Both the position numbers and the translations under genes were made by a program. A stretch of DNA of 38,670 bases, taken from NCBI GenBank assembly GCA_017450215.1, contig JAFSVH010000026.1, positions 1-38,670 on the forward strand, given 5' to 3'. The stretch's first letter is position 1. Every line of letters starts with the position of its first letter. Source of the DNA: Bacilli bacterium (GTDB lineage Bacteria > Bacillota_I > Bacilli_A > ML615J-28 > CAG-698). The notes beneath the pieces are model-generated. The model worked only from the letters and a program-made list of their open reading frames with translations, did no database searches and had not been told where the DNA came from. Of the stretch, positions 1-38,670 are shown piece after piece.

Positions 1-444
1 AGAAGAAGGCCTCTCATAATCATAATATCTATCAAAAATATCAATAACATTTTGACTTGAAAGATGCATATCTTTACCAATAGAATCATAAGTGTAATTA
101 GCTTTCAATAATTTTTGCATTATCTCAATAATAGAATTATTTGTAATGGTTTCACCCTTGTTTGTACAAGGATTAGATTCATAAAATGTATTACCACAAT
201 ATTTGCACTTAAACCTTTTAATTTTAATATTTATGATATATAATTTTAAGTAGTTAGTACCATCTTTGATTGTTCTTGTCTTATAACCATTTTTTATGAT
301 ATTGCTAGAACAACAAGATGGACACATAATTACACTAGGAAGCAAGGGAGCAGTGATATAGACAGCTTCCTTGTTTTCAACGACATCACTACTCTCTTCA
401 TCAAGATTTAAACTCAATAACACTTTTAACGCTGATTGTTTCAT
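1..444 (-). CDS. ISL3-family transposase, N-terminal part (cut by window start)
   Basis: The minus strand is open from an ATG at 444 to the window edge (148 codons, no stop). The product has an N-terminal zinc-ribbon: CPSC at residues 41-44, then RFKCKYCGNTF at 77-87. This is followed by a helix-turn-helix-like region (about 100-138) ending in FDRYYDYERP. That order (zf-ISL3, then HTH, then the DDE domain, which would lie outside the window) is the family arrangement of ISL3 transposases. The DDE catalytic residues are not visible here, so activity cannot be judged. It is transcribed away from the apt cluster. The terminal inverted repeat could not be identified. Family assignment is fairly sure; integrity is unknown. 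Confidence 0.8.
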   Translation of the reverse strand, partial: MKQSALKVLLSLNLDEESSDVVENKEAVYITAPLLPSVIMCPSCCSSNIIKNGYKTRTIKDGTNYLKLYIINIKIKRFKCKYCGNTFYESNPCTNKGETITNNSIIEIMQKLLKANYTYDSIGKDMHLSSQNVIDIFDRYYDYERPSS

Positions 445-454
445 GTTATAATAT

Positions 455-511
455 AAATGGTCCTTGGGATAAAACAGTAGTCAAGTTAATTATACCAAGG
501 ATCATTTTTTT
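455..511 (+). terminator. Terminator-like hairpin upstream of the transposase gene
   Basis: A 13-bp inverted repeat (455-467 with 495-507, one G-U wobble) encloses a 27-nt loop and runs into seven Ts on the plus strand. It sits just upstream of the minus-strand transposase start. It could stop plus-strand transcription leaving the element, or act as a structured leader shielding the transposase. The long loop lowers confidence in simple intrinsic termination. Confidence 0.4.
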
Positions 512-553
512 ATTATATTATCACTATAAATTTTGATGACAGAATATATATAA

Positions 554-588
554 TCAAGAATTGTGGTGACAATCACCATACTTCTTGA
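554..588. repeat. Strong imperfect palindrome without a T-run
   Basis: TCAAGAA (554-560) pairs with TTCTTGA (582-588), and TGGTGA (564-569) pairs with TCACCA (573-578) around a 3-nt loop. This gives an almost continuous hairpin of about 15 pairs. There is no T-tract on either side, so it is not an ordinary terminator. Its place between the transposase leader and the next terminator suggests an operator, or a subterminal structure of the insertion element; neither is proven. Confidence 0.45.
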
Positions 589-640
589 GAGATACCCCCT
601 ATCACCAGAAATCTTTATTTATCCATAATAATTAATAAAT

Positions 641-676
641 AATGCTTACGTAACCAGTATTACGTAGGCATTTTTT
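641..676 (+). terminator. Rho-independent terminator with no gene in front of it
   Basis: A 13-bp stem (641-653 with 660-672, one G-U) with a 6-nt loop is followed by six Ts at 671-676, in plus orientation. No plus-strand gene precedes it in the window; only the minus-strand transposase does. It probably belonged to a gene now separated from it, or it insulates apt. Confidence 0.75.
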
Positions 677-792
677 ATTTAATGAAATGACATAAAATAA
701 TTGTAAATATATAAATAAATCTATAAACGATAAATAAATTTTGTTTTTATTCCCTTAATTATATATTTTTTGTTTCAGTTTATAATATTGTG

Positions 793-801
793 TGATATAA
801 T
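793..801 (+). promoter_or_regulatory. Extended -10 promoter for apt
   Basis: TGATATAAT at 793-801 is a perfect extended -10 element 37 nt ahead of the apt start. No good -35 is present; TTGTTT at 770-775 is at 20-nt spacing. A second TATAAT lies at 781-786. The promoter probably serves the whole apt-to-recN cluster, since no terminator is visible before 15651. Confidence 0.5.
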
Positions 802-837
802 GAAATTTATAAATGATAAAAGGAGAAGTGTCGCTTT

Positions 838-1422
838 ATGAATAAAACAAAAGAAAATAATAATAAATATAATGATTTTGATAATTTTAATTTAAAGGAT
901 CATATTTGCACTATTCCTAATTTTCCTAAAGAAGGTATTATGTTTAGAGATGTAACACCTATTATGGAAGATAGTATGGCATTTAATTATGTTACTAAGA
1001 AATTCTTAGAATATGCAAAGGAATTAGGAGTTAATTGTATTGTTGGACCTGAAAGTAGAGGCTTTATCTTTTGTACTCCAGTTGCTGTTAATGGTGAATA
1101 TAAATTTGTTCCAGTTAGAAAACCAGGTAAATTACCTCGTGAAGTTATTAAGGTTGATTATGATTTAGAATATGGTTCTAATACTTTATGTATGCATAAG
1201 GATGCTATTAATAAAGGCGATAAAGTATTAATTATTGATGATTTACTTGCTACTGGTGGCACTATTTGTGCTTGTAGTGAACTTGTTAGAAAACTTGGTG
1301 GTGAAGTATGTGGCTTTGCTTTTGTCATTGAACTTGTTGATTTAAAGGGTAGAGAAAAAATTGAACTTGCAAATGAAGGAAAAGCTAAAATATTATCTCT
1401 AACTTCATATGAAGGAGAATAA
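838..1422 (+). CDS. apt: Adenine phosphoribosyltransferase
   Basis: Salvages adenine with PRPP to give AMP in the cytoplasm. The 194-aa product shows the type I phosphoribosyltransferase PRPP motif LIIDDLLATGGT at residues 131-142. It also has ESRGF at 72-76 and the RKPGKLP flexible-loop segment at 94-100, both typical of APRT. It is about 20 residues longer than usual because of an Asn/Lys-rich N-terminal extension (residues 1-18). The ATG at 838 follows AAAAGGAGAA, with the Shine-Dalgarno somewhat far upstream (about 12 nt). First gene of a long co-directional cluster; apt-relA adjacency is conserved in Bacilli, where recJ usually precedes apt. Here an ISL3 transposase lies upstream instead. 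Confidence 0.95.
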   Translation: MNKTKENNNKYNDFDNFNLKDHICTIPNFPKEGIMFRDVTPIMEDSMAFNYVTKKFLEYAKELGVNCIVGPESRGFIFCTPVAVNGEYKFVPVRKPGKLPREVIKVDYDLEYGSNTLCMHKDAINKGDKVLIIDDLLATGGTICACSELVRKLGGEVCGFAFVIELVDLKGREKIELANEGKAKILSLTSYEGE

Positions 1423-1501
1423 AAATATAAATATTTAAAAATATAAATATTTTAAAATTATATTAATTATATAAAAAATATATGAAAGGAGGATATTGAA
1501 A

Positions 1502-3715
1502 ATGCAAAATGAAGTTGTTTTTGATGTTAATCAAAACAAGATTATGACTTTAGATGATTTGTTTTCTAAATGTAAAGAATACATTCGCATGAAGAAGAAT
1601 CTTGATTTAATTGAAAAAGCTTATAATTTTTCTGCGAACCATCATGAAGGTCAATATCGTAAAAGTGGTGAACCATATTTTCAACATCCTCTACATGTTG
1701 CTTATATGCTTGCTGAAATGAGGACAGGACCAAATACTATTTGTGCTGGGCTCCTTCATGACGTTGTTGAAGACACTGCTGCTACTTTAGATGATGTTAG
1801 AAAAGTATTTGGTGATGATATTGCATCTTTAGTTGATGGCTTAACTAAGATTGGTAAACTTAAATATATGACTAAAGAGAAATCTTTAGAGAAGACTCAT
1901 CAAAAGATGTTCCTTGCTATGGCTAAGGATGTAAGAGTTATTATTGTAAAATTGATTGATAGATTACATAATATGCGGACACTATTTGCTCAAACTCCTG
2001 AAAAGCAAAAGACAATCGCAAAAGAAACTTTAGATTTGTATGCACCACTAGCTCATAAGCTAGGTATGTATAGAATTAAAGCTGAGCTTGAAGAATTAGG
2101 TTTGAAATATTATCATCCAGATGAATATGAAAAAGTTAAAGGTTTAATTGAAAACCATAAAAAGAACCGGGATTTAGATGTATCTGAGATGCAAAATAGA
2201 ATTGAAAAATTATTAATTGATAATAAGATTCAAAATTTCAAGCTTAAGGGTAGAATTAAAAATATTTATAGTGTATGGAAAAAGATGAATGATAAATCAA
2301 GATCTTTTGAACAGATTTATGATTTATTAGCTTTACGTATTATTGTTAATTCTATTGAAGATTGTTATCATGTTTTAGGTTTAATTCATGGTACATGGAC
2401 ACCAATTCCAATGCGGTTCAAGGATTATATTGCAACTCCTAAACCAAATCTTTATCAATCACTTCATACTACTGTTGTAGGTGTTAATGGTAATATTTAT
2501 GAAATTCAAATTAGAACTTATGACATGGATGAAGTTGCTGAAATGGGTATCGCTGCTCATTGGTCTTATAAGGAAAAAGATAAAAATTATAGTCCTGAAA
2601 AAGAGCAAAGGGAAGTTGGTGAAAAATTAAGATGGTTTAAAGAGATGGTCAGTTATGCTGAAATGGGTGAAGAAGAGGATAATGACCAATTAGAGAATAT
2701 CAAAGAAGATATTTTTAGTGCTAATGTTTATGTCTTTACTCCTAAAGGTGATGTAATCGATATGCCTAATGGAGCAACTCCACTTGATTTTGCTTATCGT
2801 ATTCATACTGAAGTTGGTAATCATACTGTTGGTGCTATTGTCAATAATAAGATTGTTCCTCTTACTTATAAATTAAAGACTGGGGACGTTGTTGAAATTA
2901 AGACAAATAAGAGTTTCAATGGTCCAACTAATGCTTGGTTAAAGATTGTAAAAACTGCTCATGCTAAGCATAAAATTAGTGCTATCTTAAACAAGAAGAA
3001 ACGTGATGAATTTATTGAAAGAGGTAGATTCGTCTTTGATAGTTTGATGCAATCAAACAATAATAGCAAAAAATTAAATGATAAAATGATTAAGGATGCC
3101 TTCCAAAAAGTTAATATTTCATCATTAGAAGAATTCTATTATGAAATAGGTAAAGGTGTTGTTAGTGATAAGGCTGCTTATAATAAATTATTTGGTGAAG
3201 AAGAAATCACTGATGAAATGCTTCTTAAACAATATAATGAGAATGTTGAAAGAAGAAAAAGAGTTCAAAATAGTTATGGTATTATTGTTGATGGACTTGA
3301 AAAAGCTCAAATCAAGGTTGCTCCATGCTGTCATCCAATATTAGGTGACCCAATAGTTGGTTATGTATCTAAAGGTAGTGGTGTTGTTGTTCATCGCTAT
3401 GAATGCCCTAATGTCACTGGACTAGATACTGATAGATTTATTCAAGTTTATTGGGATAGTGAAGAAGCAACAAGGACTTTAGAGACTTGTATTTCAATTC
3501 TTACCTTGAATCGTAAAAATATTTTGACTGATGTTATTAATGCACTTAACAGTGCATCAATCTCAATTTCATCAATCAATAATATGAATAAAAGAAATGG
3601 TGAATTGTTAATTAGAATTAAGTTGTTTGTGAAAAACGTGGATCAATTAGATTATGCGATCAATTTATTGTATAGAATAAATGATATTTATGAAGTTGAG
3701 AGGGATATGCGATGA
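1502..3715 (+). CDS. relA: Bifunctional (p)ppGpp synthetase/hydrolase Rel
   Basis: Makes and degrades the alarmone (p)ppGpp. Domain order in the 737-aa product: HD hydrolase (about 30-175, HD dyad in LLHDVVEDT at 84-92), synthetase (about 230-355), TGS (about 405-465), a Cys-containing linker (APCCHPILGDP), and a C-terminal ACT domain (about 660-737). The synthetase carries RFKD at 305-308, the RxKD type of bifunctional Rel rather than the acidic motif of RelA-only enzymes, and the HD residues are intact. Both activities are therefore expected. I chose the ATG at 1502 because AAAGGAGG ends 9 nt before it; an in-frame TTG at 1496 is too close to the ribosome binding site. Its TGA stop overlaps the dtd ATG. 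Confidence 0.96.
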   Translation: MQNEVVFDVNQNKIMTLDDLFSKCKEYIRMKKNLDLIEKAYNFSANHHEGQYRKSGEPYFQHPLHVAYMLAEMRTGPNTICAGLLHDVVEDTAATLDDVRKVFGDDIASLVDGLTKIGKLKYMTKEKSLEKTHQKMFLAMAKDVRVIIVKLIDRLHNMRTLFAQTPEKQKTIAKETLDLYAPLAHKLGMYRIKAELEELGLKYYHPDEYEKVKGLIENHKKNRDLDVSEMQNRIEKLLIDNKIQNFKLKGRIKNIYSVWKKMNDKSRSFEQIYDLLALRIIVNSIEDCYHVLGLIHGTWTPIPMRFKDYIATPKPNLYQSLHTTVVGVNGNIYEIQIRTYDMDEVAEMGIAAHWSYKEKDKNYSPEKEQREVGEKLRWFKEMVSYAEMGEEEDNDQLENIKEDIFSANVYVFTPKGDVIDMPNGATPLDFAYRIHTEVGNHTVGAIVNNKIVPLTYKLKTGDVVEIKTNKSFNGPTNAWLKIVKTAHAKHKISAILNKKKRDEFIERGRFVFDSLMQSNNNSKKLNDKMIKDAFQKVNISSLEEFYYEIGKGVVSDKAAYNKLFGEEEITDEMLLKQYNENVERRKRVQNSYGIIVDGLEKAQIKVAPCCHPILGDPIVGYVSKGSGVVVHRYECPNVTGLDTDRFIQVYWDSEEATRTLETCISILTLNRKNILTDVINALNSASISISSINNMNKRNGELLIRIKLFVKNVDQLDYAINLLYRINDIYEVERDMR

Positions 3716-4149
3716 AATGTATTATACAAAGAGTAAAACATGCCAAATGTGAAATAGATGGAAAAATTACTGGAGAAACCGAAGTAGGATATATGATTCT
3801 AGTTGGATTTAAACCAGAAGATAATGAATTAATTGTTGATAAAATGGTTAAGAAGATTGTTAATTTAAGGATATTTGAAGATGAAAATCAAAAGATGAAC
3901 TTAAATATCAAACAAGTAAATGGCAAAGTTTTATCTATTTCTCAATTTACTTTATATGCTAATACAAACGAAGGCAATCGTCCTTCCTTTGCTAATGCCA
4001 TGAAACCTAATCAAGCTATAATTCTTTATGATTCTTTTAATCATAAATTAAGAAGCGAAGGAATTGAGACTGAAACAGGAATCTTCGGTGCTGATATGCA
4101 AATCACATTAACTAATGATGGCCCTGTTACCATTATATTAGAATTTTAA
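3712..4149 (+). CDS. dtd: D-aminoacyl-tRNA deacylase
   Basis: Hydrolyses D-amino acids (for example D-Tyr) from mischarged tRNAs, a cytoplasmic quality-control step. The 145-aa product is full length for the family. It contains the active-site segment SISQFTLYA (about 76-84) and the C-terminal Gly-cisPro motif NDGPVTI (about 135-141). The start overlaps the rel stop in an ATGA arrangement, indicating translational coupling. The rel-dtd pair is a conserved Firmicutes arrangement. Confidence 0.95.
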   Translation: MKCIIQRVKHAKCEIDGKITGETEVGYMILVGFKPEDNELIVDKMVKKIVNLRIFEDENQKMNLNIKQVNGKVLSISQFTLYANTNEGNRPSFANAMKPNQAIILYDSFNHKLRSEGIETETGIFGADMQITLTNDGPVTIILEF

Positions 4150-4165
4150 GAATTTGGTGAATTAT

Positions 4166-7075
4166 ATGAATAAATCATTTACGAATAAAATTGACAAAAA
4201 AGATGTTAATGAGGCTCTTCCAACATTAAGACAAGAATTTGATGCTTTATGTAATAAAGAATTGAAATTTGCTTTAATTGACGAAGTTAAAGCCTTTAAA
4301 GAAAAATGTGAAGCAAGTGGTAATACTGATTATGTTTATAAATCAGATATTTTGATTTCTGATATTTATCTAGATCATTCTAGTTATGAAGAACCACTAA
4401 AATTATTATTAGCTGATTTTAAGCAAATTGATTATGCAATTTATCCAAAGACTTATGTTGAAATAATAGAAAGAATATTATTCATCTATATTACTAAACA
4501 AAATTATCGATTAGCTTTGAAATATGCATCATTAAAAGAGAAATTCATTGATTATAATGATTTAGATCAAGTAAATCGATTATTATTAGAAAAATCTTAT
4601 ATTTATGCTGAACTTAATGAAACTGAAAAAGCAATTGATACGCTTAAGAAAATAATCGATAAGCCTACAATGGCTACTCTTCCTTATGCTTTATCTAATC
4701 TTACTAAATTATATATTGATAAAAAGAATATTATTCTTGCTGAAGAGATGCTTAATAAATGTTTAGAAAATACAGATGATGATGAAGGTAGAATTTATTG
4801 TGACTATTTACTTGCAAAAATCTGCATATTGAAAGAAAACAACAATGAAGCTGCAATCATCTTAAAGCAAATCTTTGAAAATGAAGATATTAATGCTATG
4901 ACTCTACCTATGGTAATTGATTATTTAGATTTACTATATGATCAAAATAAATACGATGAGATGGCTTTAGTAATATCTAAGATTGCTTTGTTTGTTAATG
5001 CTAGTGATAATCTATATTTACAAAAGCAATTTAGTAAAAGTAAGATTAAATACTTACTTGCTACAAAGACAATTAATCAATTACAAGCAACTATTGATGA
5101 ATATGAAAAAATAGATAAAAAGATAATTGATAATGAGAAGAAGATTGCTTTTGAAATTAGTGAACTAGATAAGATGGAGGTAATTAATGAAACTGTTGAT
5201 AATATTGTTACTAATCTAGATTCTTTAATTGCTGTCTTTAATAACAATATTAATTATGATTCTTTAAGAGATGTATTTATGACATTCTGTAAGAGCCTTC
5301 AAAATGCTATTATGTTTGATTCTGCATCTTTTATTATGATTGATAAACCAGTGAATAATGAATTATTCCCATCTCAAGAATTGAATTTATATTATTATAG
5401 AAATCAAAAATTATATGAGAAGAATTTATCTTTATCAATGCTTGATAATAGTATTGTTCAATATGTTATCAATCAAAATAAATCATTAGGCTTTGATTTA
5501 AAGAAGAATCGAATTGATTTAATTAATATGTTCTATAATAGACCATTTATTGATGATCAATTATATTATGTTTATGCAGTACCTTGCTCTTATCAAGGCT
5601 CAATCTTTGGTGTTTTGGTTTTTACATCTCAAAATAACAATTTAACAGACAAGAATGTCTGCACTTATTTTGATTTTGGTGCTAAGATTTTTGAATCTTC
5701 TTTAACAACTTTCTACACTAATGAGGTTTATAACATTACTCAAGAAATGTATGATAGAACAGTACTTACTAATAATATTGGTTTAGTTAGATATAATGAT
5801 GATGAAATGGTTTTAAGTGTTTCATTAATGAATCTACTTAAACAAAAGAGTAATTACATTAATAGAAGAACTTATCTATATTATATTTCACGTAATGATT
5901 ATGAAAGATATATAAGAATTAGTAATAATGATAATTATCGTATTTCATATAAATTGAATATTGGTAATTTATATGTTCCTGTAACTGAAAATATTGAAAC
6001 ATTTACCGATAAATCAGGAAATAAATTATTCAAATTTGGTACTATCAGCGTAGATCAAGGTAATATTAAGACTCTAATTGATGGTAAAGGCTTATTACTT
6101 CAAAAGCTAGATGAAATAAAGAATTATGTTAGCAATTTAGAATATAAATTTGACTTTTTAAGATTTAAGACTATTCCATCTGATTATGAATTAATCAGAC
6201 AAACATTCTTAACTACTCCATATTATTTAAGTGATTCTGATTGTGTTTTAGTCTTAGATAATGAAATGAAGGTTGAAGTATTATTAGAAAAATTAGCTGC
6301 TATATCTGATTCATATACAATAATCAGATATCCTCGTGATGTCGTTAATATTGATTCATTATTAGAAATATCACAAATCATGTTAGATAGTGATTCTAAA
6401 CTTTATAGTGATGAAAAATATAAAGATTATCTAAAACGTGAAACTGCTACAATGCTAACAAGCAAAGCAATTAATGATCAATCATATAAAGCTGATTTAG
6501 GTGTTATTAGATTTGAAAGCTATGTTGATGAAATATGGATTGAACCACTATTATTCTTTAATGGTGATAAGAATAATGTTAATAAATTTGTTATGGTTAA
6601 TAACAAAAATATTAGGAATATGCTTTCTTATGAAAACAAAATTAAATATGATATTAAATTATTCCAAACCGTTGTAGATAATGGTATTTCGGTTAATACT
6701 TTATTATTCTTAAATAGTAAAGCTATTTATAAGATTATTGAAAAGCTTGATAATAATAATTCTAAAACTAATTTAAATAATTTATATTTTGTTATTAATG
6801 ATAATGATTATAAAGATATTAATGCTTTAATCGAAAGAATTAATAATTATGCTAATGTAATAATTAGTAGTGATGTACTTAAATATATTTCTATTATGAA
6901 TTTTGAAGTAAAAAATATTAAAGGTATATATTTAAATAAAGGTATTGATATTGAAGAAAGAGAAAGAATAATGAGAATTGCATCAACATATAAATTAGAT
7001 ATTGTTAGTCCAAGAAAGTTGAATGACTGGTCTAAGAATATTTATGAAAGTGATTATGTTGATATTGTGAAGTAG
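4166..7075 (+). CDS. TPR-GAF protein with degenerate GGDEF- and EAL-like modules
   Basis: A 969-aa protein with no signal peptide or clear membrane segment, so probably cytosolic. Residues about 60-315 look like helical TPR-type repeats. About 345-510 resembles a GAF domain, with a FDSASFIMID strand and a later SIFGVLVFTS strand. About 535-630 is PAS-like. About 645-760 resembles the C-terminal half of a GGDEF domain (SLLEISQIMLDSDSKLYSDEK) but lacks a GG(D/E)EF signature. About 765-965 resembles an EAL fold (KNIKGIYLN, then RIMRIASTYKLDIVSPRKL) without ExLxR or DDFG. Catalysis of c-di-GMP synthesis or breakdown is therefore unlikely; a ligand-sensing or scaffold role is inferred. The ATG at 4166 follows GGTGA at 5-nt spacing; a TTG 12 nt upstream lacks this. 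Domain calls are from pattern resemblance only. Confidence 0.6.
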   Translation: MNKSFTNKIDKKDVNEALPTLRQEFDALCNKELKFALIDEVKAFKEKCEASGNTDYVYKSDILISDIYLDHSSYEEPLKLLLADFKQIDYAIYPKTYVEIIERILFIYITKQNYRLALKYASLKEKFIDYNDLDQVNRLLLEKSYIYAELNETEKAIDTLKKIIDKPTMATLPYALSNLTKLYIDKKNIILAEEMLNKCLENTDDDEGRIYCDYLLAKICILKENNNEAAIILKQIFENEDINAMTLPMVIDYLDLLYDQNKYDEMALVISKIALFVNASDNLYLQKQFSKSKIKYLLATKTINQLQATIDEYEKIDKKIIDNEKKIAFEISELDKMEVINETVDNIVTNLDSLIAVFNNNINYDSLRDVFMTFCKSLQNAIMFDSASFIMIDKPVNNELFPSQELNLYYYRNQKLYEKNLSLSMLDNSIVQYVINQNKSLGFDLKKNRIDLINMFYNRPFIDDQLYYVYAVPCSYQGSIFGVLVFTSQNNNLTDKNVCTYFDFGAKIFESSLTTFYTNEVYNITQEMYDRTVLTNNIGLVRYNDDEMVLSVSLMNLLKQKSNYINRRTYLYYISRNDYERYIRISNNDNYRISYKLNIGNLYVPVTENIETFTDKSGNKLFKFGTISVDQGNIKTLIDGKGLLLQKLDEIKNYVSNLEYKFDFLRFKTIPSDYELIRQTFLTTPYYLSDSDCVLVLDNEMKVEVLLEKLAAISDSYTIIRYPRDVVNIDSLLEISQIMLDSDSKLYSDEKYKDYLKRETATMLTSKAINDQSYKADLGVIRFESYVDEIWIEPLLFFNGDKNNVNKFVMVNNKNIRNMLSYENKIKYDIKLFQTVVDNGISVNTLLFLNSKAIYKIIEKLDNNNSKTNLNNLYFVINDNDYKDINALIERINNYANVIISSDVLKYISIMNFEVKNIKGIYLNKGIDIEERERIMRIASTYKLDIVSPRKLNDWSKNIYESDYVDIVK

Positions 7076-7082
7076 GTTAATT

Positions 7083-8060
7083 ATGAAAGTATTATTATTT
7101 ATACAAAGTTTATTCGTACCTGGATATATGGTAAGAAGAAAGAATATGAATGTATTCATTTCTTTTCTTCTTTTGATTGCTTTTTCGGTTGTGGTTGCCT
7201 TACCAATGATTAATTATTTCAGTAAAGATAGATATACAATAATGGAATCTAGCTTGAATTTAAAAGCATTTAATTATGTGATTGATGAAAATTCAACTGT
7301 GGGTATGATTACTGACGAAGAAAGAGCAACTTATAATATGGTTTATTATAGTGATATTAAGAAGCTTGGAATCATGGCTAATAAAAAGGGTCTTGCTTAT
7401 CAAGATGAATTAGTTAATGGTCAAGAATATGTATTAAAATCATATATTCCTATTTTAGATGAAGAAGGTACAATAACTAATTATGAAACATATTATATTC
7501 ATATTGTTGTAGATGATTATGATATTAATAGTGATGAATCTGCAACATATGATATTACTAATAATTTCTTGAAATTAAAAAGAGAACCAGATAATTCATT
7601 CCATCATCTTTTGATTGCTTTTTATAGTTCAGGTGCTTATTTTGCTTATAGTGATGAAGCAACTCAATTAGTCACTTTGACTTATGGTGATAATGAAATT
7701 TATTTATCTGAGGGAGAAGATGCTACTTATTTATCTCATAAGATAATTGATTTACTTTATAGAGTATATCAATATAAAGCAACACTCAGATCTTTCATCT
7801 TTGTTTTTGCTTTACCAATTCTATTTACTATCGTGTTCTCTTGGATTTTTGGTAGATTTGGTGCCTTAAAAGGCTTTAGAGAATATTTAGCTGTTGGTAC
7901 TATTGTATGTATGAATTGTACTATTGTTGGAACGATTCTTTCATTTATCAATATGCAATTGTGTAATTATGTATTCAATTATTTCTCATTTGCCTTTATT
8001 GCTTATTATTTAGTTACAATAATGATAATTAATAGAAGACATAGAATACATATGGATTAG
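7083..8060 (+). CDS. Membrane protein with large extracytoplasmic loop (DUF1189-like topology)
   Basis: A 325-aa protein of unknown function. Membrane segments are visible at about 23-45, 236-256, 268-289 and 296-315. A hydrophilic, Tyr/Asp-rich stretch of about 185 residues between the first two is probably outside. The N-terminus (SLFVPGYMVRRK) is basic and probably cytoplasmic. This layout resembles DUF1189 membrane proteins, but I cannot confirm membership. It starts 7 nt after the stop of the GGDEF/EAL-like gene and is probably co-transcribed and functionally tied to it. The ribosome binding site is weak. Confidence 0.75.
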   Translation: MKVLLFIQSLFVPGYMVRRKNMNVFISFLLLIAFSVVVALPMINYFSKDRYTIMESSLNLKAFNYVIDENSTVGMITDEERATYNMVYYSDIKKLGIMANKKGLAYQDELVNGQEYVLKSYIPILDEEGTITNYETYYIHIVVDDYDINSDESATYDITNNFLKLKREPDNSFHHLLIAFYSSGAYFAYSDEATQLVTLTYGDNEIYLSEGEDATYLSHKIIDLLYRVYQYKATLRSFIFVFALPILFTIVFSWIFGRFGALKGFREYLAVGTIVCMNCTIVGTILSFINMQLCNYVFNYFSFAFIAYYLVTIMIINRRHRIHMD

Positions 8061-8068
8061 GGGAGAAA

Positions 8069-8539
8069 ATGGAAAAAAATATTAGAACTAATAGTAGAAT
8101 TATTGCTATGATGTTGTTATTTAATTTAGATATTAATAAAGAATTAAATAATAATAATTTTGATAATAATAATTATTTAAATAATTATTTACTTGAAGCA
8201 ATTAATGATAATTCTATATCTTCAAATAATCCAAGTGAAGAGAAAATTGAGTATGATTTAGATTTTGTGAAAGAGATAGTAAATGGTGTAATAAATAATT
8301 TAAGTACAATTGATTTTAAATTAAGTATTGCTATTGTGAAATACACTTTAGATAGAATATCTATTGTAGATAGAAATTTACTTAGAATTGGTGCTTATGA
8401 AATATTATTTACTGATACACCAGCTAATATTGTTATTAATGAAATAGTGAATATTTCAAAAGAATATTCTGAAATTGATGATTATAAAACATCTAAATTT
8501 AATAATGCTGTTTTAGATAAATTAGCAAAGAATAAATAG
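8069..8539 (+). CDS. nusB: Transcription antitermination factor NusB
   Basis: RNA-binding helical protein that, with NusE/S10, supports antitermination on rRNA operons. The 156-aa product opens with a TNSRIIAMMLLFNLD segment. It carries the family C-terminal signature DRNLLRIGAYEILFTDTPANIVINE (residues about 103-127, here shown as key residues only in part) and ends with FNNAVLDKLAK. Residues about 24-56 are an Asn-rich insertion after the first helix, longer than usual. GGGGAGA precedes the ATG at 8069 and the gene follows its neighbour by 8 nt. In Bacillus nusB is also followed by folD and xseA; folD is absent here. Confidence 0.88.
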   Translation: MEKNIRTNSRIIAMMLLFNLDINKELNNNNFDNNNYLNNYLLEAINDNSISSNNPSEEKIEYDLDFVKEIVNGVINNLSTIDFKLSIAIVKYTLDRISIVDRNLLRIGAYEILFTDTPANIVINEIVNISKEYSEIDDYKTSKFNNAVLDKLAKNK

Positions 8540-8569
8540 GATTAAATTTGATTAATGGGATGATTAATA

Positions 8570-9847
8570 ATGGATGAAAGCAAATATTTATCTGTTTCAG
8601 CATTAAATAAATATTTATATTATAAATTTGATAATGATTTAAATTTAAGAAATGTTTATTTAAAAGCTGAAATATCGAATGTAAGATTATCTAAAGGGAT
8701 ATTATATTTTGTATTAAAAGACAATGAATCTGAAATAGATGGTCTTATGTTTAATAATGTTTATACAAATTTAAAATTTGATGTTCAAGATGGAATGACT
8801 GTGCTTGTACAAGGGCAAGTATCAATATATCCTAAGAGAGGAACTTATTCAATAAAAGTTATCTCTATGGAGCAAGTAGGGCTTGGTGAAGCTTATCTCA
8901 ATTTCTTGCTTCTTAAAGATAAGTTAATGAATGAGGGCTTGTTTGATGAAGATAAGAAAAAGCCACTTCCTAAATTTCCTAAGATTATTGGTCTTATTAC
9001 AAGTGGGACTGGGGATGCTATGCATGATGTTATATCTACAATAGATAAAAGATATCCTTTAGCTCAAATTCATCTTTATCCATCATTAGTTCAAGGAGAT
9101 GAAGCGCCACTATCAATAATTAATTCAATTAAAAAAGCTAATAAAGATGGTGATTGTGATTGCTTGATTATTGCTCGTGGTGGTGGCTCACTTGAAGATT
9201 TAGCTTGCTTTAATGATGAAATGTTAGCAAGAACCATCTTTGAATCTAATATTCCTATTATTTCTGGTGTAGGTCATGAAGCCGATTTTACAATCTGTGA
9301 TTTCGTAGCTTCTCGTAGAGCACCTACTCCAACAGGAGCAGCTGTGATGGCTACTCCTAATATAGTAGATTTAATTAATGATTTGATTAATAAAAAACAA
9401 AAGCTTGCTACATTTATTAAAAATAAATTAATTGATTCCTTTAATAAATATAATTACTTAATCCAAAATCCTAATTTTGCTAATTTTAATAAATATCTTA
9501 ATAATTATAATATTAAATTAGATGCGAAAATTGCAAAATTAAATTCATTATCTCCAATTAATAGGATTGATAATTTAATTGATAAAGTAAATCATGAAGC
9601 TTATTTATTAAATAAAAATTATAATTCCTTTATTGAATATAAAAATAATGAATTTAATAATTTGATTAATAAAATGATAATTCTTAATCCTTTAAATATC
9701 ATGAATAAAGGTTATTCATTAACTTATCAAGATGATAAATTGATTAAAAGTGTTGATGATGTTGATATTAATAAAGAATTAAGAACTGAATTAATTGATG
9801 GCACTATAATTAGTGGAAATTTAAAGAAAATAAATAAACAAATTTAG
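8570..9847 (+). CDS. xseA: Exodeoxyribonuclease VII large subunit
   Basis: Catalytic subunit of exonuclease VII, which degrades single-stranded DNA into oligonucleotides. The 425-aa product has an N-terminal OB-fold (about 5-100, ISNVRLSKGILYFVLKD). The catalytic region has TSGTGDAMHDVI (about 145-156), ARGGGSLEDL (about 202-211) and ISGVGHEADFTICD (about 230-243). A helical C-terminal part follows. Length is slightly below the usual 440-460. The ATG at 8570 follows GGGATGA. The partner subunit xseB lies downstream, but a lipoprotein gene is wedged between them. Confidence 0.95.
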   Translation: MDESKYLSVSALNKYLYYKFDNDLNLRNVYLKAEISNVRLSKGILYFVLKDNESEIDGLMFNNVYTNLKFDVQDGMTVLVQGQVSIYPKRGTYSIKVISMEQVGLGEAYLNFLLLKDKLMNEGLFDEDKKKPLPKFPKIIGLITSGTGDAMHDVISTIDKRYPLAQIHLYPSLVQGDEAPLSIINSIKKANKDGDCDCLIIARGGGSLEDLACFNDEMLARTIFESNIPIISGVGHEADFTICDFVASRRAPTPTGAAVMATPNIVDLINDLINKKQKLATFIKNKLIDSFNKYNYLIQNPNFANFNKYLNNYNIKLDAKIAKLNSLSPINRIDNLIDKVNHEAYLLNKNYNSFIEYKNNEFNNLINKMIILNPLNIMNKGYSLTYQDDKLIKSVDDVDINKELRTELIDGTIISGNLKKINKQI

Positions 9848-9867
9848 TTTATAAAAAGAGGTTAATT

Positions 9868-11742
9868 ATGAATAAAAAAACTGTTAATATTCACATTTTT
9901 AATGTGTTTGTAATTTTAGTCTTATTTGGTCTTGCCCTAGCTTTAACATCTTGCTTTGGCGTTACTAAAAAAGGCTGCCAACATGAATTTGAAATATTAG
10001 ACGAGGTTCAAGCTGTAGATTGCGAACATCCTGGACATTCTCATCAAAAATGTACTAAATGTGGTTTAGAAAAGACTGTTAAGCTTGTTATTCCACATGA
10101 AGTAGATGATCCTGAAGATTATATTTCTATTCAATATTGTAAGAAATGTAATAAGAGTGTTAGACTTGAAAGCTTAGAAACTGATAGAGAATATTTCAAT
10201 TATCATTATTCTAGTTCAATGTTAAATGAAGCATTAGCAGCAATTGATGCAATGCATGCTGTATATGAAGAATCACTAACGAAAGAAAAGAGTGATCAAG
10301 AATATGCTGATACAATCAATGAATTATATGGAGATTTTGATCTTAAATTCACTGCTGTTATCAATCAAAATAGAGCAGCTTCTGTTCAATTTGATATGGA
10401 GAACACTAAAGCTAATGAAGATAAATATGATACATTAAATAAAGCAACTAATGAAATTCAAGAAAAATATCGTGAATTATTATATGATTTATTCTATAGT
10501 GATTTAAAAGAATTAGTATTCACTCCAGAAGATATTGAAGATTTAGAAGATGAAATTGAAACATTTAAGAATCCTAGAGTAAGAGAATTAAATGACTTAA
10601 TTGATGAAATGGAAAATGATCTTTATTACAATACTGATGAAGAAGATTTTAATGAAGGTTATGCAGAATTATTAGGCTATAGAAATGAACTTGCTCAAAT
10701 CTATGGTTATGAAACATTCTATGAATATGCTCATGAAAATTATTATGGTAGAAGCTATTCAGTTGATGATTTAAAGATCTTTAGAAGAAATGCAAGAGAA
10801 GTATTGGCTGATGTTTATGCTATTGAAACTTCACGTGGTAAATCTGGATTAAGTGATAATGTAACTTATAATTCAATTTATAGTTTATTCTACACACCTA
10901 TCTTCAATAATAAACAAACATTAGAACTTTATATGAAGTTTGCAAAGAAGATGACAACTGATAAATTTGATTATTTAGGTGAAGTTAATAAAGCATTTAA
11001 GGATGGTAGAATTTTCATCTCTGGTGAAAATGGAAATGAAAGAGCATATACAACTACAGTTGATGTAGATGGTGAAAACAAGAACATTATGTTCTTTGGT
11101 AATTTTGAATATTATGCTGCTCCATTCACTCTAGTTCATGAAAGTGGTCACTTTATGTTTGATGCTTACGCATATGATTTGTATAATGATTATGATTTAT
11201 TTGAAGTACAATCTCAAACTAATGAAATGTTCTTCTTAAGTACTCTTTCTCAACAATTAAAGACTGTATATAAATCAATTGAACATTATGTATGGTATTC
11301 TAGATTAGATACTGTTGTAACTACAACATTAGTAGATGAATTTGAATATATGCTTTATCATAATTATTCAGATTTAGATGATAAATTTAAAGATGGTATT
11401 AGTGCTGATGAATATGATGATTTATATGAAGCTGTTAAGAAATTATATGGCGTTCAAGAATTAGACAATTATTATTGGCATTATTATTGCACTCAATCAA
11501 GTGTTTATGAAATTGCTTATGCAATATCATTAATTCCAACACTTGCAAAATTAATCGATATTAAAGAAGATTTTGATAGTGCATATAAAGATTATGTAAA
11601 ATTACAAACATTCTATAAAGATAGAAAATTCAAAGATGAATTCAATTTTGTAAATGTATTAAAATATGCTAATTTTGCTAATCCATTTGAAGATGCTACT
11701 TATGATAAGATTAAAGCCTATATTGATGTATTTAGTAAATAA
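9868..11742 (+). CDS. M3-family (oligoendopeptidase-type) lipoprotein with N-terminal Cys-rich segment
   Basis: A 624-aa predicted lipoprotein: hydrophobic signal about 10-27 with lipobox LTSC (Cys29). Residues 37-94 form a Cys/His-rich module with CxH at 37 and 52, CTKC at 62-65 and CKKC at 91-94, probably metal-binding or disulphide-linked. The rest is a helical M3-like peptidase with the zinc motif HESGH at 424-428 (VHESGHFMFD) and a candidate third ligand Glu453 in QTNEMFF. It would cleave peptides outside the membrane, unlike cytosolic PepF. It sits between xseA and xseB. The GAGG ribosome binding site is 7 nt before the ATG. Peptidase assignment is strong; substrate is unknown. Confidence 0.85.
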   Translation: MNKKTVNIHIFNVFVILVLFGLALALTSCFGVTKKGCQHEFEILDEVQAVDCEHPGHSHQKCTKCGLEKTVKLVIPHEVDDPEDYISIQYCKKCNKSVRLESLETDREYFNYHYSSSMLNEALAAIDAMHAVYEESLTKEKSDQEYADTINELYGDFDLKFTAVINQNRAASVQFDMENTKANEDKYDTLNKATNEIQEKYRELLYDLFYSDLKELVFTPEDIEDLEDEIETFKNPRVRELNDLIDEMENDLYYNTDEEDFNEGYAELLGYRNELAQIYGYETFYEYAHENYYGRSYSVDDLKIFRRNAREVLADVYAIETSRGKSGLSDNVTYNSIYSLFYTPIFNNKQTLELYMKFAKKMTTDKFDYLGEVNKAFKDGRIFISGENGNERAYTTTVDVDGENKNIMFFGNFEYYAAPFTLVHESGHFMFDAYAYDLYNDYDLFEVQSQTNEMFFLSTLSQQLKTVYKSIEHYVWYSRLDTVVTTTLVDEFEYMLYHNYSDLDDKFKDGISADEYDDLYEAVKKLYGVQELDNYYWHYYCTQSSVYEIAYAISLIPTLAKLIDIKEDFDSAYKDYVKLQTFYKDRKFKDEFNFVNVLKYANFANPFEDATYDKIKAYIDVFSK

Positions 11743-11768
11743 AAATTATTAATATTTAAGGTGAAACA

Positions 11769-11978
11769 ATGAGTGATAAAAAATCGACATTAAAAGATTT
11801 ATCATATGAAGAATTAATTGAAAAATTAGATTCTTGCGTTAGTAAGCTTGATGATAGTGACCTTCCTTTAGAAGAAGCAATTAATGCTTATAAAGAAGGC
11901 TTAGAAATTTCTAATTTATGTAAAGAGAAATTAGAAAGTGCTAAGAAGGTTGTTGTTAGTAAGATGGAAAATAATTAA
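11769..11978 (+). CDS. xseB: Exodeoxyribonuclease VII small subunit
   Basis: Small helical subunit that assembles with XseA. The 69-aa product has the family pattern SYEELIEKLDSCVSKLDD, then LPLEEAINAYKEGLEISN, then CKEKLESA. This is two antiparallel helices of full family length. AAGGTGA precedes the ATG at 11769 by 5 nt. It is separated from xseA by the 1.9-kb lipoprotein peptidase gene, which is unusual for a pair that is normally adjacent. Confidence 0.95.
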   Translation: MSDKKSTLKDLSYEELIEKLDSCVSKLDDSDLPLEEAINAYKEGLEISNLCKEKLESAKKVVVSKMENN

Positions 11979-11980
11979 AT

Positions 11981-12025
11981 TTTTAATAATTAAACTTTTA
12001 ATAATTAAACTTTTAATAATTAATA
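11981..12025. repeat. 15-bp tandem repeat, three copies
   Basis: The unit TTTTAATAATTAAAC occurs at 11981-11995 and 11996-12010, with a partly diverged third copy at 12011-12025. It lies in the AT-only spacer between xseB and dxs. No coding or clear regulatory role is visible; slippage in AT-rich DNA is the simplest explanation. Confidence 0.8.
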
Positions 12026-12061
12026 ATTTAATAATTAAAAATATTTCATAAAGGAGTAATG

Positions 12062-13918
12062 ATGACATTTAATATAAATGATATAAAATCACCAGATTTT
12101 ATTAAAGATTTAAATATTGAACAATTAAATAATTTATGTGCTGACATTAGATCGTTTATATTGGAAAATGTTAGCAAGACTGGTGGCCATCTATCTAGTA
12201 ATCTTGGAAGTGTTGAAGCAATAGTTGCAATGCATTATTGCTTTAACAGCCCCCATGATAAATTCATTTTTGATGTTTCTCATCAAGCTTATACTCATAA
12301 AATCTTAACTGGAAGAAGTAAAGATTTTGTCAATTTAAGAAAGAAAGATGGCTTGAGTGGCTTTTGCTCTTATGAAGAAAGTGAACATGATATTTGGGAA
12401 TCAGGTCACTCTTCAACATCAATTGCTGCTGCAGCTGGTATTATTGAATCAGGGAATGTGAAAGACAATATAGTTGTCTTTATCGGGGACGGTTCAATTC
12501 AAAATGGTATCTGCTTTGAAGCAATGAATTATATTGGTAGTGAAAAGAATCAAAAAGTAATTTTGATTGTTAACGACAATTCAATGTCAATATCTAAAAA
12601 TGTTGGAAGGATGGCTAGAAGATTCTCTAAATTCAGAATTAAAAAGAGCTATACTAATTTAAAAAGAATAGTTCCAGGCTTTATGAAGAAAGGCTTAATT
12701 AGACTACAAAATAGTATGCGTACCTTTGTTTATGGTTCTAATATTTTTTCTTCATTAGGTTATAAATATTTTGGTCCAATTGATGGACATAATATTTCCG
12801 AATTGATTCAATATTTTAATTATGCAAAGAAATCTAGTGATTCATTAGTTATTCATATTCAAACTGAAAAAGGACATGGCTATGAGCCTGCTATTACTGA
12901 TAATTTCGGCGTTTGGCATGGTGTTGGTCCATTCAATTTAGAAACAGGAGAAATCTATAGAAAAGATAATGTAATATCTTGGTCTGATTGTATTTCTAAA
13001 ATAATAGAAGACAAACTTGAAGAAAATGAAGACATTAAAATCATTTGTCCTGCTACTTTGACAGGATCTAAATTATTAGAATGTAAAGAGAAATATAAAG
13101 AACGGGTAATTGATTGTGGAATAAATGAAGAACTAGCTTGCGTGCTGGCTTCATCAATGTCTCGCTTTGGTCGTATTCCAATTATTTCCATCTATTCAAC
13201 ATTCTTCCAACGTTGCTATGATTATTTAAATAATGATTGTGCAAGACAAAATAACCATGTTATTTTCTTGCTTGACAGAAGTGGAATCATTGGTGGTGAT
13301 GGAGCAACTCATCAAGGTATATTTGATATTGCTATGACTAGTCATATACCAAATATCACAATCGCAATGCCAAAAGACAATGTTGAAGCTAGATTGTTAG
13401 TTGATTATGCAATAAAAGGTGATGGTCCATTTATTATTAGATATCCTAAAGAAGATATTAAATTAGATGAATATCTAGATGAATATCTTGTAGATGATAA
13501 AAATTATCAAATTGATAACATCGCTAGATGGCCTATTATAAAAGAAATACAAGATATTAATATTATTTCTTATGGACCTTCATTAATTAAATTTAAGAAA
13601 TTAATTGAAGATAATAATTGTAATAAGATTAATATTGGCCTAATCAATGCTCGAATTATTAAACCAATAGATTTTGAAACTGTTCAATTATTAAGAAATA
13701 AAAAAGTATATGTATATGAAGAAGTAGTAAGAAATGGTTCTTTATATTCAATGTTAATAGATTTAAATAATGAATATAAATTAAATATTGATTTTGAATT
13801 CTTTGGCATTAATAATGAATTTGTTACAAGCTTAGGCTCTAAGGATGAAATTAAAGAAGAACTTGGCTTAAGAGAAATTGATTTAATTACAAAGATAAAT
13901 AATAATAATAATAATTAA
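12062..13918 (+). CDS. dxs: 1-deoxy-D-xylulose-5-phosphate synthase
   Basis: Thiamine-diphosphate enzyme that condenses pyruvate and glyceraldehyde 3-phosphate, the first step of the MEP isoprenoid pathway. Visible family marks are GGHLSSNLGSVE near residue 41, ESGHSSTSI, the ThDP motif GDGSIQNGICFEAMN with NDNSMSIS, GINEELACVLASS holding the catalytic Glu, and DRSGIIGGDGATHQG. The C-terminal transketolase domain is present, ending in a poly-Asn tail. Two ATGs occur back to back (12059, 12062). AAGGAG ends at 12056, so the second has the better 5-nt spacing and gives 618 aa. In Bacillus ispA precedes and tlyA-argR follow; none is present here. Confidence 0.92.
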   Translation: MTFNINDIKSPDFIKDLNIEQLNNLCADIRSFILENVSKTGGHLSSNLGSVEAIVAMHYCFNSPHDKFIFDVSHQAYTHKILTGRSKDFVNLRKKDGLSGFCSYEESEHDIWESGHSSTSIAAAAGIIESGNVKDNIVVFIGDGSIQNGICFEAMNYIGSEKNQKVILIVNDNSMSISKNVGRMARRFSKFRIKKSYTNLKRIVPGFMKKGLIRLQNSMRTFVYGSNIFSSLGYKYFGPIDGHNISELIQYFNYAKKSSDSLVIHIQTEKGHGYEPAITDNFGVWHGVGPFNLETGEIYRKDNVISWSDCISKIIEDKLEENEDIKIICPATLTGSKLLECKEKYKERVIDCGINEELACVLASSMSRFGRIPIISIYSTFFQRCYDYLNNDCARQNNHVIFLLDRSGIIGGDGATHQGIFDIAMTSHIPNITIAMPKDNVEARLLVDYAIKGDGPFIIRYPKEDIKLDEYLDEYLVDDKNYQIDNIARWPIIKEIQDINIISYGPSLIKFKKLIEDNNCNKINIGLINARIIKPIDFETVQLLRNKKVYVYEEVVRNGSLYSMLIDLNNEYKLNIDFEFFGINNEFVTSLGSKDEIKEELGLREIDLITKINNNNNN

Positions 13919-13987
13919 TAAAATTATTAAATAAATTATCAATATAAAATGTTAAATATTAATAAATAGATAATTATAGGTGAAGAT

Positions 13988-15634
13988 ATGTTAACATCAC
14001 TAAGTGTACAAAATTTCGCAATTATAGATAATTTAAAAATTGATTTTAAGAATTGTTTGACTGTGTTGACTGGTGAAACTGGTGCTGGTAAATCATTAAT
14101 TATTGATTGCATTAGTTTATTATTTGGTAAACGTGCCTCAACTGAAATGATTAGATTTGGTGAAGAGAAAGCAACTATTGTTGGTTTATTCTCTAATTAC
14201 AGTGAAAAAATCAATAATTTGTTAAAAGAATATGATATTGATTTTGATTGTAACGAAGATTTAATCATTAAAAGAGATATTTATTCTAGTGGTAAAAGTA
14301 AATGTTCAATCAATAATACAGTGGTTACTTTAAATCAATTGAATGAGATTGGTGAATATATTGGTGATATACATTCACAAAATGATAGTTTAGGTTTAAT
14401 TAATCCTAAAAATTATTTATCTTTTTTAAATAATGAAAAAATTGATAATTTATCAATTGAATATAATAATTCATTAAAGAATTATAAAATTGCTAATAAA
14501 GAATATAATGATTTAATTGATAAAAAAGAAAATGATGATTCAAGAAGTGATTTTCTTAAATATCAATTAAAAGAATTGAATGAAGCTTCACTAGATGTAC
14601 AAGAAGAAATTGTTTTAAAGGAAGAATTAAAAGAATTGAATCATTATGAGCAATTATATGAAAATATTAATGTATTAAAAGATAATTATCATAATAAGGA
14701 TACAATTGATAATTTATATGAATCTTTGAAAGCTTTAGATACATTAAGAAATATCAATAATAAATATGATTCATTATATAAATTATTTGAAGAAAGTTAT
14801 TATAATATTGAAGCTGTTTATGAAGATAATCTTCTTGAAATTAAAGAATTTGATAATCAAAGATTAGACTATATCAATGATAGATTAGGTTTATATTCTT
14901 CACTTAAACGTAAATATAAAAAAGATGTAAAAGAGATTTTAGAATATCAAAAAGAAATTAGTGATACTTTATATAATTTAGAAAATTATGATTCATTAAT
15001 TGAAGATTTAAAGAATAAGAAAGATAAATTATATAAGGATACTTATGATATTGCGAAAAAGATGAGTGAAGAAAGAAAGAAGGAAGCTAAGGCTTTAGTT
15101 GATGAAGTTATTAACAATTTGAATGATTTAATGCTTAAGAATGTGAAATGGGAAATTGAATTTAGTGAAGCAAATACATTCTTGAAAGATGGTATTGATA
15201 TTTGTGATTTCCTTGTTTCATTTAATAAAGGTGAACCAGTTAAACCATTATCAAAAGTTGCTAGTGGTGGTGAATTATCGAGATTCATGCTTGCAATCAA
15301 GACAGTTCTTGGAAGTAAACTTCCTCAACAAACTAAAATCTTTGATGAGATTGATAGTGGTGTAAGTGGTGCTGTTGCTTATTCAATTGCAAACAAGATT
15401 GATTCAATTAGTAAGCAATCACAAGTATTATGTATAACTCATTTACCACAGGTTGCATCAATTAGTGATAATCATATAAAAATTGAAAAAAGAATCGAAA
15501 ATAATCGAACAATTACTTTAATTAAGGAATTAGATAAAGAAGAAAAAATCTTAGAAATAGCTTCAATGATTTCTAATGGCAAAGCAACAGATGCTTCAAT
15601 TAATCTTGCTCGTGAGATGATAAAAAAGATTTAA
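13988..15634 (+). CDS. recN: DNA repair protein RecN
   Basis: SMC-like ATPase acting in double-strand break repair. The 548-aa product has an N-terminal Walker A (GETGAGKS, 29-36) after SVQNFAIIDNLKIDF. A coiled-coil central part (about 150-380) is rich in Lys/Glu/Asn. The C-terminal ABC half has the signature LSRFMLAIK and Walker B region KIFDEIDSGVSG, followed by CITHLPQVAS. Length is typical. GGTGA precedes the ATG at 13988 by 5 nt. Last gene of the long cluster, with a strong terminator 16 nt after its stop. Confidence 0.95.
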   Translation: MLTSLSVQNFAIIDNLKIDFKNCLTVLTGETGAGKSLIIDCISLLFGKRASTEMIRFGEEKATIVGLFSNYSEKINNLLKEYDIDFDCNEDLIIKRDIYSSGKSKCSINNTVVTLNQLNEIGEYIGDIHSQNDSLGLINPKNYLSFLNNEKIDNLSIEYNNSLKNYKIANKEYNDLIDKKENDDSRSDFLKYQLKELNEASLDVQEEIVLKEELKELNHYEQLYENINVLKDNYHNKDTIDNLYESLKALDTLRNINNKYDSLYKLFEESYYNIEAVYEDNLLEIKEFDNQRLDYINDRLGLYSSLKRKYKKDVKEILEYQKEISDTLYNLENYDSLIEDLKNKKDKLYKDTYDIAKKMSEERKKEAKALVDEVINNLNDLMLKNVKWEIEFSEANTFLKDGIDICDFLVSFNKGEPVKPLSKVASGGELSRFMLAIKTVLGSKLPQQTKIFDEIDSGVSGAVAYSIANKIDSISKQSQVLCITHLPQVASISDNHIKIEKRIENNRTITLIKELDKEEKILEIASMISNGKATDASINLAREMIKKI

Positions 15635-15650
15635 AAAATAAATCATAAAA

Positions 15651-15683
15651 AATAAAAAGCCCCTTTTTTAAGGGCTTTTTATT
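15651..15683. terminator. Bidirectional terminator between recN and a convergent small gene
   Basis: A perfect 12-bp stem (AATAAAAAGCCC at 15651-15662 with GGGCTTTTTATT at 15672-15683) has a 9-nt loop and T-rich flanks on both strands. It ends the recN transcript on plus and the 69-aa membrane protein transcript on minus. Confidence 0.92.
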
Positions 15684-15698
15684 TAATAAACCAGTGCT

Positions 15699-15908
15699 TT
15701 AGAATACTCCGAATGCTTGTAAAATAATAGCAACTAGACCTAATACAACACCTAAGAATGTACAAATACAAATGATCCAAACTAAGATTCTTCCACTTAC
15801 AGTTTTTGAAGGTGGTCTATTAACTTGAACTTCAATTGAATTATCCATTTTCTTTTTTGTTGTGATAACTGGTTTTTTCTCTTTTTTATTGTTTTCTTGT
15901 TTTGCCAT
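15699..15908 (-). CDS. Small single-pass membrane protein
   Basis: A 69-aa protein of unknown function. It has a Lys-rich cytoplasmic N-terminus (MAKQENNKKEKKPV), a short linker with NRPPSKTVSG, and one C-terminal hydrophobic segment (about 43-66). The start at 15908 is set by GAGGTG 5 nt upstream; a longer reading to an ATG at 15962 would overlap the promoter. It has its own promoter and shares a terminator with recN. The layout resembles short basic-tail membrane proteins such as EpuA-type, but identity is not established. Confidence 0.75.
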   Translation of the reverse strand: MAKQENNKKEKKPVITTKKKMDNSIEVQVNRPPSKTVSGRILVWIICICTFLGVVLGLVAIILQAFGVF

Positions 15909-15933
15909 AACGCACCTCAACAAATATACAACG

Positions 15934-15962
15934 ATTATAACATAGTAAATTATTGTTTTCAA
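15934..15962 (-). promoter_or_regulatory. Sigma-A-like promoter for the small membrane protein
   Basis: On the minus strand TTGAAA (15962-15957), a 17-nt spacer and TATAAT (15939-15934) make a near-consensus promoter about 26 nt ahead of the start codon. Confidence 0.78.
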
Positions 15963-16066
15963 GTGAAAAGTAATTAAAATGGCTTATTTTACGTTATTTT
16001 TTTATTCATTCTTTTTATTATTCCTTTTTTTGCATATTCTATTTATCCATTTTGTATTATTTTTAA

Positions 16067-16095
16067 TTGAATATGAATATTAAATAATGTATAAT
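16067..16095 (+). promoter_or_regulatory. Sigma-A-like promoter for dinB
   Basis: TTGAAT (16067-16072), a 17-nt spacer and TATAAT (16090-16095) lie 25 nt ahead of the dinB start. The predicted transcript would have a 5' leader of only about 20 nt. No LexA/SOS box could be recognised around it. Confidence 0.72.
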
Positions 16096-16120
16096 CTATA
16101 TTAGGATAAAAGAATCATAT

Positions 16121-17386
16121 ATGGAAAAAAATATAAATAATAATATAAAAAATAATATAAATATTAATAATAATATTAATAATAAAACTAATTATCGGAT
16201 TATATTTCATATTGACATGAATTGCTTTTTTGCATCTTGTCATATCGCAATTAATGATAAATTAAGGAATAAACCGATTGTAGTTGCTCATAATGATGAG
16301 CAGAAAAAATCAATTATTTTAACTGCTTCCTATGAAGCAAGGAAATATGGAATTTATACTACTATGCTTGTTAGAGATGCAATCAAATTATGTCCACAGG
16401 TTATAGTAGTAGAACCTGATTATGAATTATACGAAAGATTTTCTAAATTGTTTTTTGAATATATGTTTTCTATAACACCTTTTGTTGAAGCGATGTCTAT
16501 TGATGAAGGGTTCTTAGATGTTACAGAAATATGTAAGACAGTTGATGCAATAAAACTAGCAACAACTATTCAAAATAGATTATATAATGAATTTAAGCTT
16601 CCTTGTTCAATTGGTATTGCTCCTAATAAATTCCTTGCAAAAATGGGTTCAGATATTAAAAAACCTATGGGAATAACAGTAGTTAGAAAAAGGGAACTTG
16701 ATAAAGTTATTTGGCCACTTGATATAAAGAATATGTTTGGAGTAGGTAAGAAAACTGAACCAAAATTAAGAGAAATTGGAATAAATAAAATTGGCGATAT
16801 TATTAATTTTAAAGATAAAGAATTATTAGAAAGAACTGTTGGACCTGCTTTTACTAAATATTTAATTGATAGAGCTAATGGTATTGATGATTCACCTGTT
16901 ACAGTTGTGAAAGAAGATGATTTTTCTAGTGTTTCTAATGAACATACATTCTCATATAATGTTAATAGCATAGAAACTATTAAAATGATGATTAAGATTT
17001 TAGGTAATTCAGTTGGTGAAAGATTAGAGAAACATAACTTTTTCGCTTATACTATCGGAATAAAAATAAAATACAACGATTTTACAGTTGTGCAGCGCTC
17101 ACGAGGCTTAAACAAGCCTATTAATGATGATTATGCGATTTATCGTATATGCTCTGATTTATTTGATGAATTTAATGACACAAATAAAACTGTAAGATTA
17201 ATTGGTGTTTTTGCTACAAGATTAACAAAGAGTGAAAAAGCAGAAAAAGAAGAAAGATTAACTTTATTTGATGATATGTCTAAATTTGAAAAAGCTGAAC
17301 AAGATAAAAAAGTAAATAAATTATTAGATAATATCAATAGGAATTTAGGTAAAGATATAATTAAAGTAGGTATTAATAAGAATTAA
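16121..17386 (+). CDS. dinB: DNA polymerase IV (Y-family translesion polymerase)
   Basis: Error-prone polymerase that bypasses damaged template bases. The 421-aa product has the palm motif HIDMNCFFASC (about 31-41, catalytic Asp), the SIDEGFLDVT motif (catalytic Asp/Glu, about 127-136, with Gly replacing the usual Ala), PCSIGIAPNKFLAKMGSD, helix-hairpin-helix residues and the little-finger domain. The C-terminus has LTLFDD, resembling a clamp-binding motif. The first 26 residues are an Asn/Ile-rich extension not typical of the family. The AGGA before the ATG is 14 nt away, so the exact start is uncertain. cvfB follows 11 nt downstream. Confidence 0.93.
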   Translation: MEKNINNNIKNNININNNINNKTNYRIIFHIDMNCFFASCHIAINDKLRNKPIVVAHNDEQKKSIILTASYEARKYGIYTTMLVRDAIKLCPQVIVVEPDYELYERFSKLFFEYMFSITPFVEAMSIDEGFLDVTEICKTVDAIKLATTIQNRLYNEFKLPCSIGIAPNKFLAKMGSDIKKPMGITVVRKRELDKVIWPLDIKNMFGVGKKTEPKLREIGINKIGDIINFKDKELLERTVGPAFTKYLIDRANGIDDSPVTVVKEDDFSSVSNEHTFSYNVNSIETIKMMIKILGNSVGERLEKHNFFAYTIGIKIKYNDFTVVQRSRGLNKPINDDYAIYRICSDLFDEFNDTNKTVRLIGVFATRLTKSEKAEKEERLTLFDDMSKFEKAEQDKKVNKLLDNINRNLGKDIIKVGINKN

Positions 17387-17397
17387 AAGAGGTAAAT

Positions 17398-18393
17398 ATG
17401 GATATTAAAAAAGAAAGAGGATTTAAATCAGATAATCATCGATTTGATCCACATCATAAAAACATCTTTATCAAAAAAGCTGAATTAGGTAAAACAAATA
17501 GATTCTTTGTAGACAGAATTACTGATATTGGATATTTATTAGTTTTACTTGATAATAAAGCTGTTCTAAACTTTAGAGAAAAATTAAATGAAAGTGATTA
17601 TTATTTCTTACATAATAATGAAACTAATCATCGTGAATTAAAGATTGATGAAGAAGTTGATGCTTTTGTTTATTTAGATAAGCAAAGAAGAATTGCATGT
17701 ACTTTAATGAAGCCATATTGTGATATTAATCGTGGTGCTTTATGTGAAGTAGTGAATGTCAATGAAACTGGTGCTTATGTTAATATTGGTATTAGCAAGG
17801 ATATTTTATTTTCATCAGATGAATATAACGTAGATACAATGCCTAGACTAAAAAACGATGGAACTAAAACTATGCTTCCAGTTAGACTTAGAATAAGAGG
17901 TAATAATATCTTTATTAAATTATTATCAAAGAATGAAATGATTGATTATAAAGATGGTACACCACTTAATGTCGGTGATAGTATTAATGCTTGGGTTTAT
18001 AGAATCACTGGTGAAGGCATTAATTTAGTTGATTGCCATTATAATATTATCTTTGTTCATAAATCTAATCTAAGACAAAATTATCATCTTGGAGAAGAGG
18101 TTAAATTAGTAATAATCGGGGCAACAGATGAAGATTATTATGGAAGTGCAATTGTAAATCAAGATTCATTCTTGCTTGATTCACAAACTTACATCTTGCA
18201 ATATTTAAAGACTCATAATGGTGTTATGAATTATTCATCATCAACTAATCCTGATATTATCATGAGGGTATTTAATATGAGTAAAGGTGCTTTCAAAAAG
18301 GCATTAGGTAATTTATATAAACAAAGATTAGTTATATTAGAAGAGGATAGAACTATTCTTACTGAAGATGGATTTAAAAAGATTAATAAATAA
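17398..18393 (+). CDS. cvfB: S1-like RNA-binding protein of the CvfB/YitL family
   Basis: A 331-aa cytosolic protein. Three consecutive S1/OB-like beta modules occupy about 25-270, including RGALCEVVNVNETGAYVNIG and LNVGDSINAWVYRITGEGINL. A winged-helix segment at the C-terminus reads FNMSKGAFKKALGNLYKQRLV, then LTEDGFKKI. This matches CvfB, an RNA-binding factor linked to virulence expression in Staphylococcus. Its molecular target here is unknown. AAGAGGTAA precedes the ATG. It sits in the dinB transcription unit. Confidence 0.82.
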   Translation: MDIKKERGFKSDNHRFDPHHKNIFIKKAELGKTNRFFVDRITDIGYLLVLLDNKAVLNFREKLNESDYYFLHNNETNHRELKIDEEVDAFVYLDKQRRIACTLMKPYCDINRGALCEVVNVNETGAYVNIGISKDILFSSDEYNVDTMPRLKNDGTKTMLPVRLRIRGNNIFIKLLSKNEMIDYKDGTPLNVGDSINAWVYRITGEGINLVDCHYNIIFVHKSNLRQNYHLGEEVKLVIIGATDEDYYGSAIVNQDSFLLDSQTYILQYLKTHNGVMNYSSSTNPDIIMRVFNMSKGAFKKALGNLYKQRLVILEEDRTILTEDGFKKINK

Positions 18394-18432
18394 TAATAAA
18401 TTATTATAATAAATAAATCATAGAGGTGTCCT

Positions 18433-19443
18433 ATGACTGATGATAAAATCATAAAACAAGAATACATAAATAAGATTAATTATGACTTTAGCAAGATTAG
18501 TCCATATAGTTATGGTAGTAATGAATGGGTAAAGATTGAGGAAAAGAAAGATGAATTAATCAAAAAGATTGAGGATATTCCATTTACTGAAGAGAAAGAA
18601 ATCAGAATAGATGGTGATGATTATGTTTTAGAATTTGAAGACTTTGTGAAAAAGATGCCTGTATTAACTGGTAAGCTTACAGCTAGAGAAATATTCTTTA
18701 AGAGTATACGGGATATAAATTATAAAATATACAAAGTTACTTCATCTGTCTGGAAGAAAATTAAATTCTTATTTTCTATTCCAGCTTTAGCTTTTGCATC
18801 CTTCGTCTTTGTTATATTTATTAATTTAATATTTAATTATGTATTAACATTAATCTTCCCAATTGGTTTTAGTGAAGAATATGGCGGTTTAGCTCAATCA
18901 ATTATTGCAGCTATTTTATTTGTTATACTTAAAACCTTATTAATTCTTGATAGTCATGATCGATATTTAGAAGAAAATTGGGTAGTATATGTAATTAAAT
19001 ATAGTATATCTATTGCTATATGGTGGACTTTGTTCTTTACAATAAGATTTACTACCAATTCAACAATCGATCAATTTAATTATCTACAATGGGCATTCTT
19101 CCTACCATTTATGTGGTTAGGTGGTATAACAAGAGAATTCTTTATTATGGGTATATTAGGTTATTTAGTTGTAACAACTTTACCACTTATTATTTCTCTT
19201 CCTATCATTTTCTTAAGAGAAAGAGAAATGACTAATCCTACTTTAAATGAAAAAGACAAGAAATATAAAAGTGGTCAAGATTTCGACGGTGCTATCATAG
19301 ATGATGATTATGAATATCATTTTGATGCTACACAAGAAATTAAAAATATTGGATTTAATAAAAAAGATTCATCTTCAGAATCATCTTTAGATGAATCAAT
19401 TGACACATCAGATGATAAATCCAGAGATAAATCGGATTATTAA
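18433..19443 (+). CDS. Unknown multi-pass membrane protein with acidic Ser/Asp tail
   Basis: A 336-aa protein I do not recognise. Residues 1-107 are charged and probably cytoplasmic. Hydrophobic segments lie at about 112-142, 153-173, 184-205, 219-230 and 237-262. The C-terminal 74 residues are hydrophilic and become a low-complexity Ser/Asp/Lys tract (313-336). GAGGTG precedes the ATG at 18433 with 5-nt spacing. Last gene before a hairpin terminator. A similar Ser/Asp/Lys tail ends the first LspA-like protein of this window. Confidence 0.75.
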   Translation: MTDDKIIKQEYINKINYDFSKISPYSYGSNEWVKIEEKKDELIKKIEDIPFTEEKEIRIDGDDYVLEFEDFVKKMPVLTGKLTAREIFFKSIRDINYKIYKVTSSVWKKIKFLFSIPALAFASFVFVIFINLIFNYVLTLIFPIGFSEEYGGLAQSIIAAILFVILKTLLILDSHDRYLEENWVVYVIKYSISIAIWWTLFFTIRFTTNSTIDQFNYLQWAFFLPFMWLGGITREFFIMGILGYLVVTTLPLIISLPIIFLREREMTNPTLNEKDKKYKSGQDFDGAIIDDDYEYHFDATQEIKNIGFNKKDSSSESSLDESIDTSDDKSRDKSDY

Positions 19444-19461
19444 AAGTATTATTTAAAAATT

Positions 19462-19529
19462 AAGCTCTGAATTGATATTTAGTCAAGATATTGACTATTA
19501 TAACAATCAATTAAACAGAGCTTTTTTTC
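19462..19529 (+). terminator. Long multi-tier hairpin terminator
   Basis: AAGCTCTG (19462-19469) pairs with CAGAGCTT (19516-19523), AATTGAT (19470-19476) with ATCAATT (19506-19512), and TAGTCAA (19480-19486) with TTGACTA (19491-19497). Eight Ts follow at 19522-19529. It ends the dinB-cvfB-membrane protein unit and separates it from the hisS leader. Confidence 0.85.
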
Positions 19530-19590
19530 TTTGCTTGTTACAATTGTTTAAGAAGAAAACGCTTATAACTGTAACTATTATTATCAATTA

Positions 19591-19619
19591 TTTACATTTA
19601 ATTAATTTTATGATAAAAT
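19591..19619 (+). promoter_or_regulatory. Promoter of the hisS-aspS T-box transcript
   Basis: TTTACA (19591-19596), a 17-nt spacer and TAAAAT (19614-19619), with TG one base ahead of the -10 (extended -10). Transcription would start near 19626, just before the T-box leader. Confidence 0.6.
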
Positions 19620-19625
19620 GGTAAT

Positions 19626-19917
19626 AGAAAAATTCTAGAATTATAAATTTATTTGAACTTTGATTAAGAATTAGTAGATTATTTATATATTTAGAGAGAA
19701 GATGGTTGGTGAAAATCTTTTATAATAAATAATCGAATGACACTTATGAGTCCTAATAAGGCGTACTTTGGCGTTAACAAATTAATGAGGGTAATTAATA
19801 TATTAATTCTTTTTATATTAATTACTAAATAAGGTGGCACCACGGATTCATATTTCGTCCTTAAAATGATGTAATAAAATTATTATTTTATTATGTTTAT
19901 TTTATGGGCTTTTTTTA
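19626..19917 (+). ncRNA. T-box riboswitch controlling hisS-aspS
   Basis: The conserved T-box AAGGTGGCACCACGG is at 19831-19845, followed by the antiterminator partner ending CGTCCTTA. Stem I is visible: upper helix GATTATTT (19677-19684) with AAATAATC (19727-19734), the AGAGAG bulge at 19693-19698 and distal loop GGTTGGTGAAAA around 19704-19715. The specifier loop follows at 19735-19745, reading GAATGACACTT. It contains GAC (Asp, 19739-19741) overlapping CAC (His, 19741-19743). The terminator stem pairs about 19857-19880 with 19885-19909, followed by T-rich 19910-19917. Uncharged tRNA should favour readthrough into hisS and aspS. Confidence 0.93.
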
Positions 19918-19986
19918 ATCTAAAATATTATTTTCAATAATGTAATTGTATTATTGAAAATAATGCAATTATATTAGGAGTTTATT

Positions 19987-21264
19987 ATGGCAAATTATCA
20001 AAAAATAAAAGGTACACAAGATTTTATCGGTGTTGATGCTATGAAGATTAGGAAATTTGAGAGTATTGCTAGTCTTGTTGCTAAGAGTTATGGAATAAAA
20101 GAAATAATTACACCAATAATTGAAGATAGTAATGTTTTTGTGAAAAACGTTGGTGAAGATAGTGATATTGTGAAAAAAGAAATGTATACCTTTCTTGATA
20201 AAGGAGAAAGATCTATCACATTGAGACCAGAAGGTACAGCAGCAATAGCAAGATGTTTTATTGAAAATAAAATGTATGCTAATCCTGGTGTGACAAAACT
20301 ATTCTATTATGGTCCAATGTTTAGATATGAACGTCCTCAAACAGGTAGATATAGGCAATTCAATCAATTTGGTGTTGAATATTATGGTACACAAGCACCT
20401 TTAATGGATGTTGAAATTATAAGTAGTGCTTTTGCTATCTTTAAGAAGCTTGGTATTAATGATATTAAAATCAAGATTAATTCTATTGGAGATAGTGAAT
20501 CTAGAAAGAATTTTTCTAATGCTTTGAAAGAATATTTTAGACCTTATATTAATGATTTTTGTGAAGATTGTAAAAGAAGAATTGATATTAATCCACTTAG
20601 AATCTTAGATTGTAAGGTTGATAACAATAAAGATGATACAAAGGAAATCATTAAAAATGCTCCTACTATTAATAATTATCTAACTAAAGATTCTTTAGAT
20701 TATTTTGAATATGTCTTAAAAGGACTAGATAATCTAAATATTCCTTATGTTGTAGATTATAATTTAGTTAGAGGATTAGATTATTATACAGATACTGTAT
20801 TTGAATTTGTATATTATAATGACCAAGGCCAAGAATCACTTGCTCTTGGTGGTGGTGGAAGATATGCCAACTTAATTAAAGATATGTGTGGTGTTGATGT
20901 TAATGGTATGGGTTATGCTTTCGGTGTTGAAAGATTAATTAATTTAATGGATAATTTAGGACTTAATGATGATTGTATTGATTATTGTGATGCAGTTATT
21001 ATTGGCTTAGATTATGAATCTAAATTAGAAGCCTTTAAATTAGCTAAGAATTTTAGAGAAGAAGGTATTATTACTGAAATGGAATATGCTTCATTTTCAT
21101 TAAAATCACAATTTAAGCTAGCTGATAGAGTTAATGCTAGATTTATAATTATTATTGGTGAAGAAGAAAGAATCAATAATGTGTATACTGTAAAAGATAA
21201 GAAATTAAATACACAAGAAAATGTTAATAAAAATGATATATTGAAATATATTCAAAATAAATAG
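19987..21264 (+). CDS. hisS: Histidyl-tRNA synthetase
   Basis: Class II aminoacyl-tRNA synthetase charging tRNA-His. The 425-aa product opens with KIKGTQDF (typical HisRS start). It has motif 2 around MFRYERPQTGRYRQFNQFG (111-129), the histidine-binding LVRGLDYYTDTVFEF, the AlGGGGRYANL glycine stretch, and a C-terminal anticodon-binding domain. AGGAG precedes the ATG at 19987. First gene after the T-box; aspS follows after 28 nt. Confidence 0.97.
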   Translation: MANYQKIKGTQDFIGVDAMKIRKFESIASLVAKSYGIKEIITPIIEDSNVFVKNVGEDSDIVKKEMYTFLDKGERSITLRPEGTAAIARCFIENKMYANPGVTKLFYYGPMFRYERPQTGRYRQFNQFGVEYYGTQAPLMDVEIISSAFAIFKKLGINDIKIKINSIGDSESRKNFSNALKEYFRPYINDFCEDCKRRIDINPLRILDCKVDNNKDDTKEIIKNAPTINNYLTKDSLDYFEYVLKGLDNLNIPYVVDYNLVRGLDYYTDTVFEFVYYNDQGQESLALGGGGRYANLIKDMCGVDVNGMGYAFGVERLINLMDNLGLNDDCIDYCDAVIIGLDYESKLEAFKLAKNFREEGIITEMEYASFSLKSQFKLADRVNARFIIIIGEEERINNVYTVKDKKLNTQENVNKNDILKYIQNK

Positions 21265-21292
21265 TTTGTATGAAAAGAAAGGGAAAATAATT

Positions 21293-23086
21293 ATGGCTAA
21301 ATTTAATAGAACTCACAATAATGGTGAGTTGAGAATAGAAAATGTAAATAGTGAAGTTACACTTGCTGGATGGGTTGCAAAATCAAGAAATCTAGGTGGT
21401 TTAATCTTTATTGATTTAAGAGATCGTCATGGTATCACTCAAATTGTAGGTAGACCTGAAAATAAAGAAGTGTATGATATTTTAGCTAGTGCTCGTAATG
21501 AATGGGTATTACAAGTAACAGGTAAAGTATTAGAAAGAGAAAGCAAAAACTTAAATATTCCTACTGGTGAGATTGAAGTTGAAGTTAGTAATGTGAAAGT
21601 ATTGAGTGAAGCATTACAACCTCCAATGATTATTGCTGATAAGACAGATGCTTTAGAAGATTTTAGAATGAAATATCGTTATCTAGATTTAAGACGTCCT
21701 ATCATGCAAAAGAATTTAATGTTAAGACACAGAATCACTAAAGCAGTTAGAGATTATTTTGATGGGGAAGATTTTGTAGAAATTGAAACACCAGTATTTG
21801 GTAAATCTACACCAGAAGGTGCTAGAGATTATTTAGTTCCTTCACGTGTTCACCCTGGTAAATTCTATGCTTTGCCACAATCTCCTCAAATCTATAAGCA
21901 ATTATTAATGATTTCTGGAATGGAAAGATATTATCAAATTGCTAGATGCTTTAGAGATGAAGATTTAAGAGCTGATAGACAAATGGAATTCACACAAATT
22001 GACGTTGAAATGAGCTTTGTTGATGAGCGTGATGTTCATGAAATGATGGAAGGAATGATGAAGCAAGTATTTAAAGATGTTATGGGTCTTGATTTAGTTA
22101 CTCCATTCCCTTATCTTTCATTTGATGAAGCAATGGAACGTTATGGCTGTGATAAACCAGATACTAGATTTGAAATGGAACTAAAGAACATTGAAGAAGA
22201 ATGCAAGAAAATGAACTTTTCTGTATTTGATGCTTTATTAGATAATAAATACGCAAATAAAATTAATCCTAATGAAATTAAAGCTATCAATGTAAAGAAC
22301 GCTAATGATAAATATTCTAGAAAAGCAATTGATGCTTTCCAAGATTATATTAAACAAAAATTTAAAGCAAGCGGTCTTGCTTGGTTTAAATATGATGGTA
22401 ATAGCTTTAATGGTAGTATTGCAAAATTCATTAATGATGAAGTAAAAGAAGCTCTTATTAAAAAATTAGATATTACTAGTGGTGACTTAGTTTTAGTTGT
22501 TGCTGGACCTAAATCAGTAGTAAATGCTTCTTTAGCTTATTTAAGAAATAAAATAGCTAGAGAGATGAATCTAATTGATGATAATAAATATAATTTCTTA
22601 TGGTTAGTTGACTGGCCATCATTTGAATGGAGTGAAGATGAAAATAGATTCGTTGCTGCACATCATCCTTTCACAATGCCTAAAGATGAATGGAAAGATA
22701 AATTATTAACTGAACCTGAGAATTGTTATTCTAAGTGCTACGACTTAGTACTTAATGGAATGGAACTTGGAAGTGGATCTATTAGAATCCACGAACAAAA
22801 AGTACAAAGTGATATGTTTAAAGCAATTGGTTTAAGTGAAGAGGAAGCAAAAGTAAAATTTGGTTTCTTTGTTGATGCACTTAAATATGGTACACCACCA
22901 CATGGTGGAATTGCTTTAGGTCTAGACAGATTAGTTATGATATTAACTCATTCACAATCTATTAGAGATATAGTTGCCTTTCCAAAGACTGCAAATGCAA
23001 TGTGCCCAATGAGCGAAGCCCCTTCATTTGTTGATGATAGTCAACTTAAAGATTTACATATTGCTGTAACTGAAAAAGAAAAATAA
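21293..23086 (+). CDS. aspS: Aspartyl-tRNA synthetase
   Basis: Class IIb synthetase charging tRNA-Asp. The 597-aa product has an N-terminal OB anticodon-binding domain (RTHNNGELR to about residue 105). Motif 2 is FRDEDLRADRQMEFTQID, and the GAD-type bacterial insertion lies around 280-415. C-terminal motif 3 is GIALGLDRLVMILT. I chose the ATG at 21293, which has AAAGGGA about 8 nt upstream and gives the standard MAKFNRTHNNGE N-terminus; an in-frame TTG at 21266 is just 1 nt after the hisS stop and has no ribosome binding site. Co-transcribed with hisS under the T-box. Confidence 0.97.
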   Translation: MAKFNRTHNNGELRIENVNSEVTLAGWVAKSRNLGGLIFIDLRDRHGITQIVGRPENKEVYDILASARNEWVLQVTGKVLERESKNLNIPTGEIEVEVSNVKVLSEALQPPMIIADKTDALEDFRMKYRYLDLRRPIMQKNLMLRHRITKAVRDYFDGEDFVEIETPVFGKSTPEGARDYLVPSRVHPGKFYALPQSPQIYKQLLMISGMERYYQIARCFRDEDLRADRQMEFTQIDVEMSFVDERDVHEMMEGMMKQVFKDVMGLDLVTPFPYLSFDEAMERYGCDKPDTRFEMELKNIEEECKKMNFSVFDALLDNKYANKINPNEIKAINVKNANDKYSRKAIDAFQDYIKQKFKASGLAWFKYDGNSFNGSIAKFINDEVKEALIKKLDITSGDLVLVVAGPKSVVNASLAYLRNKIAREMNLIDDNKYNFLWLVDWPSFEWSEDENRFVAAHHPFTMPKDEWKDKLLTEPENCYSKCYDLVLNGMELGSGSIRIHEQKVQSDMFKAIGLSEEEAKVKFGFFVDALKYGTPPHGGIALGLDRLVMILTHSQSIRDIVAFPKTANAMCPMSEAPSFVDDSQLKDLHIAVTEKEK

Positions 23087-23154
23087 AAATAATTATAATA
23101 ATAAATAATTATAAAAATTATTATTATTAAATAACAATTAGGAAGTATTAAATT

Positions 23155-23478
23155 ATGATCTTAGTACATATTATGGCAAAAGTAGGAATAGTAGCTGGTT
23201 GTGTTATTATTTTCTTAATAACCTTCATTTTAAATAAACGCACTAAAGCGCCTAAAGTAGATGAAAAAATTGAAAAATGTAGAACATGTACTAATGAATC
23301 CTGTATTATAAAGATGTCTGAGTTTGAAGAAATAAAAAAAGAATATGAACTAGAATTCGAAAAGAAATCTAAGAATTCAAAAGAAGAAAATAATGAATTT
23401 AATCAAGAAAATAATAATATTAATAATATAATTGATATTATTGATAATTGTCACGAGGAGGAAAAACATGAAAAGTAA
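23155..23478 (+). CDS. Small membrane-anchored protein with CxxCxxxxC motif
   Basis: A 107-aa protein of unknown function. One N-terminal hydrophobic segment (about 10-26) is followed by a basic stretch, then CRTCTNESC at 42-50. The C-terminal half is charged and Asn/Glu-rich. The three-Cys motif just after a membrane anchor is reminiscent of short Cys-rich membrane proteins linked to FeoB or NqrM, and could hold a metal or Fe-S centre; this is a weak analogy. GGAAG precedes the ATG. Its last 11 nt overlap the next gene, so the two are probably translationally coupled. Confidence 0.65.
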   Translation: MILVHIMAKVGIVAGCVIIFLITFILNKRTKAPKVDEKIEKCRTCTNESCIIKMSEFEEIKKEYELEFEKKSKNSKEENNEFNQENNNINNIIDIIDNCHEEEKHEK

Positions 23479-23941
23479 TAATTATATATCTTGGGATGAA
23501 TATTTTATGGGAGTTGCTTTATTATCATCTTTACGTAGTAAAGATCCTAATACAAAAGTAGGTGCATGTATTGTTAATCAAAAGAAAAGAATAGTTGGAA
23601 TTGGTTATAATGGTTTCCCTTATGGATGCAGTGATGACAAGTTCCCATGGATTAATAATTCACCTGAATTTTTAGAGAATAAATATCCATATGTTGTTCA
23701 TGCTGAACCTAATGCAATATTAAATTCAAATTCATCACTTGAAAATTGCACTTTATATGTAAGTCTATTCCCTTGCAATGAATGTGCTAAATTAATCATT
23801 CAAAGTGGAATTAAAGAAATTGTATACATGGATGATAAATATGATGGTACTCCTAGTGACCAAGCATCAAAGAGAATGCTTGATGCTGCCCAAGTAAAAT
23901 ATCGTAAACTTGATAAGATTAATGTATCAATTACTAAATAA
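23468..23941 (+). CDS. comEB: Deoxycytidylate (dCMP) deaminase, ComEB-type
   Basis: Zinc enzyme converting dCMP to dUMP, feeding thymidylate synthesis. The 157-aa product shows the cytidine/dCMP deaminase motif HAE at 78-80 (HAEPNAIL) and PCNEC at 102-106, giving the His and two Cys zinc ligands and the catalytic Glu. The N-terminal WDEYFMGVALLSSLRSKDPNTKVGA is typical of the family (first and last parts cited). Start at 23468 is fixed by GAGGAGG; a longer in-frame reading lacks a ribosome binding site. ComEB in Bacillus lies in the comE locus, but no other competence gene is visible here. Confidence 0.92.
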   Translation: MKSNNYISWDEYFMGVALLSSLRSKDPNTKVGACIVNQKKRIVGIGYNGFPYGCSDDKFPWINNSPEFLENKYPYVVHAEPNAILNSNSSLENCTLYVSLFPCNECAKLIIQSGIKEIVYMDDKYDGTPSDQASKRMLDAAQVKYRKLDKINVSITK

Positions 23942-23949
23942 GGATTAAA

Positions 23950-25119
23950 ATGATTAATTATTTTAAAAATTTATTAATTAAATTTAAACAAGCTAAGACA
24001 TCAAAGAAGATTATTTTATGTATAATATTATTCTTTTATCTTGTTATCGTATTGAGTTGTGTAATTCCAATAAAATGTGATTATACATCTCCAGGAACGC
24101 TTAATAGAATTAATTCAGTTATTTCTATTAATGATGAAAACAATACACAAGCTATAAGAAATAATTTCTATACAGTTTCAGTTTTTTCTGGAACTGATAA
24201 CTTCTCGTTATTTGAATATTTACTTAGAAATTTAGATAAAAAACAAGAAGTTAAAAAATATGAAGCATCTGATCATCTATTCACTACAACTGAAGAAAAT
24301 AGAGCAGGTGAAGCTCAAAAGACTCAAAGCATTCAAGATTCAATTATTTGTGCTTACGAACTAGCTAAAGAAGATGGTTATGATGTTAATCTAGTAAAAG
24401 AATATGTCGGTATAATGATATGCTATATGCCACAAAATCATTATGGTACAGGACCTGAATCATTACAGATTAAAGATATTATTATCAAGATTGGTGATGA
24501 AGATATCACTTCACCATTAAAATTATATGAAGTATGTTCATATTATTTAGAAAATGATAGATTTAAAGATAGTAATATTCAATGTCCTAAGATATTGATT
24601 CGTAGAAGTGGTGAAACATTTGAACTTGATTCATGTAATACTATTTGTTTAGCACAACTTGCTAAATTCTATGAGGCTGCTATGAGTGCATGTGAGAGAT
24701 TAAATATTGTTAACACTTATTCCTATTTAACAAATTATATGTTTGAATATTATGATTTAAATGTTAATGAATCAACTCCTTCATTCAATGTTAATTCAGC
24801 TGTTTCAACTGGTCCATCAGGTGGTTTATGTCAAACATTATATGTTTACAATGCTTTAACAAATAATTCATTAATCAAAGAAAATGAACTTATCACAGCA
24901 ACTGGTACTATTACTTATGATGGTACAGTAGGACCAATTGGTTCTGTCGATAAAAAGGTTTATACAGTTGATATATATTTATCTAAATACATGTTTGTGC
25001 CTAGTTATGATTATAATGATGCAATGGAAGCATATAACCAAATCAAAAATCCTGATTTTGAAGTAGTAAGTGTAAGCAATGTTCGCGATGCTATAAACAC
25101 TTTAAAAGGAGGTAATTAA
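23950..25119 (+). CDS. Membrane-anchored PDZ/Lon-type serine protease (YlbL-like)
   Basis: A 389-aa protein with an N-terminal membrane anchor (about 20-41), an extracytoplasmic PDZ-like region (about 150-225, with LQIKDIIIKIGDEDI) and a C-terminal Lon S16 catalytic domain. Catalytic Ser290 lies in STGPSGGL, and the dyad Lys is probably Lys336 in GSVDKKV. This is the YlbL family of surface-exposed Lon-like proteases. In Bacillus YlbL has been linked to envelope stress and cell-division checkpoint control. AAGGA precedes the ATG. The next gene starts within its stop codon (TAATG). Confidence 0.88.
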   Translation: MINYFKNLLIKFKQAKTSKKIILCIILFFYLVIVLSCVIPIKCDYTSPGTLNRINSVISINDENNTQAIRNNFYTVSVFSGTDNFSLFEYLLRNLDKKQEVKKYEASDHLFTTTEENRAGEAQKTQSIQDSIICAYELAKEDGYDVNLVKEYVGIMICYMPQNHYGTGPESLQIKDIIIKIGDEDITSPLKLYEVCSYYLENDRFKDSNIQCPKILIRRSGETFELDSCNTICLAQLAKFYEAAMSACERLNIVNTYSYLTNYMFEYYDLNVNESTPSFNVNSAVSTGPSGGLCQTLYVYNALTNNSLIKENELITATGTITYDGTVGPIGSVDKKVYTVDIYLSKYMFVPSYDYNDAMEAYNQIKNPDFEVVSVSNVRDAINTLKGGN

Positions 25120-25598
25120 TGAAACCTCTAGGATATAAGAATGATAATTCTAACAATAATAATAATACAAATAATACTAATTCAAACGTTACAAATATTA
25201 GAAGAGAGACTTTTTGGTTAAAAGGTAAAAGAGAATATAAGAAATTTGGTGAATATAATTTCAAAAAGAGTACTTTTTGGAAAACTACTCTTGGTGGAAT
25301 ATTAGCAACTTTATTAGTTACTGCACCAGTTATATTATTAATGGTTGCTTTATATAAAGCATTCTATTACAAATTATTCTTTAGAATCTTTATGTATTTA
25401 CTAGCTTGGGGTTTAGTATTATTCTGTAACGGCTTAAGTAATTATTTCACAGTTCAAATGTCTAAAACCTATGTGACTGATGATGAGAAATTACAGAATA
25501 TGGATGCATTCGCAATCATGTTCTATAATTGCTTTAATATTGGATTTATGATTATTACTTTGTTAATCGTAATATTCGTTATGATGGTGACATTATGA
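25119..25598 (+). CDS. Unknown membrane protein with poly-Asn N-terminus
   Basis: A 159-aa protein I do not recognise. Residues 9-25 are almost all Asn/Thr/Ser, followed by a basic cytoplasmic region. Hydrophobic segments lie at about 57-79, 88-110 and 131-158. AGGAGG is 7 nt before the ATG, and the start overlaps the stop of the Lon-like gene. Its own TGA stop overlaps the next ATG. The tight coupling suggests a role with the protease or with lipoprotein maturation, which is inference. Confidence 0.7.
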   Translation: MKPLGYKNDNSNNNNNTNNTNSNVTNIRRETFWLKGKREYKKFGEYNFKKSTFWKTTLGGILATLLVTAPVILLMVALYKAFYYKLFFRIFMYLLAWGLVLFCNGLSNYFTVQMSKTYVTDDEKLQNMDAFAIMFYNCFNIGFMIITLLIVIFVMMVTL

Positions 25599-26251
25599 TA
25601 GATAAAATTAAAAGTTTTTTTAAGAAGTATTATGTAGCTTTAATCATCATCTTTGGTGCTATTATTGTTGATTATGGTACTAAAATATTGATTACTAATG
25701 TTTTAAATTACACTTTAAGTGGTAAAAAGGTTGTTTCTGTTGATGAAATAGAAGTAATAAAAGAATTCTTTTACATTTCATATGCTAGAAATACAGGTGC
25801 TGGTTGGAGTTTATTAAGCGATAAAACATCATTATTAATTGGTATTACTGTTATAGCACTAGGTATATTCGTTTTTATGATGAAAGAATTTGATATTAAA
25901 AAAAGATTCTTTTTCTCTTTCGGTTTATCATTAATGATTGGTGGTACAATTGGTAATTTTGGTGAAAGAATCTATCATGGTTTTGTTACTGACTTTTTGG
26001 ATTTCATTATTTTTGGCTATGATTATCCAGTATTTAATGTTGCTGATATTTGCTTAGTTGTTGGTACTATTTCAGTTTTAGTTTCTATTATTTTCACAAA
26101 AGAGAATGCATTTGAATCTAAGAAATCTCCATTAGATAATAATCATCATTCTGATGATTATCATTCGGAAGATAAATCTATAGATAAATCGATAGATAAA
26201 TCAAATGATGAAACAACCGACAATAATGAAAAAAAGAATGAGGCAAATTAA
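25595..26251 (+). CDS. lspA: Signal peptidase II-like protein 1 (atypical)
   Basis: Membrane aspartyl protease family that removes signal peptides from diacylglyceryl-modified prolipoproteins. The 218-aa product has four membrane segments. Conserved motifs are VDYGTK near residue 25, RNTGAGW (65-71), GGTIGNFGER (116-125), VTDF with Asp133, and FNVAD with Asp151; the last two match the catalytic dyad. Unusual points are Glu124 where nearly all LspA have Asp (GN..DR), a longer first extracytoplasmic loop (about 36-55), and a hydrophilic C-terminal tail of about 48 residues with SIDK repeats. GGTGA precedes the ATG. Probably functional, but divergent. Confidence 0.85.
   Translation: MIDKIKSFFKKYYVALIIIFGAIIVDYGTKILITNVLNYTLSGKKVVSVDEIEVIKEFFYISYARNTGAGWSLLSDKTSLLIGITVIALGIFVFMMKEFDIKKRFFFSFGLSLMIGGTIGNFGERIYHGFVTDFLDFIIFGYDYPVFNVADICLVVGTISVLVSIIFTKENAFESKKSPLDNNHHSDDYHSEDKSIDKSIDKSNDETTDNNEKKNEAN
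26171..26206 (+). repeat. 12-bp tandem repeat inside the first lspA gene
   Basis: GATAAATCTATA, GATAAATCGATA and GATAAATCAAAT follow each other without gaps. They encode the SIDK-type repeats of the acidic C-terminal tail. In-frame expansion of a 12-bp unit explains the tail's low complexity. Confidence 0.8.
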
Positions 26252-26706
26252 TGCAAGTTAATATTGCATTTATCATCATTTCCTCAATTATCCTAATTGA
26301 TCAGCTAACTAAATATTTTGCATATGTATATATTCGACCAAAAGCAAAAACAAAAAATAAAATATTTTATTTGAGCTATGTTGAAAACAGTGGGATGGCA
26401 ATGGGCAAATTAAGTGGTGCTTATATTTATTTTTATATTGTTACTATTATTTCTTTAATTGCTCTTGCATTTTATGCCAATTATATAGATTTTCAGAATA
26501 GATTAATATTTAGTATTGGTATTAGCATTTTAATGGGTGGTGCAATGGGTAATTTTCTTGACCGCGTCTTTAGAGGTTATGTTATAGATTTTATAACAGG
26601 TAAAATCTTTAAAAAGCATTTACCAGTATATAATATTAGTGATTTATGTATTATGATTGGTTTTATATTATTAATAATTGATATAATTGGAGTTTTGTTA
26701 TCATGA
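26251..26706 (+). CDS. lspA: Signal peptidase II-like protein 2
   Basis: Second prolipoprotein signal peptidase homologue, 151 aa, about the standard length. It has IDQLTK near residue 16, ENSGMAMG in place of the usual NTGAAFG segment (45-52), GGAMGNFLDR (96-105, with the common Asp104), VIDF with Asp113 and YNISD with Asp131. The dyad is thus intact. The ATG at 26251 overlaps the stop of the first copy, and its TGA overlaps the rluD start. Divergent residues around the catalytic cavity in each copy suggest different substrates rather than a recent duplication. Confidence 0.88.
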   Translation: MQVNIAFIIISSIILIDQLTKYFAYVYIRPKAKTKNKIFYLSYVENSGMAMGKLSGAYIYFYIVTIISLIALAFYANYIDFQNRLIFSIGISILMGGAMGNFLDRVFRGYVIDFITGKIFKKHLPVYNISDLCIMIGFILLIIDIIGVLLS

Positions 26707-27653
26707 ATAATGACTTAAATAAGATTAATGAATCTAATATTATATTGATATTTGAACAAGCTGAATTCGATTATGATGTAAGACTTGATAAATTTTTAGT
26801 ACTCAATTTTCCTGATTATTCAAGAAGTAAATTACAAGATCTTGTGAAGAATGGCTTTGTGTTTGTTAATAATAAGCAAGAGAAGAATAATTATATCTTG
26901 AAAGATGAAGATGAAATTGAGATTAATTTTCCATTAGTTGTAGCATCTCCAATCGAAAAAGAAGATATACCACTCAATATAGTCTATGAAGATAGTGATA
27001 TTATCGTTGTCAATAAACCATCAGGGATGGTTACACATCCAGCTGTTGGTAATAAGCATGGTACATTAGTCAATGCTTTACTTTATCATTGTAAAGATTT
27101 ATCAGGTATTAATGGTGAAATGAGAGCTGGTATTGTTCATAGATTAGATAAAGATACTAGTGGTTTAATTGTTGCGTGTAAGAATGATTTTGCTCATAAA
27201 AATTTAAGTGAACAATTTGCAAAAAAGATGGTTAATAAGATTTATCATTGTATTTGCTATGGTGTTATTGACCATAATATTGGTGTTATTAATGCACCAA
27301 TTGGAAGAAATCCTATCCTCCGTCAACAAATGGAAGTAATAGAAAACGGAAAAGAAGCGATAACTCATTTTAAGGTTATTGAAAGATTTAGAGACTTCAC
27401 TTATTTAGAAGTAAAATTAGAAACTGGAAGAACTCATCAAATCAGAGTTCACCTAGCTTATATTAATCACCCTGTTTTAGGTGACCCTGTCTATGGACCT
27501 AGAAAAGTGATTGGTAATACTGGTCAATTTTTGCATGCTAAGAAATTAGGATTCTATCATCCTAGAACTAATGAATATATGGAATTTGATTCTGATTTGC
27601 CTTTAGAATTTCAGGCAATGTTAGATGAATTAGGCGGGCATATGCTTGACTAA
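26703..27653 (+). CDS. rluD: Large-subunit rRNA pseudouridine synthase, RluD/RluA family
   Basis: Converts uridines to pseudouridine in 23S rRNA. The 316-aa product has an N-terminal S4 RNA-binding domain (about 26-80, RLDKFLVLNFPDYSRSKLQ) and the RluA-type catalytic motif HRLDKDTSGL with Asp149. It ends with ETGRTHQIRVHLAYINHPVLGDPVYG (parts cited). The start overlaps the upstream lspA stop (ATGA). lspA-rluD adjacency is conserved in Bacilli. An AT-only spacer follows. Confidence 0.95.
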   Translation: MNNDLNKINESNIILIFEQAEFDYDVRLDKFLVLNFPDYSRSKLQDLVKNGFVFVNNKQEKNNYILKDEDEIEINFPLVVASPIEKEDIPLNIVYEDSDIIVVNKPSGMVTHPAVGNKHGTLVNALLYHCKDLSGINGEMRAGIVHRLDKDTSGLIVACKNDFAHKNLSEQFAKKMVNKIYHCICYGVIDHNIGVINAPIGRNPILRQQMEVIENGKEAITHFKVIERFRDFTYLEVKLETGRTHQIRVHLAYINHPVLGDPVYGPRKVIGNTGQFLHAKKLGFYHPRTNEYMEFDSDLPLEFQAMLDELGGHMLD

Positions 27654-27751
27654 ATAATTTAAATAAATAAAAAAATATTAAATAAAAAATTATTAAATAA
27701 ATAATCATTAAATATTAAAAAATATAATTTTATAAGGAGTGTGTATTTTTA
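27654..27751. other. AT-only spacer before the CNNM pair
   Basis: Low-complexity A/T sequence between rluD and the CNNM genes. It contains no convincing terminator or -35/-10 pair, only the AAGGAG of the next gene at its end. The CNNM genes may therefore be read from the upstream operon. Confidence 0.5.
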
Positions 27752-28831
27752 ATGTATGATCTCGATGGATCGGTTCCCCCTCTGATATCTGGAATCCGAT
27801 TAGTTATAAATAATAATTCAATTTGGCCCTATATATTACTTATTGGTATTTTGTTATTAGGTGCCTTCTTTTCAGGTGCTGAAACTGCTTATTCATCAGT
27901 TAATCGTTATCGATTAGATGTTGATAAAGATAATGGCAGTAAATCAGCTAAACTTGCTTTAAATATTTTAGATAATTTTGATAATTTAATTATCATTGTA
28001 TTAATTGGTACTAATTTAACTCATATTTTAATGTCAGTTATTGCAACAGTCCTAGCTACATCTTTATTAGGAGCATATGGATCTATTGTTAGTACTGCTA
28101 TAATTACTTTGATTGTATTTTTCTTTGGTGAGATGATACCTAAGAGTGTAGCTAAATATAATGCTAATTGGTATTGTAAAGTATCAAGCTATTTTCTAAA
28201 ATTTCTAACAATTATCCTTTGGCCAATTGCAAAAATATTTGAGCTTTTAGTAATGCTTGTAAGAAAGATATTTAAACAAGATGATGAAAACGATGAAGAA
28301 GCCTTCACAGAAGATGATTTCCAAGATGTGATTGAACAAATTGAAGAAGAGGGTGCAATTAGTGAAGATGAAAGTGATATTATTCAAAATGCAGTCGATT
28401 TTGGTGATATTAAAGTAAAAGAAATATTAACTAAAAAAGATAATATTATTGCTTTAGATATTTCTAACTGTAATCCTAAATTTTTAAATGAATTCTTGCT
28501 TGAAACTGAATATTCAAGAATACCAATTTATGATGGTTCAATTGATAATATCATTGGTATACTTCATGTTCGTACTTATTTAAGAGAATATTTTAAAAAT
28601 AATAATTTAAACGTAAGAAATGTCTTAAAGAAGCCTTATACAGTATCATCTCAAGAAACATTAGATGATATCTTTGAAGGCTTCAAAAGAAATAAAACTC
28701 ATATTGCTATTATTAAGAGCACTAGAGGTAAAACTTTAGGTATGGTTACAATGAAAGACGTTTTAGAAGAATTAGTTGGTGAAATTGATGAAGGTCAAGA
28801 AGCACTACACGATGAAGAGAGTGACAAATAA
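27752..28831 (+). CDS. CNNM/DUF21 membrane protein with CBS pair, copy 1
   Basis: A 359-aa integral membrane protein. The DUF21 (CNNM) membrane domain spans about 22-185, with FFSGAETAYSSVN and the FFFGEMIPKS motif. An acidic linker (EEAFTEDDFQDVIEQIEEEG) leads to two CBS modules (about 215-340). It ends shortly after CBS2 and lacks the CorC_HlyC C-terminal domain present in its neighbour. Family members take part in magnesium or cobalt homeostasis. AAGGAG lies 12-13 nt before the ATG, a long spacing. Directly coupled to copy 2 (TAATG). Confidence 0.88.
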   Translation: MYDLDGSVPPLISGIRLVINNNSIWPYILLIGILLLGAFFSGAETAYSSVNRYRLDVDKDNGSKSAKLALNILDNFDNLIIIVLIGTNLTHILMSVIATVLATSLLGAYGSIVSTAIITLIVFFFGEMIPKSVAKYNANWYCKVSSYFLKFLTIILWPIAKIFELLVMLVRKIFKQDDENDEEAFTEDDFQDVIEQIEEEGAISEDESDIIQNAVDFGDIKVKEILTKKDNIIALDISNCNPKFLNEFLLETEYSRIPIYDGSIDNIIGILHVRTYLREYFKNNNLNVRNVLKKPYTVSSQETLDDIFEGFKRNKTHIAIIKSTRGKTLGMVTMKDVLEELVGEIDEGQEALHDEESDK

Positions 28832-30090
28832 TGAGAATCGCTATTGTTATTTCCTTATTCGTACTAATTATTCTATCTGCTTTCTTTTCTGGTAGTGAAA
28901 TGGTTTATGCAAAAGTAAATCAAATCAAATTAAAGAAAGAAGCAGATAAAGGATCTCTAAATGCTAAAAAAGCTTTGGATTTAGCTTCTAATTATTCATC
29001 TTTTATTTCCACAATCCTTATTGGTAATAATTTAGTTAATATTGCTTCATCATCAATAGCAACTATTCTTTGTATAGATATATGGGGTGAAGAGGTTGGT
29101 TCAACTGTTGCAACAATTGCTCTAACTATAATTATTTTAATATTTGGTGAAATATTACCTAAAACTATTTTACCTAAATATAATTATAGTTTATCTAAAT
29201 TATTTGTACCTTTTATTAAATTTTTTAAGATTATTCTTTTCCCATTTGTTTGGGCTGTAACTAAAATTGTGTCATTCATTGAACCAATTTGGGTGCCAAA
29301 GGAAGAAGAGCCTACAGCAACTGATGAAGAATTAATTTCAATGGTTGAAGAAATAGAAGATGAAGGTTATATTGATGAAGATACATCAGATTTGATTATA
29401 TCTGCAATAGATTTTGGTGATACTGAAGTATTCGAAATAATGAAACCTCGTGTTGACGTTTTTGCTTTTAATATTAATGATAATATAAATGAGCTTATTC
29501 AAGATGAAAAGATATTCTATTATTCAAGAGTACCTGTTTATGAAGATACCATTGATGATATTATTGGTGTAGTAAACACTAAAGATATATTAAAAATGAT
29601 GCTTCAAAATAAAGAAATTGACATTAAGAGTCTACTTACAGAACCTCTTTATACTCATAAAACTAAACCAGTAAAGCAATTATTACGAGAATTTAAAGAA
29701 ACTCATACTCATATTGCTATTGTAATGGATGAATTTGGTGGTACTTTAGGTATTGTCACCATGGAAGACATTGTGGAAGAACTGGTAGGTGAAATCTGGG
29801 ATGAAACTGATACAGTTGAAGAAGATATTACTAAAAAAGGTGAAAACAGCTATATCGTAAATGGAGATATGAATATTTATGATATGTTTGATATGTTCGA
29901 ATATGATTATAAAGATTTTGATTCAGAATATGAAACTGTTGGTGGATGGTGTACTGAAGTATTAAACAAATTCCCTGAAGTTAATGATGAATTTACTTAT
30001 GATATCTTTAAAGTTACTATTCTTGAAATGGATGATGTAAGAGTTGAAAAAGCAAAAGTTGAAATTGTAAAGAAAGATGAAGAAGATTAA
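28831..30090 (+). CDS. CNNM/HlyC-CorC family membrane protein, copy 2
   Basis: A 419-aa paralogue of the preceding gene. Its DUF21 domain has FFSGSEMVYAKVN and IFGEILPKT. CBS modules occupy about 195-325, with the typical HIAIVMDEFGGTLGIVTMED. A C-terminal CorC_HlyC domain (about 335-415, ENSYIVNGDMNIYDM) completes the protein. Probable role in Mg2+/divalent cation export or regulation, with nucleotide sensing by the CBS pair. The ATG overlaps the stop of copy 1, so the two are probably made in equal amounts and may form heterodimers. Confidence 0.92.
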   Translation: MRIAIVISLFVLIILSAFFSGSEMVYAKVNQIKLKKEADKGSLNAKKALDLASNYSSFISTILIGNNLVNIASSSIATILCIDIWGEEVGSTVATIALTIIILIFGEILPKTILPKYNYSLSKLFVPFIKFFKIILFPFVWAVTKIVSFIEPIWVPKEEEPTATDEELISMVEEIEDEGYIDEDTSDLIISAIDFGDTEVFEIMKPRVDVFAFNINDNINELIQDEKIFYYSRVPVYEDTIDDIIGVVNTKDILKMMLQNKEIDIKSLLTEPLYTHKTKPVKQLLREFKETHTHIAIVMDEFGGTLGIVTMEDIVEELVGEIWDETDTVEEDITKKGENSYIVNGDMNIYDMFDMFEYDYKDFDSEYETVGGWCTEVLNKFPEVNDEFTYDIFKVTILEMDDVRVEKAKVEIVKKDEED

Positions 30091-30101
30091 AAGGAGTTAT
30101 T

Positions 30102-30398
30102 ATGACATTTAAAGAATATGTATTATTTATCTATATAGCTTTGATATTAGTTTTCTCAATTATTGCTATTATTGCTTATTTAGTAGATAAGAATAAAGCA
30201 ATCAAAGGAAAGATGAGAACAAAAGAAAAAGATTTATTGTTTTATGCTGTTTGCTTTGGTGCATTAGGTTCATTAATTGGTAGAATTATTGCTCATCATA
30301 AAACAGAAAAAGTATATTTTTCTATAGTTATTTGGTTCTCTCTTTTAATGCAAATCTTAGCATTTTTAGTTATAGGTTATTCCTATCTTTATATGTAA
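30102..30398 (+). CDS. DUF1294 membrane protein
   Basis: A 98-aa protein with three to four hydrophobic segments (about 5-27, 44-61, 73-96). The DUF1294 pattern is KGKMRTKEKDLLF, then FGALGSLIGRIIAHHKTEKVYF (HHKT is the hallmark). Function of the family is unknown. AAGGAG lies 6 nt before the ATG at 30102. It is 11 nt after the CNNM copy 2 stop and is likely in the same operon. Confidence 0.85.
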   Translation: MTFKEYVLFIYIALILVFSIIAIIAYLVDKNKAIKGKMRTKEKDLLFYAVCFGALGSLIGRIIAHHKTEKVYFSIVIWFSLLMQILAFLVIGYSYLYM

Positions 30399-30410
30399 GA
30401 GGTGAATGAT

Positions 30411-30665
30411 ATGGCTAATAAGAATTATAATAATAATTATAAAAATAATAATTATAATAATAATGATTCGTTGAAAAGATCTCATTCAAAATATTCTAAT
30501 TTCAAATTGACTTTATTATGTTTGATTTCTTCATTTTCATTAACTGTTGGTATTTCTGCTCTTGCTATTTATCCAAATTATCAAAAATTATCTATTTATG
30601 TAATGATTCCAGCGTTTTTATTATTTATCATTACCTTGACTTGGTTTAAATCATTTAAAAGATAA
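30411..30665 (+). CDS. Small two-pass membrane protein, Asn/Tyr-rich N-terminus
   Basis: An 84-aa protein of unknown function. The N-terminus (about 4-19) is a repeat of Asn with Tyr and Lys. A basic stretch and two hydrophobic segments (about 32-53, 60-80) follow, and it ends in KSFKR. The ATG at 30411 has GAGGTGA at 5-nt spacing; a GTG at 30402 overlaps that ribosome binding site and is less likely. Two hydrophobic segments and operon position suggest an accessory membrane protein. Confidence 0.65.
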   Translation: MANKNYNNNYKNNNYNNNDSLKRSHSKYSNFKLTLLCLISSFSLTVGISALAIYPNYQKLSIYVMIPAFLLFIITLTWFKSFKR

Positions 30666-30704
30666 ACCATTTTAAAGATAGATATATTTAGAAAGGAACT
30701 ATTT

Positions 30705-32171
30705 TTGATTTCTTTATTAATATCATTTAGTGTTTTAATAATTGGTTATATATTTTATAGTAGATTTATTGAAAAGATGTTTGTAATTGATGATAGAAAA
30801 ACACCAGCAATAGTAATTAATGATGGTGTTGACCATGTACCAATGAAAACTTGGAAGGCATTCTTGATTCAATTATTAAACATTGCTGGAACAGGTCCAA
30901 TCTTTGGTGCTTTGATGGGTGCTGTATTTGGTCCGATTGTCTTTGTTTGGATAGTCCTTGGATCTATTCTTGGTGGTGCTGTTCATGATTTTATGTCAGG
31001 TATGATTAGTGAACGTCATGGTGGAGCATCGATTGCTGAATTATCTGGTATTTATTTAGGCAATGTAGTTAAATGGATAATGCGTATCTTTTCTGTCGTG
31101 TTATTAATTTTATGTGGTACGGTCTTTGTGACTAGTCCTGCTACATTAATTGCAAAATTAACACCAGAATGGATGAGTGATAAATTTTGGATGATTATAA
31201 TACTTGCATATTATTTACTTGCAACCTTACTTCCAATTGATAAATTGATTGGTAAATTATATCCTGTATTTGGTATTTTATTAGTAGTAATGGCTATTGC
31301 TGTATTAGGTGGTTTGGTTTTCACGAATCATCTATCAATTCCTGAATTCAATATTCAGACAATGCATCCAGATGGAACTCCTATTTGGCCATATATGTTT
31401 GTGACTGTTGCTTGTGGTGCAATTTCTGGTTTTCATGCAACTCAATCACCGATGGTTGCTAAATGTATCACAAGTGAAAAAGAAGGAAGAAAAGTATTCT
31501 ATGGTGCTATGATAAGCGAAGCTGTAATTGCTTTAATTTGGGCTGCAGCTGGTGTTGCTTTTTACGGAACTACTGAACTATTGAATAATGCTTTAAAAGA
31601 TGGAGCATCAAATGTAGTATATGAAATATCAAAAGGAGTGCTTGGTTCTTTTGGTGGAGTACTTGCTATAATTGGAGTTGTAATATGTCCTATTACATCT
31701 GGTGATACTGCATTTAGAAGTGCTAGATTAATCCTTGGTGAAACATTTAAATTAGAACAAAAGAAAATCAAAAATAGGCTTATCATAACAATTCCAATTC
31801 TAGTTGTTGGTGGCTTATTAACTTTATTTTCAATTGTAAATGACAATGGTTTTACTATAATTTGGCGTTATTTCTCTTGGAGTAATCAAACATTAGCTAT
31901 GATTGCTTTATGGGTTGCTACAGCATATCTAATTAAAAATGGCAAAAATAAATATTCATCCTTTATTACTTCAATCCCTGCTACCTTTATGTCAGCAGTT
32001 AGTATGACTTATATATTATGTTCAAATGAAGGATTTAAATTATCTACTAAGATAGCTTATCCAATTGGAATTATCTTTGCTTTGAGTTTGTTATTATTCT
32101 ATTTATATATTTTAATTTTTAAAAATATATTATTTAAAAAGAATAAAGAGAAAGAAGAAGCAAAAGCTTAA
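30705..32171 (+). CDS. cstA: CstA-family transporter (carbon starvation protein)
   Basis: A 488-aa polytopic membrane protein with the CstA-family core. Visible marks are TGPIFGALMGAVFGPIVF, GGAVHDFMSGMISERHGGAS, ISGFHATQSPMVAKC and a Gly/Pro-rich ICPITSGDTAFRSARL. Members import peptides or pyruvate during carbon limitation. It is much shorter than enterobacterial CstA (about 700 aa) and resembles compact Firmicutes forms. The start is a TTG at 30705, supported by GAAAGGA 7 nt upstream; the first internal ATG is about 20 residues later and would cut the first membrane segment. A convergent terminator follows. Confidence 0.88.
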   Translation: MISLLISFSVLIIGYIFYSRFIEKMFVIDDRKTPAIVINDGVDHVPMKTWKAFLIQLLNIAGTGPIFGALMGAVFGPIVFVWIVLGSILGGAVHDFMSGMISERHGGASIAELSGIYLGNVVKWIMRIFSVVLLILCGTVFVTSPATLIAKLTPEWMSDKFWMIIILAYYLLATLLPIDKLIGKLYPVFGILLVVMAIAVLGGLVFTNHLSIPEFNIQTMHPDGTPIWPYMFVTVACGAISGFHATQSPMVAKCITSEKEGRKVFYGAMISEAVIALIWAAAGVAFYGTTELLNNALKDGASNVVYEISKGVLGSFGGVLAIIGVVICPITSGDTAFRSARLILGETFKLEQKKIKNRLIITIPILVVGGLLTLFSIVNDNGFTIIWRYFSWSNQTLAMIALWVATAYLIKNGKNKYSSFITSIPATFMSAVSMTYILCSNEGFKLSTKIAYPIGIIFALSLLLFYLYILIFKNILFKKNKEKEEAKA

Positions 32172-32195
32172 ATTTATAAATTATATTATTAAGAA

Positions 32196-32229
32196 AAAGT
32201 GCTTATATCAATTTAGATATAAGCACTTT
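32196..32229. terminator. Bidirectional terminator between cstA and rnhC
   Basis: A perfect 14-bp stem, 32196-32209 with 32216-32229, has a 6-nt loop AATTTA. T-rich sequence lies on the minus-strand side (complement of 32191-32198), with a shorter T-run on plus. It serves both convergent genes. Confidence 0.88.
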
Positions 32230-32252
32230 AAATAATTAATAATGAATAAATA

Positions 32253-33212
32253 TTAATAAAATACTATATTATTTTGCTTATTTAGAATTCGTCTAGCCTT
32301 TTTTAAATTCTTATAATTTAATTTTGCATAATTACTTAAAAATAATTCACCTTTTTCTTTTAATATTTGAGCAGCTAATGCATCTACTTTTTGACTTGCA
32401 CCTTTTAGAAAATCATAACCTGCTTCAAGCTTCATTTTATCAAAATATTCAAGGAAATAGAATCTTGCAATAATAGATGCACAGGCTACACTTAAATATT
32501 TATTTTCAGCTTTTTCTTCAAAGATAATATCTTTATATACATCCTTTTTATTACCTAAATATTCAAAATATTTTTGTTTAGTACAGAAGTCATCTAAAAT
32601 TACTTTTTTACATCCACTCTTTTTCACAATCTTTCCAATTGCAGCATTATGCATAATTGCTTTAATCTTATTAAGATTCATATCTGTATTATTATTTGTT
32701 ATTTCATTGTATTTTGAAGGTGAAATAAAACTAATCTCAAATTGTAATCTTTTTATTAATTGTTTTGCGATTAATCTGATTTTTTCATCATTTAATTGCT
32801 TTGAATCTTTTACTCCAGCATGCTTTACAAATAGAATATTGTCTTTACTTAAAAAGCATGAACAAACAAAGATACCACCGAAGAAGTCACCTGTTCCTAC
32901 TTCATCTGAACCTATTTCATCTTCACCAATATTTAATTTAATTTGTGAAAGATCATTATTTTTATTTTCATCTTTATTAATTAATAATTCATCTGGAATA
33001 GGTAAATCAATTAGCTTATGAATTTCTATTGCTAATTCATTTTCGGTTTTACCTTGAATTAACATCTTACCAGTTGTATAGATGGTTAAGGTGTTATTCT
33101 TGATTTTTCCACGAAATAGTGTATAATCGTTAATGTAAGGGATTTCATGCCCACGATATTTATTTATAATCAAATTTATTTGCTGGTCTGTTAAATCTAG
33201 AGAATATGGCAT
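32253..33212 (-). CDS. rnhC: Ribonuclease HIII
   Basis: Cleaves the RNA strand of RNA-DNA hybrids. The 319-aa product has an N-terminal TBP-like substrate-binding domain (about 1-90) and the RNase HIII motif IGSDEVGTGDFFGG, with catalytic Asp103 and Glu104. It also has GVKDSKQL (138 region), VILDDF and the SVACASIIARFYFLEYFDK segment. GGAGG is 7 nt before the start. It is the only housekeeping gene on the minus strand apart from the 69-aa protein, and is divergent from mutS2. In Bacillus rnhC and mutS2 flank zapA-cvpA-polX, which are missing here. Confidence 0.95.
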   Translation of the reverse strand: MPYSLDLTDQQINLIINKYRGHEIPYINDYTLFRGKIKNNTLTIYTTGKMLIQGKTENELAIEIHKLIDLPIPDELLINKDENKNNDLSQIKLNIGEDEIGSDEVGTGDFFGGIFVCSCFLSKDNILFVKHAGVKDSKQLNDEKIRLIAKQLIKRLQFEISFISPSKYNEITNNNTDMNLNKIKAIMHNAAIGKIVKKSGCKKVILDDFCTKQKYFEYLGNKKDVYKDIIFEEKAENKYLSVACASIIARFYFLEYFDKMKLEAGYDFLKGASQKVDALAAQILKEKGELFLSNYAKLNYKNLKKARRILNKQNNIVFY

Positions 33213-33236
33213 AATAGACCTCCATTCTTAAGTAAG

Positions 33237-33266
33237 ATTATAACATAAAAAAATATAAAATGATAA
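33237..33266 (-). promoter_or_regulatory. Possible rnhC promoter
   Basis: Minus strand TATAAT (33242-33237) lies 25 nt ahead of the rnhC start, with a poor -35 match TTATCA (33266-33261) at 18-nt spacing. The mutS2 promoter must overlap this 77-nt gap but is not clear. Confidence 0.4.
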
Positions 33267-33289
33267 GTCTTTTTTAAGATGGTGTATTT

Positions 33290-35689
33290 ATGAATTATAA
33301 TTATTATGAAGATGATGATCTTAAAATTATCAATAAAACAAAAAAAGTCCTTGAATATGATAAAATTGTTGGATTAATCAAGGATGAAACAATACTCGAT
33401 AAAACTAAAGAATTATTAGATAATGAATTACCAATGAATGATATTGATGCAATCAAAACTGCTTTAGAGAAAATCGATGAAGCATCAATGCTTATATCAA
33501 GAATTGGCAGATTCTCTATTTATTTTCACATTGATATTGCTTATCCATTAACTAAAACAGTTAAAAATGGTGTTCTAACTATTGATGAGCTTGTTCAAAT
33601 TGGAGAATTTCTAAATACTATTAGAGATTTATATGCTTATTTAGAAAGATTAGATACTAATAAAATTGAAGCACCTTTGTTTAGAAGATCAATTAATTAT
33701 TTATATTATCCAAAAGAATTAAACAATAAAATCAAATCTATTGTAACTCCATATGGTGAAATTAAGGATGATGCAAGTAGTGAACTTAAAGCTATTAGAA
33801 AAGGAATAAAAGATACTGATTCACAAATAAAGAATAAGCTAGTTGAAGTGTTAAATAAGAATTCATCTAAATTATCACAAGCAGTAATTCAAATTAGAAA
33901 TGATCGTTATTGTCTTCCTGTTAGAACTGAGATGAAGAATCAAGTTAAAGGTATTATTCATGATCAATCATCAAGTGGTGAAACGACCTTTATCGAGCCT
34001 TTAATTATTTGTGAGCTTAATAATAAACTTAATTTTTTGAGAGAAGAGGAAAAGAGAGAAATTAATAATATATTAAAGAATATATCATTAATTATTGCAT
34101 CCTCTAGTGAAGAATTAATTAATACCTATAATGAAATATTAAGTTTAGATTTATTATTCTCTAAAGCTAAATATTGTAATTCATTTAATGGTTGTAAACC
34201 GAATGTTAATGAAGATGGTATATTAGAATTATATAATGCTTATCATCCACTACTTAATGTAGAGAAAGTTGTAAAGAACAATTGTTCATTAGGTAAGGAT
34301 TATAAAGGTATTATTATTACAGGACCTAATACAGGTGGTAAGACTGTATTACTTAAAACAGTTGGTTTACTTAGTTTAATGGTTAAATATGGTTTATTAA
34401 TTCCTGCATCAAGTGAAAGTAATATTACTGTATTTGATAATATTTATGCTGATATTGGTGATGAGCAATCTATTTCTCAAAACCTTTCAACATTCTCTTC
34501 CCATTTAACAAACGTAATTGATATTATCAATAATGTAACCGATAAATCATTAGTTATCTTAGATGAATTAGGTTCAGGAACTGACCCAGCTGAAGGATCA
34601 AGTCTTGCAATTGCAATTTTTGATTATTTGATTAATCGAAAGTGTCTAGTTATTGCTTCATCTCATTATAGTGAGCTTAAGATTCATGCTTATAATGCAC
34701 AAAATCTTATTAATGCTAGTGTTGAATTTGATCCAGTTACTTTAAAGCCAACTTATCGATTATTAATTGGTGTACCAGGAATGAGTAATGCTTTAAATAT
34801 TGCTTCTAATATAGGACTAAAAAATGAAATTATCAAAAGTGCTAAAGAATATATCTTTAAAAAAAATGATAATTTAAATACAATGCTTGATAAATTGATT
34901 AAGCAATCTTATAAATTAGAAGATGAAAATAAAAAAATAGAAGAATTAAAGCAAGAATTAAAAGAAAAGATTAAACTTCAAGATTTAGAAATTAGAAAGA
35001 CTATTGATGAAAGAAATAAAATCATAATTGAAGCTAATATAGAAAAAGAAAAATTAATCAATGATACTAAAGAAGAAATCAATGATTTAATCATTGAACT
35101 TAATGAATTAAAAGCAAAGGGTGTTAAAGGCCATGAAATTGCTAATGTGAAACACAAAGCAAAAGCTTTAGAACACACTGAAATCGATGAGATTGTGAAA
35201 GAAGAGGATGTAAAATTAGATGTAGGTGTGAGAGTTTATATTCGTGGTCAAAACACTTATGGTGTAATTTCTAAAGTATTAAAAAATAATCGTTATGAAG
35301 TCACTGTTGGTAATATTGCTATTATGGTTTGGGGTGAGCAATTATCAGCAACAACCAATAATAATGATGAAAATAATAGCGAATCAATTAAACAGAGCAT
35401 GAAAAACAAAAATAATCAGCCTACAATTGAGATTAAGAAGAATGTTAGCCCAAAACTTGATTTAAGAGGCTATCGTTATGAAGAAGCTAAAGAAGCAATT
35501 GCAAAATATTTAGATGATTGCTTATATGCATCCTTAAATTCTGTAACCATTATTCATGGATATGGAACTGGAACAATTAGAAAATTAGTTATTGAGATGC
35601 TTAACAACAATCCGAATGTTTTAGAATACCGATATGGTGGAGAACGTGAAGGAGGAATGGGAGCAACAGTAGTTACATTAAAAAAATAA
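33290..35689 (+). CDS. mutS2: Endonuclease MutS2 (MutS-like ATPase with Smr domain)
   Basis: Acts in suppression of recombination and, in Bacillus, in rescue of collided ribosomes. The 799-aa product has an N-terminal helical clamp region and the MutS ATPase, with Walker A GPNTGGKT (345-352), Walker B LVILDE (421-426) and ELGSGTDPAEGSSLA. A coiled coil spans about 520-600, a KOW-like beta segment about 645-680. The C-terminal Smr domain (722-799) has LDLRG (723-727) and HGYGTG (756-761). All signature residues look intact. GGTG lies 6 nt before the ATG. trx follows after 17 nt. Confidence 0.96.
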   Translation: MNYNYYEDDDLKIINKTKKVLEYDKIVGLIKDETILDKTKELLDNELPMNDIDAIKTALEKIDEASMLISRIGRFSIYFHIDIAYPLTKTVKNGVLTIDELVQIGEFLNTIRDLYAYLERLDTNKIEAPLFRRSINYLYYPKELNNKIKSIVTPYGEIKDDASSELKAIRKGIKDTDSQIKNKLVEVLNKNSSKLSQAVIQIRNDRYCLPVRTEMKNQVKGIIHDQSSSGETTFIEPLIICELNNKLNFLREEEKREINNILKNISLIIASSSEELINTYNEILSLDLLFSKAKYCNSFNGCKPNVNEDGILELYNAYHPLLNVEKVVKNNCSLGKDYKGIIITGPNTGGKTVLLKTVGLLSLMVKYGLLIPASSESNITVFDNIYADIGDEQSISQNLSTFSSHLTNVIDIINNVTDKSLVILDELGSGTDPAEGSSLAIAIFDYLINRKCLVIASSHYSELKIHAYNAQNLINASVEFDPVTLKPTYRLLIGVPGMSNALNIASNIGLKNEIIKSAKEYIFKKNDNLNTMLDKLIKQSYKLEDENKKIEELKQELKEKIKLQDLEIRKTIDERNKIIIEANIEKEKLINDTKEEINDLIIELNELKAKGVKGHEIANVKHKAKALEHTEIDEIVKEEDVKLDVGVRVYIRGQNTYGVISKVLKNNRYEVTVGNIAIMVWGEQLSATTNNNDENNSESIKQSMKNKNNQPTIEIKKNVSPKLDLRGYRYEEAKEAIAKYLDDCLYASLNSVTIIHGYGTGTIRKLVIEMLNNNPNVLEYRYGGEREGGMGATVVTLKK

Positions 35690-35706
35690 TAAAAAAGAGG
35701 TGAATT

Positions 35707-36003
35707 ATGAAATTTGTAAATGATTTAAAAGATTTAACAGAAAAATTAACTTTAGTTGATTTCTTTGCTACATGGTGTGGACCATGCAAGATGATTGCAC
35801 CATTGTTAGAAGAATTAGATGAAAGAAATCCTGATTTAGATGTATTTAAAGTTGATGTTGATGAAGCAGAAGATTTAGCAAGAGAATTTAACATTAATTC
35901 AATTCCAACATTAATTTTATTTAAAGATAAAAAGCCAATTGAAAAAGCAGTAGGCTATATGGACTTAGATAAATTACAGAAATGGGTAAATTCAAAGAAA
36001 TAA
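35707..36003 (+). CDS. trxA: Thioredoxin
   Basis: Small dithiol oxidoreductase. The 98-aa product has the active site WCGPC (23-27) after DFFAT, and the cis-proline in NSIPTLILF. It ends in a short amphipathic helix. Length is slightly below the usual 103-108. AAGAGGTGA is 5 nt before the ATG. The mutS2-trxA proximity is conserved in Bacilli. The downstream lipoprotein gene starts 2 nt after its stop. Confidence 0.95.
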   Translation: MKFVNDLKDLTEKLTLVDFFATWCGPCKMIAPLLEELDERNPDLDVFKVDVDEAEDLAREFNINSIPTLILFKDKKPIEKAVGYMDLDKLQKWVNSKK

Positions 36004-36004
36004 T

Positions 36005-38398
36005 ATGAAAATTAACGTTAGTTTTAAATATTTTTTATTGATCTTTTTCCTCTGCTTTTTATCAATAATATTAATAGGCTGTGAAGATATAATCATTGAT
36101 GATGAGACAATAATAAATATCAGCTATGAAAAAGATACAATTAGAGTTGGTGAAGTAATGGAAATGTCATATTCATCAAATATTGAAGGGGACTTTAAAT
36201 GGTCTGTAGATGATAATAATGTAGCAAAAATTGATTCTAATGGCTTTTTGACCGGTTTAGATTTTGGTGAAGTATTAGTTACTATTACTTCAGTAGAGCA
36301 ACCTGAGCTTTCAAAATCAGTATCAATTCTTGTTCTTGATGGAGTTGTAACTAATGTAAAACCTGTTGGTCTTACCTATGGTAGTGTCGGTGATACTTTA
36401 AAATTAAGCTTTAATTTTGAACCAAAAGAAGTAAAATCACCTTATTTTTTAGAATCATTAACTCCAGATATTGTAACTGTTAATAAGAATAATACTTTAA
36501 CATTAAATAAGATTGGTAATGGAAAAATCAAAATCATAATCAATGATGATGGTGGTTATGAGCAAATTATTGATATTGGCTGTTATGATTTTACTAAAAT
36601 GCTAGTAGATCCATCTTTATCATTAGAACATAAATCTGGTGATGAAATTAAAGTAGATGATGTTACTTATTATTATGGTTTTACTTGTGTTGATACAATT
36701 GCAAAAGCAGCAAGTCTAATCACTGATAACAGTGTTATCACTGTTAAAGGTGGAGAATATTCAGACTTTTCAACAATCAAACACAACAATGTCACATTAA
36801 CTGGTACCAATAATCCTGTTGTGAAAAACAAGATAATTCTAACATCAAAAACTTCAAATGTAACAGTTGAAGGTTTTACATTTGAAGGTGATAATGCAAT
36901 ATTAATGTATGGAGAAAACAATAATATATTAATTCAAAATAATATATTCCAAAATAATAATGTTGCTTGCTCTTGGAATAAATTTATTGCTGATGGAATG
37001 ATTAGAATTTATTCATCAAAGATTACTTGTAATAATATTAGTATTACAAATAATATTTTTAAAGATATAAGCATTCCAGCAATTAATCTATCTTATATTA
37101 ATAATTTTAAAATCACTAATAATACATTTAGTAATATTTTAACTGATTGTATAAGAATAAATGAAGAAGAACCTACTTCAAGTTGTCAATGGCTAATCAA
37201 AGATAATAAATTTGATAATGTATATAATGCTATCTATGCAAGAGAATTTGCTTCATCATTTATCTCTTATGATACAATCATATCTGTATTTGATAATGAA
37301 TTTAAGAATATTAATAATTATCCAATTGAATTAACTGGTTATAATTATGGAACTGTATGTTTAGATGTAAAATATAATGATTTTGTTAATTGTGAAAAGC
37401 AAATATATATTGATAATGATGCAAAAACTTCAGATGGTAATCAAACTGAAAATCATCTTTATTCATCAATAATATTAAATAATTTCACTATTAACAATCA
37501 AAATGACATTTTAATAACATCAAATCCAGAACTTGGAACTGTTGATTTCTCAGTTAATTATTATGGTTCTTTAACAAAAGAAAATGTAAAGGCTAGATGT
37601 AGTAAGAATGTATTTGTTGGTACTGCTTCACAAAACAAGATTAATGAAGAAGAAGGTAATAAGATTTATTGCAAGAATGCATTATTTGTTGATGAAGGAA
37701 CATCAATAATTTGTGCAAATGCAACAAATTATACATCAACTAATTCTGAAATTATTGAAATTAGTAAAGATGGTATTATTACTCCTAAAAAAGAAGGACA
37801 AGCATCTATTAACATTTATAATAATAGTACATTATTAGCAACTCATAATTTTACAGTTTATGAAACATTACAAGTTGATTATGCTACTAAATTATTAGAA
37901 ATTGCTATTAGCCAAGAAGGCTATGTTGAAGGAAATAATAATTATACTAAATATGGTGTATGGTATAGTGAGCAAGTTCACGATGGTTCATTTGCTTATG
38001 GTGCATGGTGTGCTATGTTTGTAAGCTGGTGTGCTAATGAAGCTAATATTCCTAGATCTATAATTCCACTTTATGCTCTTTGCTCAGCAGGTAAACAATG
38101 GTTTGAATCAAGAGGTTTATTCCAATATAAAGAGAATTATCGTCCTAAAGCAGGAGATATTATTTTCTTCTTGTCAGCTGGTGCAGGTCACACTGGAATT
38201 GTAATATCTTGTGATGGAAATACTGTATATACAATTGAAGGAAATACAAGCAATATGTGTGCTAAAAGATCTTACAATTGGAACTATAAAACAATTACTG
38301 GTTATGGTACTCCTAATTATCCTAAATATGAGGGAACTAACGTAGTAACATTTGATGTAAGTAGTGCAACTGATGGATCTAATGCAAGCACAAGATAA
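36005..38398 (+). CDS. Lipoprotein with Ig-like, beta-helix and CHAP domains
   Basis: A 797-aa predicted surface lipoprotein: signal about 8-24 with lipobox LIGC (Cys26). Domains in order: BIG2-type Ig-like (about 36-112, VGEVMEMSYSS, GLDFGEVLVTI); a second degenerate beta region (about 115-195); a right-handed beta-helix with Asn-ladder repeats (about 240-520, many NN.I..N.F motifs); another short Ig-like unit (about 560-620); and a C-terminal CHAP/amidase domain (about 624-775). CHAP active-site residues Cys669 (GAWCAMFVSWC), His729 (GAGHTG) and Glu745 (TIEGN) are present, so it probably cleaves peptidoglycan peptides. It starts 2 nt after the trxA stop with no clear ribosome binding site, suggesting translational coupling. 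The combination is unusual. Confidence 0.85.
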   Translation: MKINVSFKYFLLIFFLCFLSIILIGCEDIIIDDETIINISYEKDTIRVGEVMEMSYSSNIEGDFKWSVDDNNVAKIDSNGFLTGLDFGEVLVTITSVEQPELSKSVSILVLDGVVTNVKPVGLTYGSVGDTLKLSFNFEPKEVKSPYFLESLTPDIVTVNKNNTLTLNKIGNGKIKIIINDDGGYEQIIDIGCYDFTKMLVDPSLSLEHKSGDEIKVDDVTYYYGFTCVDTIAKAASLITDNSVITVKGGEYSDFSTIKHNNVTLTGTNNPVVKNKIILTSKTSNVTVEGFTFEGDNAILMYGENNNILIQNNIFQNNNVACSWNKFIADGMIRIYSSKITCNNISITNNIFKDISIPAINLSYINNFKITNNTFSNILTDCIRINEEEPTSSCQWLIKDNKFDNVYNAIYAREFASSFISYDTIISVFDNEFKNINNYPIELTGYNYGTVCLDVKYNDFVNCEKQIYIDNDAKTSDGNQTENHLYSSIILNNFTINNQNDILITSNPELGTVDFSVNYYGSLTKENVKARCSKNVFVGTASQNKINEEEGNKIYCKNALFVDEGTSIICANATNYTSTNSEIIEISKDGIITPKKEGQASINIYNNSTLLATHNFTVYETLQVDYATKLLEIAISQEGYVEGNNNYTKYGVWYSEQVHDGSFAYGAWCAMFVSWCANEANIPRSIIPLYALCSAGKQWFESRGLFQYKENYRPKAGDIIFFLSAGAGHTGIVISCDGNTVYTIEGNTSNMCAKRSYNWNYKTITGYGTPNYPKYEGTNVVTFDVSSATDGSNASTR

Positions 38399-38444
38399 AA
38401 TTTGCTTATAAATAACAAAAAACATAATAATGTTTAAAGAAATT

Positions 38445-38487
38445 AGAAAATGAAATGAAAAATTTTCATTTTCTTTTTCTTTTTTTC
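38445..38487 (+). terminator. Terminator of the mutS2-trxA-lipoprotein unit
   Basis: An 11-bp stem (AGAAAATGAAA at 38445-38455 with TTTCATTTTCT at 38464-38474) with an 8-nt loop is followed by a T-rich tract to 38487. The stem is AT-rich, so termination may be partial. Confidence 0.75.
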
Positions 38488-38490
38488 AAA

Positions 38491-38520
38491 TTGACTGAAT
38501 TTGTATTGGTGGGTTATAAT
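38491..38520 (+). promoter_or_regulatory. Strong sigma-A-like promoter for the terminal small gene
   Basis: TTGACT (38491-38496), an 18-nt spacer and TATAAT (38515-38520) form a near-consensus promoter right after the preceding terminator. Transcription should start near 38527. Confidence 0.8.
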
Positions 38521-38526
38521 CTTATT

Positions 38527-38586
38527 ATGATGGCTAAAAAACGTTTTCAGCCGTTAATAAGTTCTTTTATACGGGAGGAATTATAG
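38527..38586 (+). CDS. Possible 19-codon leader ORF
   Basis: An ATG-ATG start at the predicted transcription start opens 19 codons (MMAKKRFQPLISSFIREEL) whose TAG directly abuts the ATG of the next gene. If translated it would be from a leaderless mRNA. The region also folds as a small hairpin (GGCT 38532-38535 with AGCC 38549-38552) and holds the next gene's GGGAGG. It may be a chance ORF. Confidence 0.25.
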   Translation: MMAKKRFQPLISSFIREEL

Positions 38587-38670
38587 ATGAAAAAAGAATT
38601 TAAATTACCTCAAATTGAACTTGTTTTAATTAATGAAGAAGACATTATTAAAACAAGTGGAGAAGTACAA
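38587..38670 (+). CDS. Small protein with DIIKTSG motif, N-terminal part (cut by window end)
   Basis: The first 28 codons are visible and no stop occurs before the edge. The product begins MKKEFKLPQIELVL, then acidic residues, then DIIKTSG. Short proteins with a basic start, a P-x-(I/L)-E segment and a D-(I/V)-I-x-TSG ending occur in gut Firmicutes and are usually annotated as hypothetical; that is recollection, not a search. GGGAGG is 8 nt before the ATG and a strong promoter lies upstream. It might be a peptide precursor or regulatory microprotein. Function is unknown. Confidence 0.6.
   Translation, partial: MKKEFKLPQIELVLINEEDIIKTSGEVQ

Follow-up and report, generated by a model that had tools for sequence, protein, structure and literature searches.

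A degenerate GGDEF-EAL protein and its membrane-protein neighbour form a conserved pair in an order of Bacilli, retained even in genomes without recognisable c-di-GMP enzymes

The 38,670-nucleotide stretch of Bacilli bacterium DNA analysed here (the window) encodes two neighbouring proteins, P1 and P2, that form a real and well-conserved pair, unlabelled as far as the libraries searched show. P1 derives from a c-di-GMP enzyme of the GGDEF-EAL type, and P2 is a four-pass membrane protein. With moderate confidence, we favour the interpretation that P1 is an enzyme-free GAF/PAS sensor-scaffold whose dead output needs no c-di-GMP and acts through contact with another protein, probably P2. It is established that inactive GGDEF and EAL domains can serve as receptors or sensors or act via protein-protein interaction (PMC10333796, PMC5635695).

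The two genes lie in a same-strand run of open reading frames, comprising apt, rel, dtd, P1, P2, nusB and xseA, at the following positions of the window.

838: apt, start of the cluster
1496-3715: rel, open reading frame
3712-4149: dtd, open reading frame
4166..7075, plus strand: P1, 969-aa soluble TPR-GAF-PAS protein ending in degenerate GGDEF and EAL domains (ORF, family alignment, hhalign, AF2, Foldseek)
7083..8060, plus strand: P2, 325-aa four-pass membrane protein, distant relative of the DUF1189/Yip1 clan (ORF, alignment, Pfam, hydrophobicity, AF2)
8069: nusB, the gene after P2
8570: xseA, the gene after nusB

P1 runs from an ATG at 4166 to a stop at 7075; an in-frame TTG at 4154 is an unlikely start. 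The original prediction, made from the sequence alone, had described a P1 of 969 residues, P2 starting 7 nt further on, and the pair placed between dtd and nusB, all of which agrees with the reading frames. Its placement of P1 directly downstream of the (p)ppGpp enzyme was correct as to the proximity of rel, but dtd sits between the two. The dtd-P1 and P2-nusB gaps are 16 and 8 nt, and rel overlaps dtd by 4 nt; this short spacing in the rel-dtd-P1-P2-nusB run suggests one transcript for the genes from apt to xseA. A promoter scan returned 81 sites, against 82 expected by chance. The apt-rel-dtd genes are a common housekeeping cluster. Between xseA and dxs, the window also encodes a predicted lipoprotein (9868-11742) whose N-terminal part is rich in Cys and which carries a HESGH motif like that of M3 peptidases; relatives lack a gene for it at this place, and it looks like a lineage-specific insertion.

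The domains of P1 were delimited as listed below.

4217..5065, plus strand: TPR-like helical array, residues about 18-300 (family alignment, AF2)
5072..5242, plus strand: long linker helix, residues 303-359 (AF2)
5264..5650, plus strand: GAF-like domain, residues about 367-495 (alignment, AF2, Foldseek matches to GAF structures, e.g. 3ci6)
5651..5764, plus strand: second long signalling helix, residues 496-533 (AF2)
5765..6061, plus strand: PAS-like domain, residues about 534-632 (alignment, AF2, Pfam PAS_3)
6083..6388, plus strand: degenerate GGDEF domain, residues 640-741 (hhalign 94.9%, E 1e-8; AF2/Foldseek)
6410..7072, plus strand: degenerate EAL domain, residues 749-969 (hhalign 88%, E 3e-7; AF2/Foldseek)

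As a single sequence, P1 gave only sub-threshold TPR matches in Pfam and NCBIfam, no phmmer match in the PDB and nothing useful in a search of genome contigs; family alignments were required. An alignment of 21 P1-family sequences (A1) was divided into segments, and hhalign was used to compare these with canonical GGDEF and EAL domains gathered from the same order. In these profile-profile comparisons, residues 640-785 matched canonical GGDEF domains and residues 640-969 canonical EAL domains at the values listed above. The matches were nearly full length, colinear and in the right order, and controls (TPR, GAF, PAS, P2 and a HEPN-like protein described below) reached 1% at most. As folds, PF00990 and PF00563 are thus homologous over the whole GGDEF and EAL domains of P1, respectively, in agreement with Foldseek matches to GGDEF-EAL structures. 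Pfam PAS_3 was matched by 6 of the 21 relatives (best E 4.8e-6), and the TPR array is the best conserved part of P1 in the family, with a mean pairwise identity of 40%. An AF2 model built from 22 sequences (mean pLDDT 82) had as its top PDB matches the GGDEF-EAL part of RmcA (5m3c, E 7.8e-8), DosP and MorA, followed by TPR and GAF structures; its pTM of 0.40 means that the arrangement of the domains is not established. The GGDEF-like and EAL-like folds proposed for the end of P1 are therefore borne out by hhalign with controls, by AF2 and by Foldseek, and the opposite outcome, a C-terminal part predicted without such a fold, did not occur.

The active-site motifs of both domains have been lost. 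The two diagnostic positions, located by alignment of the 21 relatives, are as follows.

6230..6244, plus strand: GGDEF motif position, here SDSDC, residues 689-693
6542..6556, plus strand: ExLxR position, here EPLLF, with the family consensus E[VI]xxN

The GGDEF motif is degenerate in all 21 P1-family sequences and intact in none. P1 lacks the diguanylate cyclase signature GG[DE]EF and also misses the Pfam cut-off. Among the positions of EAL phosphodiesterases (ExLxR, Asn, Glu, DD and Lys), only the first Glu, that of EAL, persists (16/21), the other metal and substrate positions being lost or variable. The Arg of ExLxR is replaced by Asn in 16 of the 21 sequences and kept in one. The description of P1 as stripped of all catalytic motifs thus applies to the window protein and, as degeneracy, to its family, and we reject P1 as an active c-di-GMP enzyme.

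P1 might instead be a nucleotide receptor, with the dead EAL/GGDEF pocket binding c-di-GMP, (p)ppGpp or GTP and signalling to P2, as in LapD and FimX or in GTP-sensing GGDEF domains. Dead EAL and GGDEF domains can indeed be receptors (PMC10333796), and both the retained Glu and the position of rel two genes upstream of P1 are compatible with this. However, in EAL domains without catalytic activity, c-di-GMP binding has been described as depending on ExLxR (PMC10333796), and the loss of this motif from P1 makes a c-di-GMP receptor function appear unlikely. LapD and FimX resemble P1 in using a dead GGDEF-EAL module as signalling output, but they keep ExLxR and bind c-di-GMP, whereas P1 carries E[VI]xxN in a host genome without a detectable cyclase. 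Moreover, the positions of the GGDEF motif vary, ten further genomes with both genes have no recognisable cyclase, and no pointer to (p)ppGpp was found. We consider a nucleotide receptor improbable. Of the two options offered in the original prediction, a nucleotide-binding or a purely structural pair, we favour the structural one, given the missing c-di-GMP motif and the lack of a detectable GGDEF/EAL enzyme in the host genome.

Profile searches of the window genome (G000, 94% complete) gave no GGDEF, EAL or PilZ match. A genome of the same genus (G001) has 11 GGDEF and 5 EAL matches; the loss of such enzymes in the line of the window genome therefore looks recent. No GGDEF/EAL match at E 0.001 was obtained for G008, G021 and G025, or for G028, G030-G033, G035 and G036 of the sister family f2; in G008 (98% complete), the sole GGDEF-profile match was its own P1, at E 0.01. 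Together with the window genome, 11 genomes thus have both P1 and P2 (in G025 on different contigs) and no recognisable GGDEF or EAL enzyme, and 9 of these are at least 90% complete. Absence here means that draft genomes gave no match to the GGDEF and EAL profiles, the two enzyme types covered. None of 43 genomes gave a PilZ match.

The dead domains are nevertheless maintained. Between G008 and G021, both without such enzymes, dN/dS (Nei-Gojobori; dS 0.8-1.4) was 0.06 for the degenerate GGDEF domain and 0.15 for the degenerate EAL domain, so that these domains are under purifying selection in this pair of genomes, far from neutral. Across all P1 domains and genome pairs, dN/dS was below 0.5, mostly 0.06-0.3. 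A decaying P1, left without important function after the loss of c-di-GMP signalling, could account for the C-terminal half diverging fastest (22-26% mean identity) and for the missing EAL part in G028. However, the reading frame is intact in all complete relatives, and homology to the f2 protein makes the module older than the split of the two families. Decay, which the selection data largely refute, is thus very improbable, and P1 as a pseudogene is likewise rejected.

The pairing of P1 with P2 is a constant feature of two families. P1 homologues were detected in 24 of 60 related genomes at first search, and with the A1 alignment in 25 of the 28 genomes of the window's family (f1); the three without P1 are 61-83% complete. 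Of the f1 loci, 18 can be read beyond P1, and at each of these P2 comes next, either immediately or behind one HEPN-like gene; a nineteenth (G002), on a cut contig, retains a piece of P2. In the readable f1 loci the pair stands after apt-rel-dtd, as it does at all eight loci examined in f2, where a TPR-less P1' (368-595 aa) is followed by a larger P2'. In total, all 26 complete readable loci and one partial locus have P2 behind P1, with at most one HEPN-like gene between them. Profile-profile comparison gave 99.4% (E 5e-21) for the GAF-to-EAL part of P1 against P1' and 99.9% (E 2e-32) for P2 against P2', with crossed controls at 0.1%. Compared directly with canonical GGDEF and EAL domains, P1' reached 0.3% and 7%, neither significant; its homology to them runs via P1. 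The f2 genes after the pair are SpoIIIAH-like and pseudouridine-synthase-like rather than nusB, which leaves dtd-P1-P2 as the conserved unit. Among the 198 genomes of the class that were searched, P2 was confined to this order, save for one fragmentary match. The neighbourhood survey thus upholds the predicted co-occurrence, and homologues that never co-occur were not what we found. A recent insertion of the pair into the operon is rejected, as it is common to two families.

In many of the order's genomes, the gene after P2 likewise encodes a SpoIIIAH-like protein (PF12685; e.g. L038:10009-10530, L136:5985-6491 and L160:6281-6847); the window locus lacks it. G028 (L136:8071-9174, minus strand) carries a short P1 relative of 368 aa from which the EAL part has been lost; this part is therefore dispensable in one line.

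The HEPN-like protein (about 370 aa) has an invariant RNDxVGHP motif (R-x5-H). Its gene follows P1 in six genomes, and precedes P2 where the contig extends, at the following loci.

L040:5946-7052, minus strand: HEPN-like gene
L038:7952-9100, plus strand: HEPN-like gene
L051:6482-7648, minus strand: HEPN-like gene
L052:10541-11650, plus strand: HEPN-like gene
L138:1837-2937, plus strand: HEPN-like gene
L046:8598-9299, plus strand: HEPN-like gene

It gave nothing significant in Pfam, NCBIfam or PADLOC. The R-x5-H motif is a signature of many RNases, and the gene could thus be taken to favour a P1 that controls RNA turnover like E. coli CsrD, with P2 as a membrane anchor or an unrelated neighbour. 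CsrD has the same pair of dead modules and, in E. coli, acts with RNase E without c-di-GMP (PMC10333796). However, the HEPN-like gene is absent from the window and from most relatives, and CsrD is a membrane-anchored GAPES4-HAMP protein, whereas P1 has a TPR-GAF-PAS N-terminal part, no transmembrane segment by hydrophobic-segment prediction and a separate membrane protein beside it. We regard a CsrD-like role as quite improbable.

P2 has four hydrophobic segments, and its AF2 model is confident (pLDDT 90, pTM 0.83). Two of its parts bear on its possible function.

7254..7724, plus strand: domain predicted to lie outside and rich in beta structure, residues 58-214, about 157 residues (AF2 pLDDT 90; membrane side inferred from charge)
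7851..7874, plus strand: short loop joining TM2 to TM3, predicted to be cytosolic, residues 257-264 (alignment, TM prediction, AF2)

The four-pass membrane protein with a large outside loop that had been predicted is thus recovered. The TM2-TM3 loop belongs to a conserved FRK-G-LK-FKEYY motif, its charge places it in the cytosol, and it is a candidate docking site for P1. Foldseek found no PDB match to P2 at E 0.001, the best, TRPML1, being non-significant at E 0.045. P2 relatives gave weak matches to DUF1189 (6/19, best E 1.5e-4) and Yip1 (11/19), both of which belong to Pfam clan CL0112 (PMC6682643). In contrast to DUF1189 proteins (PF06691), the window P2 has no Pfam match and does not reach the DUF1189 gathering score, and true DUF1189 members are encoded at other loci in this order. 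Paralogues of P2 occur away from P1 (L154:7015-8103, in the window genome; L155:1610-2704; L156:5753-6820; L157:6896-7909; L164:2833-3972), and all but that of L154 adjoin a gene resembling, by eye, a QueT transporter or an M3-type peptidase. Tandem P2 copies lie beside P1 in two genera (L044:7141-9106 and L045:11368-13360).

P1 and P2 might also be functionally unrelated and held together by the inertia of a housekeeping operon that rearranges slowly. Their flanks consist of ordinary genes, the cluster as a whole shows little change in f1, and some P2 paralogues have no P1 neighbour, so that P2-type proteins can work alone. The HEPN-like gene between P1 and P2 in some genomes and the missing TPR part in f2 also count against the sensor-scaffold interpretation. 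In a mirror-tree test corrected for rel and xseA, the P1-P2 distance correlation was weak (partial r 0.26, p 0.057) and below that of P2-dtd (0.54, p 0.001), for which no interaction is expected; the test was therefore set aside. Against inertia, the pair remains together in f2 with a different flank on the nusB side, tandem P2 copies occur beside P1 at two loci, and both genes evolve fast yet persist in lineages that have no other GGDEF-EAL gene. We consider inertia an unlikely explanation.

In the sensor-scaffold model that we favour, the likely inputs of P1 would be its GAF and PAS domains, and the long helices that connect them would couple input to output. With its chemistry gone, the dead GGDEF-EAL pair, as the output, would have to act through protein contact. 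The TPR array, where present, may bind a further partner. P2 is the best candidate target because it is the constant neighbour of P1; probably co-transcribed, it would be touched via its conserved cytosolic loop. P1 may thereby pass a cytoplasmic cue to the outside domain of P2, or the signal may run in reverse. The large predicted outside domain makes the suggested connection to envelope state plausible. The suggested link to the stringent response finds no support apart from gene order: apt-rel-dtd is a widespread housekeeping group, and the f2 pair retains it as a neighbour, but not nusB.

The nearest structural relatives of P1, RmcA (PA0575), DosP and MorA, share its fold and (PAS-)GGDEF-EAL module order, but they are c-di-GMP enzymes or sensors with motifs, whereas P1 is motif-less, adds TPR and GAF domains and has about 10% identity to them. 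Staphylococcal GdpS is likewise a lone GGDEF-type protein, its host genomes having no EAL, HD-GYP or PilZ proteins (PMC9714401); unlike P1, it keeps a conserved GGDEF domain, and P1 has an EAL part. In the literature searched, of which coverage was incomplete, we found no description of the P1-P2 pair. A dead GGDEF-EAL adaptor is thus of a known kind; new are the architecture, the fixed membrane partner and the retention without recognisable c-di-GMP enzymes.

Tentatively, the pair may be an order-specific cytoplasm-to-envelope module, in which a complete GGDEF-EAL output repurposed to work free of c-di-GMP drives P2 and has been kept through several losses of the entire c-di-GMP system; we hold this wider proposal to be possible, though with less confidence than the scaffold function itself. 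Most work on dead GGDEF and EAL domains concerns bacteria that still use c-di-GMP, which makes residual nucleotide sensing and new function hard to separate. Here, natural variation serves as the experiment, with close relatives that have or lack recognisable c-di-GMP enzymes keeping the same dead P1, under purifying selection, and the same P2. The pair provides a first setting for the P2 membrane protein family, whose confident model matches no PDB entry, and makes the question of whether a GGDEF-EAL module can become purely a protein-interaction device directly testable.

Follow-up and report, generated by a model that had tools for sequence, protein, structure and literature searches.

In many bacteria the signal peptidase II LspA is essential or important, and it represents a drug target thought hard to mutate. 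Tandem lspA genes have been described in Myxococcus xanthus, in which lspA1 and lspA2 lie side by side in one operon with lgt and have been proposed to have a housekeeping function (Xiao and Wall 2014, via PMC8689077, a source available in part), and the accessible portions of the same source report all four M. xanthus LspA copies to be active in E. coli lacking lpp (PMC8689077). At the level of the enzyme, the available sections on S. aureus LspA identify Asp118 and Asp136 as the catalytic pair, list 14 highly conserved residues, which we used as residue reference, and describe crystal structures in which the loop residue Trp57 holds both globomycin and myxovirescin (PMC6952399).

The window, i.e., the whole stretch of 38,670 nucleotides analyzed here, is contig C103 of a genome of 2.05 Mb in 141 contigs. 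From position 25119 to 27653 its forward strand carries an unbroken series of overlapping genes: a small membrane-protein gene (25119–25598, 159 aa) adjoining lspA copy 1 on its 5′ side, lspA copy 1 (25595–26251, 218 aa), lspA copy 2 (26251–26706, 151 aa), which encodes a divergent signal peptidase II paralogue, and an rluD-type 23S rRNA pseudouridine synthase gene (26703–27653), the usual 3′ neighbor of lspA. The initial annotation had described two tandem overlapping lspA genes, and their coordinates proved exact: the copies have one base in common (TAATG), and overlaps of four bases (ATGA) join the membrane-protein gene to copy 1 and copy 2 to rluD. Since the genes overlap, they would probably be read from one message with coupled translation, so that both enzymes are made together. 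Against the Pfam cut-off of 25 for Peptidase_A8, copies 1 and 2 scored 105.9 and 107.0 bits, and against the NCBIfam lspA cut-off of 73.95 they scored 101 and 76.3 bits, the latter barely over the threshold. A search of the whole genome returned exactly these two LspA matches and no third. Lgt, the enzyme producing the substrate of LspA, is encoded by a single gene located on contig C58 and not in the lspA operon.

The 159-aa membrane protein, which has no Pfam or NCBIfam family match, may be considered a candidate partner of lspA. On its 5′ side lies a gene for a SepM-like PDZ/Lon-type (S16) membrane protease (23950–25119), and the order protease, membrane protein, lspA also occurs in at least three relatives (L003, L028, L141). 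Just 3′ of the overlapping series, adjacent genes for CNNM/CorC-type membrane proteins of 359 and 419 aa (27752–30090) form another tandem paralogue pair, and elsewhere in the window two large genes (4154–8060; 973 and 325 aa) are without a Pfam match at E 1e-5. Lipobox-like starts (LTSC, LIGC) were recognized in two other window genes, at 9868–11742 and 36005–38398, the latter encoding a CHAP domain and a bacterial Ig-like domain; both products are likely lipoproteins, and possible LspA substrates therefore exist in the window.

The two copies are divergent, as had been proposed, with 48 of 153 aligned residues identical (~31%) and a BLASTP identity of 35% over 110 residues. Their third codon positions match at a frequency of 0.46, vs. 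0.39 expected from composition, and blastn returned short and weak matches only (best E 7e-5 over 60 bases). These values exclude a very recent duplication, the outcome named beforehand as a refutation.

The catalytic Asp pair is intact in both copies, at D133/D151 in copy 1 and D113/D131 in copy 2, in agreement with the initial annotation. Copy 1 has 13 of the 14 residues conserved in the S. aureus enzyme, the change being Asp109 to Glu (Glu124), by which the GN..DR motif reads GNFGER. In the aligned set of 142 rows, of which the 140 comparison rows were gathered by similarity and non-randomly, so that all residue frequencies given here apply to that set only, Asp occupies this site in 138 rows and copy 1 is the sole Glu; the other exceptions are Cys in L109 and L111, which are second-site or sole lspA genes of other families, and Asn in L042, all three with the catalytic pair intact. 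Mutagenesis in B. subtilis by Tjalsma in 1999 reportedly marked the GN..DR Asp as important. The substitution had been singled out as a departure at a conserved site, which it is, but the Asp in question falls outside the catalytic pair as given in the available text on the S. aureus enzyme (PMC6952399). Copy 2 has 12 of the 14 residues, with Phe132 changed to Tyr (Tyr127) and Ala135 to Ser (Ser130), and carries Met51 at the position of S. aureus Trp57. Its NSGMAMG loop is indeed as unusual as first noticed, Met being found at the fourth place in 4 of the 140 other rows and at the sixth in none of them, and a further change that had been missed is YNISD for FNxAD, with Ser in 2 and Tyr in 1 of the 142 rows, copy 2 counted.

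The acidic repeat tail attributed to copy 1 is present and of simple-sequence nature: this hydrophilic, repeat-bearing C-terminal segment spans approximately residues 170–218 (26102–26248) and is modeled with low confidence. C-terminal tails measure 12–38 residues in 22 family rows, 10–50 in 12 other rows of the order and 58 in copy 1, and, by comparison with enzymes of solved structure, the tail of copy 1 would face the cytoplasm. In the AlphaFold models each copy has four membrane helices and two strands of the cradle, with a mean pLDDT of 91.1 for copy 2 and 82.1 for copy 1, whose tail is poorly defined. Each model matched five PDB chains at E ≤ 0.001, all of them LspA (6ryp, 6ryo, and three chains of 5dir), and both copies are accordingly predicted to keep the LspA fold of four membrane helices and a beta-cradle.

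Over 15 near-invariant columns, copies 1 and 2 each break one, at different columns, and keep 14; among the 140 other rows, 128 break none of these columns and 12 break one. At variable columns the majority residue is carried by copy 1 in 54 of 131 cases and by copy 2 in 48 of 131 (binomial P 4e-5 and 8e-6, rough values as the columns were picked from the same family). Since the near-invariant columns are kept despite the change at the variable ones, neither copy looks like a decaying gene, which argues against decay.

Within the order sample, 35 of 43 genomes had an LspA match, two in the window genome and exactly one in each of the 34 others, while the eight genomes with no match are mostly incomplete assemblies. 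Matches were found in 365 of the 395 genomes of the class sample, 19 of which, the window genome included, had two or more; a second sample, requested by phylum but all belonging to the same class, gave matches in 376 of 392 genomes and one more multi-copy genome (G523). In several multi-copy genomes of the class the second or third lspA is distant or on another contig, in one (G123) a broken lspA gene accounts for the two matches, and gene positions in all 19 other multi-copy genomes revealed no adjacent pair of complete lspA genes. Genomes of the class with additional lspA genes are not rare, and the overlapping pair, sought in related genomes as the initial annotation had recommended, was seen once, in the window genome alone. 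As a separate observation, the second lspA genes of family f8 (genomes G060, G071, G082, G091, G048, G115; rows L115, L116, L119, L121–L123) group in a long-branched clade of their own (99% SH-aLRT); their loop reads NxGAFLG, four members have GGxAN for GGxGN, and together they constitute a distinct group of unlinked LspA paralogues.

A homologue of the small membrane protein is encoded directly 5′ of lspA in all 22 other lspA-carrying genomes of the family, and in a few sister-family genomes. Directly 3′ of lspA, rluD was found in all 21 other family loci whose sequence extends far enough: a script recognized it in 18 of the 22 loci, visual inspection added three that exceeded the distance limit of the script, and the remaining locus offers just 110 bases of sequence. 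Given this conserved order of membrane protein, lspA and rluD, copy 2 is an additional gene in a slot that is old and conserved. No LspA match at E ≤ 0.001 was obtained in G001, the only other genome of the genus (84% complete), whose rluD contig stops a few bases upstream of rluD and in which the upstream membrane-protein gene is also absent; the region is accordingly missing from that assembly. A weak match in G001 (E 0.008) was judged by eye to be an unrelated small membrane protein with no LspA motifs and was discarded.

The phylogeny proposed for both copies was inferred with a quick tree of 142 rows and a careful tree of 64 rows hand-chosen among them. The duplicates L002 and L125, L112 (from a TGA-reading genome) and L117 (broken frame) were left out beforehand, and three tree rows are identical to others, the same contigs being present in two collections. 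Copy 1 paired with the family member G011 in the careful tree (support 90/86, bootstrap not settled) and fell among family rows in the larger one too, giving moderate support to copy 1 as the family's own inherited lspA. Copy 2, with the longest end branch (2.18), was placed by neither tree. In the careful tree, the rows at the shortest path from copy 2 belong to the family, and its best match outside its own genome, among the 395 class genomes, is an lspA of the same family (36% identity); both observations lean towards a duplication that took place within the family. Averaged over 20 family relatives, the identity of copy 1 was 0.350 and that of copy 2 was 0.346, lower than the own mean of every relative (0.386–0.543), while RluD was within the relatives' range (0.567 vs. 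0.547–0.652). Both lspA copies have changed more than the single-copy genes of the relatives, as expected after duplication. The neighboring membrane protein is also just under its range (0.309 vs. 0.313–0.424), and part of the fast change may therefore be local or lineage-wide.

We consider it rather probable that the pair derives from an old, lineage-specific tandem duplication of lspA in a conserved operon, with both copies active and a partial division of labor between them. Copy 1 would be the inherited lspA of the operon formed by the small membrane-protein gene, lspA and rluD, and copy 2 would have arisen next to it, in-place duplication being the simplest route, and then diverged fast. 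The topology tests are compatible with more than one history, as none of three groupings was rejected (AU test, p 0.477, 0.313, and 0.277): a constraint joining the two copies could not be rejected but gained no support either (p-AU 0.477), and a topology that unites copy 1 with the family and leaves copy 2 outside was likewise not rejected (p-AU 0.277). The latter result and the failure of the trees to place copy 2 would suit its acquisition by horizontal transfer, landing between lspA and rluD, as would a codon usage that is the most atypical of the 30 window genes, barely so (−0.870, the next being −0.854), and that leans against duplication within the family. We nonetheless regard transfer as a tentative and minor possibility, considering that the best match among the class genomes is the same-family lspA mentioned above, that GC and GC3 of copy 2 are ordinary for the window, and that an insertion preserving the start/stop overlaps on both sides is less simple than a tandem duplication. 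Nor did mobile elements offer a closer source: plasmids (605 records, all <60% identity) and phages (11 records) carry ordinary, distant lspA genes only, the best match to copy 2 reaching 33% in plasmids and at most 37% in phages, and a mobile origin was rejected. An assembly artefact, joining the lspA genes of two organisms in a metagenome-type contig, might be suspected from a genome in 141 contigs and a copy 2 with no near relative; it is extremely improbable in view of exact frame overlaps at three successive junctions between the usual family neighbors on both sides, and a chimaera is not expected to yield a TAATG junction.

Regarding function, both copies would act as membrane aspartyl proteases removing the signal peptide from lipidated prolipoproteins, most likely with substrates that are common or partly divided. 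With the work divided, constraint on the copies may have eased at different conserved sites, at the GN..DR Asp in copy 1 and, in copy 2, in the loop that covers the substrate and in the FNxAD motif, and the most likely outcome would be a partial division of labor over lipoprotein substrates, the roles being divided or relaxed. An unlikely alternative is that one copy, most plausibly copy 1 with its lone Glu in 142 rows, is catalytically impaired and persists as a relic or in a regulatory or scaffold role while the other does the processing; the Arg adjacent to this site, Arg110, is essential in the S. aureus enzyme according to the available text, its change to Ala leaving 0% activity (PMC6952399). 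The same text reports 50% activity retained with Lys at Arg110 (PMC6952399), the change from Asp to Glu keeps the charge, the Cys and Asn rows indicate that the site is not fully fixed, and copy 1, well over the lspA cut-off, keeps both catalytic Asp and all but one of the reference residues. It is quite doubtful that the copies are instead mutually dependent, each having lost a different active-site feature, with lipoprotein processing divided or performed as a pair; the lineage would then need two enzymes where other bacteria need one, and copy 2, its covering loop being altered, would cleave a distinct set of lipoprotein signal peptides. The initial annotation had also pointed to resistance to an LspA inhibitor, for which no positive support emerged, and a second copy guarding against a compound of the globomycin or myxovirescin type, through target change or dosage, is very unlikely. 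The sole fitting hint in the sequence is the Met of copy 2 in place of Trp57, the residue gripping both antibiotics. From partly available sources, inhibitor producers have extra lspA genes (PMC9943842, PMC8689077), and E. coli becomes resistant to a globomycin analogue once LspA rises 1.5–2 fold (PMC7482066). However, the Trp57 site is Phe in 9 of 22 family rows and therefore drifts without any inhibitor, and, in the accessible part of the S. aureus study, changing conserved residues of LspA lowered the globomycin IC50 rather than raising it, i.e., the mutants were more sensitive (PMC6952399). The neighbors are housekeeping genes, and neither an antibiotic-synthesis gene nor a synthesis cluster was found among the scanned window proteins.

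The duplicated locus that we favor can be set against the known lspA pairs. Our search of the literature on lspA paralogues and tandem lspA retrieved the M. xanthus and Streptomyces precedents and, among the papers listed, no publication on such a pair beside rluD. Like S. aureus LspA (6RYO/6RYP) and P. aeruginosa LspA (5DIR), the two products have the modeled fold, the catalytic Asp pair and most of the conserved residues (13 or 12 of 14), whereas they differ from the S. aureus enzyme by Asp109 to Glu in copy 1 and by Phe132 to Tyr, Ala135 to Ser and Trp57 to Met in copy 2. A pair departing at different conserved sites would reveal which LspA sites tolerate change, and would show whether two signal peptidases II can divide substrate choice; the find is nevertheless a modest curiosity, as tandem lspA genes are already known and copy 2 was seen in one genome. 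An extra divergent lspA beside the housekeeping one recalls lspA3/lspA4 of M. xanthus and globF of Streptomyces, but these sit in antibiotic clusters, as described in the available parts of the sources (PMC9943842, PMC8689077), and the window pair, whose scanned neighbors in the window are of housekeeping types, lies outside any inhibitor gene cluster there, the hallmark of a self-resistance lspA. M. xanthus has two more lspA genes, lspA3 and lspA4, in an antibiotic cluster (PMC8689077, in part), and no equivalent was seen here. The closest likeness is to M. xanthus lspA1-lspA2, as the window pair is also adjacent in one predicted operon; unlike that pair, which shares its operon with lgt, it is flanked by the small membrane-protein gene and rluD, with lgt elsewhere. 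Compared with the tandem lspA genes already known, the window pair represents a modest extension, being more divergent and located in another phylum and another operon.
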